DNA from: Nitrospirota bacterium
GTDB lineage: Bacteria; Nitrospirota; Thermodesulfovibrionia; Thermodesulfovibrionales; Dissulfurispiraceae
Assembly (NCBI GenBank): GCA_040752355.1
Contig: JBFMHE010000004.1
Coordinates: 1 to 64,000, forward strand
DNA: 64,000 nucleotides
Direction of reading: 5' to 3'
The notes beneath the pieces were generated by a model that saw nothing but the letters and a program-made list of their open reading frames with translations, searched no databases and was not told the origin of the DNA. Positions 1-64,000 of the stretch are shown here, piece after piece. Position numbers and translations under genes: made by a program. The stretch's first letter is position 1, and every line of letters starts with the position of its first letter.

Positions 1-38
1 CCCTTGAGCTGCATCAACTCGGTATCGAAGACAGACAT
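1..38 (-). CDS. phoU: PhoU phosphate-signalling regulator (first 12 codons only)
   Basis: The gene runs off the left edge. Its first 12 codons read [12 protein letters not shown], which matches the usual PhoU opening (M-x-x-F-D-x-E-L-x-x-L). The ATG overlaps the pstB stop as TGATG, so translation is coupled, and a GGAGG sits about 8 bases upstream inside the end of pstB. PhoU is a cytoplasmic helical protein that links Pst transporter activity to the PhoR/PhoB two-component system. Position after pstB is the standard order of this operon. The call rests on these few residues plus gene order, so it is probable rather than certain. Confidence 0.6.
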   Translation of the reverse strand, partial: MSVFDTELMQLK

Positions 39-808
39 CAGCCGAACCTCCCCGTTACGTAATCCTCCGTAAGCTTCTCGGAGGGAGCCGTGAAGATCTT
101 GTCGGTCCTGTCGAACTCGATCAGCTCCCCCAGCATCATGAAGCCCGTCCAGTCCGAAATGCGCGCCGCCTGCTGCATGTTGTGCGTCACTATCAGGATC
201 GTCACCTCTTTCTTCAGATGAACGACCAGCTCCTCTATCTTCGACGTCGCAATCGGATCGAGCGCTGACGTCGGCTCGTCGAAAAGAAGGATCTCGGGGT
301 CGGTGGCGAGCGCCCGGGCTATACAGAGCCGCTGCTGCTGGCCTCCCGAAAAGTCGAAGGCCGATTTATCGAGCCTGTCTTTCACCTCGTCCCAGAGCGC
401 CGCATTCTTCAGGGAGCGTTCCACCTTCTCCTCGAGCACGCTCCTCCTGCTGATCCCCCTCACCCTGAGGCCGTAAGCGACATTCTCGAATATCGACTTG
501 GGAAAGGGATTGGGCTTCTGGAAGACCATGCTGATGCGCATGCGGACCTCGATGGGATCTATCGCTGCGGCGATGATGTTGATGTTCTCAGGGTAGAGCA
601 TGATCGCGCCTTCGTAGCGGTTGTGCGGGTAGAGGTCGTGCATGCGGTTGAAGCACCGGAGAAAGGTCGTCTTGCCGCAGCCCGACGGGCCTATGAGCGC
701 GGTGACCTTATGCAGGGAAATAGGCATGTTCACCTTTTTCAGTGCATGCACGTCCCCGTAGTAGAAATTAAGCTCTTTGGATTCCGCCTTCAGCGCATCG
801 GTTACCAT
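38..808 (-). CDS. pstB: Phosphate ABC transporter ATP-binding protein PstB
   Basis: A 256-residue cytoplasmic ATPase of the high-affinity PstSCAB phosphate importer. It shows the Walker [10 protein letters not shown], the signature [13 protein letters not shown], the Walker [13 protein letters not shown] and the switch histidine in [10 protein letters not shown]. The reading frame is open further upstream to 982, but those codons lie inside pstA. The ATG at 808 has a GAGGAAAAAG ribosome site and gives the normal PstB length, so it is chosen. The start overlaps the end of pstA by 7 bases and the stop overlaps phoU. It is almost certainly cotranscribed from the pstS promoter. Confidence 0.96.
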
Positions 809-1731
809 TTTATCTTTTTCCTCGATCGATACCTGATATAAATTGCAAGGGCGTTCATGAGCAAGGTCATGAGCAGGAGGACGATCCCCGTGGCTGCGGC
901 ATTGATATGGAACGCCTGCTGGGGCCTCGATACCCAGTTGAACAGCTGTATCGGCATCACCGTAAAGGGATCGGAGAGCCATTTAAAAGAGAGGAACGGA
1001 AAATCCGGGGTCACCGGGGAGCTGGGGAGAAAAGCGATGAAGGTCAGCGCCCCGACGGTGATGATCGGCGCGGTCTCCCCGATCGCCCGCGAGAGCCCGA
1101 TGATAATTCCCGTGAGAATGCCGCCCACGGAATACGGAATTATATGCCACTGCACCGTCTGCCACTTCGTCGCGCCGAGCGCGTACGATGCCTCCCGTAT
1201 CGAGTTGGGGATCGCCCGTATCGCCTCCCTCGTCGCGATGATCACCATGGGGAGTACGAGCAGGGCCAGGGCGAGCCCGCCGGTGAGCACGCTCTCGCCG
1301 AATTTAAAGAAATAGACGAACAGTCCCAACGCGAGGAGGCCGTACACTATCGACGGAATGCCGGCGAGATTGGATATGTTAATTTCGATAATATCGGTCA
1401 GCCAGTTCTTCCGGGCGTACTCTTCGAGGTAGATGCCGGCGGCGATGCCGACCGGTATAGCCGCAAAGGCGGTGACCAGCATGACGAGAAACGTTCCGAC
1501 CCACGCGGAGAGTATTCCCGCTTCCTCGGGAAAGCGCGACGGAAAGGACGTGAGAAATTTAAGACTCAGCCGGGGCGCTCCGTCGACAAACAGGTCGATG
1601 AAGAGGGTGAACAGGAGGACCAGACCTACGAGGGTCGCCAGGGACCCGACACTAAGGAAGACGCGGTCCCAGAACTTGGTATAGGCAATGCGCTTCTTTA
1701 TTGTCTCTACGTTTCGCAGCTCCTCGTTCAT
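802..1731 (-). CDS. pstA: Phosphate ABC transporter permease PstA
   Basis: A 309-residue inner-membrane permease with about six hydrophobic helices. The binding-protein-dependent transport (EAA) loop is visible as [15 protein letters not shown], followed by [16 protein letters not shown], both diagnostic of PstA. It pairs with PstC to form the channel that PstB energises. It lies 55 bases after pstC and overlaps pstB, consistent with one operon pstS-pstC-pstA-pstB-phoU. Length and motifs are typical and nothing is missing. Confidence 0.96.
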
Positions 1732-1786
1732 AACCCTCTCTCTCCCTCTTTATTCTTCATGATTTCCTCTCTGGTGCTATCGGCCA

Positions 1787-2728
1787 TTAATATGCCTCCC
1801 TGATTCTCTTCCTCAACCAGAACCCTATGATATTGAGGACGAGGGTCATCAGGAAGAGCACCACGCCGGCTGCAAAGATCGTTTTGTACTCGAGCGTGCC
1901 GTGGGGGACATCGCCAAGGCTGACCTGAACAATATAGGCGGTAAGGGTCTCGACAGGCTCAAGAGGATTGGCGGTGAAGTTGGGCATCATCCCCGCGGCA
2001 ATCGCGACAACCATGGTCTCTCCGATGGCCCGGGATATTCCCATTATGAACGCCGCTGCTATGCCCGAGAAGGCGGCCGGTATAATGACCTTGAAGGCCG
2101 TCTGGAACTTGGTCGCGCCCATGGCATACGACCCCTCCCGTATCTGCATCGGCACCGCCTTCATCGCGTCCTCGCTGACCGAGCTGACATACGGGATAAT
2201 CATGATTCCCATAATGATGCCGGGACTCAGTGCGTTGAATCCCGAAAGCTCGGGGATAAGCACCTGGAGAAGGGGCGTCAGGAAGAGGAGCGCAAAATAT
2301 CCGTATACCACCGTAGGCACCGCTGCGAGGAGCTCGAGCACGGGCTTGACGGTCTCTCGCAGGCGATGAGGGGCATACTCGCTCAGGTAAATCGCCGCGA
2401 TCAACCCCAGGGGAAGCGCGACCCCGAGCGCGATGGCGGTCGTCAGGAGCGTGCCGGTCACGAGCGGGAGAATCCCGAACTTCGGCTCGGCAAAGAGCGG
2501 TGTCCATTGCGTTCCGGTCAGGAACTCCAGAAGGGGGACCTCTCTGAAGAAACCGAACGATTCGTAGGCGAGGACGATGACAATGCTGAGCGTGATAAAG
2601 ACAGACGAAAGTGCGCTCAGAAACAGGACCGCCTCGATGGCGCGTTCCTTGAGTTTTTTATGGAGATTACTGCTCATGCGTATTGAATAGTCGCTTTCCC
2701 TTGATGCTGCTTCTTCTGCCCCATTCAT
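1787..2728 (-). CDS. pstC: Phosphate ABC transporter permease PstC
   Basis: A 313-residue integral membrane permease. Its EAA loop reads IREGSYAMGATKFQT and is followed by SRAIGETMVVAIAAG, the PstC counterpart of the PstA motif. The hydrophobic core begins near residue 33. The start is uncertain: ATG at 2728 or ATG at 2677 (MSSNLHKK), neither with a strong Shine-Dalgarno. It follows pstS after 106 bases that contain a hairpin, so transcription past pstS is probably reduced rather than independent. Confidence 0.95.
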   Translation of the reverse strand: MNGAEEAASRESDYSIRMSSNLHKKLKERAIEAVLFLSALSSVFITLSIVIVLAYESFGFFREVPLLEFLTGTQWTPLFAEPKFGILPLVTGTLLTTAIALGVALPLGLIAAIYLSEYAPHRLRETVKPVLELLAAVPTVVYGYFALLFLTPLLQVLIPELSGFNALSPGIIMGIMIIPYVSSVSEDAMKAVPMQIREGSYAMGATKFQTAFKVIIPAAFSGIAAAFIMGISRAIGETMVVAIAAGMMPNFTANPLEPVETLTAYIVQVSLGDVPHGTLEYKTIFAAGVVLFLMTLVLNIIGFWLRKRIREAY

Positions 2729-2781
2729 GATCAGGTTCGCTCGCTATCTCTGTTTTCTTCGTTATGGTCGTCCTGAAGAAA

Positions 2782-2803
2782 GGGGCGTCAAACCTGACGC
2801 CCC
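2782..2803 (-). terminator. Attenuator hairpin between pstS and pstC
   Basis: On the minus strand a perfect 9-bp stem (GGGGCGTCA pairing with TGACGCCCC, loop GGTT) is followed by the T-rich run TTTCTTC. It sits just after the pstS stop and before pstC. A partial terminator here would make the periplasmic binding protein more abundant than the membrane subunits, as is common for ABC importers. The tail is short, so read-through into pstCAB-phoU is expected. Confidence 0.65.
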
Positions 2804-2834
2804 CTCGTACGCCGCGGCATGACGAAGATGCCGT

Positions 2835-3824
<990 letters not shown>

Positions 3825-4012
3825 CACAACCTCCTGCTCGGATTAGTTTTCCTTAGGGCACACACCAGTACAGGCACGCTCATTACATAATGTTACGCGT
3901 ATGCTCTCACCTCCCTGTTCCGTCCCTTGCATCACGCGTACTGCGGAACTCCTTTTCTCACTGCCCATTACTCCTATGCAGGCTCCGGAGCCGCAGCACC
4001 TTGTGTTCATTA

Positions 4013-4067
4013 AGCATAGACGAGCGATGTTACGCGCGTATTAACGGAATGTTACATTTGCGCAACA
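4013..4067 (-). promoter_or_regulatory. PhoB-box promoter of the pst operon
   Basis: On the minus strand three clear 11-bp direct repeats begin TGTAAC, GTTAAT and CGTAAC (4046-4056, 4035-4045, 4024-4034), with a degenerate fourth (TGTTGC) at 4057-4067. A -10 hexamer TATGCT lies at 4013-4018, 5 bp after the last repeat. This is the spacing expected when PhoB replaces the -35 contact. The transcript would have a leader of about 180 bases before pstS. The same arrangement recurs at eight other promoters in this window. Confidence 0.8.
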
Positions 4068-4077
4068 TGCGGGGATG

Positions 4078-4129
4078 AAAAAGAAATGGCGTGCAGGGAG
4101 AGTGGAAAAACCGCCCCCTCTCCCTGCAC
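4078..4129 (-). terminator. Rho-independent terminator after alkaline phosphatase
   Basis: Minus-strand hairpin with a perfect 12-bp stem, GTGCAGGGAGAG at one arm and its complement at the other (4091-4102 with 4118-4129). It is followed by a T-rich run (reverse complement of 4078-4090). It lies directly after the phosphatase stop and upstream of the pst promoter, so it separates the two transcription units. Confidence 0.8.
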
Positions 4130-4145
4130 ACGGGTCTGATTGAAC

Positions 4146-5726
4146 TCAGTTTCCCGAAGATGAAGGGGAACAGACCACCGGTCTCTTTAAGATCGCCTTG
4201 AGCGGAGACACGAGCGTCATACCCGCAGCGTCGGTCATGGCGTGGAAGAGCTGGGTATTGTCGATGATCGTGGTGCAGGGATACCACGCACCCTCATATT
4301 CCTTCAGATGACGGGCGCCGTTGCCCTTCGCGTAGACGGTGACCAGCTCGTTGGTATGGCTGCCGGTCCCGTAGCTCACCTCGTCATCCGGATACAGATA
4401 GGTCCCGCAGTAAGAGCCCGAGGGGCAGACGTATCCGGCAGGCTTGACAACCTGGGCGGGGAGATCTCCCGGTTCGAGCCGCGCTGCATTATTGAGCCTC
4501 ATGTAGCTGTTCCCGTGATCCGACGTTACGAGGAGCAGCGTGTTGGACCAGTCGATGTCATCGCCGGGACGCTCGACGAACTGCAGGGCAGCCTTCACCG
4601 CCTCGTGCAGGTCCCACGTGGTCCCGATCATCCATGCATAGTCATTCGCATGGTTCGCCCAGTCGATATCACCCTGCTCGATCATCACGAAAAAGCCGTC
4701 TTCGTCGCTGCTCAGCACCTCGAGCGCGGCGAGCGTCGCATCCTTCAGGAGAGGGTTCTCGACGGTAGCCCTGTTCACCTGCGGCATGCCGGGCATGTCG
4801 GCAGGGACCGGGGGCTCGAAATTACCGCCGCTGCCGCCGAAGAGCCCGAAGAGCTTCTTGTTGAGGCTTTTCGCAGTCTCGGCAGCGATCAGGAGCGAGG
4901 CGCCGCCGTCCTTTCCCGCCTCTCTCTCGACAAAAACATACTCGCCGAGAGCGCTGTTCTTCGCATCGTTATAGAGTATCTCGGACAGGTAGCTGGTGCT
5001 GAAGCTCCGGTGGCCGCCGCCGATCACGACCTCGGGTCTCACCGTCCTTATGATCTCGTCGGCTATAGCATAGTAGTTGTTGCGGCTCGGGTTATGGCTG
5101 ACGAAGGCGGCAGGAGTCGCATGGGAGAACGGCACGGTGCTGACCACGCCGATGGCGAATCCCTTTTCCTCTCGCAGCCGTTCGGCAATGGTCTTGAGCG
5201 CTCCGTCGGCCGGATCGGTCCTCCTGCCGGTCGCATCGGGCTCGCCCGCTCTCCAGGCGATATTGCCGTCCACGGTCTTGTGGCCGGTAGCGAGCGCCGT
5301 GCCGGCCGATGCCGAATCCGTCGCAAACCGCGGGTTCAGGAAATAACCGTCATCGATCCTCGAGCGGTCGAGAGGGAAAGGCCTCTTTCCCCCCCGGTTG
5401 GGGTTATAGCCGAGACCCGGCACGAGCGCTGAAGGAGTATAGAGCGATGCTCCCTCGACGTTGGCATACCCGTCGTAAGTGCTCACGTCCCAGGTGGTTG
5501 CGTGCCCCCTGTACGGCAGGCGGTGAAACGCAAGGCCGTAGTCAGAGCCGTAGAGATACCTGCTCGTAGCGATCTCGTGCTCGAGCTGCATGCCGTCGCC
5601 GATAAAAAGGATGATATGCTTTACCGCGGGCTTTTCTTTCGCGATGCTGTGACCGGCGCCTCCAACAAGGGCGACCACCGCCATGAGCGCCGCGACTGCA
5701 GCTGCCATTACATTACGCTTCCTCAT
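4146..5726 (-). CDS. phoA: Secreted alkaline phosphatase (PhoA family)
   Basis: A 526-residue alkaline phosphatase of the PhoA superfamily that releases phosphate from organic monoesters outside the cytoplasm. Visible landmarks are the metal site LFIGDGMQ, the serine nucleophile region DSASAGTALATG, the metal ligands EQGDIDWANHAND and the TSDHGN motif. The N-terminus is a signal peptide (MRKRN then a long Ala/Val-rich helix ending near AKEKP). ATG at 5726 is 5 bases after AGGAGG-ACATG; the frame stays open to 5792 without a ribosome site. A PhoB box and -10 lie about 145 bases upstream. It could be called a generic PhoA-type phosphatase; the Pho control supports the name. Confidence 0.9.
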   Translation of the reverse strand: MRKRNVMAAAVAALMAVVALVGGAGHSIAKEKPAVKHIILFIGDGMQLEHEIATSRYLYGSDYGLAFHRLPYRGHATTWDVSTYDGYANVEGASLYTPSALVPGLGYNPNRGGKRPFPLDRSRIDDGYFLNPRFATDSASAGTALATGHKTVDGNIAWRAGEPDATGRRTDPADGALKTIAERLREEKGFAIGVVSTVPFSHATPAAFVSHNPSRNNYYAIADEIIRTVRPEVVIGGGHRSFSTSYLSEILYNDAKNSALGEYVFVEREAGKDGGASLLIAAETAKSLNKKLFGLFGGSGGNFEPPVPADMPGMPQVNRATVENPLLKDATLAALEVLSSDEDGFFVMIEQGDIDWANHANDYAWMIGTTWDLHEAVKAALQFVERPGDDIDWSNTLLLVTSDHGNSYMRLNNAARLEPGDLPAQVVKPAGYVCPSGSYCGTYLYPDDEVSYGTGSHTNELVTVYAKGNGARHLKEYEGAWYPCTTIIDNTQLFHAMTDAAGMTLVSPLKAILKRPVVCSPSSSGN

Positions 5727-5869
5727 CATGTCCTCCTTAATTATTACTGCTTTCGGGGTTGCCAGGCAATCCCCGCCCTCATTGCTCGTCACTGCATCCG
5801 CTGCTGGAGAGCATCACCTCCTTTATCAAGACTATGCGTGAACAGCGTGAACTGCGGGTCGATAAGTAA

Positions 5870-5914
5870 AGATTAGCAGGGCAACATTACCGCGGAATGA
5901 CAAGGCGGTTACGT
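5870..5914 (-). promoter_or_regulatory. PhoB-box promoter of the alkaline phosphatase gene
   Basis: Minus strand: three 11-bp direct repeats starting ACGTAAC, TTGTCAT and CGGTAAT at 5904-5914, 5893-5903 and 5882-5892, then a -10 TAATCT at 5870-5875 after a 6-bp gap. The middle repeat, GTCAT, matches the E. coli Pho box core. The predicted leader is about 137 bases. Confidence 0.8.
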
Positions 5915-5919
5915 CCCGT

Positions 5920-6117
5920 TTAAAAAAAGGGACACTTCCTGTACTGTCGGCTCCTGCAGTATTCCGCACGCTGGAAAGGGCTCGGCATATACTCGCGCAT
6001 CCCCGCCCTGCAGGCGCCGGCAGGCGACGTACTGCCCTTCTTCAGATGAGGACAGCGCTCATTCCTCTCCTGATCAGATCGAGCGCATCGTGACCGCTTT
6101 TCCGCAACCGCTATCAT
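5920..6117 (-). CDS. Small four-cysteine protein, family member A (unknown function)
   Basis: A 65-residue protein that I do not recognise by name. The ATG has a good ribosome site (GGAGG, 7 bases). Residues 22-62 follow the pattern CP-x12-C-x17-C-x4-Y-x2-C, the same pattern as two other small genes here (14626-14838 and 14945-15151), with identical C2-C3 and C3-C4 spacing. Four conserved cysteines suggest a bound metal or iron-sulfur cluster; this is inference. It follows an HMA2-domain gene after 37 bases and probably shares its transcript. Its end lies just beside the phosphatase promoter, on the same strand. Confidence 0.6.
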   Translation of the reverse strand: MIAVAEKRSRCARSDQERNERCPHLKKGSTSPAGACRAGMREYMPSPFQRAEYCRSRQYRKCPFF

Positions 6118-6154
6118 ATGCTTGCCTCCCTGCCCTCCCTGCGTGGAACGCTCG

Positions 6155-6406
6155 TTAATGAGCGAGAAAGGTCTGCAGATCGCTGCCCGAAGCGATACGG
6201 GCGATGTACGCCACGATATCGATGCTCTGGGGGTCGTAGATAATGGTCAGGCTCCCGGTGATGGGATTTGCACGAACCCCCTTTACCCCCGAGGGCGTAG
6301 GAATGGTCGAGAGCTTCCGCAGATCCGGCAAGGAGAGCCTCTTGAGCATCGGGATCTCTATCCTGATGCGTCCCGGGACATGATGTACGACCGTATACGC
6401 TATCAT
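6155..6406 (-). CDS. HMA2-domain protein
   Basis: An 83-residue protein made of one heavy-metal-associated-like fold of the HMA2 type. It has the two hallmarks VPGRIRIEIP near residues 10-19 and VRANPITGSLTIIYDP near residues 44-59, and no CxxC metal site. Ribosome site AAGGAGG lies 5 bases before the ATG. Three more HMA2 domains occur within 8 kb (6948, 8275 and 13900), so this is a local expansion. The downstream neighbour is a four-cysteine protein. A weak PhoB-like repeat lies upstream. Function unknown; a protein-interaction or regulatory module for the P-type ATPase is possible. Confidence 0.75.
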   Translation of the reverse strand: MIAYTVVHHVPGRIRIEIPMLKRLSLPDLRKLSTIPTPSGVKGVRANPITGSLTIIYDPQSIDIVAYIARIASGSDLQTFLAH

Positions 6407-6441
6407 GCTGACCTCCTTAGAGTCCTCATTATCGAGTTAAC

Positions 6442-6480
6442 CATATCTCCCTTTACCGGACGATGAACTGCACGTGACAT
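6442..6480 (-). promoter_or_regulatory. Weak PhoB-box-like repeat upstream of HMA2 gene
   Basis: Minus strand, period 11: cores GTCAC, TTCAT and GTAAA (repeats near 6470-6480, 6459-6469, 6448-6458). No good -10 lies at the 5-7 bp distance seen at the other boxes. It is clearly weaker than the nine main sites and is listed only as a candidate. Confidence 0.3.
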
Positions 6481-6656
6481 TTCGATGAAATCTCTCTCGA
6501 AAGTAGGCAAGTAATGGCGAACGCGATAGACAGAAAAGTATAAATATCAGTTAACTAGAGCGATACCGTCGGCATGTTCACCCCCGCAGGGGGTTGTACA
6601 GACCGGTACGAGTGATAGGATGTAAGCACCTCAGTAACGATGCGCAGGAGGATATC

Positions 6657-6941
6657 ATGGGACTTTTGGATAACGGATTGAAAGGCAATCTCCTTACCGG
6701 GCTCGCCGTCGGCATCGGCGCGGCGGTCGTTGCGCCCGCGGTCATCCCGGTGCTGGCAGGGATAGTAAAGCCGGTTGCCAAGGCTGCGATAAAGGGCGGC
6801 ATTCTGCTCTATGAGCGGAGCAGGGAGACCGTTGCCGAGGCGGGCGAGATCTTCGAAGATCTGATGGCCGAGGTCAAGGCAGAGATAGAGGAATCGCATC
6901 ATACCCCTGCCGGGAACGGCTCGGACAGCACTGCCCCGTGA
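6657..6941 (+). CDS. DUF5132-like small membrane protein
   Basis: A 94-residue protein with a glycine/alanine-rich hydrophobic helix (about residues 10-40, containing LLTGLAVGIGAAVVAP), then a charged acidic tail. It resembles the DUF5132 family, which often sits beside HMA2-domain proteins and P-type ATPases. ATG at 6657 is 5 bases after AGGAGG; the longer frame from 6594 lacks a ribosome site. It starts a plus-strand run: this gene, HMA2 membrane protein, repeat protein, P-type ATPase, MetK. A TATAAA at 6541-6546 could be its -10. Confidence 0.75.
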   Translation: MGLLDNGLKGNLLTGLAVGIGAAVVAPAVIPVLAGIVKPVAKAAIKGGILLYERSRETVAEAGEIFEDLMAEVKAEIEESHHTPAGNGSDSTAP

Positions 6942-6947
6942 TCGACA

Positions 6948-7436
6948 ATGGTACCGCGGGCGACCATCAGCCATGCGAGCCGGGGGAGGCTCCGGATAAA
7001 GGTCCCCTCCCGAAAGGGGGATACGGCGTACTTCTCCGCGCTCAAAGAGCACTTCTCTTCCTATCTCGGGATCGCGGAGATAGAGGCGAACCCGCTGACC
7101 GGCAGCGTGCTCTTCGTTCATGCGCTCGATGCACGGCGGATCGGCGAGCACGGAGCGCAGGGCAACCTTTTCAGGCTCGAGACGCTGCAGGAGAAGACTG
7201 CCGTTCCTCTCTCGGGCAGAGTAGTCTCGCTCTTCAACAAGGCAGACAGCGAGGTCAGGAAGCTTACCGGCAACGAGATCGACACCCCGGCCATCGCCTT
7301 CCTGGCGCTGCTGGGTCTCGGCATCTACCAGATCAGCAGGGGGAATTTCGCAGCCCCCGCATGGTACACGGCATTCTGGTATGCCCTGAACATAGTGCTG
7401 AAGTCCCTGCCCGGAGACGGCGAGGGAGCAGCATAG
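6948..7436 (+). CDS. HMA2-domain membrane protein
   Basis: A 162-residue protein. The N-terminal half is an HMA2 domain (ASRGRLRIKVPSRKG near residue 10 and IEANPLTGSVLFVH near residue 45). The C-terminal part has hydrophobic segments (IAFLALLGLGIYQIS and YTAFWYALNIVL). It starts 6 bases after the DUF5132-like gene. It lacks CxxC, so classical metal-chaperone binding is not supported. Probably a partner of the P-type ATPase encoded downstream, whose own N-terminus carries the same fold. Confidence 0.75.
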   Translation: MVPRATISHASRGRLRIKVPSRKGDTAYFSALKEHFSSYLGIAEIEANPLTGSVLFVHALDARRIGEHGAQGNLFRLETLQEKTAVPLSGRVVSLFNKADSEVRKLTGNEIDTPAIAFLALLGLGIYQISRGNFAAPAWYTAFWYALNIVLKSLPGDGEGAA

Positions 7437-7534
7437 CATAGCCGCGGCTTTTGCATTTTTACCGATCCGTCACGAAGGGCGGGCGGGCCGCAGGGAACGT
7501 AGTAACGTCAACGAGGAGAAAAGAGGAGGGTATC

Positions 7535-8230
7535 ATGGCGAAAAGCGCACCAAGAAAATCCGGTCCGACAGTCGGGGAGAGCGTCGGCATCATCGGGCAC
7601 GCAAGGGAAAGGTCAGCCAGCGGCAGCAGGATACCAGAGGGCATCGGCAGGGCCGGGACCGCCGTAAAGGAAGGGATCGTCGGCAGCCTGAAGGGTATCA
7701 ACGAGATCGAGGCCGAGATCGTGAGCCTCGTCCGCACGACCGTCTCCAATACGCTGCGGGCGACGGGAGAGATCGCCAACGAGGGTGTAGCCATCACCTC
7801 CGACGTGGTGAAAGGGGCGATTCAGGCGACTGAGGAGGTGGGCACCGGTCTCATCCTGAGCACCAAGAGCGTGGCAAAAGGGCTCGTCATGGGCGTCAAC
7901 GACGTGGGCGGCGATGTTACCACCGTCGCCAGCCAGACGGTGAGGAGCGCCGTGAAGGGAGCCGCCGAAATCGGCGCGGACGTAGCCCTCGTAGCCAGAA
8001 GGGCCGTGGACGGAGTACTCGAAGCAACGAAAGAGGTGGGCGGCAACGTCGGCGACACCGCTACGGTCGCAGTCGGCAGCGCTATTGAGGCCGCGGGCTC
8101 TATAGGCTCTACCGCGGTAAAGGCGGTCAGGGATATGCTGGTGGGAGTCGTCTCCGGCGTCAAGGAGGTTGCCGGCGCCGCGCTCCCCCGTGCCAGGGCG
8201 GGAGCCCCCGATATGGAGACCGGGAGATAG
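7535..8230 (+). CDS. Amphipathic 22-residue repeat protein (unknown)
   Basis: A 231-residue protein. After a basic, low-complexity N-terminus (1-47), about eight units of 21-23 residues start near residues 48, 70, 91, 113, 136, 158, 180 and 202. Each resembles V-x-x-x-hydrophobic-x-x-x-x-E-V/I-G, for example VDGVLEATKEVG and VRSAVKGAAEIG. The composition (Ala, Gly, Val, few aromatics) suggests amphipathic helices that lie on a membrane or polymer surface, as in phasins or LEA-type proteins. GGAGGG lies 4 bases before the ATG. I do not recognise a named family. Confidence 0.7.
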   Translation: MAKSAPRKSGPTVGESVGIIGHARERSASGSRIPEGIGRAGTAVKEGIVGSLKGINEIEAEIVSLVRTTVSNTLRATGEIANEGVAITSDVVKGAIQATEEVGTGLILSTKSVAKGLVMGVNDVGGDVTTVASQTVRSAVKGAAEIGADVALVARRAVDGVLEATKEVGGNVGDTATVAVGSAIEAAGSIGSTAVKAVRDMLVGVVSGVKEVAGAALPRARAGAPDMETGR

Positions 8231-8274
8231 GGAGAGCATAGCGCCGTCTGCTCCGGCAGCCGGCAGGACAGTCT

Positions 8275-11200
8275 ATGATGGTTCAGACGCTCCATACCTC
8301 GGTTGCAGGAAGGGCCAGGTTCAAGGTCGACGGCCTCTACCGGTCGCAAGCCCTCAAAGGCCGCCTTGAATCCGGCCTTCTGAGCAAGAAGGGTATCTCC
8401 GCCGCCTCCGCTAATCCGCTCACCGGCAACCTGCTCGTCATCTTCAATTCCGGCAACTCTCCCGAAACGATAGCCGGTCATATCACGCTGCTCGTCTCGG
8501 CGCACGGCAACGGACCGAGAGCGCCGTCGGCGCCGCAGCCCTCTGCCGCCGCTCGTCGCGACCTGTCTCCTGAAGCGGGAGAAGCCGGGAAGCTGCTGTC
8601 GAGCAGGAGGAAGCTCCGCACGCTCGTTGTCCACGCAGAGGAGCAGGAGGCCGAGGCGTGGCATACCTTCTCCTCCGGTGAAGTTGTCCGGCGCTTCTCG
8701 ACCTCGAAGGAGACGGGGCTCTCCCCTGAGGCCGCTTTCGCCCGTCTGAAACGGTACGGCCCGAATGTGCTGCCGGAAGCGGTGCCCCGCTCGGGCCTCT
8801 CCATCCTCCTCGGCCAGTTCACTTCTCTGCCCACGGCGCTCCTGGGCGCCGCTGCGGCGCTCTCGGTCGCCACCGGAGGTGTAGCCGATGCGCTGGTCAT
8901 CGCCGGTGTACTCTCCATCAATGCGACCATCGGCTATCTGACCGAATCGCAGGCCGAAAAAACGATTCACTCTCTGAAGCGGCTCGTCAGGCCCTCGGCC
9001 CTGGTGATTCGCGAGAATGCGTACAAAGAGGTCCCTGCCGAAAATATCGTTGCCGGTGATATTCTCGTGCTCAGGCCCGGAAGTTACGTTGCCGCCGACA
9101 GCAGGCTGATAGAAGCGAACCACCTCAGCGTCGATGAATCGACGCTCACCGGCGAGAGCCTGCCGGTGATCAAGGCAGCGGAAAGGCTCGGCGATCGCAG
9201 CCTCCCCCTCGGCGACAGGGTCAATATGGTGTACAGGGGCACGCTTGTCACCGGAGGCCAGGGCCTGGCAGTGGTGGTCGCCACAGGAAAATTCACCGAG
9301 ATCGGCCAGATCCAGAGTCTCGTGGGAGAGGCGCGTCCGCCGGAAACTCCTCTGGAAAGACAGCTCGACCGTATGGGCGCCCAACTGGTAATGATCGGCG
9401 GCGCTGTCTGCGGTGTCGTCTTCATCATCGGCCTTCTGCGCGGATACGGATTCCTCCAGATGCTCAAGACCTCCATTTCCCTCGCCGTCGCCGCCGTACC
9501 CGAAGGACTGCCGACAGTCGCTACGACCACACTCGCGCTGGGCATACGGACTATGCGTCGCCATAACGTCCTGATACGCCATCTTGAGGCGGTCGAGACC
9601 CTCGGCTCGGTCCAGACAATCTGTCTCGACAAGACCGGGACGATCACCATGAACAGGATGACCGTCGTCAGGGTGCATACCGGTATGAGGCGTATCGAAG
9701 CTGCCGACGGCTCATTCGTCTCGCCGGAAGGCGCGGTCAACCCCTATTCCTCTGAAGAGCTGCTCAGGCTCATCCATGTGGCAGTGCTCTGCAACGAGTC
9801 CGAGATAGAGGTGAAGGACTGCGCCGGCGACGAACCGGCAGGAGGCTGTTTCTTCTCGAGCGGTACCGGCTCCTATCTGCTGCGCGGGTCGCCGACCGAA
9901 ATGGCGCTCATGCATATGGCGCTGAGCGCCGGCGTCGATATCATACAACTGCGAGACAAGCTCCCCCTGGTGAAGGTCACCCATCGCTCCGAGAACCGCA
10001 ACTACATGACGACCTCGCACCGCTTCCTGAACGGCGGTTCCCTCACCGCCCTGAAGGGGAGTCCCAATGAAGTGCTCGCCCTGTGCCGGTGGCATATACG
10101 GGACGGCAAGCGGCTCGAACTGAGCGACGGTGACAGAGAGGCGATCCAGACCGAGAACGAACGCATGGCGGGAGATGCGCTGCGGGTGCTCGGTGTTGCA
10201 TACTCCTATGCGGAGAATGGCAGCGGCACTCCGGACGATGGCCCCATCTCTATCTGGCTCGGTCTCGTCGGCATGGCGGACCCGACGAGAAAAGGAGTCA
10301 GAGCGTTGATGGGCACCTTCCATCGGGCGGGCGTCGAGACCGTCATGATCACGGGCGATCAGAGCCCTACCGCCTATGCCATCGGGAAGGAGCTGGACCT
10401 GAGCAATGGCGGGCAGCTCGAGATCCTCGACTCCACGCATCTCAACAATATCGACCCCGAGGTGATGAAGGCCCTCTGCGAGCGGGTCCATGTCTTCGCC
10501 CGGGTCAGTCCTGCCCATAAGCTCCAGATCGTACAGGCCCTGCAGCGGGCCGGAAAAGTTGTCGCCATGACGGGAGACGGCATCAATGACGGGCCCGCCC
10601 TCAAAGCCGCCGATATCGGCGTAGCCATGGGACATACCGGCACGGATGTGGCCCGCGAAGTGGCCGATGTTGTCCTCGAGGACGACAACCTGGAGACCAT
10701 GATCATCGCGGTCAGCCAGGGGCGCACTATTTACAACAACATCAGGAAATCGGTCCATTTTCTCCTCTCGACCAATCTCAGTGAGATCATGGTGATGTTC
10801 GCCGCCATCGCCGGCGGCATGGGGCAGCCGCTGAATGCGATGCAGCTCCTCTGGATCAATCTCGTTTCCGACATCTTCCCCGGTCTTGCGCTCGCCCTCG
10901 AGCCGCCCGAGCCCGATGTGCTCAGCAAGCCGCCGCGCAACCCGAACGAGCCGATCATGAACAACGCCGATCTGAGGAGGATCGTCTTCGAATCGGCCGT
11001 CATGAGCGCAAGCTCCCTTGGGGCTTACGGATACGGACTCCTGCGCTACAGCCGCGGTCACCAGGCGGGAACGATGGCCTTCATGAGCCTCACCCTGGCC
11101 CAGCTGCTGCATGCCGTGAGCTGCCGCTCCGAGCATCACACCATCTTCGATAAGCGGAAACTGCCGCCGAACCGGATTCTCGACGGCGCACTCGGCCTCT

Positions 11201-11379
11201 CGCTGGGCCTGCAAGGGCTCACCCTGCTCGTTCCCGGTCTGAGGGGGCTGCTGGGGCTCGCTCCGGTCACCATCATCGACGGCGCGATCATCGGCGGCAG
11301 CGCCCTGCTTCCCTTCCTCGTCAATGAATCGACAAAAAAATCAGGATCCGTACACTCCGGGAAAGGCGCCGCACCATGA
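8275..11379 (+). CDS. P2-type cation ATPase with N-terminal HMA2 domain
   Basis: A 1034-residue pump. Residues 1-75 are an HMA2 domain (SVAGRARFKVDGL, SANPLTGNLLVIFN). Then come a linker, a cation ATPase N-domain (TGLSPEAAFARLKRYGPN), the actuator TGES loop (DESTLTGESLPV), the TM4 motif AVPEGLPT typical of P2 (Ca/Mn/Na-K-like) pumps, the phosphorylation site CLDKTGTITMNRM, the hinge MTGDGINDGPALKAADIG and a C-terminal membrane bundle. It lacks the CPx motif, so it is not a copper/zinc P1B pump. The substrate is unknown; calcium, manganese or magnesium are candidates. The stop overlaps the metK-like start as ATGA. Confidence 0.92.
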   Translation: MMVQTLHTSVAGRARFKVDGLYRSQALKGRLESGLLSKKGISAASANPLTGNLLVIFNSGNSPETIAGHITLLVSAHGNGPRAPSAPQPSAAARRDLSPEAGEAGKLLSSRRKLRTLVVHAEEQEAEAWHTFSSGEVVRRFSTSKETGLSPEAAFARLKRYGPNVLPEAVPRSGLSILLGQFTSLPTALLGAAAALSVATGGVADALVIAGVLSINATIGYLTESQAEKTIHSLKRLVRPSALVIRENAYKEVPAENIVAGDILVLRPGSYVAADSRLIEANHLSVDESTLTGESLPVIKAAERLGDRSLPLGDRVNMVYRGTLVTGGQGLAVVVATGKFTEIGQIQSLVGEARPPETPLERQLDRMGAQLVMIGGAVCGVVFIIGLLRGYGFLQMLKTSISLAVAAVPEGLPTVATTTLALGIRTMRRHNVLIRHLEAVETLGSVQTICLDKTGTITMNRMTVVRVHTGMRRIEAADGSFVSPEGAVNPYSSEELLRLIHVAVLCNESEIEVKDCAGDEPAGGCFFSSGTGSYLLRGSPTEMALMHMALSAGVDIIQLRDKLPLVKVTHRSENRNYMTTSHRFLNGGSLTALKGSPNEVLALCRWHIRDGKRLELSDGDREAIQTENERMAGDALRVLGVAYSYAENGSGTPDDGPISIWLGLVGMADPTRKGVRALMGTFHRAGVETVMITGDQSPTAYAIGKELDLSNGGQLEILDSTHLNNIDPEVMKALCERVHVFARVSPAHKLQIVQALQRAGKVVAMTGDGINDGPALKAADIGVAMGHTGTDVAREVADVVLEDDNLETMIIAVSQGRTIYNNIRKSVHFLLSTNLSEIMVMFAAIAGGMGQPLNAMQLLWINLVSDIFPGLALALEPPEPDVLSKPPRNPNEPIMNNADLRRIVFESAVMSASSLGAYGYGLLRYSRGHQAGTMAFMSLTLAQLLHAVSCRSEHHTIFDKRKLPPNRILDGALGLSLGLQGLTLLVPGLRGLLGLAPVTIIDGAIIGGSALLPFLVNESTKKSGSVHSGKGAAP

Positions 11380-12569
11380 AAAAGGACTTCATGTTCACCT
11401 CCGAATCGGTCACTGAGGGACATCCCGATAAGCTCTGCGATCAGATCAGCGATGCCGTCGTCGACCACTTCCTCCAGCAGGACCCCTATTCGCGCGTCAT
11501 TGCGGAGTGCGCGGTCTCGACCTCGATCGTCTTTATCGCGGCGCGCTTCTCCTCTGAAGCGAGCATCGACTTCCCGGCCATCGCCCGGCAGGTGATCAAC
11601 CAGATCGGCTACGATCAGCAGGCATTCAACGGCAAGACCTGCAGCATCCTGACGAGCCTCAAGGAACTGCCCGGCGACGAGCTCTGCTGCTTCGACGAGC
11701 TCGACCTGAGCGATGAGGAGATCGAGCGGATCCCCGCGAGAAACCAGGTGACGGTCTTCGGCTTCGCCTGCACCCAGACGCCCGCCTTCATGCCCCTTCC
11801 CCTCTGGCTTGCGCACAAGCTCGCCCGGAAACTCACCGCGGCCCGGCTCCAGAAGGTGCTGCCCTACCTCGCCCCCGACGGAAAGACGCAGGTCGGCATC
11901 GAGTTCAGGAACCGCAAACCCCACAGGATACACAGCATCACCGTCATCGCCAGCCAGCACCAGGCAGGAGCGCCGGACAGAAAACACCTTGCCGAGGATA
12001 TCAGGGAGGCGATCATCGAGAGCGTTTTTCACGACGAGCCCGTAAAGCCCGATGCCGGCACCCTGATCTTCATCAACCCTGACGGTCCCTTCATCACCGG
12101 AGGACCTGCGGTACACTCGGGACTGACGGGGAGGAAGAACGCCATCGATACCTACGGGGAGTATGCCCGCCAGAGCGGCGCTGCCCTGAGCGGCAAGGAC
12201 CCGCTCCGCATCGACCGCATCGGCGCCTACGCTGCACGGTATGCAGCAAAGAATGTCGTTGCCGCGGGTCTCGCCGAGGAGTGCGAGGTGCAGCTCAGCT
12301 ATTCCATAGGCATCGCCCGGCCGGTAAGCATACAGGTCGAGACGTTCGGCACCGGCGCCGTTGCCGAGGAGCAGATCGCCGATGCCCTGGAGCGCCATTT
12401 CGATTTCCGGCTTGCGGGTATCGTGAGGCAGTTCAACCTTCGCCGCCTGCCCTCCCGCATCAAGGGAGGATTCTATAGAAAGCTCGCCGCTTACGGACAT
12501 ATGGGGAGGATGGATGTCGGCCTGCCGTGGGAGAAGATCGATAAGGCACGGATCCTCTCGAATGGATAA
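11376..12569 (+). CDS. metK: Divergent S-adenosylmethionine synthetase
   Basis: A 397-residue MetK-family protein (ATP + methionine to SAM). It keeps the N-terminal ATP motif TEGHPDKLCDQISDA, and DTYG followed by SGAALSGKDPLRIDR. However, the normally invariant GAGDQG-x-M-F-G-Y-A segment reads PARNQVTVFGFA near residues 120-131, and the glycine-rich loop is less glycine-rich than usual. It could be an altered-specificity or paralogous enzyme. It is translationally coupled (ATGA) to the P-type ATPase, an unusual place for the housekeeping copy. Family assignment is firm; full activity is uncertain. Confidence 0.85.
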   Translation: MKKDFMFTSESVTEGHPDKLCDQISDAVVDHFLQQDPYSRVIAECAVSTSIVFIAARFSSEASIDFPAIARQVINQIGYDQQAFNGKTCSILTSLKELPGDELCCFDELDLSDEEIERIPARNQVTVFGFACTQTPAFMPLPLWLAHKLARKLTAARLQKVLPYLAPDGKTQVGIEFRNRKPHRIHSITVIASQHQAGAPDRKHLAEDIREAIIESVFHDEPVKPDAGTLIFINPDGPFITGGPAVHSGLTGRKNAIDTYGEYARQSGAALSGKDPLRIDRIGAYAARYAAKNVVAAGLAEECEVQLSYSIGIARPVSIQVETFGTGAVAEEQIADALERHFDFRLAGIVRQFNLRRLPSRIKGGFYRKLAAYGHMGRMDVGLPWEKIDKARILSNG

Positions 12570-12595
12570 GGGCATCCGGCAAACACAGCCGTATC

Positions 12596-12650
12596 CTTAA
12601 CCGAAATGTCATTCCCTTGTAAAACCCCTGCAACGCGCCTCCGGTAAAGT
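12596..12650 (+). promoter_or_regulatory. PhoB-box promoter of the OlsB-like gene
   Basis: Four 11-bp direct repeats beginning CTTAAC, TGTCAT, TGTAAA and TGCAAC at 12596, 12607, 12618 and 12629. They are followed after 5 bp by the -10 TAAAGT at 12645-12650. The predicted leader to the ATG at 12730 is about 73 bases. It lies in the gap after the metK-like gene, so the acyltransferase has its own starvation promoter. Confidence 0.75.
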
Positions 12651-12729
12651 ACCTCAACGTGAGTAACGGACCGCCGGTTCCCCGGCGCCGGTGCTGTCAC
12701 CACGAAAAAAATTACAGGAGGTACTCGGT

Positions 12730-13524
12730 ATGTACGCTGCACAGCAATCCTGCATACTCCTCAGTCATGATCGTTTCATCGTCAAAATAGCCGAACACTA
12801 CGAAGAGTTTGAGAAAGCCCTCAGGTTGAGGTTCACGGTATTCAACAAGGAGATGGGATGCGGCCTCGACGCCTCCTATGCGACCGGCCTGGATTACGAC
12901 CCGTATGACGACTTCTGCGATCACCTGATCGTCGTTGATAGCCGCACGGATGAGGTCGTGGGGACGTACCGGCTCATGCTGGGCTTCGTCGCCGAGCACA
13001 ACAGGGGCTTCTACTCGGCAAGTGAGTTCGATATCTCTTCGATCGTGAAACTTCCGGGAGAAAAGCTCGAGCTCGGCAGGTCCTGCGTGCACCGCGACTA
13101 TCGCCAGGCGAGTGTGATCAGCCTTCTCTGGGCCGGTATTGCGCGCTATGTGGAGCTGTATAAGGTGCATTATCTCTTCGGCTGCGCCAGTCTCCACACC
13201 AGCGACCCCCGCGAGGTGAGCATGATCTACTCGTACCTGCACGTCTTCCATCGGGCAGACGCTGCATACACCGTGTATCCCTATCAGGCGCTGCGCGGAG
13301 TGCAGCTGACTGCAGTCCCCGATCTCCGGGAAATCTGCAAGAAACTTCCTCCCCTGGTGAAGGGATACCTGCGCCTGGGAGCGCGGCTCTGCGGCACGCC
13401 CGCCCGCGATCCGCACTTCGGGACAACGGACCTCTTTGTCCTCCTCGAGACGGAACGCCTCGTGCAGCGATACAGGCGCCGCTATTTCCCTGAAGCTGCC
13501 GGGGGCCTGTGCCCGGCTTCCTGA
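12730..13524 (+). CDS. OlsB-like N-acyltransferase (ornithine lipid synthesis, putative)
   Basis: A 264-residue GNAT-fold acyltransferase of the OlsB / autoinducer-synthase-like hemolysin family. These enzymes transfer a 3-hydroxyacyl chain from acyl carrier protein to the amino group of ornithine (or a related head group). Visible features are RLRFTVFNKEMG (substrate loop), VVGTYRLM, LELGRSCVHRDYR (the conserved E-x-x-R region) and HYLFGCASL. AGGAGG lies 8 bases before the ATG. A PhoB box lies upstream, fitting the known production of phosphorus-free ornithine lipids under phosphate starvation. The immediately following olsA-like frame is a fragment. Confidence 0.72.
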   Translation: MYAAQQSCILLSHDRFIVKIAEHYEEFEKALRLRFTVFNKEMGCGLDASYATGLDYDPYDDFCDHLIVVDSRTDEVVGTYRLMLGFVAEHNRGFYSASEFDISSIVKLPGEKLELGRSCVHRDYRQASVISLLWAGIARYVELYKVHYLFGCASLHTSDPREVSMIYSYLHVFHRADAAYTVYPYQALRGVQLTAVPDLREICKKLPPLVKGYLRLGARLCGTPARDPHFGTTDLFVLLETERLVQRYRRRYFPEAAGGLCPAS

Positions 13525-13787
13525 GGGCGGTCCGCGTCCTCTTCCTTCTCATTATCACTCTCCTCTCCCTGTTCTGGGGAGCCCTGCTGGCATGCAGCGT
13601 CACTCTCGGCGAGCGGCGCTCCCTCGCTCCCCATCTTTGGCATCTCCTCTCCATCAGGACCATCTCGGTTCGGGGCCATTGCAGCCCGCCCCTTTCCGGA
13701 GCCGCTCCTGACAGAAAAACCCTGACCAGCCTTGCGCACCAGCATGTGGTATCGGGCCTCTCTTCGCTCCAGCGGGAAGTCACCTGA
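13509..13787 (+). pseudogene. Truncated PlsC/OlsA-like acyltransferase remnant
   Basis: A 92-residue frame that overlaps the end of the OlsB-like gene by 16 bases and starts with GTG. Residues 1-60 resemble the N-terminal membrane segment of OlsA/PlsC acyltransferases (FLRAVRVLFLLIITLLSLF, then SIRTISVRG before the usual catalytic block). The expected H-x4-D acyltransferase motif and the remaining 150 or more residues are absent, so the second acylation step is probably not encoded here. It may alternatively be an unrelated short membrane protein. Confidence 0.45.
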
Positions 13788-13836
13788 TCCTGCCGATCAG
13801 CGTCGAGTGATCGTTCGATACACTAAGGAATGGCTG

Positions 13837-13861
13837 AAAAAAAGCCCGTCCGGGGACGGGC
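13837..13861 (-). terminator. Rho-independent terminator of the HMA2/zinc-ribbon operon
   Basis: Minus strand: stem GCCCGTCC with GGACGGGC, two-base loop, then seven T residues. It lies downstream of the HMA2 gene at 13900-14274 and faces the plus-strand acyltransferase fragment. Confidence 0.85.
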
Positions 13862-13899
13862 GGATGTGTTCGGGGGTGGGGTGGAGAGCGACTTTGGCT

Positions 13900-14274
13900 C
13901 TAAATCAGATACGTCAGCAACGACAAGGCGGAGCCTTCGAAGGTCTTCTCGACAACCGAGCCGAAGACCACCCTGGTCACCAGGTTGCCTGCCCTGGTGA
14001 CGGCGCTATGGATATACTGGTCGTTCGTCGCGGCTTTGGCGCTGTCGAAGTAGCCCTTGCGCTGGAGGAGCCCGATGATCTCCTGGTGCTGCACCGCCTT
14101 GGGATTGTAGTTGATAAGCAGGCTGCCGGTGGTGGGGTTGACATCAACCGTTCCTATGCCGCTTATGGTGCTCAGGGCCTTTTTCAGCTCATCAATTACG
14201 TTCCTGTTCCTTTTGAACGCCGGGCTCTTCAGGCGAAGCCTTCCGGGAACGTTATGAATGTAGTAGTCCGTCAT
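13900..14274 (-). CDS. HMA2-domain protein with C-terminal hydrophobic tail
   Basis: A 124-residue protein with an HMA2 fold: VPGRLRLKSPAFKR near residue 9 and VDVNPTTGSLLINYNP near residue 43, no CxxC. The C-terminal 30 residues are moderately hydrophobic. It is the last gene of a minus-strand operon (four-Cys protein, zinc-ribbon protein, HMA2) that is headed by a PhoB box at 14860-14904 and closed by a terminator at 13837-13861. It overlaps the zinc-ribbon gene by 23 bases. Confidence 0.78.
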   Translation of the reverse strand: MTDYYIHNVPGRLRLKSPAFKRNRNVIDELKKALSTISGIGTVDVNPTTGSLLINYNPKAVQHQEIIGLLQRKGYFDSAKAATNDQYIHSAVTRAGNLVTRVVFGSVVEKTFEGSALSLLTYLI

Positions 14275-14569
14275 CCTCTCCCTCCATCGTGGTTTTTTTA
14301 AAGGTCTTGCACAGGGGATAGTCCGAACACCTGAACCGGAACACCTTTCCCTCCCTCTTATAGAGATGCATACGCTTTCCGCACCGGGGGCATTCGGGTT
14401 TGCACTTCACTTCGTGCCGTGCGGCGTCCTGGGTAAACTGCCTTCCGCAGAGAAGGCAGAGGAACCGCTGCTTCCCTTGTCCTGTTCTGCCGTACCGGTA
14501 GAGGGCGTCCAGGTCGCACTCCGGGCACTTCACTCCTGCTCCCTCGTCATTGACCGCCACCCTGCTCAT
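14252..14569 (-). CDS. Double zinc-ribbon protein
   Basis: A protein of about 105 residues with two cysteine ribbons. The first (CPECDLDALYRYGRTGQGKQ, then CLLCGRQF) resembles the DNA-binding N-terminus of IS1/InsA-type transposases. The second (CKPECPRCGKRM, then CSDYPLCKTF) resembles a topoisomerase-type zinc finger. No transposase catalytic domain follows, so it looks like a small DNA- or RNA-binding protein rather than an insertion sequence. ATG at 14569 follows AAGGACGTA; an in-frame ATG at 14620 with a poorer site would add 17 residues. It lies between a four-Cys protein and an HMA2 gene in a Pho-boxed operon. Confidence 0.65.
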   Translation of the reverse strand: MSRVAVNDEGAGVKCPECDLDALYRYGRTGQGKQRFLCLLCGRQFTQDAARHEVKCKPECPRCGKRMHLYKREGKVFRFRCSDYPLCKTFKKTTMEGEDDGLLHS

Positions 14570-14625
14570 TACGTCCTTTTCCTTTATACCGCCCATATCT
14601 TCTGCCGACGTATTCACCATGCCCT

Positions 14626-14838
14626 CTACGCTTCCAGAACGGCATCTGCAGGCAGTGCAGTGAAGGCCAGCGCTCTGAGCCCTGATACGTAATGGACGCA
14701 GGATTCATAGTGCCTGCTCATGCAGGTAGTGATGGTCACCTCTTCCATGGTCTTTATGAGACCTTGGGTAACCAGGCATTGTGCGCCCTCCGAAGTTCCC
14801 TTGAGGTTGGGACAGGGCAGGATAAACCGTATATGCAT
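14626..14838 (-). CDS. Small four-cysteine protein, family member C, Pho-boxed
   Basis: A 70-residue protein of unknown function. Cysteines at 9, 21, 39 and 47 follow CP-x10-C-x17-C-x4-Y-x2-C, matching the proteins at 5920-6117 and 14945-15151 in both fixed spacings. A hydrophobic, alanine-rich tail (LRALAFTALPADAVLEA) follows. The ATG has AGAAGG at a good distance. A three-repeat PhoB box with -10 TACTAT lies just upstream, giving a leader of about 15 bases. It heads an operon with the zinc-ribbon and HMA2 genes. A metal or Fe-S site formed by the four cysteines is plausible but not shown. Confidence 0.72.
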   Translation of the reverse strand: MHIRFILPCPNLKGTSEGAQCLVTQGLIKTMEEVTITTCMSRHYESCVHYVSGLRALAFTALPADAVLEA

Positions 14839-14859
14839 TACCTTCTCCCTTTTTAGTAA

Positions 14860-14904
14860 ATAGTAACATCGCTCCCGTTACGGAATGATGACGGGACGGT
14901 TAAA
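14860..14904 (-). promoter_or_regulatory. PhoB-box promoter of the four-Cys/zinc-ribbon/HMA2 operon
   Basis: Minus strand: repeats beginning TTTAAC, CGTCAT and CGTAAC at 14894-14904, 14883-14893 and 14872-14882. They are followed by a 6-bp gap and the -10 TACTAT at 14860-14865. Spacing and core match the pst and phosphatase boxes. Confidence 0.78.
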
Positions 14905-14944
14905 TTCTTGTAATAGAGGCGCCATACGAATAGCGCGCACCGCT

Positions 14945-15151
14945 TCACCTGCTCCTCAGGAGCTTGGCGAGCAGCAGAGGACAGTTGTCGTAATCCTCGG
15001 CAGCGCAGTAATGCCTCTTTCGGTGGCGGTCCACTACCAGCTGCGAGAGCGATACGGTGCAGACATCATCCTGCATCCTGTAATAAGGACAGGAGTACCC
15101 GTGCATCCAGCCCCTTCCGGCGCCGCATTCTCTTATCTCTTTTGTAATCAT
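14945..15151 (-). CDS. Small four-cysteine protein, family member B, Pho-boxed
   Basis: A 68-residue basic protein of unknown function. Cysteines at 21, 31, 49 and 57 give CP-x8-C-x17-C-x4-Y-x2-C (plus an extra Cys at 9), the same signature as the other two small proteins. AGGGAGAAGG precedes the ATG. Its own three-repeat PhoB box lies at 15190-15222. It is a single-gene unit: the next gene downstream has a separate box. The basic tail (LLLAKLLRSR) might contact nucleic acid or lipid head groups; that is speculation. Confidence 0.72.
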   Translation of the reverse strand: MITKEIRECGAGRGWMHGYSCPYYRMQDDVCTVSLSQLVVDRHRKRHYCAAEDYDNCPLLLAKLLRSR

Positions 15152-15178
15152 TTTCCTTCTCCCTGTTCGTTTATCTTA

Positions 15179-15222
15179 ACCTTACCACGCCTCTGTTACA
15201 GGGCCATGTCAGTACCGTTAAT
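15179..15222 (-). promoter_or_regulatory. PhoB-box promoter of four-Cys protein B
   Basis: Minus strand: repeats beginning ATTAAC, TGACAT and TGTAAC at 15212-15222, 15201-15211 and 15190-15200, then 5 bp and a TAAGGT -10 candidate at 15179-15184. The -10 is the weakest of the set, the repeats are clear. Confidence 0.7.
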
Positions 15223-15230
15223 TTCTTGTA

Positions 15231-15323
15231 TCATTGCCAGTGCCGGATAATGAGGAGTATGCCGCCGATGAGAATCATGAAAAGAGCGAGGTCTTCATAG
15301 AGTTCCTGGAATGGCTTATTCAT
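15231..15323 (-). CDS. 30-residue single-pass membrane protein coupled to psiE
   Basis: A short frame, MNKPFQELYED followed by one hydrophobic helix (LALFMILIGGILLII) and RHWQ. It overlaps the last 8 bases of psiE, and AAGGAG lies 10 bases before its ATG, so it is well placed for coupled translation. It has a charged N-terminus and a single transmembrane segment, like many stress-induced small membrane proteins. Function unknown; it may be a PsiE partner. Confidence 0.55.
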   Translation of the reverse strand: MNKPFQELYEDLALFMILIGGILLIIRHWQ

Positions 15324-15735
15324 GCGAAAGCTTCTCCTTTGCCTTATCGGGTGAATAGATGATGGCGAGCGTCCTGAGTATCCCCAGCACGAGAATGAGC
15401 GCTGCCAAAGCGACCACCTCCCGTACTCCCATTGCGTGCCGGTATACGGCGATCATGACCTCGCGCAAAAAGAAAACGAGGGCTGCATCGATGATGAAGG
15501 TTATCTTGAGACGGTGCACCTCGAAATACTCGATTATGCTCCTGAGCAGCTCGATGACAACGAACATCGAGAGGAGATTGGTCACCATGAGGTCGAACCC
15601 TGCATGCACGGTCGGGCTGCCGAACACCGCCCGCAGATCGAAGAAGAGTCGCGCCACCCCGATCATGAGCGCGAGAATAACAAAGGGGATCAGCAGCTTG
15701 ATTACCATGTCGACGGCTTTTTTGAACAGGCGCAT
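15316..15735 (-). CDS. psiE: Phosphate-starvation-inducible membrane protein PsiE
   Basis: A 139-residue integral membrane protein of the PsiE family. Four hydrophobic helices are visible (about 11-30, 47-66, 80-98 and 107-128), with FEVHRLKITFIIDAALVF typical of the family. The E. coli homologue is induced by phosphate starvation through PhoB; its molecular role is not settled. Here a PhoB box with -10 TATACT ends 6 bases before the ATG, so the message is predicted to start at or next to the ATG. A second ATG (residue 10) is possible but has no ribosome site. Confidence 0.88.
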   Translation of the reverse strand: MRLFKKAVDMVIKLLIPFVILALMIGVARLFFDLRAVFGSPTVHAGFDLMVTNLLSMFVVIELLRSIIEYFEVHRLKITFIIDAALVFFLREVMIAVYRHAMGVREVVALAALILVLGILRTLAIIYSPDKAKEKLSHE

Positions 15736-15741
15736 GAGTGC

Positions 15742-15785
15742 AGTATAGCGTCGCGATGTTACAGGAGCATTAAGGGCGCATGATA
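15742..15785 (-). promoter_or_regulatory. PhoB-box promoter of psiE
   Basis: Minus strand: 11-bp repeats starting TATCAT, CTTAAT and TGTAAC at 15775-15785, 15764-15774 and 15753-15763, then 5 bp and a -10 TATACT at 15742-15747. Six bases separate the -10 from the psiE ATG, so +1 should fall on the start codon (leaderless message). Confidence 0.8.
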
Positions 15786-15862
15786 TTTCTGCTTTGCTTC
15801 GGTCCGCCGGCAGGCAGACGCAGCGGAGGGGGAGGACGCGCCTCCGGGAAGCGTACGGCGGC

Positions 15863-17074
15863 TTATGCCAGCCTCCCCTTTATCACATCGACAATGCGGT
15901 ACCGCAGGGACCAGAAGCCGGTCTCGGGACAGGGGAAGAGTGCGGAATTCCTGCCGATGCGATACCGGTTGCCCCGCCACACCACCGTCGTGCTCACCAG
16001 CGGCACAAACCAGAGCAGCCCGATAAGAATATCCTTGACGGGAGACAGCATATACAGGAGCGGGCTCGCCAGCTCCGTTCCCGTTCTTCTCGCCAGCGTG
16101 AAATCGCCGAGGATCTTGACCAGCGAGATGAAGAGTGCAACGGAGATGGTCACCCTGGACTGCTCCCACAGGAGCGGCAGGACCGAGAGGAATACGGGAT
16201 TGCCGAGGAGCTCGACGAGGTATTTCGGTCCCCCGATCTTCCAGCGCAGCTTTCCCCATCGCGTGTGGCGGTTGAAAAAACGCTGTACGCTCCAATACTC
16301 ATTGATGTTGTTGATGATGTGCTTCGAGAGCACCACGCGTCTGCCGCTCTTGTGCATGCGTTCACCGATGATATAGTCCTCGGCCAGGATGTCCTTGACC
16401 GCCCTGAGCCCGCCGATCGCTTCGAGGTCGCGCTTCCTCATGAGCATCGATTTGCCGATGACGCACGGCATCTTGAGGAACCTGTCGAGAAAGCAGACAC
16501 TCCCCATAATGAATGAATTGAGGTGCAGATTCTCGAAGACCGCACCCAGCGTGCGTCCCCCCGCTCCCCGTATCACATTGCTCACCAGGCCGACCTGCGG
16601 ATCCCTCAGGGGGCTGACGACCGCCTTCAAGTAGTCTTCCTCGACCATGACGTTGCTGTCGCTTATGAGCACATATTCGTACCGGGCGGCCCTGTATGCC
16701 GCAACCAGGTTATTTACCTTGGGGTTGAGCCCGATCGGCGTCTCCTCGACGATGATCGTGATGTCTTTGCCGGGATTGCGCTCCCTCACCTTCCGGGCAA
16801 CCTTGTAGGCCGGGTCATTGTGATTCTGGAGCGTGAAGATGATCTCGTACTCGGGGTAATCGAGAGCACAGAAGCTCAGGAGATTGTCGAGCAGGTTGTC
16901 GTCAAGCCCCTTTAGAGGCTTCAGTATCGAGATCGGGGGGGAAAAGGGGGAGAGGGAGTTATCCTCCCCCGCGTCACGGGGAGCAGAGAGAGACGAACGT
17001 ACGGCAAGGAGCTGAAAGCCGTATAACACCAGGCCGAAGACTGCAGCGGCAAAAAAGATCCAGTAGGTCTCCAT
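15863..17074 (-). CDS. GT21-type (ceramide glucosyltransferase-like) glycosyltransferase
   Basis: A 403-residue membrane glycosyltransferase. An N-terminal helix is followed by a GT-A domain with SILKPLKGLDDNL, the D1 site SDSNVMV, the EDYIIGE acid motif and the RHTRW version of (Q/R)xxRW, then a C-terminal hydrophobic pair. These mark the ceramide glucosyltransferase family, which includes HpnI of hopanoid synthesis and the Agrobacterium enzyme that makes glycosyl-diacylglycerols under phosphate starvation. It lies 11 bases after a PHP phosphoesterase gene whose promoter has a PhoB box. A role in phosphorus-free glycolipid synthesis is the best inference; HpnI activity is the alternative, but no hopanoid genes are nearby. 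Confidence 0.8.
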   Translation of the reverse strand: METYWIFFAAAVFGLVLYGFQLLAVRSSLSAPRDAGEDNSLSPFSPPISILKPLKGLDDNLLDNLLSFCALDYPEYEIIFTLQNHNDPAYKVARKVRERNPGKDITIIVEETPIGLNPKVNNLVAAYRAARYEYVLISDSNVMVEEDYLKAVVSPLRDPQVGLVSNVIRGAGGRTLGAVFENLHLNSFIMGSVCFLDRFLKMPCVIGKSMLMRKRDLEAIGGLRAVKDILAEDYIIGERMHKSGRRVVLSKHIINNINEYWSVQRFFNRHTRWGKLRWKIGGPKYLVELLGNPVFLSVLPLLWEQSRVTISVALFISLVKILGDFTLARRTGTELASPLLYMLSPVKDILIGLLWFVPLVSTTVVWRGNRYRIGRNSALFPCPETGFWSLRYRIVDVIKGRLA

Positions 17075-17085
17075 TATCCCTCCTT

Positions 17086-17775
17086 TTACTGTCTGAAAAG
17101 GGTTATCGCAACGCCTTTGTTATGCCGTATGCACTGCTTTATCGATGCACTGTTCTTGTCGCAGTTGAGCAGCGTCTTCCACGAGTAGAGATGCCGCACC
17201 TTGTGGAAATCGCTGTTCGCTATATAAGGATATTTCTTCAGGCTGACGACGTTGAACACATCGTCCCTGTTGGCGACCTCCCAGGCATCGATGTACCGGG
17301 CGTATTTGTCCCGGTTGTTCCAGAGGAAAAGTGTATCCCTGCTCAGGTCCGACATATGGTGCGGATGACACGCCACCGTAAGAGCGCCCTGCTGTTTCGC
17401 TTCCAGAAAGATATGCTCGTAACTCATGCAGGCAGGAATGAACTCCTTGATATCGAGGAGCAGGATATGTGCCGATTTCTCCGCCGTCAAATAGTTCTTG
17501 CTTATTTCGACCCCCGGAATGACGAGCATCTCGTATTTATCCCAGGCTCGTGCCGCCGCCCTGTCGATATGTTCCTTATAGCGATCGAAATTGTCGGCAC
17601 GCACGGAGAGATTGAAGCGGCGTGCGAATTTGCCCAGAGAGTTGTCGCCGTTCACCACATGGTCGGTTATTGCGATAACGTCGAATCCTGCCTGCCCATA
17701 GAGATCGATCACCGTATCCAGCGCCACCGAACCGTCGGAATACTTGGTATGGATATGAAAATCACACAGCAGCAT
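17086..17775 (-). CDS. PHP-domain metal-dependent phosphoesterase, Pho-boxed
   Basis: A 229-residue cytoplasmic PHP-fold hydrolase. Metal ligands are visible as DFHIHTKYSDG (residues 5-15), AITDH near residue 36, an IPGVE segment near residue 87, ACHPHH near 134 and NSDFH near 190. PHP enzymes hydrolyse phosphomonoesters or phosphodiesters with a multinuclear metal site. Here it is the first gene of a two-gene operon with a GT21-like glycosyltransferase and has a four-repeat PhoB box. The substrate could be a phospholipid-derived or sugar phosphate; this is inferred from context only. The -10 lies 7 bases before the ATG, so the message is probably leaderless. Confidence 0.85.
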   Translation of the reverse strand: MLLCDFHIHTKYSDGSVALDTVIDLYGQAGFDVIAITDHVVNGDNSLGKFARRFNLSVRADNFDRYKEHIDRAAARAWDKYEMLVIPGVEISKNYLTAEKSAHILLLDIKEFIPACMSYEHIFLEAKQQGALTVACHPHHMSDLSRDTLFLWNNRDKYARYIDAWEVANRDDVFNVVSLKKYPYIANSDFHKVRHLYSWKTLLNCDKNSASIKQCIRHNKGVAITLFRQ

Positions 17776-17782
17776 TACCTAA

Positions 17783-17838
17783 AGAATACGACGGGTACGG
17801 TTACCGCAGTATTAAGGGAGCATTACATTTGCGTTAAG
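17783..17838 (-). promoter_or_regulatory. PhoB-box promoter of the PHP-GT21 operon
   Basis: Minus strand: four 11-bp repeats starting CTTAAC, TGTAAT, CTTAAT and GGTAAC at 17828, 17817, 17806 and 17795 (left coordinates), then 6 bp and a -10 TATTCT at 17783-17788. One of the best arrays in the window. +1 should lie at or one base from the ATG at 17775. Confidence 0.82.
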
Positions 17839-17890
17839 GTTCAGGACGCATCCCGGAGGGGAGTTCCATGAGACAGAGGAGAGGAGATTC

Positions 17891-19168
17891 CTACTCGGTG
17901 CGAGTGTGACAGCACCATTCCCGTATCGCCTCCGACCGGCTCCTGATGAGGTACGAATAGTAGGAAGCGGCGTTGGTGGGCGTGCGTTCGAGTGTTTCGA
18001 AATCGACGTGATAGAGTCCGAAGCGGGCGTCGAGCCCTTCCAGCCATTCATAGTTGTCGATGAGCGTCCAGTAGAAATATCCCCTCACGTCCATGCCGGC
18101 CTTGATGCACTTCTCGAGCACATCGATGTGGTGTCTCATATACCGGATCTTCTCCTGGCAGTCTCTGGTAGCGATGCCGTTTTCCGTTATGATCAAAGGC
18201 ACCTTCAGCTTCGATGCATACCGCAGCACCTTCTCGAGGCCCCGGGGATGGATCTCCCATCCCATGTCGGTCAGCCCGTATCCGTCGATGTCGAGGTGCC
18301 TCAGTTCGATCCCCATCTTCTTGAAGGGATTAAACCTCATATGGATCCTCGTGTAGTAGTTCACGCCGAAAAAGTCGAGCTTATCCTTTATAGGGACCGC
18401 AACACTGACCTCTTTTCTAAACGGCATCCGGATATGCAGGGTGCCGGTCAGAAAGGCGTCGATAAGCGAATGGTTGTAGAAATACTTCGCAATCTTCGCG
18501 AGGACCTTATCGAGCGGATTCCAGCGGCGCCATGGCGAGAGGGCGGCCATATTATGGGCGACGCTCACCAGGGGATCGCCGGCAACCATGGCATGAAGCA
18601 TGTCGTATGCTGCGCCATGGCTGATGAGGATATGCTGCAGCGCCTTCAGGCCAAGGGAAACATCCTTGATGCCCGGCGGCGTACACCCTTCGAAATAGCC
18701 CGCCAGGACGAGGACATACGGTTCATTGAAGGTGATCCAGTAGCGAACCCCTTTTAGCGTTTCGGCAACCTTCTCTACAAAGGCGAGAAACTTTTCAATG
18801 GATGCTTCATGGTGCCAGGGATATTTCTTAAGAAACCACAGGGGATGGGTGAAATGGTGCAGCGTGACCATCGGCTCTATGTTGCTGCCGATGAGGATAT
18901 CTATAATTTCCTGATAATGTGCCAGGGCAGCAGCGTCCCAGGTATTCTCTCGAGGCTGTATCCTGCTCCATTCAACCGAAAACCGGTAGGCATTAACGCC
19001 CAGCTCTTTCAGCAACCGCAAATCCTCCCTGTACCGGCTGAAGTGCTCGGTTACGTTCGGATTCGACGTCAGCTTCTCATCCCACGTGGCCCAGTCGGCA
19101 TAGGGAGATCCCTCGAGCTGAAACGCGGAGGTAGCCACTCCCCATAGAAATCGTTCTTTATCAGTCAT
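17891..19168 (-). CDS. GH1 family glycosidase, Pho-boxed
   Basis: A 425-residue glycoside hydrolase of family 1 (beta-glucosidase/beta-galactosidase type). It has FLWGVATSAFQLEG at the start, the acid/base motif TFNEP, NYYTR and the nucleophile motif ITENG. No signal peptide is seen, so it acts in the cytoplasm or at the inner membrane face. Its promoter holds a four-repeat PhoB box, unusual for a sugar-degrading enzyme. One plant GH1 member (SFR2) remodels galactolipids, so a glycolipid role beside the GT21-like enzyme is possible. A plain beta-glucosidase remains the null hypothesis. Confidence 0.88.
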   Translation of the reverse strand: MTDKERFLWGVATSAFQLEGSPYADWATWDEKLTSNPNVTEHFSRYREDLRLLKELGVNAYRFSVEWSRIQPRENTWDAAALAHYQEIIDILIGSNIEPMVTLHHFTHPLWFLKKYPWHHEASIEKFLAFVEKVAETLKGVRYWITFNEPYVLVLAGYFEGCTPPGIKDVSLGLKALQHILISHGAAYDMLHAMVAGDPLVSVAHNMAALSPWRRWNPLDKVLAKIAKYFYNHSLIDAFLTGTLHIRMPFRKEVSVAVPIKDKLDFFGVNYYTRIHMRFNPFKKMGIELRHLDIDGYGLTDMGWEIHPRGLEKVLRYASKLKVPLIITENGIATRDCQEKIRYMRHHIDVLEKCIKAGMDVRGYFYWTLIDNYEWLEGLDARFGLYHVDFETLERTPTNAASYYSYLIRSRSEAIREWCCHTRTE

Positions 19169-19236
19169 ACCCGCCTAGCGCTTTGTTGTGATGAGGGGGA
19201 AGGAGGCATTCTCCTGGGCCCGTACTCATAGTGACT

Positions 19237-19293
19237 ATTGTAAATCGCGCATCATTACCAGGGGATTACAGGGACATTACCTGTCGGTTACAT
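19237..19293 (-). promoter_or_regulatory. PhoB-box promoter of the GH1 gene
   Basis: Minus strand: four 11-bp repeats starting ATGTAAC, AGGTAAT, CTGTAAT and TGGTAAT at 19283-19293, 19272-19282, 19261-19271 and 19250-19260, followed by a -10 TACAAT at 19237-19242. It is divergent from, and 23 bp away from, the phoB box array. Confidence 0.8.
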
Positions 19294-19316
19294 CGTCGGA
19301 GTCCATGCGGGGAGCC

Positions 19317-19371
19317 TTTAACCTGATCTTAATGTGCGCTTAACATGAATGTAACATTTATTGGTTACTAT
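19317..19371 (+). promoter_or_regulatory. PhoB-box promoter of phoB (autoregulation)
   Basis: Four 11-bp repeats starting TTTAAC, CTTAAT, CTTAAC and TGTAAC at 19317, 19328, 19339 and 19350. After 5 bp comes the -10 TACTAT at 19366-19371 (TATAAA at 19369-19374 overlaps it). The array occupies what would otherwise be the first codons of a longer reading frame from 19345, which argues for the phoB start at 19411. The leader is about 33 bases and has no strong ribosome site. Confidence 0.85.
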
Positions 19372-19410
19372 AAAAAGGCCCGGTCGGCTTCGGGCGGACT
19401 ATTTCACCTC

Positions 19411-20145
19411 ATGTCAAAAAGCATACTCATTGTCGAGGACGAGACAGATATCGCCGAGCTGGTTGGCTACAACCTCCGGAAAGAGGGTTTTTCCTTTTTT
19501 ATTGCCCCTGACGGTGAGACGGCGTTAAAGGAAATCGGAACCAAGACGTATGATCTGGTCCTCCTGGACCTGATGCTGCCGGGAATGCAGGGCCTCGAGA
19601 TATGCCGGATCATCAAGAGCAGACCCGATAGCGCTCATATACCCATCATTATGCTCACCGCAAAAAGCGAGGAGATCGATAAGATCCTCGGCCTCGAGAT
19701 GGGCGCCGACGACTATGTCACGAAGCCTTTCAGCAGTAAGGAGCTCGTGGCGAGGGTCAAAGCGGTATTGCGGAGGACCGACCGGAAGGACGATGTCGCG
19801 CAAAAGGCGGACAAAAACGCAGGGAGCACCATCCGGGTCGGCGCCATCACCATCGATAAGGAGCGCTATACGGTCACCGTCGAGGGCCGCTCGGTACAGC
19901 TCGGCGTCATCGAATTCAAGCTGCTCGTCTACCTCGCGAAGCGCCCCAACAGGATCTACAATAGAAACCAGCTTCTCGATGCGGTCTGGGGCAACAGCGT
20001 CTACGTAGAGCCCAGAACCGTCGACGTCCACATACGGCGGCTCAGGATGAAGATCGAGAGCGACCCCGATAACCCGAAGTACATCAAGACGATGCGGGGG
20101 CTCGGTTACTTCCTGGAAGTCAAAAATGATGAAGCTGCGGATTGA
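19411..20145 (+). CDS. phoB: Phosphate regulon response regulator PhoB
   Basis: A 244-residue OmpR/PhoB-type response regulator. The receiver domain has the acidic pair E9-D10, the phospho-acceptor D53 in LLDLMLPGMQG, T83 and K105 (DDYVTKPF). The C-terminal winged helix contains RIYNRNQLLDAVWG and YVEPRTVDVHIRRLR, the PhoB/PhoP DNA-recognition signature. Its own promoter carries a four-repeat PhoB box, the expected autoregulation. No phoR histidine kinase follows: the next gene is convergent. It is most likely the regulator of all nine boxed promoters here. Confidence 0.88.
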   Translation: MSKSILIVEDETDIAELVGYNLRKEGFSFFIAPDGETALKEIGTKTYDLVLLDLMLPGMQGLEICRIIKSRPDSAHIPIIMLTAKSEEIDKILGLEMGADDYVTKPFSSKELVARVKAVLRRTDRKDDVAQKADKNAGSTIRVGAITIDKERYTVTVEGRSVQLGVIEFKLLVYLAKRPNRIYNRNQLLDAVWGNSVYVEPRTVDVHIRRLRMKIESDPDNPKYIKTMRGLGYFLEVKNDEAAD

Positions 20146-20213
20146 CGCAATCTTAGCCGGGCGTCTCCCCTCACCGCCTCCACCCCGGATATCATAAGGC
20201 AGCAAATTCGTGA

Positions 20214-20918
20214 TTATTTTCCGACCTCTTCCCGTTCTCTTCTGTACAGGGCGAGCAGCTTTTTCGCCGCGAGGGGGAAGAGCCCCAGGAGCACGAACGA
20301 AAAGATCAGCCCCGGCGAGAGGATGCCGGAGAGGGAGTCGATCCTGGCGAGCTCTTTTCCGGCATTCACATACACAACGGTGCCGGGCAGCATCCCGAGC
20401 TGCGAGACCCAGTAGAATTTAATCAGAGACATCTTCGTCAACCCCATGGCGAGGTTTATCAGCCAGAAGGGGAGAAGCGGTATGAGCCGGAGGGTGAAGA
20501 GGTAAAACGCTCCCTCCCGCTCAACTCCTTCGTTTACCGCCCTCAATCTGTCGCCGAACCGCTTCTGGACCCAATCGCGGAGGGCAAAACGGGAGACTGC
20601 ACAGGCCAGGGTCGCACCGATGGTGCTCGCAAAAGAGACGATCAGCGTGCCGGCCCATAACCCGAAGAGCGCACCGCCCGCAAGGGTCATGACAGCGGCA
20701 CCCGGCAGGGAGAGCGACGTGACGAGAATATAGATTATCATATAGCCGGCGATGACCGGCAGACGATTCCCGGCATAGAGCAGCGAAAACTTATGCTGCT
20801 GATCCTTTATATAAGGCAGGGTCAGGTATCGACCGAGGTCGAAATACCAGAACGCGGCGATGAGTCCGACGACGATGCCGATGATGAGGACTTTTTTAAA
20901 GGATCTTTTATTTTCCAT
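20214..20918 (-). CDS. TVP38/TMEM64 (DedA-like) membrane protein
   Basis: A 234-residue inner-membrane protein of the TVP38/TMEM64 (SNARE-associated, DedA-like) family. It has SLPGAAVMTLAGGALFGLWAG's family signature (glycine-rich re-entrant loop), FTLRLIPLLPFWLINLAMG and GMLPGTVVYVNAG. Distant relatives flip phospholipids or isoprenoid carriers. AGAGGGA precedes the ATG. It follows the ArsS-ArsM-like fusion by 70 bases and likely shares its transcript; such proteins are often found beside arsenosugar and mercuric-reductase-like genes. Confidence 0.88.
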   Translation of the reverse strand: MENKRSFKKVLIIGIVVGLIAAFWYFDLGRYLTLPYIKDQQHKFSLLYAGNRLPVIAGYMIIYILVTSLSLPGAAVMTLAGGALFGLWAGTLIVSFASTIGATLACAVSRFALRDWVQKRFGDRLRAVNEGVEREGAFYLFTLRLIPLLPFWLINLAMGLTKMSLIKFYWVSQLGMLPGTVVYVNAGKELARIDSLSGILSPGLIFSFVLLGLFPLAAKKLLALYRREREEVGK

Positions 20919-20988
20919 TGTCCCTCTCTATTTCTATGAGAGACCATACGCGCACCGCTCAGCGGCCGGAGCGCGCCTGCTCTCAGCG

Positions 20989-22983
20989 TCAGCAACACGC
21001 CCCCCCTGCCTGTTCCATTCCCCTCTGGCTGCTGCTGAGAGATGTTCCGCAGGCTGCAAACTCTCCGAAATGCTGTGTGAAGTCCCCCCTCACATCGAAA
21101 AACTCTTCGAATCTCGTCCGGGAAAGCATCAATGCCGTATTGCCGCAGACTCTTTCCGGCCTGTCCTTCTCGAAAATATGCGAGCCATCGAGCTCAAAAG
21201 CGAAGGGTGACTCGGAGATGCCGCCCCTATAAATGGCGATATGCCCGTAATCCTCGCAGGCGTCATCCAGCCCCTCAAGCTTCCAGAGGCGGTAGGTAAT
21301 AGAAAAAAACGTTATGTTTCCGGTGAGCTTCTTTACCTCATCGTTGGTTATCGCAACGGTTCTTTTCGACATCATACGCGGGTCGGCAAAGCCCGCCCTT
21401 CGCGCCATTCTCTCGAAATCCCTGTAGTAGAGCGCGCCGCCGAGGCATTCTCCGTAGAGGACCGGGTCTTTTCTGATATGTTCGGGAAGTCTCCGGTCGG
21501 CATAGATATCGGAGAAGTGGAACTCGCCGCCGTACTTCAGCATCTCGTAAATCTGCCCGATCGCTCTCTCCTTGTCTTCGACGAGATTGATGACGCAGTT
21601 CGAAATGACCAGGTCGAGCGTTTCCCTGCCGAAATGCTGCCCCGCATTTTCGATACAGTCGAAGATGAACTCGGTGTTGGGCTCTGTATAGCCGAACCTC
21701 CTCGCCTGATCCTCCCGGTGCTTCCGGGCGACCTCGATCTGCTGCCCGGTCATATCGAGGCCGTACACAAAGCCTTTTTCGCCCACAAGCTTCGAGAGCA
21801 CGTAGCTGTCCCGTCCGGTGCCGCAGCCGAGGTCGAGAACGCTCAGTCCCTCGATCCTCAGCGGTATAGGCGAACCGCACCCGTAGTACTTTGCCTTGAT
21901 CTCGTCGGCGATATAGGGCATCACCTCCCTGACGTGCCCGGGGAGCGCATCGGGGGTACAGCAGGCGGTCGTCTTCAGGTCCGCCGAGGACCGCAGCTCC
22001 CTGCCGTAGTAGTCCCTGACGCTTTCCTTCACGTCAAACTCGGCCTCATCTTTTATAAGCGCACCGTGACAGCTGCTTCCCCTGGTAACCGTGCAGGCGT
22101 AGCAATGTTCGCCGCAGGTTATCTCGGGCTCGAAGTCGTCGAAGTCGATCTCCCAGAACCGCCGGTCCTCGTATCCTTTTATCCTCATGCCGAGAGCAAG
22201 ATTAAAATCGCAATCGTATACATTGCCCCTATAGTCGACCGAAAGCAGGCGCCTGCACATGATGCTGTTCAACGTCTCAGGGTTGAAGTTGTTCACCAGC
22301 AGTTTCATATACTCATCAAAACTTCCCCGCCTCACGAGATAGCGCTTGAACCCTCCTATCGGCGAGTTGGTAATGGTAATAAGGTTGTTGAAGGAGATTC
22401 CGTGCCTCTCCTTGAGCAGCTTCTTGTAGTCGCGTTCCAGGTCAGACGGGGACGGGGGGAGATACCCCCCCTCGGGATTGTATACCAGGTCCAGCACAAG
22501 ACGGCTGTCCACGCCGTAGCCGTTCCTGTTCAATTTATTCAGGACGCTGACGCTCGCATCGAATACTCCTTTCCCGCGCTGTCCGTCAGTCGTCTCCCTG
22601 AAACAGCTGGGCAGCGACGCAATGACCTTTGTACCGCATCTCTTATAAATATCGATGAGAGAACCGTGCTCGGGCATATCGAGGACCGTAAGGTTCGTTC
22701 TGACCACCGTTCGTTTACCACGCCCTCCCAGCTCCTCGATAAACACCCGCAGGCTGGGGTTGAGCTCCGGTGCGCCTCCGGTAAATTCTATCTCGCCGAC
22801 ATCCGTCTCAAGAAGCTTCCGGAGAATATGCCCGGCGGTAGCGGTCTCCATGTTCTTCTTGCCCCGAGGAGATGCCCCGAGGTGACAGTGCGAGCAGCTC
22901 TGGTTGCACCGGTCCCCGAGATTGATCTGAACGACGCTGATCGCCGACTTCCTGATTCTTTCGTTTTCCCACAAAACCGCCAT
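20989..22983 (-). CDS. Radical SAM (ArsS-like) / arsenite methyltransferase (ArsM-like) fusion
   Basis: A 664-residue bifunctional protein. Residues 1-330 form a radical SAM domain with the 4Fe-4S motif CNQSCSHC (26-33), and late cysteines (CGEHCYACTVTRGSSCHG) of the ArsS type, which attaches the deoxyadenosyl group to arsenic. Residues about 355-560 form a methyltransferase with CCTPDALPG, YYGCGSPIP, VLDLGCGTGRD and SNCVINL, as in ArsM. The C-terminus ends in CC. The ATG at 22983 follows GAGGGAGGG; the frame extends upstream to 23034 without a ribosome site. Joining both arsenosugar steps in one chain is the unusual point. It is adjacent to the phosphate regulon, and arsenate enters by phosphate transporters. 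Confidence 0.82.
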   Translation of the reverse strand: MAVLWENERIRKSAISVVQINLGDRCNQSCSHCHLGASPRGKKNMETATAGHILRKLLETDVGEIEFTGGAPELNPSLRVFIEELGGRGKRTVVRTNLTVLDMPEHGSLIDIYKRCGTKVIASLPSCFRETTDGQRGKGVFDASVSVLNKLNRNGYGVDSRLVLDLVYNPEGGYLPPSPSDLERDYKKLLKERHGISFNNLITITNSPIGGFKRYLVRRGSFDEYMKLLVNNFNPETLNSIMCRRLLSVDYRGNVYDCDFNLALGMRIKGYEDRRFWEIDFDDFEPEITCGEHCYACTVTRGSSCHGALIKDEAEFDVKESVRDYYGRELRSSADLKTTACCTPDALPGHVREVMPYIADEIKAKYYGCGSPIPLRIEGLSVLDLGCGTGRDSYVLSKLVGEKGFVYGLDMTGQQIEVARKHREDQARRFGYTEPNTEFIFDCIENAGQHFGRETLDLVISNCVINLVEDKERAIGQIYEMLKYGGEFHFSDIYADRRLPEHIRKDPVLYGECLGGALYYRDFERMARRAGFADPRMMSKRTVAITNDEVKKLTGNITFFSITYRLWKLEGLDDACEDYGHIAIYRGGISESPFAFELDGSHIFEKDRPERVCGNTALMLSRTRFEEFFDVRGDFTQHFGEFAACGTSLSSSQRGMEQAGGACC

Positions 22984-23076
22984 GAACCCTCCCTCTGCAT
23001 TCAAAGTGTGGCTTGCACATAAAAATTCCGTCATGCAGGATCAAGACGACCCGTCCTCTGTTCGCGTCTGCTCCTC

Positions 23077-23181
23077 TTACCGCTGCTGTTTAGCCTCCGG
23101 GTCTCTTATGTTATTCAAGAAGAACCTATAGCTCTCTCCTGAGATAGCGATGCAGTTCCAATCCTCCGGAATCTCCTTCAT
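23077..23181 (-). CDS. Possible 34-residue small protein upstream of the ArsS-ArsM fusion
   Basis: A frame MKEIPEDWNCIAISGE, then SYRFFLNNIRDPEAKQQR. It starts inside TATTATAATG, so a -10-like hexamer abuts the ATG and no ribosome site is visible. It is oriented toward the fusion gene. It may be chance; listed because the composition is protein-like. Confidence 0.25.
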   Translation of the reverse strand: MKEIPEDWNCIAISGESYRFFLNNIRDPEAKQQR

Positions 23182-23401
23182 TATAATATGATGCAGCAAA
23201 AATCGAATGAAAACGGTAATAGCCGTTACATCAAATGCAGCGCCTGTTCGTTATCATGATTCAGAAAGAGCGCTCCGCCGCGCAGCAGGCGCACTACACC
23301 ATGCATGGCGGCCATTTGTTACATTCTACCTCAAAAGCGGCTGGAGGATAAGGGGGAAATCTGGTACAGTTCTTATATACGGCTCTGCGAAAGGAGGATG
23401 T

Positions 23402-24850
23402 ATGGCCAGCTATGATTTCGATATCGGCATTCTGGGAGGAGGGTCCGGCGGATTGACCGTGGCTGCCGGAGCGGCCCAGCTCGGCGCAAAAACCCTCCTC
23501 ATCGATAAGGAAGGCAAGCTCGGCGGCGACTGTCTCCATTTCGGATGCGTCCCGAGCAAGACGCTCATCATGACCTCCCGCGTCAGGCATCTGATGCAGC
23601 AGGCGGGGCGTTTCGGCCTTCCGGCGGTCGAGCTGCCGCCGGTCGACTTCGGAGAGGTGGCGAAGAGAATTCAACACGTCATAGGCATCATTCAAAGGCA
23701 TGATTCCGAGGAGCGATTCTGCAAGCTGGGCGCCAAAGTCGAGTTCGGAGAACCGACCTTCGTCGATGAGCATTCCGTACGCCTGAACGGCAAGACCTGC
23801 TCGGCGAAGAACTGGGTCATCGCGACGGGCTCCTCGCCCTCGGTTCCTCCCATAAAAGGACTGGACGCAACCCCATTCATCACCAACAGGCAGATATTCT
23901 CCCTGGAGCGTCTCCCGAAATCGATGATCATCTTCGGCGGCGGTCCCATCGGCACCGAGATGGCGCAGGCCTTTACCCGCCTCGGGACAAAGGTTACCGT
24001 GATCCAGCGGCCCGACCAGATTCTTCACAAGGAAGATAAGGATATGGCGGATATGGTGATGAATGTTCTAAGCAGCGAGGGGGTCACCTTCTACCTGAAG
24101 GCCTCGATCGAGAGCACCCGGGATCTGGGCAGCGAGCGGGAGGTCGTCATCACGACCGCCGAAGGCGCTGCAGTTACGCTCAGGGCCGAGACCATCCTCG
24201 TCGCGATAGGGAGAGACGCCAATGTGGAAGGCCTGGGGCTGAAAGACATCGGCATGGATTTCGATAAGAAAGGAATCAAGGTCGACGACCGGATGAGGAC
24301 GAGCCACAAGCACATGTATGCGATCGGCGACGTCAACGGGAAATACCTCTTCACCCACGCAGCCGGGTACGAGGGCAGCATTGTGGTGAGCAACGCCGTC
24401 TTCCATCTCCCCCGGAAGGCCGATTTCACGTATCTCCCGTGGTGCACCTACACGGACCCCGAACTGGCGAGCATCGGGATGAACGAGGGGATGGCAAGAA
24501 AGGCCGGCATCGGCTACTCGGTCTGGACCGAAGAGTTCAGGATGAACGACCGGAGCCTTGCCGAGGGCGAAGAGGCGGGGAGGATCAAGATGCTCCTCGA
24601 CGAAAAGGAAAAGCCGATAGGCGTCCAGATATTCGGCCCTCATGCGGGAGAGCTGGTCAGCGAATGGGTCGCGGTCATGAACGGCAAGGTGAAGTTTTCG
24701 ACCCTCGCCTCGGCGATCCACCCCTACCCGACTCTCGGCGAGATCAACAAGAGGGTTGCGGGGAACTTCCTTTCGACGAAGATATTCTCGGATACGGTGA
24801 AAAAAGGGCTTGCGTTCCTCTTCAACCTGAGAGGGAGGGCGTGCGGATAG
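23402..24850 (+). CDS. Mercuric-reductase-like FAD/NAD(P) disulfide oxidoreductase
   Basis: A 482-residue class I pyridine nucleotide-disulfide oxidoreductase. It shows the FAD site GILGGGSGGLTVAAG, the redox-active pair GGDCLHFGCVPSKT, the NAD(P) site IFGGGPIGTEMAQAF, the second FAD motif MYAIGDVNG and the C-terminal dimer segment SAIHPYPTLGEIN. It lacks the N-terminal HMA and C-terminal CC of true MerA, so mercury reduction is unproven. AAGGAGG sits just upstream of the ATG at 23402. It is divergent from the ArsS-ArsM fusion and TVP38 gene, a neighbourhood in which this family is often seen. Confidence 0.88.
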   Translation: MASYDFDIGILGGGSGGLTVAAGAAQLGAKTLLIDKEGKLGGDCLHFGCVPSKTLIMTSRVRHLMQQAGRFGLPAVELPPVDFGEVAKRIQHVIGIIQRHDSEERFCKLGAKVEFGEPTFVDEHSVRLNGKTCSAKNWVIATGSSPSVPPIKGLDATPFITNRQIFSLERLPKSMIIFGGGPIGTEMAQAFTRLGTKVTVIQRPDQILHKEDKDMADMVMNVLSSEGVTFYLKASIESTRDLGSEREVVITTAEGAAVTLRAETILVAIGRDANVEGLGLKDIGMDFDKKGIKVDDRMRTSHKHMYAIGDVNGKYLFTHAAGYEGSIVVSNAVFHLPRKADFTYLPWCTYTDPELASIGMNEGMARKAGIGYSVWTEEFRMNDRSLAEGEEAGRIKMLLDEKEKPIGVQIFGPHAGELVSEWVAVMNGKVKFSTLASAIHPYPTLGEINKRVAGNFLSTKIFSDTVKKGLAFLFNLRGRACG

Positions 24851-24886
24851 CGTGAGGAGACAAGCTCACGGAGTACACAGCGTTCA

Positions 24887-26719
24887 TCATAGCAGCTCCC
24901 TCACTTTCCTGATGATGGCTTCCTTCGATATCTCCTCGTAATCGAGGAGCTCCTGCGGCTTCCCGCTCTTCGGAACTTTCCGCACCGCCAGCGAATGGAC
25001 AGGGACAGCATACCCGGACAGCGCGCTCCTGACCGCCTCGCCGATGCCGCCTTCTTCGACGTGATCCTCTACGGTTATAATCCTCTTTGTCGCTTCGGCA
25101 GCCTCGCGGAGCGCGGCCCGGTCGATCGGCTTGACGCTGTAGAGGTCGATCACCCGGATGGGGATGCCTTCTTTCTCCAATGCGTCGCAGGCACTGAGCG
25201 CCTCGTGGAGCGTGATGCCTGCTGCAACCACGGTTACGGCATCGCGATCGCTCTTCCGGAGCACTTTGCTCCCGCCGATGGGAAACGCCTCGTCGTTGCC
25301 GTAAATGATAGGAGTCTCCTTCCTGGTGGTCCGCAGGTAGACGATGCCTCTGTGCCGGGCAGCCTCCTCGACCAGCCGCTCCGTCGCCACCGCGTCCGAA
25401 GGATACAGCACCACGCTGTCCAGGAGCGTCCTGAACATGGCGATGTCCTCGAGCCCCATCTGCGAAGGGCCGTCCTCTCCGATCGATACCCCTGCATGGG
25501 AGCCGGCGAACTTGATGTTCGCTTCCGAGTACCGGCTCATCCTGATCTGGTCGAAGGCGCGGGTAAAGAAGGCGGCAAACGTAGAGACAAAGGGTATCGT
25601 TCCTCTGCGCGAGAGCCCGAGCGCTGTGCCGACCATATTCTGCTCGGCAATATACATCTCGAAAAAGCGCTCCGGATAGCGCTCCCCGAACAGCTCGGCA
25701 TAGGTGGAGTTGCTCACCTCCGCATCCAGGACCGCCATTCGGGGGAACTGCGGGAATATCCGTACCAGCGCGTTCCCGTAGGCCTTCCTGGTCGCCACAG
25801 CAGCACCGGCGGGATAGGAGACCTCGGCTGCCTTAACCGGATTTCTTTCTTCGGGTCTTATAGCCTCCGGCTTTGCAATGACTCCGCGGACCGCCGTCTC
25901 GACCGCTCCGAGATCCTCCAGCGCCGCTTTCAGTTTGTCGTTCTTCACGGCAGTGCCATGGAGCCCGTTTATGTTTTCGAGGAACGAAACGCCCTTTCCC
26001 TTGACGGTCTTTGCGATGATCATCGTCGGCCTGTCGGTCGCCTGCACTGCCTTCTCATAGGCTGCGAGGACTTCCGGGAAGGAGTGCCCGTCGATAACCG
26101 CCGTATGCCAGCCGAAGGCGGCAACGCGCTGCCGATAGGCGGAGAGGTCGTGTCCGTACATCGTCTCGCCGCGCTGTCCGAGCCGGTTCACGTCGATGAT
26201 GCCGATGAGATTGTTCAACCCGTAGCGGGCTGCAAGCTGTATCGCTTCCCACTGCGATCCCTCGGCCATCTCGCTGTCTCCCAGGAGCACGTACGTCCTG
26301 TACGGCAGCTTGTCGATACAGCGGGCATTGAGCGCCATCCCGAAGCCGATGGAGAGCCCCTGCCCCAGCGAGCCCGTTGCCGCCTCGGCATAGGGGAAAG
26401 CGGGAGTAGGATGCCCTTCGAGAGGGCTGCCGAACTTTCTCATGGTCATCAACTCCTGCTCGGTCACCTCTCCCGCTGCCGCCCAGAGCGCGTAGAGGAG
26501 AGGAGAAGCATGGCCTTTGGAGAAGATGAGACGGTCGTTATTGGGATGGGAGGGGTTGCCGGCATCGAAGCGAAAGGTCCCGCCGAAAAGGAGGCCGGTC
26601 ATCAGCTCGACCGCCGAGAGCGACGACGTCGGATGCCCTGATCCGGCCGCCGTAGTGGAGACAAGAATATAGGAGCGGATCAATCGAGCGAGCTTTTCCA
26701 GTTTCTCTTCATCGCTCAT
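24887..26719 (-). CDS. tkt: Transketolase
   Basis: A 610-residue thiamine-diphosphate enzyme of the non-oxidative pentose phosphate pathway. Domain one has SGHPTSSLSAVELM, SKGHASPLLYALW and GSLGQGLSIGFGMAL, and the ThDP motif begins LGDSEMAEGSQWEA. Domain two has the catalytic glutamate region AEQNMVGTALG and GEDGPSQMGLEDI. The C-terminal domain carries VEDHVEEGGIGEAV. The length is that of the shorter, eukaryote/archaeal-like transketolases rather than the 660-residue E. coli type. It stands alone, convergent with the flavoprotein gene. Confidence 0.92.
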   Translation of the reverse strand: MSDEEKLEKLARLIRSYILVSTTAAGSGHPTSSLSAVELMTGLLFGGTFRFDAGNPSHPNNDRLIFSKGHASPLLYALWAAAGEVTEQELMTMRKFGSPLEGHPTPAFPYAEAATGSLGQGLSIGFGMALNARCIDKLPYRTYVLLGDSEMAEGSQWEAIQLAARYGLNNLIGIIDVNRLGQRGETMYGHDLSAYRQRVAAFGWHTAVIDGHSFPEVLAAYEKAVQATDRPTMIIAKTVKGKGVSFLENINGLHGTAVKNDKLKAALEDLGAVETAVRGVIAKPEAIRPEERNPVKAAEVSYPAGAAVATRKAYGNALVRIFPQFPRMAVLDAEVSNSTYAELFGERYPERFFEMYIAEQNMVGTALGLSRRGTIPFVSTFAAFFTRAFDQIRMSRYSEANIKFAGSHAGVSIGEDGPSQMGLEDIAMFRTLLDSVVLYPSDAVATERLVEEAARHRGIVYLRTTRKETPIIYGNDEAFPIGGSKVLRKSDRDAVTVVAAGITLHEALSACDALEKEGIPIRVIDLYSVKPIDRAALREAAEATKRIITVEDHVEEGGIGEAVRSALSGYAVPVHSLAVRKVPKSGKPQELLDYEEISKEAIIRKVRELL

Positions 26720-26961
26720 GGCGCAGGCTTCTCCCGGTGCGTTCGTTAGCCGCCGCTGAAGGGCATACTCCAGTTTATCACTTTCTGAACGAATAGTCGC
26801 CGGCGCCGACCCCGGCCATATCCATCCTCGGACCTCGGAGACTTCTGCACCGCTGCCTCATGTTGGAAGCCGCCGCGTTCGCTTCCATTCCCCTGGCGGT
26901 ACGGTACGACTTAATGTACCCGTCCCTTTATTTCGCGTCCCTTTATTTCGTCCCATCGTGG

Positions 26962-27960
26962 CTATCGGCGTGGCCTGCGTGGTTCATCGCCATCCTTTTG
27001 CCCGGACAGGCGAGCATACTGCGCGATAGCCCCGGCTATGCCGCGGGGACGGGGGACCGGACCTTTTCCCGCGGGCCATCCCTCCCGCTGCTGCGACCGG
27101 TCCCCATCGGTCTCTTCGGTCTGATCGTGAAAGAGTATCTGCTGCGTCGGGAACGGCAGGTCGACCCCGTTTTCTTTCAGCTTGACTCGTATTGCGGCGA
27201 GAACCTTGTCGCGCGCATCGAGGGCATCGGCATGGCGCGGCGGCGTTATCCACCACCGGGCACGGATCATGAGGCTCGATGGCCCAAAGTCCATAACGAG
27301 CGCATCGGGCTCCGGCATCTTCAGGGGTCCCTCCGTCTCCCGTATCGCATCGAGAATGAGCCGCTTTGCCGTTTCGATGTTGTCGCTGTACCCGATGCCG
27401 ATGTCGTACTCGAGCCGGCGATTCTCGAACGCAGTGTTGACGGTGACCTTCTGTGTGAAGAGCACAGCGTTCGGAATGACAATACGGCGGCCGTCGTAGG
27501 TCCTGATGAACGTCGCCCTCGTCTGGATATCGTCGACGGTTCCTTCATAGGTATCCACCACGATCTGGTCGCCGATGTAAAAGGGGCGTGTTATGAGGAG
27601 CAGCACCCCGGCGAGAAAATTCTGCAGAATATCCCGGAAGGCGAAGCCTATGGCGATGCTCCCGATGCCGAGCAGCTCGACGATATCGCCCGGCCTGAAG
27701 GTCGGCAGAGCGACGGAGAGCGCGACGAGCGTGCCGACGAGGACAATTCCCCCCTGGGCCAGTCGCCCGATCACCAGTCCCGCGGCATGCACGTGTCCGC
27801 GCCGTTCGGCGGCGCGCCGGGCCAGCATTCTGACCGCCTTGGCAGCAGCGTAAAAGATGAGAAAGACGAAGAGGGCTACGAAAATGCCCGGCAGCGCCCG
27901 CATAAAGCCGTCGGCCAGACCGTCGAGACGTTTCAATGCAGGCGACAGATCAAAGGGCAC
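26962..27960 (-). CDS. MscS-family mechanosensitive channel
   Basis: A 332-residue inner-membrane channel. N-terminal helices are followed by the pore-lining TM3 (LLGIGSIAIGFAFRDILQ), the beta domain (DQIVVDTYEGTVDDI, RIVIPNAVLFT) and the alpha/beta cage ending in PTQQILFHD. It opens under membrane tension to release solutes. The start is GTG with GGAGC upstream. A basic, proline-rich tail of about 45 residues extends beyond the family core. Confidence 0.88.
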   Translation of the reverse strand: MPFDLSPALKRLDGLADGFMRALPGIFVALFVFLIFYAAAKAVRMLARRAAERRGHVHAAGLVIGRLAQGGIVLVGTLVALSVALPTFRPGDIVELLGIGSIAIGFAFRDILQNFLAGVLLLITRPFYIGDQIVVDTYEGTVDDIQTRATFIRTYDGRRIVIPNAVLFTQKVTVNTAFENRRLEYDIGIGYSDNIETAKRLILDAIRETEGPLKMPEPDALVMDFGPSSLMIRARWWITPPRHADALDARDKVLAAIRVKLKENGVDLPFPTQQILFHDQTEETDGDRSQQREGWPAGKGPVPRPRGIAGAIAQYARLSGQKDGDEPRRPRR

Positions 27961-28300
27961 GGGCGCTCCTCATCGGCGCAGGGGCCGGATGAGCCTGGCG
28001 GACCGCGTCAGACTCATAACTGAGCTCGATGCACAGGGGGAAATGGTATGATCGGTCCTCCACACCCAGTCCAGAACGGTTCCGATAGCAGCGGTGGCTT
28101 TACCTATGGTTACTGCATACCGCCCGTTCACGCAATCTGTAGCCGGCATCCTCCGCTGTGTGTACCCGCCTTTGCTCACGGGATACTCCTCTTATTTACT
28201 TTGTACCAGGGATTCTTTGTAGGATCAAGTGCCGTTGCCTGTACAAGTCTGGATACGCCTGTTTTTTCTTGACTGCATGTAGATCTACTGGTAAGTGATA
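27961..28300. other. Intergenic stretch with repeat copy 1
   Basis: This gap of about 340 bases between the mscS start and the UPF0175 remnant holds the first copy of a 116-bp direct repeat (28121-28236). On the minus strand a 69-codon frame (27970-28179) begins with GTG behind AGAGGAG inside the repeat, but its sequence looks non-coding after the repeat boundary. I see no other gene. Confidence 0.5.
28121..28236. repeat. 116-bp direct repeat, copy 1
   Basis: This segment recurs at 31054-31169 without gaps and with a single mismatch near its start (T versus C at position 8). On the minus strand it contains AGAGGAG, a GTG start and about 20 codons of a short frame (SKGGYTQRRMPATDCV), so it looks like the 5-prime end of a lost gene or an element terminus. 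The two copies bracket the UPF0175 remnant and ftsH. Confidence 0.9.
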
Positions 28301-28301
28301 A

Positions 28302-28598
28302 GTAGGGAGACCGGCCCGAGGAAAAGGTGCATGCGACCTGCCAGATGTCATCAAGAACAGTTCAGAAGTCCTGGACTTGCTGTCAACAACGTACCAGCAA
28401 AGCGCCGACATAATAAAAGAGGCCGCTATCCTCGAATTATACCGTGAAGGAAAGCTGTCGAGCGGCAAGGCAGCAGAAATACTCGGCATGGAGAGATTTG
28501 AATTCATACGGTACGCCGGAATGAAAGGTATACCGTACATAAGGATAACTCCTGAAGAGCTGGAAGAAGAAGCAGGGCTTTTAAATAAGCCGGAATGA
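28302..28598 (+). CDS. UPF0175 family protein (antitoxin-like), 5-prime end uncertain
   Basis: The frame encodes LPDVIKNSSEVLDLL, then an UPF0175 core: IIKEAAILELYREGKLSSG, KAAEILGMERFEFIRYAG, KGIPYI. Family members are small DNA-binding proteins paired with PIN-like DUF3368 toxins. There is no ATG in frame: the open frame begins after a stop at 28299 and the first usual start is a TTG at 28377, inside the conserved region. The gene may therefore be 5-prime truncated by the repeat to its left. It overlaps the DUF3368 remnant as ATGA. Confidence 0.6.
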   Translation, partial: VGRPARGKGACDLPDVIKNSSEVLDLLSTTYQQSADIIKEAAILELYREGKLSSGKAAEILGMERFEFIRYAGMKGIPYIRITPEELEEEAGLLNKPE

Positions 28599-28817
28599 TC
28601 GCGGTCTCCAACACAAGCCCCTTAATACTCCTCGACAAGATCGACCGCCTTTGGATTCTCGGGAAACTCTTCGGAAAAGTTCATATCCCGCCGGCAGTCG
28701 ATGCGGAAAGAGCTCATTTCTGAACTTGCTCCGCTATGGGAAAATCTTAAGAGGCACAGATTCTATATTACCGATGAGATTTTGAAAAAGGCCCTGAGCC
28801 TTGCGGGTGAGGCGTGA
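28595..28817 (+). pseudogene. Deleted DUF3368 PIN-like toxin remnant
   Basis: The first 42 codons (MIAVSNTSPLILLDKIDRL, then LGKLFGKVHIPPAV) match the start of DUF3368 PIN-domain proteins, then a stop occurs. In another frame, bases up to 28817 encode APLWENLKRHRFYITDEIL and KKALSLAGEA, the usual C-terminus. About 90 central codons are missing, so an internal deletion inactivated the toxin while the antitoxin-like gene remained. Confidence 0.75.
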
Positions 28818-28929
28818 AAATAGTGGGGTCTTACAGTACAACACTATTCAAAATGCGTTATTGCACGACCTGCCCCGTAGCTTCCCTAGTTTCTGCTGCT
28901 TACGCAAACCTCTAAAGTCAATAATTAAG

Positions 28930-28973
28930 TCTGACCCTCTTGGCTATTGGCTCTGACCCTCTTGGCTATTGGC
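28930..28973. repeat. 22-bp tandem duplication at the end of ftsH
   Basis: The unit starting TCTGACCCTCTTGG occurs twice in a row (28930-28951 and 28952-28973). The ftsH stop codon at 28966-28968 lies in the second copy. It may be a replication slippage product or a scar of insertion. Confidence 0.8.
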
Positions 28974-30840
28974 TCCCCTCTCTGGCCTCCGCTATGATAC
29001 GCTCTATGGCATGCCCGTCCACGATCTCCTCTCTCATGAGCGTTGCTGCAAGGGTTTCGAGGATGTCCCTGTTGCCTGCGAGTATCTCTTCGGCCTTTGC
29101 TTCGGCGTCGACGAGCAGCCGGTGTATTTCCTGGTCCAGGAGCCACGCCGTCTGCTCGCTGTGCTGTTTGGGCCGGGCGAGCCCCCGGCCGAGAAAGAGG
29201 TCATCCTCACCCCGGGCGAGGACTTCGGGGCCTACCTGGTCGCCCATCCCCCATTGGGCCACCATCTTTTCGGCGAGGGCGGTCGCTTCCTTCAGATCGC
29301 TGTGGGCCCCGCTGCTCGTTTCGTTGAAGATGATTCTCTCGGCGACCCGCCCGGCGAGCGCCACGCTCAGCTTGTTCATGAGATACGTCTTGGGATAGTA
29401 ATGCCTGTCCTCCTTGGGCAGGAGCTGCGTCACCCCCATGGACATTCCCCTGGGGATGATGCTGACCTTGTGGACGGGGTCCGTATGGGGGAGCATACGG
29501 GCGGCGAGGGCATGCCCGGACTCGTGATACGCAGTGATCCTCTTCTCCAGCTCGCTGATGGGTTCTCCTCGAACAGCCCCCATCAGCACGATATCCCTCG
29601 CCTCCTCGAAATCGGTCATGGCTATCTTGTCCCGGTTGTTCCTTATTGCGATAAGGGCTGCTTCATTCGCGAGATTTTCGAGGTCTGCCCCGGTCATCCC
29701 GGGGGTCCCGCGGGCGATAGCCTCGAGATCGACATGGGGCGCCAGCGTCTTCCCCTTCACATGGACCTCGAGAATCGCCCTCCGCTCCTGCAAGCCGGGC
29801 CTGTCGATCATGATGTGCTTGTCGAACCTGCCGGGCCTGAGGAGCGCCGGGTCGAGGACATCGGGCCTGTTGGTCGCGGCCATGACGATGACCTCCTCAT
29901 GGGGCTCGAAGCCGTCCATCTCGCTCAGGAGCTGGTTCAGCGTCTGCTCCCGCTCCCCGTGCCCTCCGCTGATACCCGCCTCCCGTGCACGGCCGACCGC
30001 ATCGATCTCGTCGATGAAAATGATGCTCGGCTGGCTCTCCTTTGCCGCCTTGAACATGCTCCGCACCCGCGAGGCGCCGACCCCCACGAATATCTCGACG
30101 AACTCGGATGCGCTCACGCTGTAGAAAGGGACCCCTGCTTCACCTGCCACCGCGCGCGCCAGGAGCGTCTTCCCCGTGCCGGGGTACCCTGCCAGGAGCA
30201 CCCCTTTGGGGATCTTGGCGCCGAACTCCCGGTATTTTTCGGGGTTCTTCAAAAACTCTACAATCTCCCTGAGCTCCTGTTTTACATTCTCCATCCCCGC
30301 CACATCGCTGAAGGTAGTGCCGGGCTTTTTCTCATCATACAGTTTTGCCTTGCTTTCGCCCATTCTAAAGCGCCCGTCCATCCCCTGCGCTTGCCGTGCG
30401 CGCCTCGCAACAAAAAGCAGCATCCCGGCTATGATGAGGAAAGGCAGGAGGGTCATGAAGAACTGGCCTGCTGCACTGCTCTTCTGCTGAGGCAGGACGT
30501 TGACAGCTACCCGCTTTTCCTCGAGCCTCGCAAAGAGCGCCTCATTGTGAAAGGGCAGGTGTACCAGGAAGCTCTTGACCGGCACGGTCCGCCCCTCCAG
30601 GGGAGAGGTGCCCGGCTGGGGCGGTATCCGCAGCAGTGTCTCTTCCTTCAGCTCGCCGGTCAGCGTGAGCCCCTCGACAGTCACGGACGCGATGTTGTCC
30701 GCATTCAGCTGCTCGGTAAACTGGCTGTAGCCCAGAGGGTAGAAGACGGTATGCTGCTCATGAACGTTCGCGGATACGGACCGACACAAGGAGAGGAGCA
30801 TGATCAGGGCGAGGATGAACCGGCTTGCGCAGATCGTCAC
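28966..30840 (-). CDS. ftsH: Divergent FtsH AAA+ metalloprotease
   Basis: A 624-residue membrane-anchored ATP-dependent protease. An N-terminal signal/transmembrane segment, a periplasmic domain of about 100 residues and a second helix (MTLLPFLIIAGMLLFVARR) precede the AAA+ domain with DVAGMENVKQELREIV, Walker A AGYPGTGKT, Walker B IIFIDEIDAVGR and the arginine-finger region. The zinc site is HESGH. The Walker A has Tyr where FtsH almost always has Pro (GPPGTGKT). Its place between two 116-bp repeats in a mobile-element region suggests an accessory paralogue, not the housekeeping copy. Confidence 0.9.
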   Translation of the reverse strand: MTICASRFILALIMLLSLCRSVSANVHEQHTVFYPLGYSQFTEQLNADNIASVTVEGLTLTGELKEETLLRIPPQPGTSPLEGRTVPVKSFLVHLPFHNEALFARLEEKRVAVNVLPQQKSSAAGQFFMTLLPFLIIAGMLLFVARRARQAQGMDGRFRMGESKAKLYDEKKPGTTFSDVAGMENVKQELREIVEFLKNPEKYREFGAKIPKGVLLAGYPGTGKTLLARAVAGEAGVPFYSVSASEFVEIFVGVGASRVRSMFKAAKESQPSIIFIDEIDAVGRAREAGISGGHGEREQTLNQLLSEMDGFEPHEEVIVMAATNRPDVLDPALLRPGRFDKHIMIDRPGLQERRAILEVHVKGKTLAPHVDLEAIARGTPGMTGADLENLANEAALIAIRNNRDKIAMTDFEEARDIVLMGAVRGEPISELEKRITAYHESGHALAARMLPHTDPVHKVSIIPRGMSMGVTQLLPKEDRHYYPKTYLMNKLSVALAGRVAERIIFNETSSGAHSDLKEATALAEKMVAQWGMGDQVGPEVLARGEDDLFLGRGLARPKQHSEQTAWLLDQEIHRLLVDAEAKAEEILAGNRDILETLAATLMREEIVDGHAIERIIAEAREGSQ

Positions 30841-31053
30841 CTTGGACCGACCTCGTCGCCCTCTGCAAAGACGGTGAATCCGGAAAGGCGCTTCACGCTC
30901 CTCAGGGCTCCTCTCTTTTGTTCACTCGATACTTGTGAGGCTGACATGATCTCCTCCTGTCGAACAGCGGGCGGGCCGTTACCTGGACAACGAGGGGCGT
31001 ATGCCGGAAAGGCCATGGGCTAAAGGGTTCATCAGGGAGCAGCTCGACGATAT
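30841..31053. other. Intergenic region upstream of ftsH
   Basis: No complete gene. The plus strand keeps an open frame (EQRAGRYLDNEGRMPERP, then WAKGFIREQLDDIARPRNL) ending at a TAG inside repeat copy 2; this could be a gene fragment. The bases 31037-31059 are identical to 27670-27692 inside mscS. The ftsH promoter must lie here but I cannot pick it out with confidence. Confidence 0.4.
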
Positions 31054-31169
31054 CGCCCGTCCACGCAATCTGTAGCCGGCATCCTCCGCTGTGTGTACCC
31101 GCCTTTGCTCACGGGATACTCCTCTTATTTACTTTGTACCAGGGATTCTTTGTAGGATCAAGTGCCGTT
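31054..31169. repeat. 116-bp direct repeat, copy 2
   Basis: Second copy of the segment at 28121-28236, identical except for one base. It is directly followed at 31170 by the left end of an IS21-like remnant. The distance between copies is 2933 bp. Confidence 0.9.
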
Positions 31170-31546
31170 TGTAAATCGGCGTCCAAAATTGACCCACCTC
31201 AGCGGATACTGCATGCTCTCTGCAATGAACGACAGAGAGGAGCACATGAAAGGAGATGCTGATAGTGGAAACCATCCGTAAGATTCGTGTCGCATACCAG
31301 AGGGACCGAAAGACCATACGGCAGATAGCCCGTGAGTTCACCCTGTCCCGCAACACCGTAAAGAAGGTGCTCCGGGGCAATGCCACCGAGTTCACCTATG
31401 ACCGTAAGACACAACCGAACTGTGATATCATTGAGACCGGAAACGATAGCTGGAGAATCAAGACGAGAAACGCAAAGAAAAACGACCGCTAGGGGTGGGT
31501 CAAAATTGGACGCCGATGGTGGGTCAAGATTCGATGCCGATTAACA
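31170..31546 (+). mobile_element. Non-autonomous IS21-like element remnant
   Basis: The 377-bp unit begins TGTAAATCGGCGTCC and ends with the inverted form of TGTTAATCGGCATCG, giving imperfect terminal inverted repeats with 5-prime-TG...CA-3-prime ends. Inner copies of TTGACCCACC repeat at both ends, as in IS21 family termini. Only the first part of istA remains and istB is absent, so it could move only if a full element supplied the transposase. No clear target duplication is visible. Confidence 0.65.
31256..31492 (+). pseudogene. Truncated IS21 transposase IstA (N-terminal part)
   Basis: A 78-codon frame. Residues 1-50 hold the helix-turn-helix of IstA (IRQIAREFTLSRNTVKKVLRG), which binds the element ends. 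The rest of the usual 350-500 residue protein, including the DDE catalytic core, is missing. It sits inside the inverted-repeat unit 31170-31546. Confidence 0.7.
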
Positions 31547-31597
31547 ATCGCCCCCCGATTCTCAGGCCCGCTCCTTATTCATTTCAAAGAAAGCTGA

Positions 31598-31840
31598 CTA
31601 AGCTTTACCTTTGCATTCCTTCAGGTATTCGAAATACTGCTCTCTCGACATCCCAGCTGTTCTCATGTTGGATTTGATGAGTTCAGGATCGATACTGCTA
31701 TAGGTGGGAATTACTACAGGCCTGAGCACGCCATCTTTAACATAGGCGCGATGAGAACCATCCTGTCTACTGAATGTAAAGCCAGCCTTTTGAAAAATGC
31801 ATTCGAGAACTTTCCAGTGAACCGGCGTTAGGCGTGGCAT
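31598..31840 (-). CDS. hicA: HicA family toxin
   Basis: An 80-residue mRNA-interferase-type toxin of the HicA family. It shows VLECIFQKAGFTFSRQDGSH followed by RAYVKDG, with the catalytic His in the GSH segment, and a longer C-terminal tail than classic 60-residue HicA. ATG at 31840 overlaps the hicB end by 13 bases, so translation is coupled. The cassette follows the IS21-like remnant. Confidence 0.8.
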   Translation of the reverse strand: MPRLTPVHWKVLECIFQKAGFTFSRQDGSHRAYVKDGVLRPVVIPTYSSIDPELIKSNMRTAGMSREQYFEYLKECKGKA

Positions 31841-32142
31841 GCTACAGCGCAACCACCTGAAACATTGAAGGGGATAGGTATTGAGACGTAATTTTGATCT
31901 TTCGGGGCATGAACTGTCTTCTTAACCAGCTTAAAGCCGCACTCTTTCAAGACTGCATCCAATGTCCCTCTCTCCAAGCAGGACACAAGGAACAACCTCA
32001 ATGCTTCCGCCAGATTTCTCTTTGCCTCAGCTTCAGTATTGCCTTGTGAATATACATCAAGTACTGGACAGGAAGAAATATACACGTTTGCTTTTTTCTT
32101 TATCTTGACCGGCACTTTTACGATGAACTCTGCGATGGGCAT
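31828..32142 (-). CDS. hicB: HicB family antitoxin
   Basis: A 104-residue protein with the partial RNase H-like HicB fold: an N-terminal strand pair, then YISSCPVLDVYSQGNTEAEA and KRNLAEALRLFLVSC. It neutralises HicA. No clear C-terminal DNA-binding domain is visible, so autoregulation is uncertain. It precedes hicA, the reverse of the classical hicAB order but common in this subfamily. Confidence 0.8.
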   Translation of the reverse strand: MPIAEFIVKVPVKIKKKANVYISSCPVLDVYSQGNTEAEAKRNLAEALRLFLVSCLERGTLDAVLKECGFKLVKKTVHAPKDQNYVSIPIPFNVSGGCAVACHA

Positions 32143-32455
32143 ATCTCGGCTCTCCTTTCTTTGATTGTTATCGGAGATGACTTCAACTTCATTATATCAC
32201 GATAGCTGAAGGTCTTACAGCATAACTACAAGCGTCTGGTTTTGTCCAGTTTTCTTTGGCCATGCAGTGACATTCATGGTGTTTGATCAGGCACTAGCGA
32301 TTATGTTAAAGGAACGCGACAGCAAACAGTTTTACAGGCGGATTTTAACAACCCCTCGTCAATCCGATAACTACATTTTGCATTTTGGGGACACTCCGGG
32401 GACGGTACTTTTTTACATAACAAAAAAATAAGCTGCTGAAATTAAATATAAAAAC
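32143..32455. other. Intergenic region between hicB and tRNA-Asp
   Basis: About 310 bases, AT-richer than the rest of the window, without a convincing gene. It contains the phrase GGGGACACTCCGGGGACGGT followed by a T run, a word often left at edges of REP-associated or IS200-type elements. This supports the tRNA-proximal region being an insertion hotspot. Confidence 0.4.
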
Positions 32456-32532
32456 TGGCGGGGCGGACGGGGCTCGAACCCGCGACCTCCTGCGTGACAG
32501 GCAGGCGTTCTAACCAGCTGAACTACCGCCCC
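32456..32532 (-). tRNA. tRNA-Asp (GTC)
   Basis: The minus strand folds as a cloverleaf: acceptor GGGGCGG with CCGCCCC, D-arm TTCAGCTGGTTAGAA, anticodon stem CCTGC with GCAGG around loop CTGTCAC (anticodon GTC), T-arm GGGTTCGAGCCC, discriminator G and an encoded CCA. Length 77 with CCA. Confidence 0.95.
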
Positions 32533-32647
32533 AATCTAAAAGCCGTGATGGGTAATGCGTTATCCGTGATCAGTTTAATGAGAAGAAAATCACGCTTCTT
32601 CTTCTGTTTACCGATCACCCGCCACCGATCACTGATTACGGTATGGA

Positions 32648-32723
32648 TGGTAGGCGGAACAGGGATCGAACCTGTGACATCAGCCTTGTAAGGGCTGCGC
32701 TCTCCCAGCTGAGCTATCCGCCC
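32648..32723 (-). tRNA. tRNA-Val (TAC)
   Basis: Minus strand cloverleaf: acceptor GGGCGGA with TCCGCCT (one G-U pair), D-arm GCTCAGCTGGGAGAGC, anticodon stem CAGCC with GGCTG around CTTACAA (anticodon TAC), T-arm CAGGTTCGATCCCTG, discriminator A and encoded CCA. Length 76. It lies 115 bases upstream of tRNA-Asp on the same strand. Confidence 0.95.
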
Positions 32724-32804
32724 GGGAATTTATATTTAACTATAGGTACGCGCCTTTTGTCAATTCCTTGCCAGGGGCCGTTTTGTGCTTTATGATGAAG
32801 AGGT

Positions 32805-33740
32805 ATGGTCCTTCACGCACTCTTTTCTGCGGTGCTCCTGGTTGCGCTCGCCTCGTGCCCTGCGGCCCGCGCCGAGGTATACTCCTACGACGACAATGCC
32901 ACCGTGATCGGCGCGGTCTCCGTTGCAACGATCACGGGCAAGGGCGAATCCCTCATCGAAAAGGCCCGGGAATTCGGTCTCGGCTACAACGAGATCGCCG
33001 CTGCGAATCCCGGCCTCGACCCCTTTATCCCGGGAAAAGGAGAGATGATTACGGTCCCGCGGTCATGGGTCCTGCCCCGGGTCCCTTCGTACGACGGCCT
33101 GGTAATCAATCTCTCCGAGATGCGGCTCTACGCGTTCCTGAAAAAGGGAAAGGACGGCCGGCGCCTCGTCGCCACCTTTCCGATCGGTATCGGCGCCGAG
33201 GGCAACGACACGCCGACAGGCGCCTTCACGGTTGTCGAGAAGAGAGAGAACCCGAGCTGGCATGTGCCTGAGTCGATCAGGAAAGAGAGACCCGGGCTCC
33301 CGCGGGTCGTGCCTCCCGGGCCTGATAACCCCCTCGGCTCCCATGCGCTCCGTCTCTCGCTCGGCTCTCTTCTCGTCCATGGCACCAACCGGCCCTGGGG
33401 CGTGGGCAGGCGCGTCAGCCACGGCTGCATCAGGCTCTACCCCGAAGATATCCCCCGCCTCTACCAACTGACACCGGTGGGAGCGAAGGTGGTCATCGTG
33501 CGGCAGCCGGTGAAGATCGGGGTCCGGGAGGGCCGCATTCATATCGAGGTCCACGAGGACCCTGCGGGTCCGGTGCATGAGCGGTATGATTACTACGACG
33601 AGGCGATGCTCTTACTGACGAGAATGGGGCTCGATGCCGGCCGGATCGATTACGACCGCCTCGAGCAGGCCATCAAGGAAAAGAGCGGTGTTCCTGTCGA
33701 TATCTCCGATCGCGGCTTCATGCAGGATACCACTCCATAA
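32805..33740 (+). CDS. L,D-transpeptidase with LysM-like domain (ErfK/YbiS family)
   Basis: A 311-residue periplasmic enzyme that makes 3-3 peptidoglycan cross-links or attaches lipoproteins. An N-terminal hydrophobic signal segment ends near ARAEVY. A LysM-like segment (LIEKAREFGLGYNEIAAANP) follows, then the YkuD domain with PTGAFTV, HGTNRPWGVG and the catalytic SHGCIRL. The start ATG has AAGAGG only one base away and the signal lacks the usual lysine, so the exact start is uncertain, although a stop at 32796 blocks any earlier one. Confidence 0.9.
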   Translation: MVLHALFSAVLLVALASCPAARAEVYSYDDNATVIGAVSVATITGKGESLIEKAREFGLGYNEIAAANPGLDPFIPGKGEMITVPRSWVLPRVPSYDGLVINLSEMRLYAFLKKGKDGRRLVATFPIGIGAEGNDTPTGAFTVVEKRENPSWHVPESIRKERPGLPRVVPPGPDNPLGSHALRLSLGSLLVHGTNRPWGVGRRVSHGCIRLYPEDIPRLYQLTPVGAKVVIVRQPVKIGVREGRIHIEVHEDPAGPVHERYDYYDEAMLLLTRMGLDAGRIDYDRLEQAIKEKSGVPVDISDRGFMQDTTP

Positions 33741-33794
33741 CCGGAAACGGGAGCGGCGCGTCCACGCAACGCCGGCCCCCGCCCTCCGGCGCTC

Positions 33795-34157
33795 CTACTT
33801 CCTCTGCTGCAGCTCGAACGCCTTTGCCGCGCGGTCTGCGGCTTTCTCAGCCCGCTCTGCCGCAGCTTCGGCCCGCCTGGCCGCGTCCTCTGCCCGCTTG
33901 GCGGCATCGGGATCGGCGCCCTTGGCAGCGCTGCGCGCTTCCTGTGCCATCGCCTTCGCGTCCGCAGCGTCGCGGCGCGCTGCATCGAGGTCAGCCGCCG
34001 ACAGCGAGGGCCTGCCTTCGAGACCCGCCACCCGCTGCTCGAGCCTGCCGATCCGGTCGTTTAACGGCTCGACCTGCTGCCGCACATACTCCTTCGAAGC
34101 GCATCCGGACGAGAGAGCGAGCACAAGAGCCGTAACAGGGACCATGAACCGCATCAT
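33795..34157 (-). CDS. Alanine-rich coiled-coil lipoprotein
   Basis: A 120-residue outer-membrane-type lipoprotein. MMRFMVPVTALVLALSSGC is a lipoprotein signal with the modified Cys at 19. A heptad-like coiled coil (VEPLNDRIGRLEQRVAGLEG) and a long Ala/Glu/Arg helix (AAERAEKAADRAAKAFELQ) follow, resembling Lpp/alanine-zipper proteins. AGGAGG lies 7 bases before the ATG at 34157; the frame is open further upstream without a site. It is convergent with the L,D-transpeptidase, which could be its cross-linking partner. Confidence 0.72.
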   Translation of the reverse strand: MMRFMVPVTALVLALSSGCASKEYVRQQVEPLNDRIGRLEQRVAGLEGRPSLSAADLDAARRDAADAKAMAQEARSAAKGADPDAAKRAEDAARRAEAAAERAEKAADRAAKAFELQQRK

Positions 34158-34328
34158 GAAAGCACCTCCTTTCCTCTCGGATGAAGTCATCAGGAATCCG
34201 TCCGCACCATTACGCCTGCTGCACGAAAAATCTAAATAAAGCGTATCACATTTCTTATTGCCTGTCATCGGGAGAACGATGGAAGAAATCGCGATACAAG
34301 GAGGGGAACAGGCCCGCTCCGCTGCCGC

Positions 34329-35171
34329 TCAGCTCCCGTGCCGTCCGGACCGGGAGCGCAGCATTACGAGGGCGCTTTTGAAGGCAAAGGCGGCAACGAA
34401 GAGGAGCAGGTTGATGAGGACGATCGTCGCGCCGGTAGGCAGGTCGGCGTAGAAGGAAAGGGCGATTCCCGCCACCACCGAGAAGACCGAGGCTGCGGAG
34501 GCGATGACGAGGGAGTGCCTGAACCCCCGGGCGAGCTGGAGCGAGGTGACCGCAGGCAGAATGAGCAGGGCCGAGGTGAGCAGTATTCCCACCACCCGCA
34601 TGGTGAGCACGACCGTGACTGCGGTGAGGAGAACGACGACGGCATTGAGCCGGTCCGCATTGATGCCCGATGCCCTCGCGAACTCTTCATCGAAGGTGAT
34701 CGAAAGGAGCTCGTGGTAATAGAGATAAACGATCAGCAGCGCAGCCATCGAGAGGACCACGGCGGTGAGGACCTCCGCGGCGCTGATCGCGAGGATATTG
34801 CCGAAGAGATAGCTGAAGAGATCGACATTGAAGCCGCCGGCAATGCTCGCCAGCACCACGCCCCCGGCGATGCCGAAGGCCGAGACGACGCCTATGGCGG
34901 CGTCGCCGTATATCCTCGCCTTCTGGGTGAGCTTGAGTATGCCCAGCGAGCTCAGCATCACCAGCGGTATAGCCGCGTACAGCGGATAGACCCTCAGGAC
35001 GAGGCCGAGGGCGACGCTCCCGAAGGTGACATGCGCGAGCCCGTCGCCGATGAGCGAGAGTCTCCTGAGCACGAGGAGAACGCCGAGGTTCGAACAGAGC
35101 AGCGCCACAAAGACGCCTGCCAGCAGCGCCCGCTGGATGAAGCCGTACTGCAAGAGCTCGCCTACATTCAT
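34329..35171 (-). CDS. znuB: Zinc ABC transporter permease ZnuB
   Basis: A 280-residue ABC-3 family permease with about eight helices. It has RRLSLIGDGLAHVTFGSVALG, VLTMRVVGILLTSALLILPA and SLQLARGF typical of metal-specific (Zn/Mn) importers. It closes the operon zur-znuA-znuC-znuB, and the fur-family gene plus His-rich ZnuA support zinc. The gap to znuC is 57 bases. Confidence 0.9.
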   Translation of the reverse strand: MNVGELLQYGFIQRALLAGVFVALLCSNLGVLLVLRRLSLIGDGLAHVTFGSVALGLVLRVYPLYAAIPLVMLSSLGILKLTQKARIYGDAAIGVVSAFGIAGGVVLASIAGGFNVDLFSYLFGNILAISAAEVLTAVVLSMAALLIVYLYYHELLSITFDEEFARASGINADRLNAVVVLLTAVTVVLTMRVVGILLTSALLILPAVTSLQLARGFRHSLVIASAASVFSVVAGIALSFYADLPTGATIVLINLLLFVAAFAFKSALVMLRSRSGRHGS

Positions 35172-35228
35172 AGGCGGCTCTCCGCTTTCGAATTTCGGGA
35201 TTCGAGTTTCGGGGTTATCGCTCTCATA

Positions 35229-35996
35229 TCATCCATGCCGGTGGCAGATGAGATGCTGCGAGGCGATGCCGAAGAACTTCGCCATCCGGTCGGAGAGGCA
35301 GAACTCGGCGAAGCTGCCGTAGAAGATCACCTTCTTGTCGAGGTAAAGGAGCTTCGAGGCATACTTTCCGATGCTGCCGATGTCGTGCGTAATGAGGATC
35401 ACCGTCACCCCGTGCTGCCGGTTGAGGTCGCGTATGAGCGCAAAAAAGTTCTCCCGTGTTTCGGGGTCGAGCGCGGTCGTCGGCTCGTCGAGGATCAGCA
35501 CCGAGGGCTCGTGCACGAGCGCCCGCGCGATGAGCACCCGCTGCTGCTGCCCCCCCGAAAGCTCGCCGATGAGGTTATCCTTTATGGCAGCGATGCCCAG
35601 GAGGTCGAGCGCCCTCTCGATGGCCGACTTGTCCGCTCTCGTCCAGCGCCGGGGGAAGCGCTTTGTCGCGATCAGGCCGAGTCCTACGATCTCGGTCACA
35701 GTGGACGGGAAGAAGGGGTTGAAGGAGCCTATCCTCTGGGGCAGATAGCCCACCCTGCGCCGCTCCTTCAGCGACGCGGCCGGCTGCCCGAAGAGCGCCG
35801 CCGCCCCGTGCGAGGCCGGGAGCAGGCCGAGGATCACCTTGACGAGGGAAGACTTGCCCGAGCCGTTGGGCCCTACCAGGCCGATGTAGTCTCCCCGCTC
35901 CACCGCAAAGGAGATATCGCTCAGCACCTCGATGCCGTTGTACTCGAGGCCGACCCCCTCGAGCGCGACGACCGTTTCGCCCGCTGTCATCGGCAC
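35229..35996 (-). CDS. znuC: Zinc ABC transporter ATP-binding protein ZnuC
   Basis: A 255-residue ABC ATPase with Walker A GPNGSGKSS, signature LSGGQQQRVLIARAL, Walker B VLILDEPTTALDP and switch LITHDIG. The frame starts with GTG at 35996 (AGGA, 5 bases); an ATG two codons later overlaps the znuA stop as ATGA and is equally possible. It powers ZnuB import. Confidence 0.92.
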   Translation of the reverse strand: MPMTAGETVVALEGVGLEYNGIEVLSDISFAVERGDYIGLVGPNGSGKSSLVKVILGLLPASHGAAALFGQPAASLKERRRVGYLPQRIGSFNPFFPSTVTEIVGLGLIATKRFPRRWTRADKSAIERALDLLGIAAIKDNLIGELSGGQQQRVLIARALVHEPSVLILDEPTTALDPETRENFFALIRDLNRQHGVTVILITHDIGSIGKYASKLLYLDKKVIFYGSFAEFCLSDRMAKFFGIASQHLICHRHG

Positions 35997-36973
35997 TGGA
36001 GTCCTATGGTGAGGTTATGGAGATTCTGCTCCATGAGCGAGAGAAAGGTGGTCCCGCGCTCGAAATCCTCCCGCGAGATGTTGTGCGCTCCGTGGAGCAT
36101 CAGGAGCGCGGCCCCGGTCTCCCGCGCGATCGTCTCGGCTACGCGGGGAGTGATGAGCTCCTCGTAGAAGAGGTGTTTCAGCCCGTGCTGTCTCAACGTC
36201 CTGCTGACCGCGATGATCCCCTGCGGCGTGGGCTCGGCGTCCGGGGAGAAGCCGTAGGCGGAGACATGCGCGAGGCCGTACCGCCGCGCCAGGTAGCCGA
36301 AGGTGAAGTGGCCGCCGCTCACGATGGTGCGCCGTCTGCAGCCGTTCAGGGTCTCGCTGAACCGCCGGTCGAGGGCGGCGAGCTTCGCCTTGTACGCCTC
36401 GGCGTTCTTCCGGTAGAAGTCTCCGTTGGCCGGGTCTTTCGCGACGAAGCCTTCGAGGATCGTATCGACCATGACGATGGCATTCGAGAGATCGAGCCAG
36501 ATATGGGGATCGACGGCTCTCCCGCTCTCGTGCCCGTGTCCATGATCGCGGCCGTGCGCCTCCTCTTTCCCCTCGTAAAGGGAGATGCCCCTGCTCGCGT
36601 CGACCACGAGGAGCCCGTGATTGTTTACCCCTTTGAGGATATCGTCGATCCAGGGCTCCATGTATTTATTCGTGTAGATGACGAGGTCGGCCCTGCCGAG
36701 GAGCACGACATCGCTCGGCTTCGGCTCGAAGCTGTGGGGCTCGACGCCGGGAGGGAGGAACAGCGTGACGTCCGCCCTCTCCTGGCCGATCTGCCGGGCG
36801 AAGTCGTAGAGCGGGAAGAGACTGGCGACCGCTTCGAGCCGCTGGCCGCCGGCGCCCCGGGGTTTTCCCGGGTCGCGGCTCTCGGGCTTCGTGCAGGCGG
36901 CGGCCAGCAGCACCAGCGCGAGCATGCCGGCTGCCCTGAAGAAACGAATGACGGCGCTCCGCTCACCCGGCAC
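35987..36973 (-). CDS. znuA: Zinc-binding periplasmic lipoprotein ZnuA
   Basis: A 328-residue metal-binding protein of the cluster A-I family. The N-terminus is a lipoprotein signal (MLALVLLAAAC). Metal ligands appear as PPGVEPHSFEPKP, a His-rich loop EEAHGRDHGHGHESG, DPHIWLDLSNAI, VSGGHFTFGYLA and the late Asp/Glu region. The His loop is typical of zinc rather than manganese receptors. It overlaps zur by 11 bases. Confidence 0.92.
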   Translation of the reverse strand: MPGERSAVIRFFRAAGMLALVLLAAACTKPESRDPGKPRGAGGQRLEAVASLFPLYDFARQIGQERADVTLFLPPGVEPHSFEPKPSDVVLLGRADLVIYTNKYMEPWIDDILKGVNNHGLLVVDASRGISLYEGKEEAHGRDHGHGHESGRAVDPHIWLDLSNAIVMVDTILEGFVAKDPANGDFYRKNAEAYKAKLAALDRRFSETLNGCRRRTIVSGGHFTFGYLARRYGLAHVSAYGFSPDAEPTPQGIIAVSRTLRQHGLKHLFYEELITPRVAETIARETGAALLMLHGAHNISREDFERGTTFLSLMEQNLHNLTIGLQCR

Positions 36974-37403
36974 GGCGCTTCTCCTTGCCGACGCATTTCC
37001 TGCAGAGGCCGTTTATCTGGAGGATATGCGAGAGGACCCTCCCCTTGATCTTCTCGGCGACCTCCCGGGTGATCTCCTGCTCCGCGCAGAAGGCGACATC
37101 CTCCACCTTGCGGCAGGAGATACAGATGAAGTGGTGGTGGTGGCCTTCGTTCCTGCAGTAATAGTAGTAGAGCTTGCGGTCGGGGTGGATCACCTTCGAG
37201 ATGACGCCGCCCTCGGAGAGCTCTTCGAGGTTCCGGTAGACCGTCGGGAGCCCTACCCGCCTGAAGCGCTCCTTCAGCCGGGCCCAGACCTCTTCGGGCC
37301 CCAGGTAGACGAGCTCGCCCGCGAGGATATCGAGGATCGCGAGCCGCTTCGGCGTCGCCTTGAGGTTGAGGCGCTTCAATGTCTGATGGTATGAGCACTG
37401 CAT
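36963..37403 (-). CDS. zur: Fur-family zinc regulator (Zur)
   Basis: A 146-residue Fur-family repressor. It has the winged helix (LNLKATPKRLAILDIL, GLPTVYRNLEELSEGG), the metal loop NEGHHHHFICISC, and CxxC pairs CISC and CRKC for the structural zinc. As first gene of a znuACB operon it is most likely the zinc sensor Zur. A palindromic operator lies 28 bases upstream of the ATG, so the operon is self-regulated. Confidence 0.88.
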   Translation of the reverse strand: MQCSYHQTLKRLNLKATPKRLAILDILAGELVYLGPEEVWARLKERFRRVGLPTVYRNLEELSEGGVISKVIHPDRKLYYYYCRNEGHHHHFICISCRKVEDVAFCAEQEITREVAEKIKGRVLSHILQINGLCRKCVGKEKRRAG

Positions 37404-37430
37404 CGATCGGGCCGCCGGTGCCGTCCTGGT

Positions 37431-37451
37431 AAATGGAAATAATTTCTATTT
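37431..37451. promoter_or_regulatory. Zur/Fur-type operator upstream of zur-znuACB
   Basis: A 21-bp near-perfect palindrome, AAAT-G-GAAAT-A-ATTTC-T-ATTT, with a single non-matching pair. A TATAAA-like -10 overlaps its outer side (37450-37456 region, minus strand), so a bound repressor would block RNA polymerase. It lies 28 bases before the zur start. Confidence 0.75.
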
Positions 37452-37521
37452 ATAAATCTTTCCATATTTCCTTGCCCCTGTCAAGTGCGCAGGGCGGCGG
37501 CCGCTCTTTGCATCGGTTTGA

Positions 37522-39921
37522 TCAGGCGGGTGTCAGTGCGGCCTGTTCGGCCTTCGCTACGTGGGGGATCACCGGGAGGACGCTGTCGGGATTGAGCGAT
37601 ATGGAGTCGATGCCCGCCTCTACCAGGAATTCCGCGAATTCGGGGTAATCGCTCGGCGCCTGGCCGCAGAGGCCGACTTTGACGCCGCTCCGATGGGCGG
37701 TCTCGATCAGGCTCCGGATCATTCTCTTGACCGCCTCGTTGCGCTCGTCGAAGAGCGCTTTCAGCTCCGCCGAATCGCGGTCCACGCCGAGCACGAGCTG
37801 CGTCAGGTCGTTCGACCCTATCGAAAAGCCGTCGAAACGCTCCGCGAACTGCTCGGCGAGGATGATGTTGGAGGGTATCTCCGCCATGACATACACCTGG
37901 AGGCCCCGCTCGCCGCGCCTGAGCCCGTTGTGCGATAACACATCGAGCACCCTGTCGGCTTCCTCCAGGGTCCGGCAGAACGGTATCATGATGACGACGT
38001 TGGTCATCCCTATCTCGTCGCGGACCCGTTTGAGCGCCCTGCACTCGAGCGCAAAACCCTCCCGGTAACGGTCGCTGTAGTAGCGCGAGGCGCCGCGAAA
38101 CCCGAGCATGGGATTCTCCTCCTCCGGCTCGAACTGCCGTCCGCCGATGAGATCGGCGTACTCGTTCGTCTTGAAGTCGCTCATGCGGACGATGACCTCG
38201 TCGGGGTAGCGGGATGCGGCGATCCTGGCGATACCGTACGCCAGGTTCTCGATGAAATACTCTGCCTTATCCCCGTAGCCCGCCGTAAGCTCTTCGATCG
38301 CTCTTCGCGCGTTCGTGTCCTCCACCTGATCGAAACGGACAAGGGCCATCGGGTGGATTTTTATGATGTTGTTGACGATGAACTCCATCCTCGCCAGGCC
38401 CACTCCTCTCACCGGCAGGCGCCACCACCGGAATGCCGCTGCAGGGCTGGAGATGTTCATCATCATCTGCGTCTTGACGCGGGGGACGTCCTCCAGGCGC
38501 ATCTCGGTCTCCTCGAACTCGAGCATGCCTTTATAGATATGGCCCTGATCGCCCTCGGCGCAGGAGAGCGTTATCTCCTCGCCGTCCCGCAGGACCTTTG
38601 TGGCGCTGCCCGTGCCGACAACCGCGGGGATCCCGAGCTCCCTGCTCACGATCGCTGCATGGGAGGTCCGGCCGCCGTAGTCGGTGACGATGCCTTTCGC
38701 CTTCTTCATGATCGGCACCCAGTCGGGATCGGTCATCCCCGTGACCAGGATGGCCCCTTCCTCGAAACGGCCGATTTCATCGGCGCTCTTGATGACGAGG
38801 GCACTGCCCGCCGAAACAGCCTGGCCGATAGCGAGGCCGGTAAGCAGCAGCTCCCCTTTCTCTTTCAGCGCGTAGGACGTGAATACGTCCGCCTCTCTCC
38901 GGGACTGTACGGTTTCGGGCCGCGCCTGCACAATGAACAGCTCTCCCGTATCGCCGTCCTTGGCCCATTCCATATCCATCGGCACGCCGTAATGCCGCTC
39001 GATGACCGAAGCCCACCGCGCAAGCTGTACGATCTCGCCGTCCTCCAGGACGAACGCGCGGCGCTCCCCCATGGTGGTGTCGACATTCCTGGTGGTGCCG
39101 GTCCCTCCGGTTGCATAGACCATCTTCTTCTCTTTGGTGCCGAGGCTCTTCTCGATGATCGGCTTCAGCTGCGGATCCCTCAGCAGGGGCTTGAAGACCA
39201 TATACTCATCGGGAGTCACCGCACCCTTGACCACGTTCTCGCCCAGCCCCCACGAGGCGTTGATCACCACCGCCTCCGGGAACCCGGTTTCGGTATCGAT
39301 CGAGAACATCACCCCCGCGCTCGCTCTGTCGGAGCGCACCATTTTCTGCACCCCGACCGAGAGCGCCACTTTCATGTGGTCGAACCCGTGGGCATCGCGA
39401 TAACTTATCGCCCGGTCGGTGAAGAGCGAGGCGTAGCACCGCCTGCATGCGTCGAGCAGCTCTTTCCCGCCGGTGATGTTGAGAAAGGTCTCCTGCTGAC
39501 CGGCAAAGCTCGCCTCGGGAAGGTCCTCCGCAGTGGCGCTGCTCCTGACCGCGACATCCACATCCTCCGTGTCATAGCGGCGGCAGAGCTCCCGGTAGGC
39601 GCTCAGAACAGCCGCGGCGATCTGCTCCGGGATCTCCGCGTCCAGGAAGAGGCGGCGTATAGCCTTTCCCGCCTTGTCGAGCGGCATCGTCCCTGCACGC
39701 CACGCATCCAGATACGATGAGATCTTGCTTCCGATGCCGCCGGTCCCGAGGAACTTCCAATAAGCCTCGGCGGTAGTGGCAAAGCCGTCGGGCACGCGAA
39801 TGCCTTCCTCCTTGAGGGAGCGGATCATTTCTCCCAGCGAGGCGTTTTTTCCGCCCACCGACGGCACGTCGCGCGAACCCAGGTCCTCGAACCAGCGTAT
39901 ATATTCTTTCGTCGATGTCAT
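37522..39921 (-). CDS. ppsA: Phosphoenolpyruvate synthase
   Basis: A 799-residue enzyme converting pyruvate + ATP to PEP + AMP + phosphate. The N-terminal ATP-grasp domain (VPSVGGKNASLGEM) precedes the phosphohistidine swivel domain (GGRTSHAAIVSRELGIPAVVG's conserved His) and the PEP/pyruvate-binding barrel with the catalytic Cys in VGLCGQAPSDYPEF and the SISLNPDSV end. AAAGGAG precedes the ATG. It stands alone between the zur operon and the transporter genes and indicates gluconeogenic capacity. Confidence 0.95.
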   Translation of the reverse strand: MTSTKEYIRWFEDLGSRDVPSVGGKNASLGEMIRSLKEEGIRVPDGFATTAEAYWKFLGTGGIGSKISSYLDAWRAGTMPLDKAGKAIRRLFLDAEIPEQIAAAVLSAYRELCRRYDTEDVDVAVRSSATAEDLPEASFAGQQETFLNITGGKELLDACRRCYASLFTDRAISYRDAHGFDHMKVALSVGVQKMVRSDRASAGVMFSIDTETGFPEAVVINASWGLGENVVKGAVTPDEYMVFKPLLRDPQLKPIIEKSLGTKEKKMVYATGGTGTTRNVDTTMGERRAFVLEDGEIVQLARWASVIERHYGVPMDMEWAKDGDTGELFIVQARPETVQSRREADVFTSYALKEKGELLLTGLAIGQAVSAGSALVIKSADEIGRFEEGAILVTGMTDPDWVPIMKKAKGIVTDYGGRTSHAAIVSRELGIPAVVGTGSATKVLRDGEEITLSCAEGDQGHIYKGMLEFEETEMRLEDVPRVKTQMMMNISSPAAAFRWWRLPVRGVGLARMEFIVNNIIKIHPMALVRFDQVEDTNARRAIEELTAGYGDKAEYFIENLAYGIARIAASRYPDEVIVRMSDFKTNEYADLIGGRQFEPEEENPMLGFRGASRYYSDRYREGFALECRALKRVRDEIGMTNVVIMIPFCRTLEEADRVLDVLSHNGLRRGERGLQVYVMAEIPSNIILAEQFAERFDGFSIGSNDLTQLVLGVDRDSAELKALFDERNEAVKRMIRSLIETAHRSGVKVGLCGQAPSDYPEFAEFLVEAGIDSISLNPDSVLPVIPHVAKAEQAALTPA

Positions 39922-40003
39922 ACTCGCTCCTTTTACCGGGAAGAGAGGACTTATTGATCTAATTCCTGATCTAATTCCTATTTATCAGGATTCCTTTCGC
40001 CTG

Positions 40004-41068
40004 TCAAGAAACGCTGCTCTCGCCCTGCCGCGCTCTCTCGACTCCCCGCAGGACCTCCATGACCGAGGCGAAGATGACCAGGATCATCGGGCCCGCTACG
40101 AGCCCCAGCAGGCCGAACTGCTGCACGCCGCCGATGACGCTGAAGAAGAGAACGGGAAAGGGCATGCGTGTCCTGCTGCCGATGACGTAGGGTCTCAGGA
40201 ACTCATCCACCATGCTGATGCCGAACACCCCCACTGCGGCGAGGATGATGCCCTTGACGACCTCCTCTTGAACGAAGAGGTAGACGGTGACAGGGCCCCA
40301 GACAGCGAGCGTTCCGACTGCCGGAAGGAATGAGGCGACGGCCATGATGAATCCCCAGAGGACCGGAGACGAGAAGCCGAGGCCGAAGAAAGCGATCCCT
40401 CCCAGGAGTCCCTGGACCATGGCGATGACGACGCCGCCGTACATGGTCGAGAAGATGATGTCCTTGACGCGCCGCGCCACGGTCTCTTTCCGCTCCGCCG
40501 CAAAAGGCAGGGAGTCGCGGACCTTCCGGAAGAGCCCGGCGCCGTCCTTCAGGAGGAAGAAGATTGCGACCGTCATGAAAAAGAGATTGAGGAGTGCGGC
40601 AAGGAGGCTTTCGGCAAAGCCCGTGATCCTGAAGGCGAGCTCTCTTCCTGCTGTCGAGAGATTGCTCATGATCGTCCGGGTTACCTTCTCCTCGGGAACC
40701 GAGGTGATATCCGCAATCGCCTCGACCGCCTCCCGGAAGAGCGGGTGCCGGGCGATATCGCCGAAGCTCGATATCCCGCCGCTCTCGAGATATTCCGCGA
40801 GGGAGAACAGCTCCCTCCCCAGCAGAACCGCCACATAGGAGAGCGGGCCCGCGATGAGCGCGAGGATCAACCCCAGCACCAGGGAGGCGGCGAGAGATTT
40901 CCACCGCACATAGGTGAGGAGAAACGCATACACCGGGTGAAAGACGACCGAGAACGCGAGGGCCCATACGAGAGAGGAAAGGAACGGCGCTGCCACGAGA
41001 TAGCTGAGATAGCCGAAGAGTACGGCGAGGACGATCAGGAGGGCGATATAGAATTTCGGAACGGCCAT
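40004..41068 (-). CDS. AI-2E/PerM family transporter
   Basis: A 354-residue inner-membrane protein with about seven helices. It shows LPAVGTLAVWGPVTVYL, FGISMVDEFLRPYVIGSR and GLLGLVAGPMILVI, the signature region of the AI-2E/PerM family. Members export autoinducer-2 or act as Na+/H+ antiporters; the substrate here is unknown. ATG at 41068 has GGAGG; the open frame continues upstream inside the P-type ATPase gene. It follows that gene after 11 bases. Confidence 0.85.
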   Translation of the reverse strand: MAVPKFYIALLIVLAVLFGYLSYLVAAPFLSSLVWALAFSVVFHPVYAFLLTYVRWKSLAASLVLGLILALIAGPLSYVAVLLGRELFSLAEYLESGGISSFGDIARHPLFREAVEAIADITSVPEEKVTRTIMSNLSTAGRELAFRITGFAESLLAALLNLFFMTVAIFFLLKDGAGLFRKVRDSLPFAAERKETVARRVKDIIFSTMYGGVVIAMVQGLLGGIAFFGLGFSSPVLWGFIMAVASFLPAVGTLAVWGPVTVYLFVQEEVVKGIILAAVGVFGISMVDEFLRPYVIGSRTRMPFPVLFFSVIGGVQQFGLLGLVAGPMILVIFASVMEVLRGVERARQGESSVS

Positions 41069-41079
41069 AGCGCCTCCGG

Positions 41080-43761
41080 TCAGGACGTGCCCCTCTTCGC
41101 CCTCCTCACCGCCTTGTCGATCTCGACGGCAGCGATGACCGTGGCAGCGACGGCGAGAATCCGCGCCCACTCGCCGACCGCTATCGGCTCGGTCCTGAAG
41201 ACCCACTGGAGCGCCGGCAGATAAATGACCGCACCCTGGGCGAGGAACGAGGCGATCATGCCGTAGAAGAGAAACGGGTTGCCGAGAGGGCGCATCCGGA
41301 ACACGGATTGGTACTCGGAACGGCTGTTCCACGCCTGGAGGAACTGGAAGACCACCATCGTGGTCACCGCAACCGTGCGCGCATGCTCGAGCGACCCCGG
41401 CCCCCTGAGGGAGATGAAGAAGTTATAGACCACGCCTGCCGAGATGAGGAGACCGACGAGCACCGTCCGCTCGATCAGCACCCGGGACATTATCCCTTCC
41501 CGTGGATCGAGGGGCGGCCGGGTAAGGACATTCCTCTCGCCCGGCTCGAACGAGAGGGCGATCACCTGCAGGCCGTTCGTCACCAGGTTTATCCAGAGAA
41601 GCTGCGAAGGCAGGTAGGGTATGGGCAGTCCCAGGAGGACCGTGCCGATAATCGAGATGATCGCGGCGATCCCGGTGGGAATGAGGAAGAAGACGACCTT
41701 GCGGATGTTGTCGAAGACGATCCTGCCCTCTTTCACCGCATTGAAGATGCTGGCGAAGTTATCGTCGGTGAGCACCATGTCCGAGGCCTCTTTCGCCACG
41801 TCGGTGCCGCTCCTGCCCATGGCGATGCCGATATGCGCCGCCTTGAGCGCCGGCGCGTCATTGACCCCGTCGCCGGTAACGGCCACGATCTCCCCGTTCG
41901 TCTTGAGCTGCTCCACGATCCTCAGCTTATGGTGCGGGGATACCCGTGCGTATACGGATACGGTCTTCACCTGCTCGAAGAGCGCCGCGTCATCCATCTC
42001 TTCCAGCTCCTTGCCGGTGAGGACCGCCTCATCGCCCTCGGCAATGCCGATCTTCTTCGCGATGGCCTTTGCAGTGATCGCGTGGTCGCCGGTGATCATC
42101 ACGACCCGGATCCCCGCGCGCTTGCAGCCCTCGACAGCCTCTATCGCCTCGGGCCGCGGCGGGTCGATCATGCCCTGGAGCCCTGCAAAGGTCAACCCTG
42201 ACTCCGCATCGTGGTGGGTCAGTTCGTCCATCTCCGGGGGGGCCTCTTTGTAGGCGAGGGCGAGGACGCGCAGCCCCTCCTCGGCGAACCGTGCCGCGCG
42301 GCGGGCGATCTCCTCTCTCTCCGGCCCTTCATCACCGTTATCGACAGAATACCGGGCGCACATGTCCAGCACCTTCTCGGGGCCTCCCTTGACGAAGACC
42401 AGGGTGCGCCCCCGGTGCCGGTGCAGCGTCGCCATGTATCCCCGTTCGGATTCGAAGGGGACGATCCCGATCTGGGGATACTCCTCCTGCTCCTCCTCCC
42501 TGTCGAGCCCCCCCTTGAGCGCAGAGACGATGAGCGCCGCCTCGGTAGGATCGCCGTCGGCCTTGTACCGCCCCTCCTCCTCGTAAATGTCCGACTCGTT
42601 GCAGAGCAGCCCTATGCGGAGGACACGCCTCAGACGCTGCATCGCTTCAGGGTCCTCGGCCTTCCCTCCTCCGCGTATCTCCCCTGCAGGCTCATAGCCG
42701 CTCCCCTCAACCTCATAGATACGCTTGCCATCATAGATCGCCTTCACGGTCATCTCGTTCTTGGTCAGGGTCCCGGTCTTGTCGGAGCCTATGACCGTCG
42801 TGCTGCCGAGGGTCTCGACCGCGGGGAGCTTCCTGATGATCGCATGCTGCCGCGCCATCCGCGCGACCCCGATCGCAAGGGTTATGGTAACGACGATGGG
42901 CAGTCCTTCGGGAACGGTCGCCACCGCAGCGGCGACCATGGTCATGAACATGCTCCGGATATCCTCGCCGACGAGGACCCCGACACCGAACAGCGCTATC
43001 GAGGCGGCGAGGACGATCACGCCGATCCATTTGGCGAACCGGTCGAACTTCCTTTGCAAGGGGGTCCTGCTCACCTCGAACTCCCTCACCTCGCTCGCGA
43101 TCGTCCCGAGCACCGTAGCGGAGCCCGTGGCGACGACGACCCCTCTGGCCCTGCCGCTCAGGACAATGGTCCCCATGAAGAGCATGTTCCTCTGGTCTCC
43201 CGGGGACAGATGGTCCTCGTTGATCGGACGGGAATGCTTTTCGGAGGGAAGCGACTCACCGGTCAGCATCGCCTCCTCGACCTTCAGCTCGAGAGCATGG
43301 GTCACCCGCATATCCGCGGGCACTCTCGTGCCCGAGGCGAGCAGCACGATGTCGCCCGGAACCAGTTCCTCGCTCCTTATCTCCCGCTCCTTGCCGTCTC
43401 TCAACACCCGCGCCTTGGGGACCACCATCTGCTTGAGCGCCCGTATGCTCTGCTCGGCCTTGTACTCCTGGAAGAACCCGATGACCGCATTGAAGATGAC
43501 GACCGCCATGATGACGCCGGTATCGATCAGCTCTCTCAGGATGAACGTGACTATCGCGGCGATGATGAGGATATAGATGAGCGGGCTGGCGACCTGGTGC
43601 AGGAGTATCCGGAGCTTGCTTATCTCCTCCTCTTCCGCGAGCTTGTTCGGACCGTACCGCTCGAGGCGCTCCTTCGCCGCTGCGTCGGACAGGCCGTGCT
43701 CGGAGGCGCCGAGCTCGGCAAAGGTCTCTTGAACAGTGCGCTGGTACCAGGTCTCGTTCAT
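41080..43761 (-). CDS. P2-type calcium-like cation ATPase
   Basis: An 893-residue pump. It has a cation ATPase N-domain (GLSDAAAKERLERYGPN), the actuator TGES (EAMLTGESLPS), PEGLPIVVT in TM4, the phosphorylation motif GSDKTGTLTKNEM, the hinge TGDGVNDAPALKAAHIG and six C-terminal helices. The lack of HMA domains and of the CPx motif places it with SERCA/PMR1-like Ca/Mn pumps. It differs from the pump at 8275, which carries an N-terminal HMA2 domain. The AI-2E family gene follows closely. Confidence 0.92.
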   Translation of the reverse strand: MNETWYQRTVQETFAELGASEHGLSDAAAKERLERYGPNKLAEEEEISKLRILLHQVASPLIYILIIAAIVTFILRELIDTGVIMAVVIFNAVIGFFQEYKAEQSIRALKQMVVPKARVLRDGKEREIRSEELVPGDIVLLASGTRVPADMRVTHALELKVEEAMLTGESLPSEKHSRPINEDHLSPGDQRNMLFMGTIVLSGRARGVVVATGSATVLGTIASEVREFEVSRTPLQRKFDRFAKWIGVIVLAASIALFGVGVLVGEDIRSMFMTMVAAAVATVPEGLPIVVTITLAIGVARMARQHAIIRKLPAVETLGSTTVIGSDKTGTLTKNEMTVKAIYDGKRIYEVEGSGYEPAGEIRGGGKAEDPEAMQRLRRVLRIGLLCNESDIYEEEGRYKADGDPTEAALIVSALKGGLDREEEQEEYPQIGIVPFESERGYMATLHRHRGRTLVFVKGGPEKVLDMCARYSVDNGDEGPEREEIARRAARFAEEGLRVLALAYKEAPPEMDELTHHDAESGLTFAGLQGMIDPPRPEAIEAVEGCKRAGIRVVMITGDHAITAKAIAKKIGIAEGDEAVLTGKELEEMDDAALFEQVKTVSVYARVSPHHKLRIVEQLKTNGEIVAVTGDGVNDAPALKAAHIGIAMGRSGTDVAKEASDMVLTDDNFASIFNAVKEGRIVFDNIRKVVFFLIPTGIAAIISIIGTVLLGLPIPYLPSQLLWINLVTNGLQVIALSFEPGERNVLTRPPLDPREGIMSRVLIERTVLVGLLISAGVVYNFFISLRGPGSLEHARTVAVTTMVVFQFLQAWNSRSEYQSVFRMRPLGNPFLFYGMIASFLAQGAVIYLPALQWVFRTEPIAVGEWARILAVAATVIAAVEIDKAVRRAKRGTS

Positions 43762-43876
43762 GGTGTCAGATGCTCCGGGAGCGGTGATACATACTGCAGG
43801 AGGCCGTCAATAGCACAGCGTAGAAATGGCGCGTTTGTTTCTTAGATGCTATCACCCCTCACTTCGGTTGTCAAAC

Positions 43877-43911
43877 GAAAGGGCGAGCCTCCTCCCTAAT
43901 TGGCCCGCCCT
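43877..43911. terminator. Hairpin between divergent genes
   Basis: AAGGGCGAGCC pairs with GGCCCGCCCTT (one G-T mismatch) around a 13-base loop. No T run follows on either strand, so it is a weak or Rho-dependent terminator candidate, or an mRNA leader structure for the reductase at 44018. Confidence 0.35.
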
Positions 43912-44017
43912 TGAGAAGCCCTTCCGTTAATGATATCCTTTTGTGTAGAGAGCGCTTCTGGCGCAGGGCATCGTCAACCAAGGTCGTCACCGCAGCAGCA
44001 GGAATGAGGTCTGCCGG

Positions 44018-45340
44018 ATGAGCATGGGACATTTCGTGCGAAGCGCGTTCTGGATCGGGGTGTACTTCATCGTCGTGATGACGCCCCTTCTCGTTATGCT
44101 GGTCGGCCCTACGCCTCCGGGCCGCGGCTTCTGGCGGGAGCTCTCGGTCGGGCTCGGCTTTGCAGGCCTCTCGATGATGGGACTCCAGTTCTTCCTGACA
44201 GGGCGCTTCCGGAGCATCACCTTTCCCTACGGGATAGATGTGGTCTACCACTTCCATCGCTCCATTTCGCTGATCGCGTTCCTCTTCATCCTTCTTCACC
44301 CTGTCATGATCTTTGCTGCGAGTCCCGACGCCCTTGTGCTTATGATCCCGGCAATGATGCCGCGGCGGACGGCGGCAGGACTGCTCGGGCTGCTGGCGTT
44401 CGGCATAGTGATCGGGACATCCCTCTACCGGATGAAGCTGGGCCTGCGCTATGAGGCATGGCGTGCTCTTCACGGGTACGCGTCGGTTGCGGCGGTGACG
44501 CTCTCGGTCGTCCATATCGTGGGCGTCAGCTACTATGTGCAGGGGAACCTGAAACGGGGGGTCTGGATTGCGGTAGTCATCGCATGGGTACTCGCCCTTG
44601 TCTACGTGCGGCTCATCAAGCAGGCGAAGATGCTCAAAGCTCCCTATCGAATAGAAAGGGTCATCAAGGAGCGGGGGAGATCGTGGACCCTGGTGCTCAG
44701 TCCCGAGGGCCACGAGGGCATGCGCTTCAGGCCGGGCCAGTTCGCATGGCTCACGGCAGGCAGGTCCCCGTTTTCGATCAGGGAGCATCCCTTCTCCTTT
44801 TCATCGAGCGCCATGGACACGAGGACGATCACGATGACCGTAAAGGAGCTCGGCGACTTCACGGGGAAGATCGGGGAGATACCGCCCGGCACCCGCGCCT
44901 ATATCGACGGTCCGTACGGGACCTTCACCATCGATACGAGGAACGCGCCATCTTATGTCTTTATCGCGGGAGGCGTCGGCATCACGCCGGTGATGAGCAT
45001 ACTCCGCACCATGGCCGACCGGCGTGATGCGCGGCCCGTGGTGCTCATCTACGGGAACAAGACCTGGGAGGAGGTGACCTTCCGGGAAGATCTCGAGGAG
45101 TTGAAGCAGCGTCTTGCGATGCGGGTCGTGCATGTGCTCGACAGTCCGCACGAAGGCTGGGAGGGAGAGCGGGGCCGGGTTACAGCCGGGCTCATAGCCC
45201 GCTATCTCCCGGAGAACAGGATGGAGTGCGCGTATTTCATCTGCGGGCCTGAGCCGATGCAGCGCGGTGTCAGGGCCGCCCTGGATGCACTGGGACTGCC
45301 GCTCGAGCAGGTCGAGTCCGAGAGCTTCAATTTCGTATAG
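44018..45340 (+). CDS. Ferric-reductase-like transmembrane flavoprotein (FNR type)
   Basis: A 440-residue membrane oxidoreductase. The N-terminal half has about six helices with heme-ligating histidines (YHFHRSISLIAFLFILLHP, WRALHGYASVA), as in ferric reductase/NADPH oxidase proteins. The C-terminal half is an FAD domain (FRPGQFAWL, HPFSFSSS) plus an NAD domain (GGVGITPVMSIL, YGNKTWEEV, YFICGPEPM). It would pass electrons from NAD(P)H across the membrane. A small diheme cytochrome gene follows after 17 bases and is a likely partner. Confidence 0.87.
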   Translation: MSMGHFVRSAFWIGVYFIVVMTPLLVMLVGPTPPGRGFWRELSVGLGFAGLSMMGLQFFLTGRFRSITFPYGIDVVYHFHRSISLIAFLFILLHPVMIFAASPDALVLMIPAMMPRRTAAGLLGLLAFGIVIGTSLYRMKLGLRYEAWRALHGYASVAAVTLSVVHIVGVSYYVQGNLKRGVWIAVVIAWVLALVYVRLIKQAKMLKAPYRIERVIKERGRSWTLVLSPEGHEGMRFRPGQFAWLTAGRSPFSIREHPFSFSSSAMDTRTITMTVKELGDFTGKIGEIPPGTRAYIDGPYGTFTIDTRNAPSYVFIAGGVGITPVMSILRTMADRRDARPVVLIYGNKTWEEVTFREDLEELKQRLAMRVVHVLDSPHEGWEGERGRVTAGLIARYLPENRMECAYFICGPEPMQRGVRAALDALGLPLEQVESESFNFV

Positions 45341-45357
45341 CGACAGGGGTGATTTTC

Positions 45358-45654
45358 ATGAGACAGTTGTATGCGATTCAGTTGGCGATTGCGACCGGGG
45401 TGCTCATTGTCATCGTAACCACCGTCTTCGCCCTGGTCCAGAATCCCGAGCTGCTCGATCTGCCGGCTACCGCGTCGGTGAGAGCGGCCTCGGATACTCC
45501 TCACCCCATTGAGGGATACCGGCCCTGCGACAGCTGCCATGGCATGAAGGGCGAGAGCCCGTATCCCCTGAACCATACCGGCTGGAGCGACGAGAGCTGC
45601 ACGAGATGCCATATCCCTTCAGCGCTGCCGCAACAGGGAGAGGAGCGGCAGTGA
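45358..45654 (+). CDS. Small membrane-anchored diheme cytochrome c
   Basis: A 98-residue protein with one N-terminal helix (LAIATGVLIVIVTTVFALV) and two heme c motifs, CDSCH at 57-61 and CTRCH at 81-85. The heme domain lies outside the cytoplasm. ATG at 45358 follows AGGGGTG; the alternative GTG three codons earlier lacks a site. It is sandwiched between the flavoprotein gene and the HAD fusion gene (TGA overlaps the GTG start of the latter). Confidence 0.83.
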   Translation: MRQLYAIQLAIATGVLIVIVTTVFALVQNPELLDLPATASVRAASDTPHPIEGYRPCDSCHGMKGESPYPLNHTGWSDESCTRCHIPSALPQQGEERQ

Positions 45655-47255
45655 AGGCGCCGATACAGCGCAAAGGCGCCGCATATACTATTGCAAAGGC
45701 GGACTTCGACGCGGTCGTCTTCGACCTGGACGGCGTGGTCACGGATACCGCAACGGTCCACGCAGAGGCGTGGAAGAGGATGTTCGACGAGTTCCTCGAA
45801 GAGTACGCAGTGAGGAACGGGATCCCTTTTACGCCCTTCGACAGGGACGCGGACTATCGTCTCTACATCGATGGGAGACCGAGGATCGACGGGGTTCGGA
45901 GCTTCCTCCGGTCGAGGGATATACGCCTGCCCGAGGGCGCTCCCGGGGATGCGCCCGGAAAGGAGAGCGTGCATGCACTGGGCAATCTGAAGAACAGGTA
46001 TTTCAGGGAGCAGCTCGAGAGGCAAGGGGTCAGGGCGTACGGATCGACCGTGGCTCTCATACACGCGCTGAAAAGACAGGGCATCAAGACAGCCGTCATC
46101 TCGTCGAGCAAGAACGCCGCCCCGGTGCTCGAGGCCGCGGGCCTTGCCGGACTCTTCGATGTGAAAGTGGACGGCATCGATGCAGAGCGGCTCGGTATCG
46201 AGGGCAAGCCGGCGCCGGACATCCTCCTCGAGGCCTGCCGTCAGCTCGGCGCGGAGCCGGGGAGAACGGCTGTCGTCGAGGATGCTCTCGCAGGCGTCCG
46301 GGCGGGCCGGGCCGGAGGGTTCAAGCTCGTGATCGGCGTGGCCCGGAAGGGCGATAGGGATGCCCTGCTCGGCAACGGCGCGGACATTGCGGTCGAGGAC
46401 CTGTCGGAGGTCGGGGCGGAGGACGCCGGAGAGAGAGAATTCCTGCCCTCGGCGCTCGACAGCGTGAGCGAGATAGCGCAGAAGGCCGCCGGGAAACGGC
46501 TCGCCGTGTTCCTCGATTACGACGGCACCCTCACTCCCATCGTCGAGACGCCGGACAGAGCGGTTATGACGGAGGATATGCGGCAGGTGATTACGCGCCT
46601 GGCGCAGTATTGTACGGTGGGGATCATCAGCGGACGCGACCTCGGCGATGTGCGGGACAAGGTGGCGGTCGGCTCCGCCGTTTACGCAGGGAGCCACGGC
46701 TTCGACATTTCCGGGCCGGGGGGTACGATGGAAGGCCCCGCAGGGATCGAAGAATTCCTGCCCGTCCTGGACGAGGCGGAGGAAGAGCTGTCACGCGGGC
46801 TCGGCGCTGTACGAGGAGCCCTGGTGGAGCGGAAGCGGTTCGCGATCGCGGTCCATTACCGCCGTGTCGCCCCCGAAGAGGTGCGCACGGTCGAGGAGGT
46901 AGTGGACAGGGTCGCCTCCGGTTACCCGCAGCTCAGGAAGACCTACGGCAAAAAGGTATTCGAGCTCCGGCCCTCGATCGACTGGGACAAGGGGAAGGCC
47001 CTCCTCTCGCTCCTCCGCACCCTCGGCCTGGGCAGCGAAGGAGTCCTGCCGGTCTATATCGGCGATGATGTGACCGACGAGGACGCCTTCAGGGAGCTTC
47101 GGGGCCGGGGGCTGGGGATCGTGGTGCGGGACGAACCGTTCGAGACAGCAGCAGCATACAGCCTGAAGGACCCCGGCGAGGTACGGGAGCTCCTGCGTGC
47201 GCTGATCCCCCTTTGCAAAGGAGGCCGCGATGAACAGCTGGACGCTGACGTATGA
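45651..47255 (+). CDS. Beta-phosphoglucomutase / trehalose-6-phosphate phosphatase fusion
   Basis: A 534-residue two-domain HAD protein. Residues about 15-245 are a beta-PGM-like domain (FDAVVFDLDGVVTDTATVH, SSSKNAAPVLEAAG, VVEDALAGVRAG). Residues about 280-525 are an OtsB-type domain (FLDYDGTLTPIVETPD, SGRDLGDV, GSHGFDI, YIGDDVTDEDAF). GTG at 45651 follows GAGGAG and overlaps the cytochrome stop. The GH65 gene overlaps its end by 26 bases. Together they suggest trehalose or kojibiose phosphorolysis, with beta-glucose-1-phosphate converted to glucose-6-phosphate. Confidence 0.87.
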   Translation: MKAPIQRKGAAYTIAKADFDAVVFDLDGVVTDTATVHAEAWKRMFDEFLEEYAVRNGIPFTPFDRDADYRLYIDGRPRIDGVRSFLRSRDIRLPEGAPGDAPGKESVHALGNLKNRYFREQLERQGVRAYGSTVALIHALKRQGIKTAVISSSKNAAPVLEAAGLAGLFDVKVDGIDAERLGIEGKPAPDILLEACRQLGAEPGRTAVVEDALAGVRAGRAGGFKLVIGVARKGDRDALLGNGADIAVEDLSEVGAEDAGEREFLPSALDSVSEIAQKAAGKRLAVFLDYDGTLTPIVETPDRAVMTEDMRQVITRLAQYCTVGIISGRDLGDVRDKVAVGSAVYAGSHGFDISGPGGTMEGPAGIEEFLPVLDEAEEELSRGLGAVRGALVERKRFAIAVHYRRVAPEEVRTVEEVVDRVASGYPQLRKTYGKKVFELRPSIDWDKGKALLSLLRTLGLGSEGVLPVYIGDDVTDEDAFRELRGRGLGIVVRDEPFETAAAYSLKDPGEVRELLRALIPLCKGGRDEQLDADV

Positions 47256-49644
47256 GGAGTTCGAGCCGACGAGAGAGAATCTCAGGGAGGCGCTCTGCAC
47301 TCTGGGCAACGGCTATTTCGCGACGAGGGGCGCGGCGCCGGAGTCGGGGGCCGACGACATCCACTATCCCGGCGCCTACCTGGCCGGAGGATACAACCGC
47401 CTGAAGACAGAGATCGCCGGCCGCGTCGTCGAGAACGAAGACCTGGTGAACATGCCGAACTGGCTCGTCCTCACCTTCAGGCCGGAGGGAGGCGACTGGT
47501 TCAACCTCATGTCCGTCGACCTCGTCTCCTACCGGCAGGAGCTGGACATACGGCACGGCGTACTCACGCGGGCCGTCCGCTTCAGGGATAAACAGGGCAG
47601 GGAGACCGCGATCTTCCAGCAGCGGATCGTGCACATGGCGGCGATGCACCTGGCCGCGCTGGTCACCACGATCACTCCCGTAAACTGGTCGGGCCGCATG
47701 CAGGTCCGTTCGGCCCTGGACGGGACCGTGATCAACGCAGGGGTGGAGCGTTACCGGCAGCTCAACAGCAAGCACCTCGAACCGGTGCAGGCCGGGGAGT
47801 TCGGCAGGGACGGGATATTCCTGCTGGTGCAGACCAGCCAGTCCGGCATCCGCGTTGCCGAGGCTGCAAGGACCAGGGTCTATACCGATGCCGGGGAGAC
47901 GGAGGCGGAAAGACGCTTCTTCTCCGAGAGCGGATACGCTGCCCATGACCTCTTCATCGATGCGGCGCAGGACAGACCCGTGAGGATAGAGAAGGTCGTC
48001 TCGTTCTACACCTCGAGGGACTTCGCGATCTCGGAACCGCTCCTCGACGGCATCGAGGCCCTCGGGCATGCAGGCGCCTTCGATGAGCTCCTCCGCAGCC
48101 ATCGCATGAAATGGAGCCATCTCTGGGACCGCTGCGATATCCGGATCGCGGACAGCGACCGCACCCAGATGATCCTGAGGCTGCATATCTTCCACCTCCT
48201 CCAGACCGTCTCCCGGAACTCGATCGACCTCGACATCGGCGTTCCGGCGAGAGGATGGCACGGCGAGGCATACCGGGGACACATATTCTGGGACGAGCTC
48301 TTCATCTTCCCGTACCTGAACCTGAGAATACCGATCCTCACCCGCTCCCTGCTCCTGTACCGCTACCGCAGGCTCGAGAGGGCGCGTATGACAGCGCGGG
48401 AAGAGGGGTTCAGGGGCGCCCTCTTCCCGTGGCAGAGCGGCAGCAACGGCAGAGAGGAGACGCAGAAGCTCCATCTCAACCCGAAGTCGGGCCGCTGGCT
48501 TCCGGACCACACCCATCTCCAGCGCCACGTCACCGCGGCGATCGCCTACAACGTCTGGCAGTATTTCGAGGCGACCGGTGACAGGGAGTTCATGGCCACC
48601 TACGGAGCCGAGATGCTCCTCGGGATAGCCCGGCTGCTGTCGAGCATCGCCGTCTACAACGGGGAGCTGGACCGCTACGAGATGCCCGGCGTGATCGGCC
48701 CCGACGAATACCACGAGCGGTACCCTGACTCCGAGAGCCCGGGGATCGACAACAACGCCTATACCAACATCATGACCGTCTGGGTGCTCCGCACCGCGAT
48801 CAAGGCCCTCGGGATGCTCCAGGCCAAGAGGCGGAGCGACCTGCGGGAGAGCATCGGCCTGGACAACGCCGAGATCGAGCTCTGGCAGGACATAGCCCGC
48901 AAGATGCGCGTCGTCTTTCACGGGGACGGCATCATAAGCCAGTTCGAGGGATACGACCGGCTGCAGGAGTTCGATTGGGAGGGCTACCGCAGGAAATACG
49001 GGAACATACAGCGCCTCGACCGCATCCTCGAGGCAGAGGGGGATACCACCAACCGCTACAAGGTCTCGAAGCAGGCGGACGTGCTCATGCTCTTCTATCT
49101 CTTCTCCGTAGAAGAGCTCGGGAAGCTGTTTTCGGATATGGGATACGATTTCGATCCCCGGATGGTGCCGAAGAACATCGATTACTATTTACACCGCAGC
49201 TCCAACGGCTCCACCTTGAGCAATATCGTCCATTCGTGGGTATTGGCGCGGTCGAACCGCCCCGGCTCCCTCGAGCTGTTCAACAGGGCGCTCGAAAGCG
49301 ACCTCTCCGACATCCAGGGAGGCACCACCCACGAAGGCATCCACCTCGGCGCCCTGGCAGGCACCGTCGATATCCTGCAGCGGTGCTATACGGGGCTCGA
49401 GTTCTGCGACGACGTGCTCTTGTTCAACCCGAGGATCCCGGAAGGCCTGAACAGGCTCTCGATGAGCATCAAGTACCGGGGGAACTGGCTCGATGTCGTC
49501 ACCACGCCGGAGTCGATGGTCATCTCCTCGAGCAGAGGCGAGATGGAGACGGCGAAGATAGGGTTCCGCGGCGAGGTGTACGAGCTGAAGCCGGGCGAGG
49601 CCCTCACCTTCCCCCTGCAGCCCTCGGCCGTTCCTTCCCTCTGA
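47230..49644 (+). CDS. GH65 disaccharide phosphorylase (trehalose/kojibiose/maltose type)
   Basis: An 804-residue glycoside hydrolase family 65 protein. It shows the N-terminal beta-sandwich (LREALCTLGNGYFATRGA), ARGWHGEAYRGHIFWDELF, the catalytic acid segment VIGPDEYHER, phosphate-loop residues near HEGIHLGALAGTVDI, and the C-terminal jelly roll. It cleaves an alpha-glucoside with phosphate to beta-glucose-1-phosphate. AAAGGAGG lies 5 bases before the ATG. Exact sugar cannot be read from sequence; the T6P-phosphatase/beta-PGM partner favours trehalose. Confidence 0.9.
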   Translation: MNSWTLTYEEFEPTRENLREALCTLGNGYFATRGAAPESGADDIHYPGAYLAGGYNRLKTEIAGRVVENEDLVNMPNWLVLTFRPEGGDWFNLMSVDLVSYRQELDIRHGVLTRAVRFRDKQGRETAIFQQRIVHMAAMHLAALVTTITPVNWSGRMQVRSALDGTVINAGVERYRQLNSKHLEPVQAGEFGRDGIFLLVQTSQSGIRVAEAARTRVYTDAGETEAERRFFSESGYAAHDLFIDAAQDRPVRIEKVVSFYTSRDFAISEPLLDGIEALGHAGAFDELLRSHRMKWSHLWDRCDIRIADSDRTQMILRLHIFHLLQTVSRNSIDLDIGVPARGWHGEAYRGHIFWDELFIFPYLNLRIPILTRSLLLYRYRRLERARMTAREEGFRGALFPWQSGSNGREETQKLHLNPKSGRWLPDHTHLQRHVTAAIAYNVWQYFEATGDREFMATYGAEMLLGIARLLSSIAVYNGELDRYEMPGVIGPDEYHERYPDSESPGIDNNAYTNIMTVWVLRTAIKALGMLQAKRRSDLRESIGLDNAEIELWQDIARKMRVVFHGDGIISQFEGYDRLQEFDWEGYRRKYGNIQRLDRILEAEGDTTNRYKVSKQADVLMLFYLFSVEELGKLFSDMGYDFDPRMVPKNIDYYLHRSSNGSTLSNIVHSWVLARSNRPGSLELFNRALESDLSDIQGGTTHEGIHLGALAGTVDILQRCYTGLEFCDDVLLFNPRIPEGLNRLSMSIKYRGNWLDVVTTPESMVISSSRGEMETAKIGFRGEVYELKPGEALTFPLQPSAVPSL

Positions 49645-49688
49645 AGCCCCGACCGTCTCGCCGGGTCGCCCGCGAACCGATACCTTGC

Positions 49689-49751
49689 TATAATTTAAGT
49701 GAAGGAGTCGGAAGCCGGAACGAGGGCTGTGCATTCTGGATTCCGACTCCT
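49689..49751 (+). promoter_or_regulatory. Extended -10 promoter and leader hairpin of ASRT homologue 1
   Basis: TGCTATAAT (-10 at 49689-49694 with an extended TG) lies about 90 bases before the ASRT start. The leader then contains a perfect 11-bp inverted repeat, AGGAGTCGGAA at 49703-49713 and TTCCGACTCCT at 49741-49751. The hairpin might be a regulatory leader or a member of a dispersed repeat family. Confidence 0.5.
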
Positions 49752-49781
49752 GGCTCCTGAATTCTGCCTCAAGAGGAGACC

Positions 49782-50165
49782 ATGCGTTCGCCATCTGTTC
49801 CGATAGGCCGCAAGCGATGGGCCATTCCGGAGGGTTATATCCCCGGCTGGAGCCACGGCCCCGAGCCGCAGTTCACCAGCCATGAGACCGTATGCCTGCT
49901 CAATGCGGGCAATGACGACGCTCATGTGGAGATCACGATTTTCTACACCGATCGCGAGCCTGCCGGCCCCTATCGTGTTACGGTCCCGGCGCGCCGCACG
50001 CAGCATCTGCGCTTCAACAATCTCAGCGACCCCGAGCCTATTCCCCGCGACACCGACTTCGCCAGCGTCATCGAATCCGATGTGCCTATCGTCGTACAGC
50101 ATACGCGGCTCGATTCGCGCCAGTCCGAGAACGCGCTGCTCTCCACCATTGCGTGGGCCGAGTGA
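49782..50165 (+). CDS. Anabaena sensory rhodopsin transducer (ASRT) family protein 1
   Basis: A 127-residue soluble beta-sandwich protein very similar to ASRT along its whole length: KRWAIPEGYIPGWSHGPEPQ, HETVCLLNAGNDDAHVEITI, PAGPYRVTVPARRTQHLRFN and IVVQHTRLDSRQSENALLST. ASRT of Anabaena binds a photoreceptor, but the superfamily is thought to bind small molecules such as sugars. No rhodopsin gene is in the window. AAGAGGAG precedes the ATG. It follows a GH65 phosphorylase gene and overlaps the YihY gene; a paralogue lies at 54216-54590. Confidence 0.9.
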   Translation: MRSPSVPIGRKRWAIPEGYIPGWSHGPEPQFTSHETVCLLNAGNDDAHVEITIFYTDREPAGPYRVTVPARRTQHLRFNNLSDPEPIPRDTDFASVIESDVPIVVQHTRLDSRQSENALLSTIAWAE

Positions 50166-51508
50166 AGCGCCTCCCGGCCGGCGTCCTGAAGGCGTTCGCG
50201 GTACGGTTCGGGGGGATGCTCTGGATAGCGGCGCGGGCGATCTTCGACGAGCAGCTCATGCTGAGGACCATGAGCCTCGTCTATACCACGCTCCTCTCGC
50301 TCATTCCCCTGCTGGCGGTAAGCTTCTCCCTGGTCAAGGCCTTCGGCGTCCATACCAGGATGGAGGGCGTCATCGCGAACGCCCTGGCGCCGATAGGGCC
50401 CGCAGGAGAGGACCTCGCACGGCGGGTGATCACGACCGTCGAGGAGGTCGACCTCGGCGTCCTCGGCGCCGTAGGCTTCATTTTCCTGCTCTACAAGGCG
50501 CTCTTTCTTATATACAAGATCGAGCGGGCCCTCAACCATATCTGGCAGGTGGAGAGCACGAGGAGGATGCTGCGCCGGTTCGGCGACTACACCATCGTGC
50601 TGCTCGTCGGACCGGTTCTCCTCCTTACGGCAGCCGGCATCACCTTCTCGTTGATGAGCACGACCCTCGTACAGCGGCTGCTCTCGATACGGCTGCTCGG
50701 CCCGCTGGTCGATGCAGCCGGCGCGCTGGTACCCTACGGCATCGTCGTCGCGGTATTCACCTTCATCTACATGTTCCTGCCGGATACGAAGGTGCGCTTC
50801 GGCTCTGCGCTCATAGGCGGCATACTGGCAGGGATCGGCTGGGAGGCTGCGGGCTGGATATTCGCGACCTTCACCATATCCTCGGCCGAATATTCGGCCG
50901 TCTACTCGGGGTTCGCCATCCCCATACTCTTTCTCATGTGGCTGTATATGAGCTGGTTCATTCTTCTCATCGGTGCGCGGATCGCTTTTTATCATCAGAA
51001 TTTCTGGCAGAATTTCCGGCAGAACTTCGGGCAGGATTTCCTCCGGCATCCCCGGCTCGTTGCAGCGCCGCAGGATACTCTCTCCCGGTGCAGGGCAACG
51101 GAGCGGCTCTCGCTTTCGGTCATGTTCTTCATCGGCGAACAGTTTTATCATAAGAAGACGCCGTGGAGGCTCGATGCCCTCGCCAAGCGGCTCGAGGTGC
51201 CGGCCGGCAGCGTCCAGGAGGTGCTCGGGCGTCTCGAAAGGAAGGGCATTATCGCCGCGACCCGCGATAAACCGCCGGCCTATCTCCCGGCGCGGGCGAT
51301 CGAGACCATAACGCTGCAGGAGATACTCGAAGCGGAAGAACCGGGTACAGGGGACGGATACGGCGGAGCCGCCTCCGCCCCTCACGAGGTCGACGTCCTC
51401 CTCGACCGTATCGACCATGCCCGGGCCCGCTCCCTGGAAGACCGAACGCTCCGGGACCTCGTCCTCGCGGGCACGGAAGAGAAGCAGGGCGAGACGATAC
51501 CCGGGTGA
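50153..51508 (+). CDS. YihY/BrkB family membrane protein with C-terminal winged helix
   Basis: A 451-residue protein. Residues about 35-290 are the six-helix BrkB (formerly RNase BN) core: MSLVYTTLLSLIPLLAVSF, YKIERALNHIWQV, FLPDTKVRFGSALIGG and ILFLMWLYMSWFILLIGARI. Residues about 320-400 look like a winged helix (RLDALAKRLEVPAGSVQEVL, GRLERKGII). It starts with GTG at 50153 or 50162, overlapping the ASRT stop, so the two are translated together. Function of the family is unclear; it is not a nuclease in most bacteria. Confidence 0.85.
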   Translation: MGRVKRLPAGVLKAFAVRFGGMLWIAARAIFDEQLMLRTMSLVYTTLLSLIPLLAVSFSLVKAFGVHTRMEGVIANALAPIGPAGEDLARRVITTVEEVDLGVLGAVGFIFLLYKALFLIYKIERALNHIWQVESTRRMLRRFGDYTIVLLVGPVLLLTAAGITFSLMSTTLVQRLLSIRLLGPLVDAAGALVPYGIVVAVFTFIYMFLPDTKVRFGSALIGGILAGIGWEAAGWIFATFTISSAEYSAVYSGFAIPILFLMWLYMSWFILLIGARIAFYHQNFWQNFRQNFGQDFLRHPRLVAAPQDTLSRCRATERLSLSVMFFIGEQFYHKKTPWRLDALAKRLEVPAGSVQEVLGRLERKGIIAATRDKPPAYLPARAIETITLQEILEAEEPGTGDGYGGAASAPHEVDVLLDRIDHARARSLEDRTLRDLVLAGTEEKQGETIPG

Positions 51509-51536
51509 CGCCCTGTACCGCCGCTCTCCCCCCTCC

Positions 51537-52628
51537 TCAGAAGTACGACTGCAGCGCCCCCCTGCGCCGTATATCGAGAGTGGCGCAGTGAAAGGCGCCG
51601 CCGAAGGGCCGGTAGTTGTTGAACGCGCAGGGGATAGGCGTAAACCCCCACTCCTTGAGCGCCTTGATGAGAGATGTTTGGGAGCTGTCCACGACCACCC
51701 GCTTCTCGTCGAGCATCAGCACATTGATGCTCGTCCACTCGCTCACTGCCGACGAGGCCTTCGCGATGAGCCCTTTGACAGGGTCGGGCCGGGGCGCGAT
51801 CAGGATATCCCAGGACTTCAGGACCGGCGGGAGCCGGGTGACGTCGATGTACTCGGGATTCACCAGCGCCTTGCCCGGCGCCAGCGGCAGGAACGACGAA
51901 TCGATATGCATCGGTTGGCGGCAGCGGCTCTCGATCTCGTGTATCCGGTAGGGTTCGCCGAGGTGCCGGCGCAGCCATTCGATGCCGAGGAGGTTGGTGA
52001 CGTTGCTTCTCGTCACGAAGATATCTCTCCCGCAGCGCACGAAGTCCGCGGCATCGAAGACCGGCTCATTCCCGTTGATGATGTAGCGCAGAGGCTCTCC
52101 TTTTTTAGGGAGCCTGAAGTTATAGTCGTAAAGGTCGTCGGTCAGCTCGGGTCTCGGGGCTGCCGTCCACCTCGCCCCTTTTATAAAGTACTCCTTGAAG
52201 AGGCTGCGGTAGGCATAGGACTCGAAATACCGTGAGCGCCAGCACGAGGGGGTCTCGATGATCTCGCTGCCGACCACCAGGAACGTATCGCGCGGACATG
52301 CCACACAGAAGCCCCTGGCCGACCAGTGCGGCGTTTTGAATTCCGCATGGAAATCGAGAGCGTCAGGCCGCCGCACGACGACCCCCTCGGCTTCGAGGAG
52401 GTGAATGAACCCGTCGAGCTCTTTCTGCGCACGCTTCACCAGTGATTTCGGGTACCTGCGTCCCGCAGCGAGGCGGTAGAGCTTTTTCGTCAGCGGCGGG
52501 ATGCTGAACGTTACGCACACATGCGCAGGAGGGATGGTCGCCCCCTCCAGCCTCCCGACGACGATCTCCTCGAGCGGGTCCCACTCGTTGTGCGAATTGA
52601 CGGGACAAGCGGTATGCGCCTGGCTCAT
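51537..52628 (-). CDS. Glycine/inosamine-type amidinotransferase
   Basis: A 363-residue enzyme of the amidinotransferase fold (AGAT/StrB), which moves the amidino group of arginine to an amine. Catalytic residues are visible: Asp in NEPVFDAADFVRCG, His in QPMHIDSSFLPL and the nucleophilic Cys in FGGAFHCATLDIRR. The N-terminus has SHNEWDPLEEIVVGR. AAGGGGGAG precedes the ATG. No antibiotic or creatine pathway is nearby; the acceptor is unknown. It is convergent with the YihY gene. Confidence 0.88.
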   Translation of the reverse strand: MSQAHTACPVNSHNEWDPLEEIVVGRLEGATIPPAHVCVTFSIPPLTKKLYRLAAGRRYPKSLVKRAQKELDGFIHLLEAEGVVVRRPDALDFHAEFKTPHWSARGFCVACPRDTFLVVGSEIIETPSCWRSRYFESYAYRSLFKEYFIKGARWTAAPRPELTDDLYDYNFRLPKKGEPLRYIINGNEPVFDAADFVRCGRDIFVTRSNVTNLLGIEWLRRHLGEPYRIHEIESRCRQPMHIDSSFLPLAPGKALVNPEYIDVTRLPPVLKSWDILIAPRPDPVKGLIAKASSAVSEWTSINVLMLDEKRVVVDSSQTSLIKALKEWGFTPIPCAFNNYRPFGGAFHCATLDIRRRGALQSYF

Positions 52629-52777
52629 GGCTCCCCCTTACCCCCGCCGGCCGGGAAGTGCCGAAAAGTAGCAGGGCTCTTCGGAACCGTCTCGAGGCCG
52701 GACGCGGTTATTATCATTGCGGTGCCCTTCTGTTATCACATATTCTTTCTTCTCGCTCGTGACATCTTTTCACCTTT

Positions 52778-54187
52778 TTATTGAGTCCGGAACAGGAGAC
52801 GGTAGAAATAGAACCCGGAAAAGAAGGCGTAAAACAAAATGGCGGCGACAGTGGCTGCGGTCCAGAGCGGTCCGGGCCCGAATTCAGCGGGCAGCCTGCG
52901 GCTGTTCAGGTAGAGCGTGAGGGTTATGACAACGGGAAGGTGTGCGGCGGAGATGATGCCCCCTATGGAAAGGATGCCGACCGGATCGCGGAGCATGAGG
53001 AAGACGGCTATAGGAAGAGCGGTCAGCACCACGATGATGTACCCGTTCTTGATGAGGAGGCGGCTGCCTGCCGGGCTGCGGGGCGGACCGCCCTCTTCGG
53101 GGCTGCCGCGTCGCGCGAGCATGAGCGTGGCGTCGGCATACATGCGGCCCCAGCCGTCCTGGTTGGCGAGGATCGATCCCCAGAGGGCTACGAATATCCC
53201 GATTATGAGAATCCACTCACCGGCCGGTCCCCATACCCCGGACAGCAGCCGCACGATGTCTTCGGCCACACGGATGCCCTGCGGTATGATGTCCAGGGGG
53301 CCGAACAGCTCGGCGCCGAGGGTGAGGAAGGAGAGGTTGACGAGCGTCGCCCCGATCACACCGATCGCCGCCGCGTTCCCCATGATCGCGAGCCAGGAGC
53401 GGAGCGCGGAGCTTCCGCCGGCCCCGGCGCTGCTGCCGGACGGAAGCTCTTCCTCTCCGGGCCTCTCCTCTTCGAAGACCGCTCCCCCATAACCGCGTGC
53501 GGCTACCCAGTATGAGTACCACATCATCCCGGCGGCCCCGGCCAGGAGGAAGCCGATCCAGGGGAGCACGAAGTAGGCGTCGAAATCCTGGGGCAGGACC
53601 GGTACCAGGCCGCGTGAATAGACACGCCAGCCGGGAAAAACCGCGACCGCAGTAGCGAAGGTGGAAAGGATGAGAATAACGGCCATTACGGTAGTCACCT
53701 TTTCGAGATAGGTATACCTGCCGCTGATCACCAGCACAGCCGAGATGAGGATAATCCCGATCGAGAAGAAGGCCTGTTCTCCGGGCACTACAATCGCCAG
53801 GGCGCTGCCGACGAGAGCGGCTATCCCGGCAACGACCACCACCCCGCTCGCGAGTCCCGGCAGGAAGATGAGCCACACAGCCCAGCCCCGCGGTCCCGGA
53901 ATGCTGTAGTAGCCGTCGAGGATGGTCCTGCCCGACACGACGGTGTAGCGGCCGATCTCGCGGATAATGACCCAGGTCAGGAAGGCCACGAGGAAGGCGG
54001 CCCAGAGGAGCGCATAACCGTAACGGGAGCCGACGCGCGGGGTAAAAAGGACCGAGCCCGAGCCGACCGAAGAGACCATCCAGAGGAGCCCGGGACCGTA
54101 CCATTTGAGGCGGTCCCCTCCCTTGGGCACAGCGGCTACTTTCTCCCGTCGCTGCACGCGCTCGCCTCCCGGCATAGTAGCGCCCAT
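52778..54187 (-). CDS. NRAMP-related transporter with atypical metal site
   Basis: A 469-residue membrane protein of the NRAMP/LeuT fold with about eleven helices. The first helix reads GPGLLWMVSSVGSGSVLF, where canonical NRAMPs have DPGN at the GSGS position, and the sixth-helix region reads GAAGMMWYSYWVAARGYGG where MPH is expected. Both metal-binding signatures are therefore changed, so the substrate may not be Mn or Fe. A hydrophilic insert (residues about 230-265, PGEEELPSGSS) is present. It follows ASRT homologue 2 after 28 bases. The start (54187) is the best of several weak options. Confidence 0.75.
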   Translation of the reverse strand: MGATMPGGERVQRREKVAAVPKGGDRLKWYGPGLLWMVSSVGSGSVLFTPRVGSRYGYALLWAAFLVAFLTWVIIREIGRYTVVSGRTILDGYYSIPGPRGWAVWLIFLPGLASGVVVVAGIAALVGSALAIVVPGEQAFFSIGIILISAVLVISGRYTYLEKVTTVMAVILILSTFATAVAVFPGWRVYSRGLVPVLPQDFDAYFVLPWIGFLLAGAAGMMWYSYWVAARGYGGAVFEEERPGEEELPSGSSAGAGGSSALRSWLAIMGNAAAIGVIGATLVNLSFLTLGAELFGPLDIIPQGIRVAEDIVRLLSGVWGPAGEWILIIGIFVALWGSILANQDGWGRMYADATLMLARRGSPEEGGPPRSPAGSRLLIKNGYIIVVLTALPIAVFLMLRDPVGILSIGGIISAAHLPVVITLTLYLNSRRLPAEFGPGPLWTAATVAAILFYAFFSGFYFYRLLFRTQ

Positions 54188-54215
54188 GATCGGAGATATC
54201 CCTCTTTCCACCGCC

Positions 54216-54590
54216 TCAGTCGACCGGAAAGGCCATGACACCCATGAGGGCGTTCTCGGCCCTGCTCGTATCGCGGCGGTTGAACTGGACGACGATGGCG
54301 ACATCAGAATCGACGATGCAGGCATAGTCGGTATCGAGCGGCATCGCCTCGGGGGCGATCAGGTCGTTGAACCGTACGTGCCTGGTCCGTTTGGCGGGCA
54401 CGGTTATCCGGTACGGTCCGACAGGATCGCGGCTCTCGTAAAAGACGGTGATCTCCACCTTCGCATCCTGGTACCCCGCGTTCAGGATGCAGAGCTCTTC
54501 ATTGCTGGTGAAGTCGGGCTCCGGTCCGGTGCTGTTCAGGGGAATGCGCCCCCCGGGTATGGCCCAGGTCGTTCTTCCTATGATCTTCAT
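54216..54590 (-). CDS. ASRT family protein 2
   Basis: A 124-residue paralogue of the protein at 49782: IGRTTWAIPGGRIPLNSTGP, NEELCILNAGYQDAKVEITV, VGPYRITVPAKRTRHVRFND and IVVQFNRRDTSRAENALMGV. ATG at 54590 lies 5 bases after GGAGG; the frame opens to 54620 in the end of the upstream oxidase gene. It lies in an operon-like run GH15 - lactone oxidase - ASRT2 - NRAMP-like. Predicted to be a small-molecule (sugar?) sensor rather than a photoreceptor partner. Confidence 0.88.
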   Translation of the reverse strand: MKIIGRTTWAIPGGRIPLNSTGPEPDFTSNEELCILNAGYQDAKVEITVFYESRDPVGPYRITVPAKRTRHVRFNDLIAPEAMPLDTDYACIVDSDVAIVVQFNRRDTSRAENALMGVMAFPVD

Positions 54591-54612
54591 CTTTGCCTCC
54601 GCCTCCGTCGGC

Positions 54613-55827
54613 TCAGGCATGCAGCGGTGCGGTCCGTCCGCACCCGAGGAGCTCGCTCAGGTAGGGGTTCAGGAATACCCCTTCGGGGTCCATCCGCTGC
54701 CGGAGCTCCAGGAACCGGTCCCACATCGGATAGAGCGGTCTCAGGTCTCCGGCTTTCAGGTAATGCTTCTTTCCCCAGTGGGGCCGGCCTCCGTAGTCCC
54801 GGAATATATGCTCGATATCCCTGAAGTACTCATCGTAAGGGAGCGTATTGTTCTGGTGCAGGGAAATCGTGACCGAGTCGCGGCTGTGCGCGCCGCTCAG
54901 GTACGCATTGTCGGCAGCGATCGTTCGATAGAGCACCCGCCAGCCGACGCTCTTTCGATGCCGCGCTTTCACCCTCTTGCGCACCTCCCTGAAGCATCGG
55001 GGCCCTGCCTCGGCCGGAAAGAAGAACTCGATCTCGTCAAACCTGAGCTCGCGCTGCCGTGGTATGACCTCGCCGCTCCAGCCCGACATCTCCTTCACGC
55101 ACCTGGCATAAGGTATCGTCGTCTTCTGATCCTCTTCGGGGAAATTGAGCGTCCTGAGCTTGGCCTCGTCGCTCCGGGGATACCAATAGAAGTCGAAGTT
55201 CCTGTTTTCCTCGATGAGCCGGTCCAGGTCCGCCAGACAGTCTTCGATATGGGCGCACCACTCCCTGCGGTGGAGACGGAACGCGGGCACGAGGCGGAGC
55301 CTGAGCGCGGTGAAGATACCGAGCGCGCCGAGAGCGACCCGCGCGGCGAGAACAAATTCGGAATCTCTTTCCATTGGGAACTCGACGATCTCGCCCCTGC
55401 CGTTTACCAGGCGGCCGCCGATGAGATGATGAGAGAGGATATGGAACCGCCTCCCCGTACCGTGGGTGCCGGTGCCGATAGCGCCGACAAGGGACTGCAG
55501 GTCCACGTCCCCGAGGTTCTCCAGCGCCAGGCCGAGATCGAGAAACGCCCGGTTCGCCTCTCTGAGCATCATCCCGGACTTTACCGTCACCTCCCGGGCT
55601 CCGGGGTCGTGGTGCTCGACTCCTCTGAACCTCTCCATGGAGACGAGAATATCCTCGGTTTGCACCAGCGGAGAGGAGGAGTGGCCTGCGCCCGCTGCAC
55701 GCACGGTGCGCCCGTCGGATGCAGCCCTGCACACGAGCTGCGCGAGCTCTTCCTCGTCCGAGGGGGTCTCGGTGCTGCCGGGCGTAAACCTCAGACTGCC
55801 GGACCAGTTCGTCCACTCCTGCTGCAT
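54613..55827 (-). CDS. FAD-linked sugar-lactone oxidase (D-arabinono-1,4-lactone oxidase family)
   Basis: A 404-residue VAO-fold flavoprotein. The FAD domain has RAAGAGHSSSPLVQTEDILV, GTGTHGTGRRFHIL and ALGALGIFTALRLRLVP. The C-terminal ALO domain ends with GGRPHWGKKHYL, a motif of aldonolactone oxidases. It likely oxidises a sugar lactone or alditol. ATG at 55827 has AGGAGGGG; an earlier ATG at 55851 overlaps the GH15 stop as ATGA. It is cotranscribed with GH15 and ASRT2. Confidence 0.85.
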   Translation of the reverse strand: MQQEWTNWSGSLRFTPGSTETPSDEEELAQLVCRAASDGRTVRAAGAGHSSSPLVQTEDILVSMERFRGVEHHDPGAREVTVKSGMMLREANRAFLDLGLALENLGDVDLQSLVGAIGTGTHGTGRRFHILSHHLIGGRLVNGRGEIVEFPMERDSEFVLAARVALGALGIFTALRLRLVPAFRLHRREWCAHIEDCLADLDRLIEENRNFDFYWYPRSDEAKLRTLNFPEEDQKTTIPYARCVKEMSGWSGEVIPRQRELRFDEIEFFFPAEAGPRCFREVRKRVKARHRKSVGWRVLYRTIAADNAYLSGAHSRDSVTISLHQNNTLPYDEYFRDIEHIFRDYGGRPHWGKKHYLKAGDLRPLYPMWDRFLELRQRMDPEGVFLNPYLSELLGCGRTAPLHA

Positions 55828-55847
55828 AGATCGACTCCCCTCCTCTT

Positions 55848-57743
55848 TCATGGTCTGCCGATGGCCTCTCTATGATCTGGCGTGCCGATAGGCGCATGCT
55901 CCGGGATCTCCTTGCCCTCGGCATAGGCGAGATAGAGGGCGCTGTTGATCATCCCGATATGCGTGAATGCCTGGGGGAAATTGCCGAGGAACTCCCCGGT
56001 GTGCGCATCGAGCTGTTCCGGCAGGAGCCCGACGTGATTCACATGACGAAGCATCGTCTCGAAAATGCTCCGTGCTTCGTCGAGGCGATTCGAGAGCGCC
56101 AGGACATCGACCATCCAGAAGGTGCAGAGCCCGAACGCCCCTTCCTCCCCGGGGAGCCCGTCGTCGAAGCGGTAACGGTAAACCAGCCCGTTCTCGGTGA
56201 GCTGTTCGAGAGTGCGGTCGATAGTGCCTTGGACACGCGGATCATCGATAGGGAGGAACTCCATCAGGGGGATGCGGAGATTGGCTGCGTCGAGCTCGTC
56301 GGAATCGAAGGCGAGCACAAAGGCGCCCCGTTCACGATTGTAGCCGTGCTCGAGGATCTGTTCGCGGATTTCGGCTCTTGTGCGCCTCCACTGCTCGACA
56401 TCCCCGGGAAACCCGAACTGCTCCGAGAGGTGGACCGCACGGTCGAGCGCCACCCATGCCATCACCTTGGAATAGGTGAAGTGGCGCGGCTCTCCGCGCA
56501 CCTCCCAGATGCCGTAGTCGGGCTTATCCCATACTGCCTGGACGTGGTCCGCCACTGTGCGGAGGAACGCCGTGATCTTATCATCGAACCGCCCTCCCCG
56601 CCTGGCCCATTCATACCCCGTGTTGAGGAGCTCCCCGTAGGTTTCGAGCTGGAACTGCTTCGCGGCCCCGTTCCCGATATTCACCGGCCGCGAACCGCGG
56701 TACCCTTCGAAATGGGAAAGCTCCTGCTCCTCCAGCTCGGATTCGCCGTGGAGCCCGTACATGATCTGCAGGTGTAATCCATCGGTGGAGCCTCCTGCCG
56801 AGACGCGCTCCATCCATTCGAGGAGCCCAACCGCCTCCCGTGCATGCCCCATCGCGACGAGAGCCTGAACGGTCATCGAGGAGTCCCTGATCCAGGTATA
56901 GCGATAGTCCCAGTTCCTCACTCCGCCGATCGCCTCGGGAAGCGAGGTGGTGGGAGCTGCAGCGATCGCCCCGGTATCGGCATGCGACATCATCTTGAGG
57001 ACGAGCTCGGACCGTATCAGAAGCGGAAGCCACTTTCCCGCCCATGCCTCGAAGTGTGCGGCCGCTTCATGGTGGGCCCACTCATGCCAGATATCCACCG
57101 TGCGCCGCATCTTCTCCATCGAATCGTTCACATCGTGCGATACGTCCTCCGTGCCCCAGCGCATGACCAGGACCATACGCTCTCCCTTTTCCATCCTTAT
57201 GCGCGCACGAAGCACGGGACCTGATTCCTCGTCCGTGATAACCGCATCGCCGATGCCGCCGAGAGAGAGTCTGTCCCCGCCTCCCGTCGCCAGCCACCCT
57301 CCGTCGGTCCGCTCCATACGGGTCGCGGCGCGGCCGTAGTCGAACCGGGGCGACCATTCGACAGCAAGCTCCACCGTGCCCTCTTCGCAGGTGGCGATCC
57401 GGTGGATTTCGGGAGGGGCCTCCGATTTTCCGCAGCCGTGAATGTCGCCCGAAAGCGGCATTACATCGGTCACCGTGATTATGCCCTCGTCGGTCCTGAA
57501 CCTGGTTTCGAGCACATTGCTGTCCCTGATATAGCGCGGCTCCCCCCTGCACTGCCCCGAAGCCGCTACCCGGAAATGCCCGCCCCGTGCTGCATCCAGC
57601 AGTGCGGCAAAGACGCTCGGCCGGTCCATGTGGGGAAAACAGCACCAGTCTATAGAGCCGTCGAGACCAATCAGCGCCACGGAACGCAGGTTCCCGATAG
57701 CGGCATAGGCGGAGATCGGTTGGTAACGATGATCGCCGGTCAT
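55848..57743 (-). CDS. GH15 glucoamylase/trehalase-like glycoside hydrolase
   Basis: A 631-residue GH15 protein. The N-terminal beta-sandwich starts ISAYAAIGNLRSVALIG with DGSIDWCCFPHMDRPSVFA. The (alpha/alpha)6 barrel carries GGVRNWDYRYTWIRDSS and catalytic glutamates near GIWEVRGEPRHFTYSK and DAHTGEFLGNFPQAFTHIG. Without a signal peptide it is cytoplasmic. Such bacterial GH15 enzymes hydrolyse malto-oligosaccharides or trehalose. AGGAG sits 7 bases before the ATG. Confidence 0.9.
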   Translation of the reverse strand: MTGDHRYQPISAYAAIGNLRSVALIGLDGSIDWCCFPHMDRPSVFAALLDAARGGHFRVAASGQCRGEPRYIRDSNVLETRFRTDEGIITVTDVMPLSGDIHGCGKSEAPPEIHRIATCEEGTVELAVEWSPRFDYGRAATRMERTDGGWLATGGGDRLSLGGIGDAVITDEESGPVLRARIRMEKGERMVLVMRWGTEDVSHDVNDSMEKMRRTVDIWHEWAHHEAAAHFEAWAGKWLPLLIRSELVLKMMSHADTGAIAAAPTTSLPEAIGGVRNWDYRYTWIRDSSMTVQALVAMGHAREAVGLLEWMERVSAGGSTDGLHLQIMYGLHGESELEEQELSHFEGYRGSRPVNIGNGAAKQFQLETYGELLNTGYEWARRGGRFDDKITAFLRTVADHVQAVWDKPDYGIWEVRGEPRHFTYSKVMAWVALDRAVHLSEQFGFPGDVEQWRRTRAEIREQILEHGYNRERGAFVLAFDSDELDAANLRIPLMEFLPIDDPRVQGTIDRTLEQLTENGLVYRYRFDDGLPGEEGAFGLCTFWMVDVLALSNRLDEARSIFETMLRHVNHVGLLPEQLDAHTGEFLGNFPQAFTHIGMINSALYLAYAEGKEIPEHAPIGTPDHREAIGRP

Positions 57744-57827
57744 GCGAGGTCTCCTGATCGCAAAGCACCCTTCGACGCCATTACGGCGGCACGGGATGAA
57801 AGAATATTGCTGCGGGAGGGAATATCC

Positions 57828-58811
57828 TTACGCCGTTGCACCCGATCCGGAAAGGGCCGGGAGCACGTGCGTGCCGAACTCCTCGATAAAGCGCTCCTGA
57901 TCTCTATTAACATTGTGGACGTAAAGGTGATCGAAGCCGAGATCGAGATACTCCTGCAGCCACTCCCTATGCCTGCTTATGTCAGAAGAGATCTGCACAT
58001 GCCCGTGCATGTCTTCGGGGGTGACGAACTGCGCGGCGGCATCCATTATCTCGGGAGAGCGGAGCTCGGTATGCGCCGCGCTGTCGAGAATCGTGCTCCT
58101 CCACTGGTCCCATGCCCCGTGCAGCGCCTCCTCCTCGGTGGCAGCATAGGATATCTGCATCTGGAGGAACATCGGCTTCCCCTCGCCGCCGCCGTTGCGG
58201 AACGCTTCGATGACCTTGTTGAGCTCGTCCCCGGGCTTCGATACGGTGATCAAGCCGTCCGCCCACCCGCCGACCCACGCCGCTGTTTCAGGAGTGATGG
58301 CCGCGCCGATAAGGAGCGGCGGGTTCGGGGGCCGGGTATAGAGTTTCGCCTCCTCGACCGCAACGAGGCCGTAGTGCGTCACGGTCTCGCCCGCCCAGAG
58401 GGCGCGCATGATCCCTGCGCACTCGAGCAGCCGCTCGTTCCGTTCCGCTTTCGGCGGCCAGCGGTCCCCGGTGATCGCCTCGTTGAGCAGCTGGCCGCTG
58501 CCTATCGCGACCCAGAAGCGGTCGGGGAACATCTCGGCGAGCGTCGCCGCGGCCTGCGCGATGATCGCAGGATGATACCGCTGGCCCGGTGCGCAGACCA
58601 CGCCGAAAGGGAGCGACGTCGCCTGCAACGCCGCCCCCAGCCACGACCAGGCGAAGCCGCTCTCGCCCTGCCGGGGATTCCAGGGATAGAAATGGTCGGA
58701 GCACATCGCCGCAGCAAACCCGGCAGCCTCAGCCATCCTGGCCAGCTCGAGCAGCCTGCCTGGTTTGAACTGCTCATGAGAGGCGTGGAAGCCTATCTTC
58801 ACCCCGCTCAT
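57828..58811 (-). CDS. LLM-class flavin oxidoreductase (TIGR03885-like)
   Basis: A 327-residue luciferase-like TIM-barrel oxidoreductase. It shows KIGFHASHEQFKPGRLLELA, CSDHFYPWNPRQGESGFAWS, RFWVAIGSGQLLNE and ISRHREWLQEYLDLGFDHLY. It resembles the group described as non-F420 flavinoid oxidoreductases rather than F420-dependent glucose-6-phosphate dehydrogenases. It follows a 58-residue protein gene after 14 bases and lies upstream of GH15. Confidence 0.8.
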   Translation of the reverse strand: MSGVKIGFHASHEQFKPGRLLELARMAEAAGFAAAMCSDHFYPWNPRQGESGFAWSWLGAALQATSLPFGVVCAPGQRYHPAIIAQAAATLAEMFPDRFWVAIGSGQLLNEAITGDRWPPKAERNERLLECAGIMRALWAGETVTHYGLVAVEEAKLYTRPPNPPLLIGAAITPETAAWVGGWADGLITVSKPGDELNKVIEAFRNGGGEGKPMFLQMQISYAATEEEALHGAWDQWRSTILDSAAHTELRSPEIMDAAAQFVTPEDMHGHVQISSDISRHREWLQEYLDLGFDHLYVHNVNRDQERFIEEFGTHVLPALSGSGATA

Positions 58812-58825
58812 CTCTTTAGAGGTCC

Positions 58826-59002
58826 TTAAAGCCGCTCAAGGATTCCTTGCAGGACCGCTTTCTCGCTCTTCAGCGGCTCTCGTCCCGACTCCGTATCGGC
58901 TATCACGAGTCTGAGCTCCGAAAGATACGAGCTCAGCGCCTTCTTCAGCGTATTCCTCTCCTCCTCGCTCAGCTCCAGGCTCGTCTTCGCTTCGATTGCC
59001 AT
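58826..59002 (-). CDS. Small helical protein (58 residues, unknown)
   Basis: A short gene with a strong AAAGGAGG 8 bases before the ATG. The protein reads MAIEAKTSLELSEEERNTLK and continues with KALSSYLSELRLVIADTESG and REPLKSEKAVLQGILERL. It looks like a small, charged, all-helical protein; a conserved hypothetical of unknown function. It is in line with the flavin oxidoreductase gene downstream. Confidence 0.65.
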   Translation of the reverse strand: MAIEAKTSLELSEEERNTLKKALSSYLSELRLVIADTESGREPLKSEKAVLQGILERL

Positions 59003-59033
59003 GGTCCGGACCTCCTTTCGGGGAGTAGGCGGG

Positions 59034-59438
59034 TTACCGTCTCTGCAGATTGGCCTCGATCCTGCGGCTTATCGACCGTGAAACCTCCTCGCTGCCGTAC
59101 GTGCCGACTTTAATCGCGACCGCCGTGATGTCCGGCTTCTTCGCCTGCATATCGATGGCGACCAGGGTGCCGTCAGGCATCCTCGCATCAAGGATGCCGC
59201 CGGTCGCATCTTTGCGTGCCGCGGTGACGGTCGCATTGAAGTCCCGCAACGCCTCCCGTGCCGCATCGTGGGTTCTGAACACCGTATTGGGGTACGTCGC
59301 CTGGAGCGCCCCCCCGGAATAGGTCGCCGCAGACTCTCCATAGGGTGGCTCATATCCCCTTGTGCCCATCATGGCGCATCCCTGCACCTGCAGGGCGATC
59401 AGGAAGAGAATGGTTGCCGCTCTTTTCGTCGTCCTCAT
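59034..59438 (-). CDS. Lipoprotein, DUF3568-like
   Basis: A 134-residue lipoprotein. Signal MRTTKRAATILFLIALQVQG ends at the lipid-modified Cys21. The mature part has YSGGALQATYPNTVFRTHDA and GTLVAIDMQAKKPDITAVAI, with VGTYGSEEVSRSISRRIEANL near the end, as in DUF3568 proteins. AGGAGG lies 9 bases before the ATG at 59438. Function unknown. It is upstream of the 58-residue gene. Confidence 0.75.
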   Translation of the reverse strand: MRTTKRAATILFLIALQVQGCAMMGTRGYEPPYGESAATYSGGALQATYPNTVFRTHDAAREALRDFNATVTAARKDATGGILDARMPDGTLVAIDMQAKKPDITAVAIKVGTYGSEEVSRSISRRIEANLQRR

Positions 59439-59669
59439 ATGCCGACACCTCCTCTGTGCGGAATAGCTTTGTGTGGCGGTTACCGGAAACGAGAGCATCC
59501 CGGATCGATGCTCGCTGCTGCGGCAGCGGTATTGTTCGGAAAGAGAGTTGATGAGCCTGCTCTGCCACGCAGGGCGCTGTATCTATCTAAACGGTAGCAT
59601 GCGAAGGGAGGCGTGTCAAACAACAGCGCCGTCGGCAGACAGGGAGGAATACACTTATCCTGAGCCGCT

Positions 59670-60638
59670 CTAAGGGTTCCAGAGATACAGGAACCGGACC
59701 CCGGCGGAAGACAACAATTCTTCCGCGTTGATCGAGACGAGGTTGATCACCTGCGGGCCGGGCACGGGCATTCCCGAGTAGATGGTCGAGGCGAAGTCTC
59801 CCGGCCTGGTGTACATGACGACCCTCGCCTGCTCGATCTTCAGCGCCTTCTTCATCGCTTCGATCGTTTCGTCCAGGTATGCCGTCTCATCGATCAGGCC
59901 TGCTGCCCGGGCCTGGCCCGCGGTCATGATGCGGCCGTCGGCAAGGGCGCGGATCTCCTGCTCGGAGAGCTGCTTCTGCCTGCTCGCGTGGACCACTGCG
60001 ATAAACCGCGCGAAGAGCCCGTCGATGATGCCCTGAAGCATCTTCTGCTCCTCGGGGGAGCTGGGGCGGAAGGGAGACCAGAAGTCCTTCTTCGGACCCG
60101 ACGTATACGTCTCGCTGACAACCCCGATCTTCGAAAAGAGGCCGTCGGCGTTGAGCTTCATCGCGAGCACTCCTATGCTGCCGGTGACCGACGCCGGACT
60201 GGCGATGATACGGTCGGCGGCAGCTGCCACATAATACCCTCCCGAAGCGCCGACCTCCATTATGTATGCGTATACGGGCACCTTCCGCTTCTCCTTGAAG
60301 CGCACGAGATCGTGATAGATCGTATCGCTTGCGGCAACGCTGCCGCCGGGTGAATTGATCCTCACGATCACCCCTGCGACCGCCGCATCGCCCTCCGCCT
60401 TGCGGAGCGCCTCTCTGAAGAAGGCGACGGCCGAGGGCTTCGTCCTCAGCAGGCCCTCGGACTTCTCCTTGAACGATATCATGCCGTCCAGGTCGAGCAG
60501 CAGCAGCTTGGGTCTCCCCTCTCCCTCGATCAGCTCCTCCTCGAGCTGCTTTGCAGCAGGGGTGAGGGTGACGTTGACAAAAGCGCATCCAGAAAGGATA
60601 GAGAGGATAAGGACCAGCGGCAGTATCGTTCTTTTCAT
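59670..60638 (-). CDS. sppA: Signal peptide peptidase SppA (S49), lipoprotein form
   Basis: A 322-residue serine peptidase that degrades cleaved signal peptides at the membrane. MKRTILPLVLILSILSGC is a lipoprotein signal. The S49 domain has VIVRINSPGGSVAASDTIY, the nucleophile in MEVGASGGYYVAAAAD, SVTGSIGV and the general-base Lys in YTSGPKKDFWSPFR. AAGGAG precedes the ATG. Its length is that of the short, tetramer-half SppA type. Confidence 0.92.
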   Translation of the reverse strand: MKRTILPLVLILSILSGCAFVNVTLTPAAKQLEEELIEGEGRPKLLLLDLDGMISFKEKSEGLLRTKPSAVAFFREALRKAEGDAAVAGVIVRINSPGGSVAASDTIYHDLVRFKEKRKVPVYAYIMEVGASGGYYVAAAADRIIASPASVTGSIGVLAMKLNADGLFSKIGVVSETYTSGPKKDFWSPFRPSSPEEQKMLQGIIDGLFARFIAVVHASRQKQLSEQEIRALADGRIMTAGQARAAGLIDETAYLDETIEAMKKALKIEQARVVMYTRPGDFASTIYSGMPVPGPQVINLVSINAEELLSSAGVRFLYLWNP

Positions 60639-60830
60639 TCCAGGCTCCTTGCAGACAGATATGGGCGCAGGCGCTTGCCTATTAACCTATTACCAGAAAA
60701 CAGGCCCCTTGTCCACCACAAAACGGCCTGCGCCTCCGGTGCAGCCCTTGCAGGGGAGGCGCTGCCCCTGCGCGCTCCTCCCTAACGTTTCTGCACCTTT
60801 CGCCCGTCTTCGGTTATCATATGAGTAGCA

Positions 60831-62066
60831 ATGCACAACCACCAGCGCTTCTCGGCACTTTATGCCAGGGACTTCAGGCTCTTCTGGTTCGGCCAGATCA
60901 TCTCCCTCTCGGGGACCTGGATGCACTCGGTCGCGCAGAGCTGGCTCGTCTACTCCCTGACGAAGTCGCCGCTCTCCCTCGGCATCATAGCCTCCCTGTC
61001 TTCGCTGCCGATACTCATCCTCACGCTCTTCGGGGGAATGGTCGCTGACCGGTATCCGAAACGCAATATCCTCATTGTCACCCAGGTGCTCTCCGTCCTT
61101 CCCGCCCTGGCCCTCGGCATTCTCACCGACACCGATACGATCACGATATGGCAGGTGGGCATCATCGCCTTCTTCCTCGGCACGGTCAATGCCTTCGACG
61201 TTCCTGCGCGGCAGGCATTCCTCGCCGAAGTAGTCAACAAGGGGGACATCACCAATGCCATAGCCCTCAACTCCGCCGCCTTCAACGGCGCCCGGGTCAT
61301 CGGGCCGGTGATAGCCGGGTTCCTGATCGCCCGTTTCGGGCTCCCCGCCTGTTTCTATCTCAACGCCCTCAGCTTCGTCGCGGTCATCGTCGCGCTCTCG
61401 AAGATACAGGCGCGCGGTGTCGTCACGGCGCGCTCCGCCGGGTTCTTTTCCGATATCGCCGCGGGCGGGCGCTTCGTCATGAAGGAGCGCGCCATACTCT
61501 ACATCATGGCGCTCATCGGGCTCTTCAGCCTCTTCGGCATTCCGTACATTACGCTCCTGCCGGTGCTCGCCGCCGAGATCCTCCATGTCGGAGCAAAGGG
61601 CCTCAGCCTTCTCGTCGCCGCCGCAGGAGCGGGCTCGCTCTGCGCAGCGCTCATCATCGCCTTCAAGGGGGAGGTGGAGCGCAAGGATATCTACATCCCC
61701 CTCTCGGGGCTCGTCTTTTCGGTGGCGATTCTCGGCATCTCCTTTTCGCGGAGCTTCCACCTCTCGCTCTTTTTCATCTTCCTCGCCGGCTGGGGGGTGG
61801 TCAGCTACCTGGCGACGAGCAACAGCTACATACAGAACATGGTGCCCGATGCGCTCAGGGGCAGGGTCATGAGCCTCTACATCCTCGTCTTTCTCGGCCT
61901 CGCGCCCGTGGGCAACTCGGTCATCGGTGTCACGGCCGACCTCCTGGGGACCATCGCCTCGCTGAAGATGTTTGCCGCAATCTGCATCGGCGGTAGTATA
62001 CTATTCGCAGCGGTCTTCAGAAGGGCCGCGGCCCCCGGCGCGGTGCTGCCCGGGGAATCGGGGTAG
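60831..62066 (+). CDS. MFS exporter (EntS/MFS_3 family)
   Basis: A 411-residue major facilitator with 12 helices, opening FSALYARDFRLFWFGQIISL with SGTWMHSVAQSWLVYSLT, typical of the EntS-like group. The loop 2-3 motif is GGMVADRYPKRNILI. Substrate cannot be assigned; relatives export siderophores or drugs. There is no strong ribosome site. It is divergent from sppA and precedes tsaB by 15 bases. Confidence 0.87.
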   Translation: MHNHQRFSALYARDFRLFWFGQIISLSGTWMHSVAQSWLVYSLTKSPLSLGIIASLSSLPILILTLFGGMVADRYPKRNILIVTQVLSVLPALALGILTDTDTITIWQVGIIAFFLGTVNAFDVPARQAFLAEVVNKGDITNAIALNSAAFNGARVIGPVIAGFLIARFGLPACFYLNALSFVAVIVALSKIQARGVVTARSAGFFSDIAAGGRFVMKERAILYIMALIGLFSLFGIPYITLLPVLAAEILHVGAKGLSLLVAAAGAGSLCAALIIAFKGEVERKDIYIPLSGLVFSVAILGISFSRSFHLSLFFIFLAGWGVVSYLATSNSYIQNMVPDALRGRVMSLYILVFLGLAPVGNSVIGVTADLLGTIASLKMFAAICIGGSILFAAVFRRAAAPGAVLPGESG

Positions 62067-62081
62067 CTCCAAGGAGAGGCG

Positions 62082-62765
62082 ATGCGATTACTGGCGATAG
62101 AGACGGCGACAGCGGTGGGCGGCGTGGCGATCATGGAAGATGACCTGCTCATCGCCGAGTCGAGAGCCAACGTGAAGGTGACCCACTCCGAGCGCCTCCT
62201 GACCGAGATCGACCATGCGCTCACAAGCTCCCGCCTCACCATCGACGCTATCGATGTCTTCGCCCTTTCCACAGGCCCCGGGTCGTTCACCGGGCTCAGG
62301 GTCGGTCTCAGCACGCTCAAAGGGCTCGCCTACGCCACCGCCAAGAAGGTGGTCGCGGTCCCGACGCTCGAGGCGTTCGCCTCGGCTATCACCTTCACCC
62401 CGCATATGATCTGTCCGCTCCTCGACGCCCGGCGGCGGGAGGTCTATGCAGGGGTGTTCGCCTGGGAGGGAGACGGGCTCGTCCGCATACTGCCCGAGCA
62501 GGCCGTGAAGCTCGAGACCCTGCTCGCCCGCCTCCACGAGCCGGTGGTCTTCCTCGGCGAGGGGGCTGCGCTGTACCGGAAGACCATAGAAGAGATCATG
62601 GGAGAGCGGGCGCTCTTCGCCCGGCCGCGCGACATGGCGCCGTCGCCCGCGACCGTGGCAGCGCTCGGGATGCAGCGCGCCCGGAGCGGCGCCTTCGAAG
62701 ACCCCGTTCGCCTCACGCCGCTCTATCTCAGGAAATCCGAAGCAGAGCTCAAATCACCCTCGTAA
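62082..62765 (+). CDS. tsaB: tRNA threonylcarbamoyladenosine biosynthesis protein TsaB
   Basis: A 227-residue ASKHA-fold protein. It has LLAIETATAVGGVAI, VTHSERLLTEIDHAL and the diagnostic LSTGPGSFTGLRVGLSTLKG. TsaB forms the complex with TsaD and TsaE for t6A37 modification of ANN-decoding tRNAs. AAGGAG precedes the ATG. rimI follows after 20 bases, a widely conserved pairing. Confidence 0.94.
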   Translation: MRLLAIETATAVGGVAIMEDDLLIAESRANVKVTHSERLLTEIDHALTSSRLTIDAIDVFALSTGPGSFTGLRVGLSTLKGLAYATAKKVVAVPTLEAFASAITFTPHMICPLLDARRREVYAGVFAWEGDGLVRILPEQAVKLETLLARLHEPVVFLGEGAALYRKTIEEIMGERALFARPRDMAPSPATVAALGMQRARSGAFEDPVRLTPLYLRKSEAELKSPS

Positions 62766-62785
62766 CTGCCGGCAGCGAGGCCGCG

Positions 62786-63250
62786 ATGAGACCGATCCGT
62801 ATCCGCGAGATGTCACCCGACGATATACCCGAGATCATGCGCATCGAGCTCGAAGCCTTCACAACGCCCTGGACAGAAACGTCATTCAAGACCGAGCTCT
62901 ACAGCAGGTTCTCCCTGACCAGGGTCGCGGTGCTCGACGGCGCAATCATCGGCTATATCTGCGTGCGCCAGATCGCCGATGAATGCCACCTGATGGACCT
63001 GGCGGTCCACCCCGGCCATCGGCAGCAGGGAGTGGCGACGCTGCTCCTCGAGGATATTCTGCAGGACATCTCGGCGTCGGAGTGCCGCTTCCTTTATCTC
63101 GAGGTGAGGATGTCGAACCAGGCGGCCAAGAGACTCTACGAAAAATTCGGCTTCAGGGTCGTGGGCATACGGAAAAACTACTATATCAACCCCTCGGAAA
63201 ACGCGCTCGTCATGATGCGGGAGCTGAAGCAGGAGGACACGCCGGCATAA
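62786..63250 (+). CDS. rimI: Ribosomal protein alanine N-acetyltransferase RimI
   Basis: A 154-residue GNAT acetyltransferase. It has IMRIELEAFTTPWTETSF near the N-terminus, the acetyl-CoA loop HPGHRQQGVATLL and LEVRMSNQAAKRLYEKFGF, then VGIRKNYYINPSENALVM, all standard for RimI. It acetylates the N-terminal alanine of ribosomal protein S18 in E. coli. It is in an operon with tsaB. Confidence 0.93.
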   Translation: MRPIRIREMSPDDIPEIMRIELEAFTTPWTETSFKTELYSRFSLTRVAVLDGAIIGYICVRQIADECHLMDLAVHPGHRQQGVATLLLEDILQDISASECRFLYLEVRMSNQAAKRLYEKFGFRVVGIRKNYYINPSENALVMMRELKQEDTPA

Positions 63251-63342
63251 CGCGGACAGCACATCACAAGCTCGAAAACCCAGGCGCCAAACGAGAGATG
63301 CCCTCTCGATAACCGCCATTCCCCTTGTTCAGGGGTTGGTGC

Positions 63343-64000
63343 TCAGGATTTCGGACTTGCCGTCAGCTGCGTGCACGTTACCTTGTCGAGTTTCAGAAAA
63401 CGCATGCAGCCGTTGCAGGAGATGCAGTCCGCCTTTTCCTTGCCTGCCCTGAATCTCTCCGGCAGGTCGGGCTCGCGGATGAGGGGGCGCGAGAGCGAGA
63501 CGAGATCGGCATCCCCGCTGCCGAGGACCTCTTCCATCACGCTCCTCGAACGGAGACCGCCGACGAGCATGACCGGCACAGCCACCCGTTCCTTGAAGCG
63601 GCGCGCCAGGGTCCTGAAGTATGCCTCCTGTCCGGGGGCGAGGATGCCTGTCTGCACGGTCCTGCCCCCCGACTCGTACATGCCGCCGCTCACCTCGATG
63701 GCGGCAACGCCGAGGTCTTCGAGCCGCAATGCGGTCCTGAGGCTCTCTGCGGGGCCGAGCCCTCCCTCGACGAAATCGTCGGCATTCATTTTTATCATCA
63801 GGGGATAGGCTGCCCCCGTTTCCTTGCGCATCGCCTTGACGACCTCTTCGAGGAAATGGAACCGCCGCTCCTCGTCGCCTCCCCAATAATCCGTTCTCCG
63901 GTTGGTGTGGGGAGAAAGGAACTCGTTCACGAGATAGCCGTGCGCCGCGTGCACCTGGACGCCGTCGAACCCCGCATACTGCGCCCTGCCCGCAGCCTCG
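63343..64000 (-). CDS. NADH:flavin oxidoreductase, Old Yellow Enzyme family (C-terminal part)
   Basis: The gene enters from the right edge; about 218 codons are visible. FDGVQVHAAHGYLVNEFLSP, then RTDYWGG and VMLVGGLRS are OYE landmarks. The end has DCISCNGCMRFLKLDKVTC, a cysteine cluster like the 4Fe-4S site of 2,4-dienoyl-CoA reductases, but the NAD(P) domain that normally follows is absent: the protein stops 10 residues later. It is therefore a single-domain OYE that keeps a cysteine motif. Confidence 0.87.
   Translation of the reverse strand, partial: EAAGRAQYAGFDGVQVHAAHGYLVNEFLSPHTNRRTDYWGGDEERRFHFLEEVVKAMRKETGAAYPLMIKMNADDFVEGGLGPAESLRTALRLEDLGVAAIEVSGGMYESGGRTVQTGILAPGQEAYFRTLARRFKERVAVPVMLVGGLRSRSVMEEVLGSGDADLVSLSRPLIREPDLPERFRAGKEKADCISCNGCMRFLKLDKVTCTQLTASPKS

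Follow-up and report, generated by a model that had tools for sequence, protein, structure and literature searches.

A conserved gene set under Pho boxes in Nitrospirota and relatives, probably serving the replacement of phospholipids by glycolipids during phosphate starvation

The region analysed is a window of 64,000 nucleotides from a Nitrospirota bacterium (Thermodesulfovibrionales, Dissulfurispiraceae), comprising positions 1 to 64,000 of the forward strand of contig JBFMHE010000004.1 (assembly GCA_040752355.1). Three genes on the minus strand, specifying a GH1 beta-glycosidase, a PHP-family protein and a GT21-like glycosyltransferase, lie beside a divergent phoB-like gene (Table 1). The PHP and GT21 genes are separated by 11 bp, which is consistent with one operon. 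Genes for pstS, pstC, pstA, a phoA-type alkaline phosphatase, psiE and an olsB-like acyltransferase are found in the same window.

Table 1. Genes and promoter elements of the phosphate-related region; positions refer to the 64,000-nucleotide window
Feature	Position	Strand	Evidence
GT21-type lipid glycosyltransferase (ceramide-glucosyltransferase-like), 403 aa, second gene of the PHP-GT21 operon	15863-17074	-	Glyco_transf_21 (PF13506) 1.5e-49, 168 bits, cut-off 21.7; PDB ceramide glucosyltransferase 26qf 1.6e-43; HpnI model 255.3 bits, cut-off 310; D87, D139, D233 and R269-x-x-R272-W273 invariant; own clade (100/100) apart from HpnI
PHP-family metallophosphoesterase of the TM0559 type, 229 aa, first gene of the operon	17086-17775	-	PHP (PF02811) 6.4e-8; 2anu (TM0559) 4.8e-60; AF2 model pLDDT 86.7, Z 33 to 2anu; candidate metal ligands H7, H9, D14, H39, E90, H103, H137, D189, H191 invariant
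GH1 beta-glycosidase without an evident signal peptide, 425 aa	17891-19168	-	Glyco_hydro_1 (PF00232) 4.7e-84, 283 bits; best PDB match 1vff, 4.6e-88; catalytic N148-E149-P150 and T328-E329-N330-G331 invariant
Pho box of the PHP-GT21 operon, 4 units at 11-bp spacing	17800-17837	-	Score 20/20, 0 in shuffles; box in 31/34 relatives
-10 element TATTCT, 11 bp after the box	17783-17788	-	TATNAT at almost constant spacing in 31 relatives
Pho box of GH1	19254-19291	-	Score 20/20
-10 element TACAAT of GH1, 11 bp after the box	19237-19242	-	Sequence
phoB-like response regulator, divergent from GH1	19411-20145	+	TIGR02154 PhoB 5.9e-80, 268 bits, below the 296 cut-off; YycF model scores similarly
Pho box of phoB	19318-19355	+	Score 20/20
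psiE (phosphate-starvation-inducible E family)	15316-15735	-	PF06146 1.4e-13
Partial three-unit Pho box of psiE, with TATACT 10 bp downstream	15758-15784	-	Score 13/15
olsB-like ornithine N-acyltransferase (phosphorus-free aminolipid)	12691-13524	+	PF13444 5.3e-33; NF052555 8.7e-57, below its cut-off
Weaker Pho box of olsB, with TAAAGT 10 bp downstream	12597-12634	+	Score 17/20
Pho box of pstS (reference promoter)	4029-4066	-	Score 18/20
Pho box of phoA (reference promoter)	5886-5923	-	Score 18/20
pstS, followed by pstC and pstA (1787-2728, 802-1731)	2835-3827	-	PF12849 1.2e-38; BPD_transp_1
phoA-type alkaline phosphatase	4146-5792	-	PF00245 7.4e-40

The original prediction had placed PHP and GT21 in one operon with a four-repeat PhoB box and had given GH1 a four-repeat box of its own, and this observation was confirmed. 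The classical E. coli-type Pho box pattern CTGTCACNNNNCTGTCAC did not stand out (6 found, 3.9 expected). The box found here consists of KTAAY units at 11-bp spacing, and four perfect units precede PHP, GH1 and phoB, the box of GH1 lying just outside the interval 15863 to 19168 that contains the three genes. Weaker versions are located upstream of phoA and pstS. Such direct repeats shared with known Pho genes are indicative of the Pho regulon; binding of PhoB and phosphate-dependent expression were not measured. In 60 first-order Markov shuffles of the window, no match scoring at least 18/20 was obtained. A -10-like hexamer follows the boxes at promoter spacing.

To determine whether this arrangement is conserved, 198 Nitrospirota genomes were searched. 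PHP and this type of GT21 occur in exactly the same 37 genomes (p 5e-41), and GH1 is present in 33 of these (p 1e-29). A Pho box precedes PHP in 31 of 34 loci, compared with 0.9% of random stretches, and GT21 in none of the 34. The box in front of GH1 is mostly particular to the genome analysed here, since only 4 of 28 GH1 genes of relatives have one directly upstream. In two overlapping sets of loci, GT21 was found next to PHP in 30 of 30 and 68 of 71 cases. The order GH1-PHP-GT21 was also detected in Desulfurella and in deltaproteobacterial MAGs, although no clear Pho box was found upstream of the Desulfurella genes. A plasmid search with PHP yielded nothing, and with GT21 only distant hits, some of them annotated as HpnI, were obtained. 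Lack of conservation of the pair elsewhere had been named in advance as an outcome that would speak against the module, and it was not observed.

Comparisons outside these phyla revealed an unexpected arrangement. In Verrucomicrobiota, the same PHP domain is fused to an MGDG-synthase/UgtP-like glycosyltransferase of family GT28, which has a fold different from that of GT21. The fusion was present in all 16 loci checked of the Verrucomicrobiota set. In one lineage a Pho-like box was found in 7 of 7 cases, but in a second lineage with the fusion in 0 of 7. That two unrelated lipid glycosyltransferases share one PHP partner argues, if indirectly, that PHP supplies the lipid acceptor. Four related proteins carry PHP fused to a receiver and histidine kinase, suggesting a sensory or other role for some members.

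The predicted structure of the PHP protein adopts the PHP fold, with TM0559 of Thermotoga maritima (2anu, 43% identity) and 3e38 (Z 20) as neighbors. The nine His, Asp and Glu residues listed in Table 1 are invariant in 24 sequences, their assignment as metal ligands being by analogy; phosphoesterase activity was not assayed. TM0559 is of unknown function as far as could be found: it appears in two papers, neither of which gives a physiological role in its abstract, and its genomic context was not examined. A literature search for PHP domains in connection with glycosyltransferases, diacylglycerol and phosphate starvation gave no paper. The GT21 protein matches the family profile and has the D,D,D,(Q/R)xxRW catalytic motif of the family. 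It is closest in the PDB to ceramide glucosyltransferase, but with only about 150 bits, and sugar transfer to a lipid, whatever the acceptor, was not assayed. GH1 has both catalytic glutamates, E149 and E329. Its closest structure, 1vff, is BGPh of Pyrococcus horikoshii, an archaeal membrane-associated retaining beta-glycosidase with preference for long-alkyl glucosides (PMC4687101), which is not known to belong to a phosphate regulon.

From these analyses it appears more likely than not that the genes constitute a PhoB-controlled membrane-remodelling module. In this view, PhoB would induce PHP-GT21 and GH1 together with pst, phoA, psiE and phoB when phosphate is scarce. The PHP enzyme would act as an intracellular metal-dependent lipid phosphoesterase of the phosphatidate-phosphatase or phospholipase-C type, freeing phosphate and leaving a neutral lipid acceptor, most likely a diradylglycerol (diacyl or dialkyl). 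GT21 would then transfer a sugar from a nucleotide sugar to this acceptor, giving a beta-glycosyl lipid that replaces phospholipid, and GH1, a retaining beta-glycosidase without an evident export signal and with a membrane-associated relative, would trim or transfer the beta-sugar and so tune head-group size. The genes, their promoters, their conservation, the fusions and the intact catalytic residues have been shown, while every substrate and product as well as the order of steps is inferred. None of the three enzymes has been assayed, and characterised PHP enzymes act on soluble or nucleic-acid phosphoesters, not on lipids.

The interpretation given in the original prediction is partly supported; its genomic and regulatory part is strongly supported. 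The precedent it cited holds: Pgt, a glycosyltransferase of Agrobacterium with a Pho box, makes glycosyl-DAG under phosphate limitation (PMC3972451). Its proposals that PHP provides the dephosphorylated acceptor and that GH1 works like the plant galactolipid:galactolipid galactosyltransferase SFR2, also a GH1 enzyme acting on glycolipids, are unproven, as is a diacylglycerol rather than a ceramide acceptor. Neither kinship with SFR2 nor transglycosylation was examined, and BGPh is the better precedent found. The PlcP-Agt and Pgt systems of alphaproteobacteria (PMC3972451, PMC4796936) have genes with Pho boxes and a hydrolase paired with a glycosyltransferase that makes glycosyl-diacylglycerol under phosphate limitation. 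In the module described here a hydrolase and a glycosyltransferase are likewise paired under a Pho box, but the hydrolase is a PHP-fold protein and not PlcP, a GH1 gene is part of the set, and other phyla are involved. PlcP was not searched elsewhere in the genome, and sequences of Pgt, Agt, PlcP and SFR2 were not compared directly.

The main alternative, which is considered unlikely but not negligible, is a glycosphingolipid module, in which GT21 is a true ceramide glycosyltransferase, PHP dephosphorylates a ceramide or sphingoid-base phosphate, and GH1 is a glucosylceramidase-like enzyme. The similarity of GT21 to ceramide glucosyltransferase would fit. The genome harbors a serine palmitoyltransferase (SPT) gene (3a2b, 2.3e-136; NF047600 584 bits, below its cut-off of 640) next to a GNAT-like gene, and this GNAT gene is present in 36 of the 37 PHP genomes. 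Desulfurella has both genes, adjacent to each other. In addition, ceramide glycolipids correlated with Thermodesulfovibrionia among other taxa in phosphate-poor fluids (PMC10667739). That the GNAT protein is a ceramide synthase is not shown, however, and about 38 genomes have its gene without PHP-GT21. Conversely, two genomes with GH1-PHP-GT21 and one with PHP-GT21 show neither the GNAT gene nor an SPT-grade match, but they may be incomplete drafts. The fusion partner in Verrucomicrobiota is of the diacylglycerol type.

Less likely still, PHP could hydrolyse a by-product of glycosyl transfer, such as UDP or UMP, or another soluble phosphoester, thereby relieving inhibition and recovering phosphate. 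Its structural neighbors include the PHP domain of RNase AM and the AMP-binding PHP enzyme 2yb1, and the partnership with two unrelated glycosyltransferases would also be explained. On the other hand, similarity to these nucleotide enzymes is only moderate (Z 13-15 against 33 for 2anu), and most glycosyltransferases have no such partner. A hopanoid or a polysaccharide as the GT21 product, both of which had been set out beforehand as findings that would contradict a glycolipid role, is very unlikely. HpnI is the best NCBIfam model, but its cut-off is not reached and the protein belongs to a separate clade. No squalene-hopene cyclase was detected in this genome, only a partial hit of 44 bits in a frame of 6161 aa. 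A cyclase above the cut-off is present in only 3 of the 37 PHP genomes, whereas HpnI-like genes of several relatives lie on the cyclase contig. A hopanoid role was consequently rejected. The polysaccharide-synthase model PgaC scored only 32 bits, so that exopolysaccharide is disfavoured, but not excluded.

A broader possibility, about as likely to be wrong as right or slightly more so, is that TM0559-type PHP proteins are a new family of intracellular lipid phosphoesterases, unrelated to PlcP, feeding the synthesis of non-phosphorus glycolipids. They would have been paired with a GT21 enzyme in Nitrospirota, Desulfurella and relatives, and fused to a GT28 enzyme in Verrucomicrobiota. The module may make the monoglycosyl diether lipids that dominated a phosphate-poor serpentinite well whose main sequence was of the Thermodesulfovibrionia (PMC10667739).

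Replacement of phospholipids by sugar lipids is a main way by which bacteria survive phosphate shortage, but the enzymes are known mainly from proteobacteria. The analysis provides a short, testable gene set for Nitrospirota and relatives, which are common in groundwater and the subsurface. It links TM0559, a structurally solved but functionally unassigned protein family, to lipid metabolism, to which PHP hydrolases had not been tied, and offers candidate genes for bacterial glycosyl ether lipids of unknown biosynthesis in phosphate-poor serpentinite fluids.

The genes under study are located in a 3.57-Mb genome of the phylum Nitrospirota, as judged from named relatives, and are arranged on the minus strand as listed in the table below, with psiE downstream and phoB divergently oriented upstream. 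The window also contains pstS-pstC-pstA, phoA and an olsB-like gene, and is therefore a phosphate-regulation locus. The overlapping 92-aa ORF following olsB resembles the start of an OlsA-like acyltransferase when inspected by eye, but has no family match. Further along, a radical-SAM ArsS (TIGR04167, above the cut-off) is fused to an arsenite-methyltransferase-like domain and is found next to a VTT membrane protein and a FAD oxidoreductase, which could indicate arsenosugar or arsenolipid synthesis beside the phosphate locus, although no Pho box is present upstream. A P-type ATPase and a MetK-type S-adenosylmethionine synthetase lie near PHP-GT21 both here and in another genome, G497, suggesting a shared larger neighbourhood.

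Location of the genes and gene groups considered in the text
Feature	Position	Strand
GT21-like glycosyltransferase	window 15863-17074	-
PHP protein	window 17086-17775	-
GH1 glycosidase	window 17891-19168	-
olsB-like gene and overlapping 92-aa ORF	window 12691-13787
ArsS fusion	window 20989-23034
P-type ATPase and MetK-type synthetase	window 8275-12569; locus L171 10254-13988
Serine palmitoyltransferase and GNAT-like protein	contig C2 of this genome (G000) 97345-99654; locus L177 8256-10658

The four-repeat boxes on which the original prediction was based are real. Four KTAAY units at exact 11-bp spacing occur perfectly at three places, in front of PHP, GH1 and phoB, and slightly weaker copies precede phoA and pstS, while 60 shuffles of the window gave none. 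Weaker boxes with a correctly spaced -10 element also precede psiE and olsB. Among relatives, 31 of 34 PHP genes have a box scoring at least 18/20 within 150 bp, compared to 0.9% of random stretches. None of 34 GT21 genes has one, as expected if GT21 is transcribed from the PHP promoter, and 4 of 28 GH1 genes have one directly upstream. Binding of PhoB was not tested, but a TATNAT -10 element is located at an almost constant distance after the box, with T, A, A and T conserved in 30, 29, 26 and 29 of 31 sequences, respectively.

Lack of conservation of the PHP-GT21 pair in other genomes would have spoken against the original prediction. However, PHP (69-82% identity) and the matching GT21 (52-68%) were detected in exactly the same 37 of 198 Nitrospirota genomes (Fisher p 5e-41), and GH1 in 33 of these 37 and in three others (p 1e-29). 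Since related genomes are not independent, these p-values only rank the association, and some genomes lacking a gene are fragmented drafts. GT21 follows PHP in 30 of 30 loci of a first set and in 68 of 71 non-Verrucomicrobia loci of a second, overlapping set. Of the three exceptions, one is cut by the contig end (locus L142), and the others are L097 and L134, a second copy in its genome. The neighbourhood often contains phoA, pst genes, a YfcE-like phosphoesterase and response regulator/kinase genes. The YfcE-like metallophosphoesterase (PF12850) is found after GT21 in several relatives (loci L033, L048, L063 and others) and could be a further phosphate-releasing step. In Thermodesulfovibrio-type genomes (loci L050, L055 and L063), EAL and CBS-GGDEF proteins are encoded in a Pho-boxed operon divergent from PHP-GT21, followed by GH1 and pst genes, a possible link of phosphate starvation to cyclic-di-GMP.

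Beyond the phylum, GH1-PHP-GT21 occurs in the same order in Desulfurella acetivorans, next to pstS and near an alkaline phosphatase, and in MAGs labelled Deltaproteobacteria (loci L128, L130, L131) and Syntrophaceae (L118, L126). In the Verrucomicrobiota set, the same PHP domain is the C-terminal part of a protein of about 650-690 aa, the N-terminal part of which is an MGDG-synthase/diglucosyl-DAG-synthase-like GT28 (PF06925 down to 3.6e-25; PDB MGDG synthase 1 at 2.7e-29). This in-frame GT28-PHP arrangement was seen in all nine such loci of a first scan, two of which are cut by contig ends, and in all seven new loci of a second scan. In the first lineage, seven of seven testable loci have a Pho-like box 66-74 bp upstream, whereas 2.6% of random 250-bp stretches reach the lowest of these scores. 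In the second lineage, none of seven has such a box. Four proteins in one sampled phylum (loci L163, L164, L166 and L167; see also L170 and L172-L174) carry a PHP domain of the same family joined to a receiver domain and a histidine kinase beside PhoB/PhoR-like genes, three of them with Pho-like boxes. Two genomes, G497 and G571, also carry the PHP-GT21 pair. A role as lipid hydrolase does not by itself explain this arrangement.

GT21 and GT28 are unrelated folds, but the members concerned here are related to enzymes that glycosylate membrane lipids. One hydrolase family that is an operon partner of the first and a fusion partner of the second is most simply explained if it works on the shared lipid acceptor. 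PHP enzymes are metal-dependent phosphoesterases. The candidate metal ligands are all invariant, and the predicted structure matches TM0559 (Z 33) far better than any other PHP protein. The precedent is the phospholipase PlcP paired with glycosyltransferases such as Agt, and the Pho-boxed Pgt, in phosphate-starved alphaproteobacteria (PMC3972451, PMC4796936). While gene arrangement, boxes and conserved residues are observed, the activity of PHP on a lipid, and with it the originally proposed supply of a dephosphorylated acceptor, is inferred and no activity is shown. In this view, a PHP protein would take the place of PlcP.

A hopanoid product of the glycosyltransferase had also been named in advance as evidence against the prediction. 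The protein scores below the HpnI cut-off, and PHP-associated and HpnI-like GT21s of Nitrospirota form two groups separated by a 100/100 branch. Several HpnI-like genes lie on the same contig as squalene-hopene cyclase, but this genome has no such cyclase and only 3 of 37 PHP genomes do. In GH1, both catalytic glutamates and the surrounding sugar-site residues are invariant. Its best PDB match is 1vff from Pyrococcus horikoshii, described as membrane-associated and preferring glucosides with long alkyl chains (PMC4687101, citing earlier work). Hydrolysis and transfer are not distinguished by the sequence, but GT21 enzymes make beta-linkages and GH1 enzymes act on beta-linkages with retention, so the two are stereochemically compatible.

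The main alternative is a ceramide acceptor. The genome encodes a serine palmitoyltransferase next to a GNAT-like protein without NCBIfam match, a candidate ceramide synthase found in 74 of 198 Nitrospirota genomes. The GNAT gene is present in 36 of the 37 PHP genomes, and Desulfurella has both genes. GT21 could therefore make glycosyl-ceramide. On the other hand, three genomes with the module (G200, G758 and G535) lack the GNAT gene and any SPT-grade match, and the partner in Verrucomicrobiota is of the DAG type. The glycerolipid reading is considered clearly more likely than the ceramide reading, which remains possible. An environmental observation may also be relevant. In a phosphate-poor serpentinite well, the predominant sequence of which was of the Thermodesulfovibrionia, 93% of intact polar lipids were two monoglycosyl diether glycerolipids (PMC10667739). 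By a link that consists of correlation plus inference, the module described here is a candidate source of these lipids.
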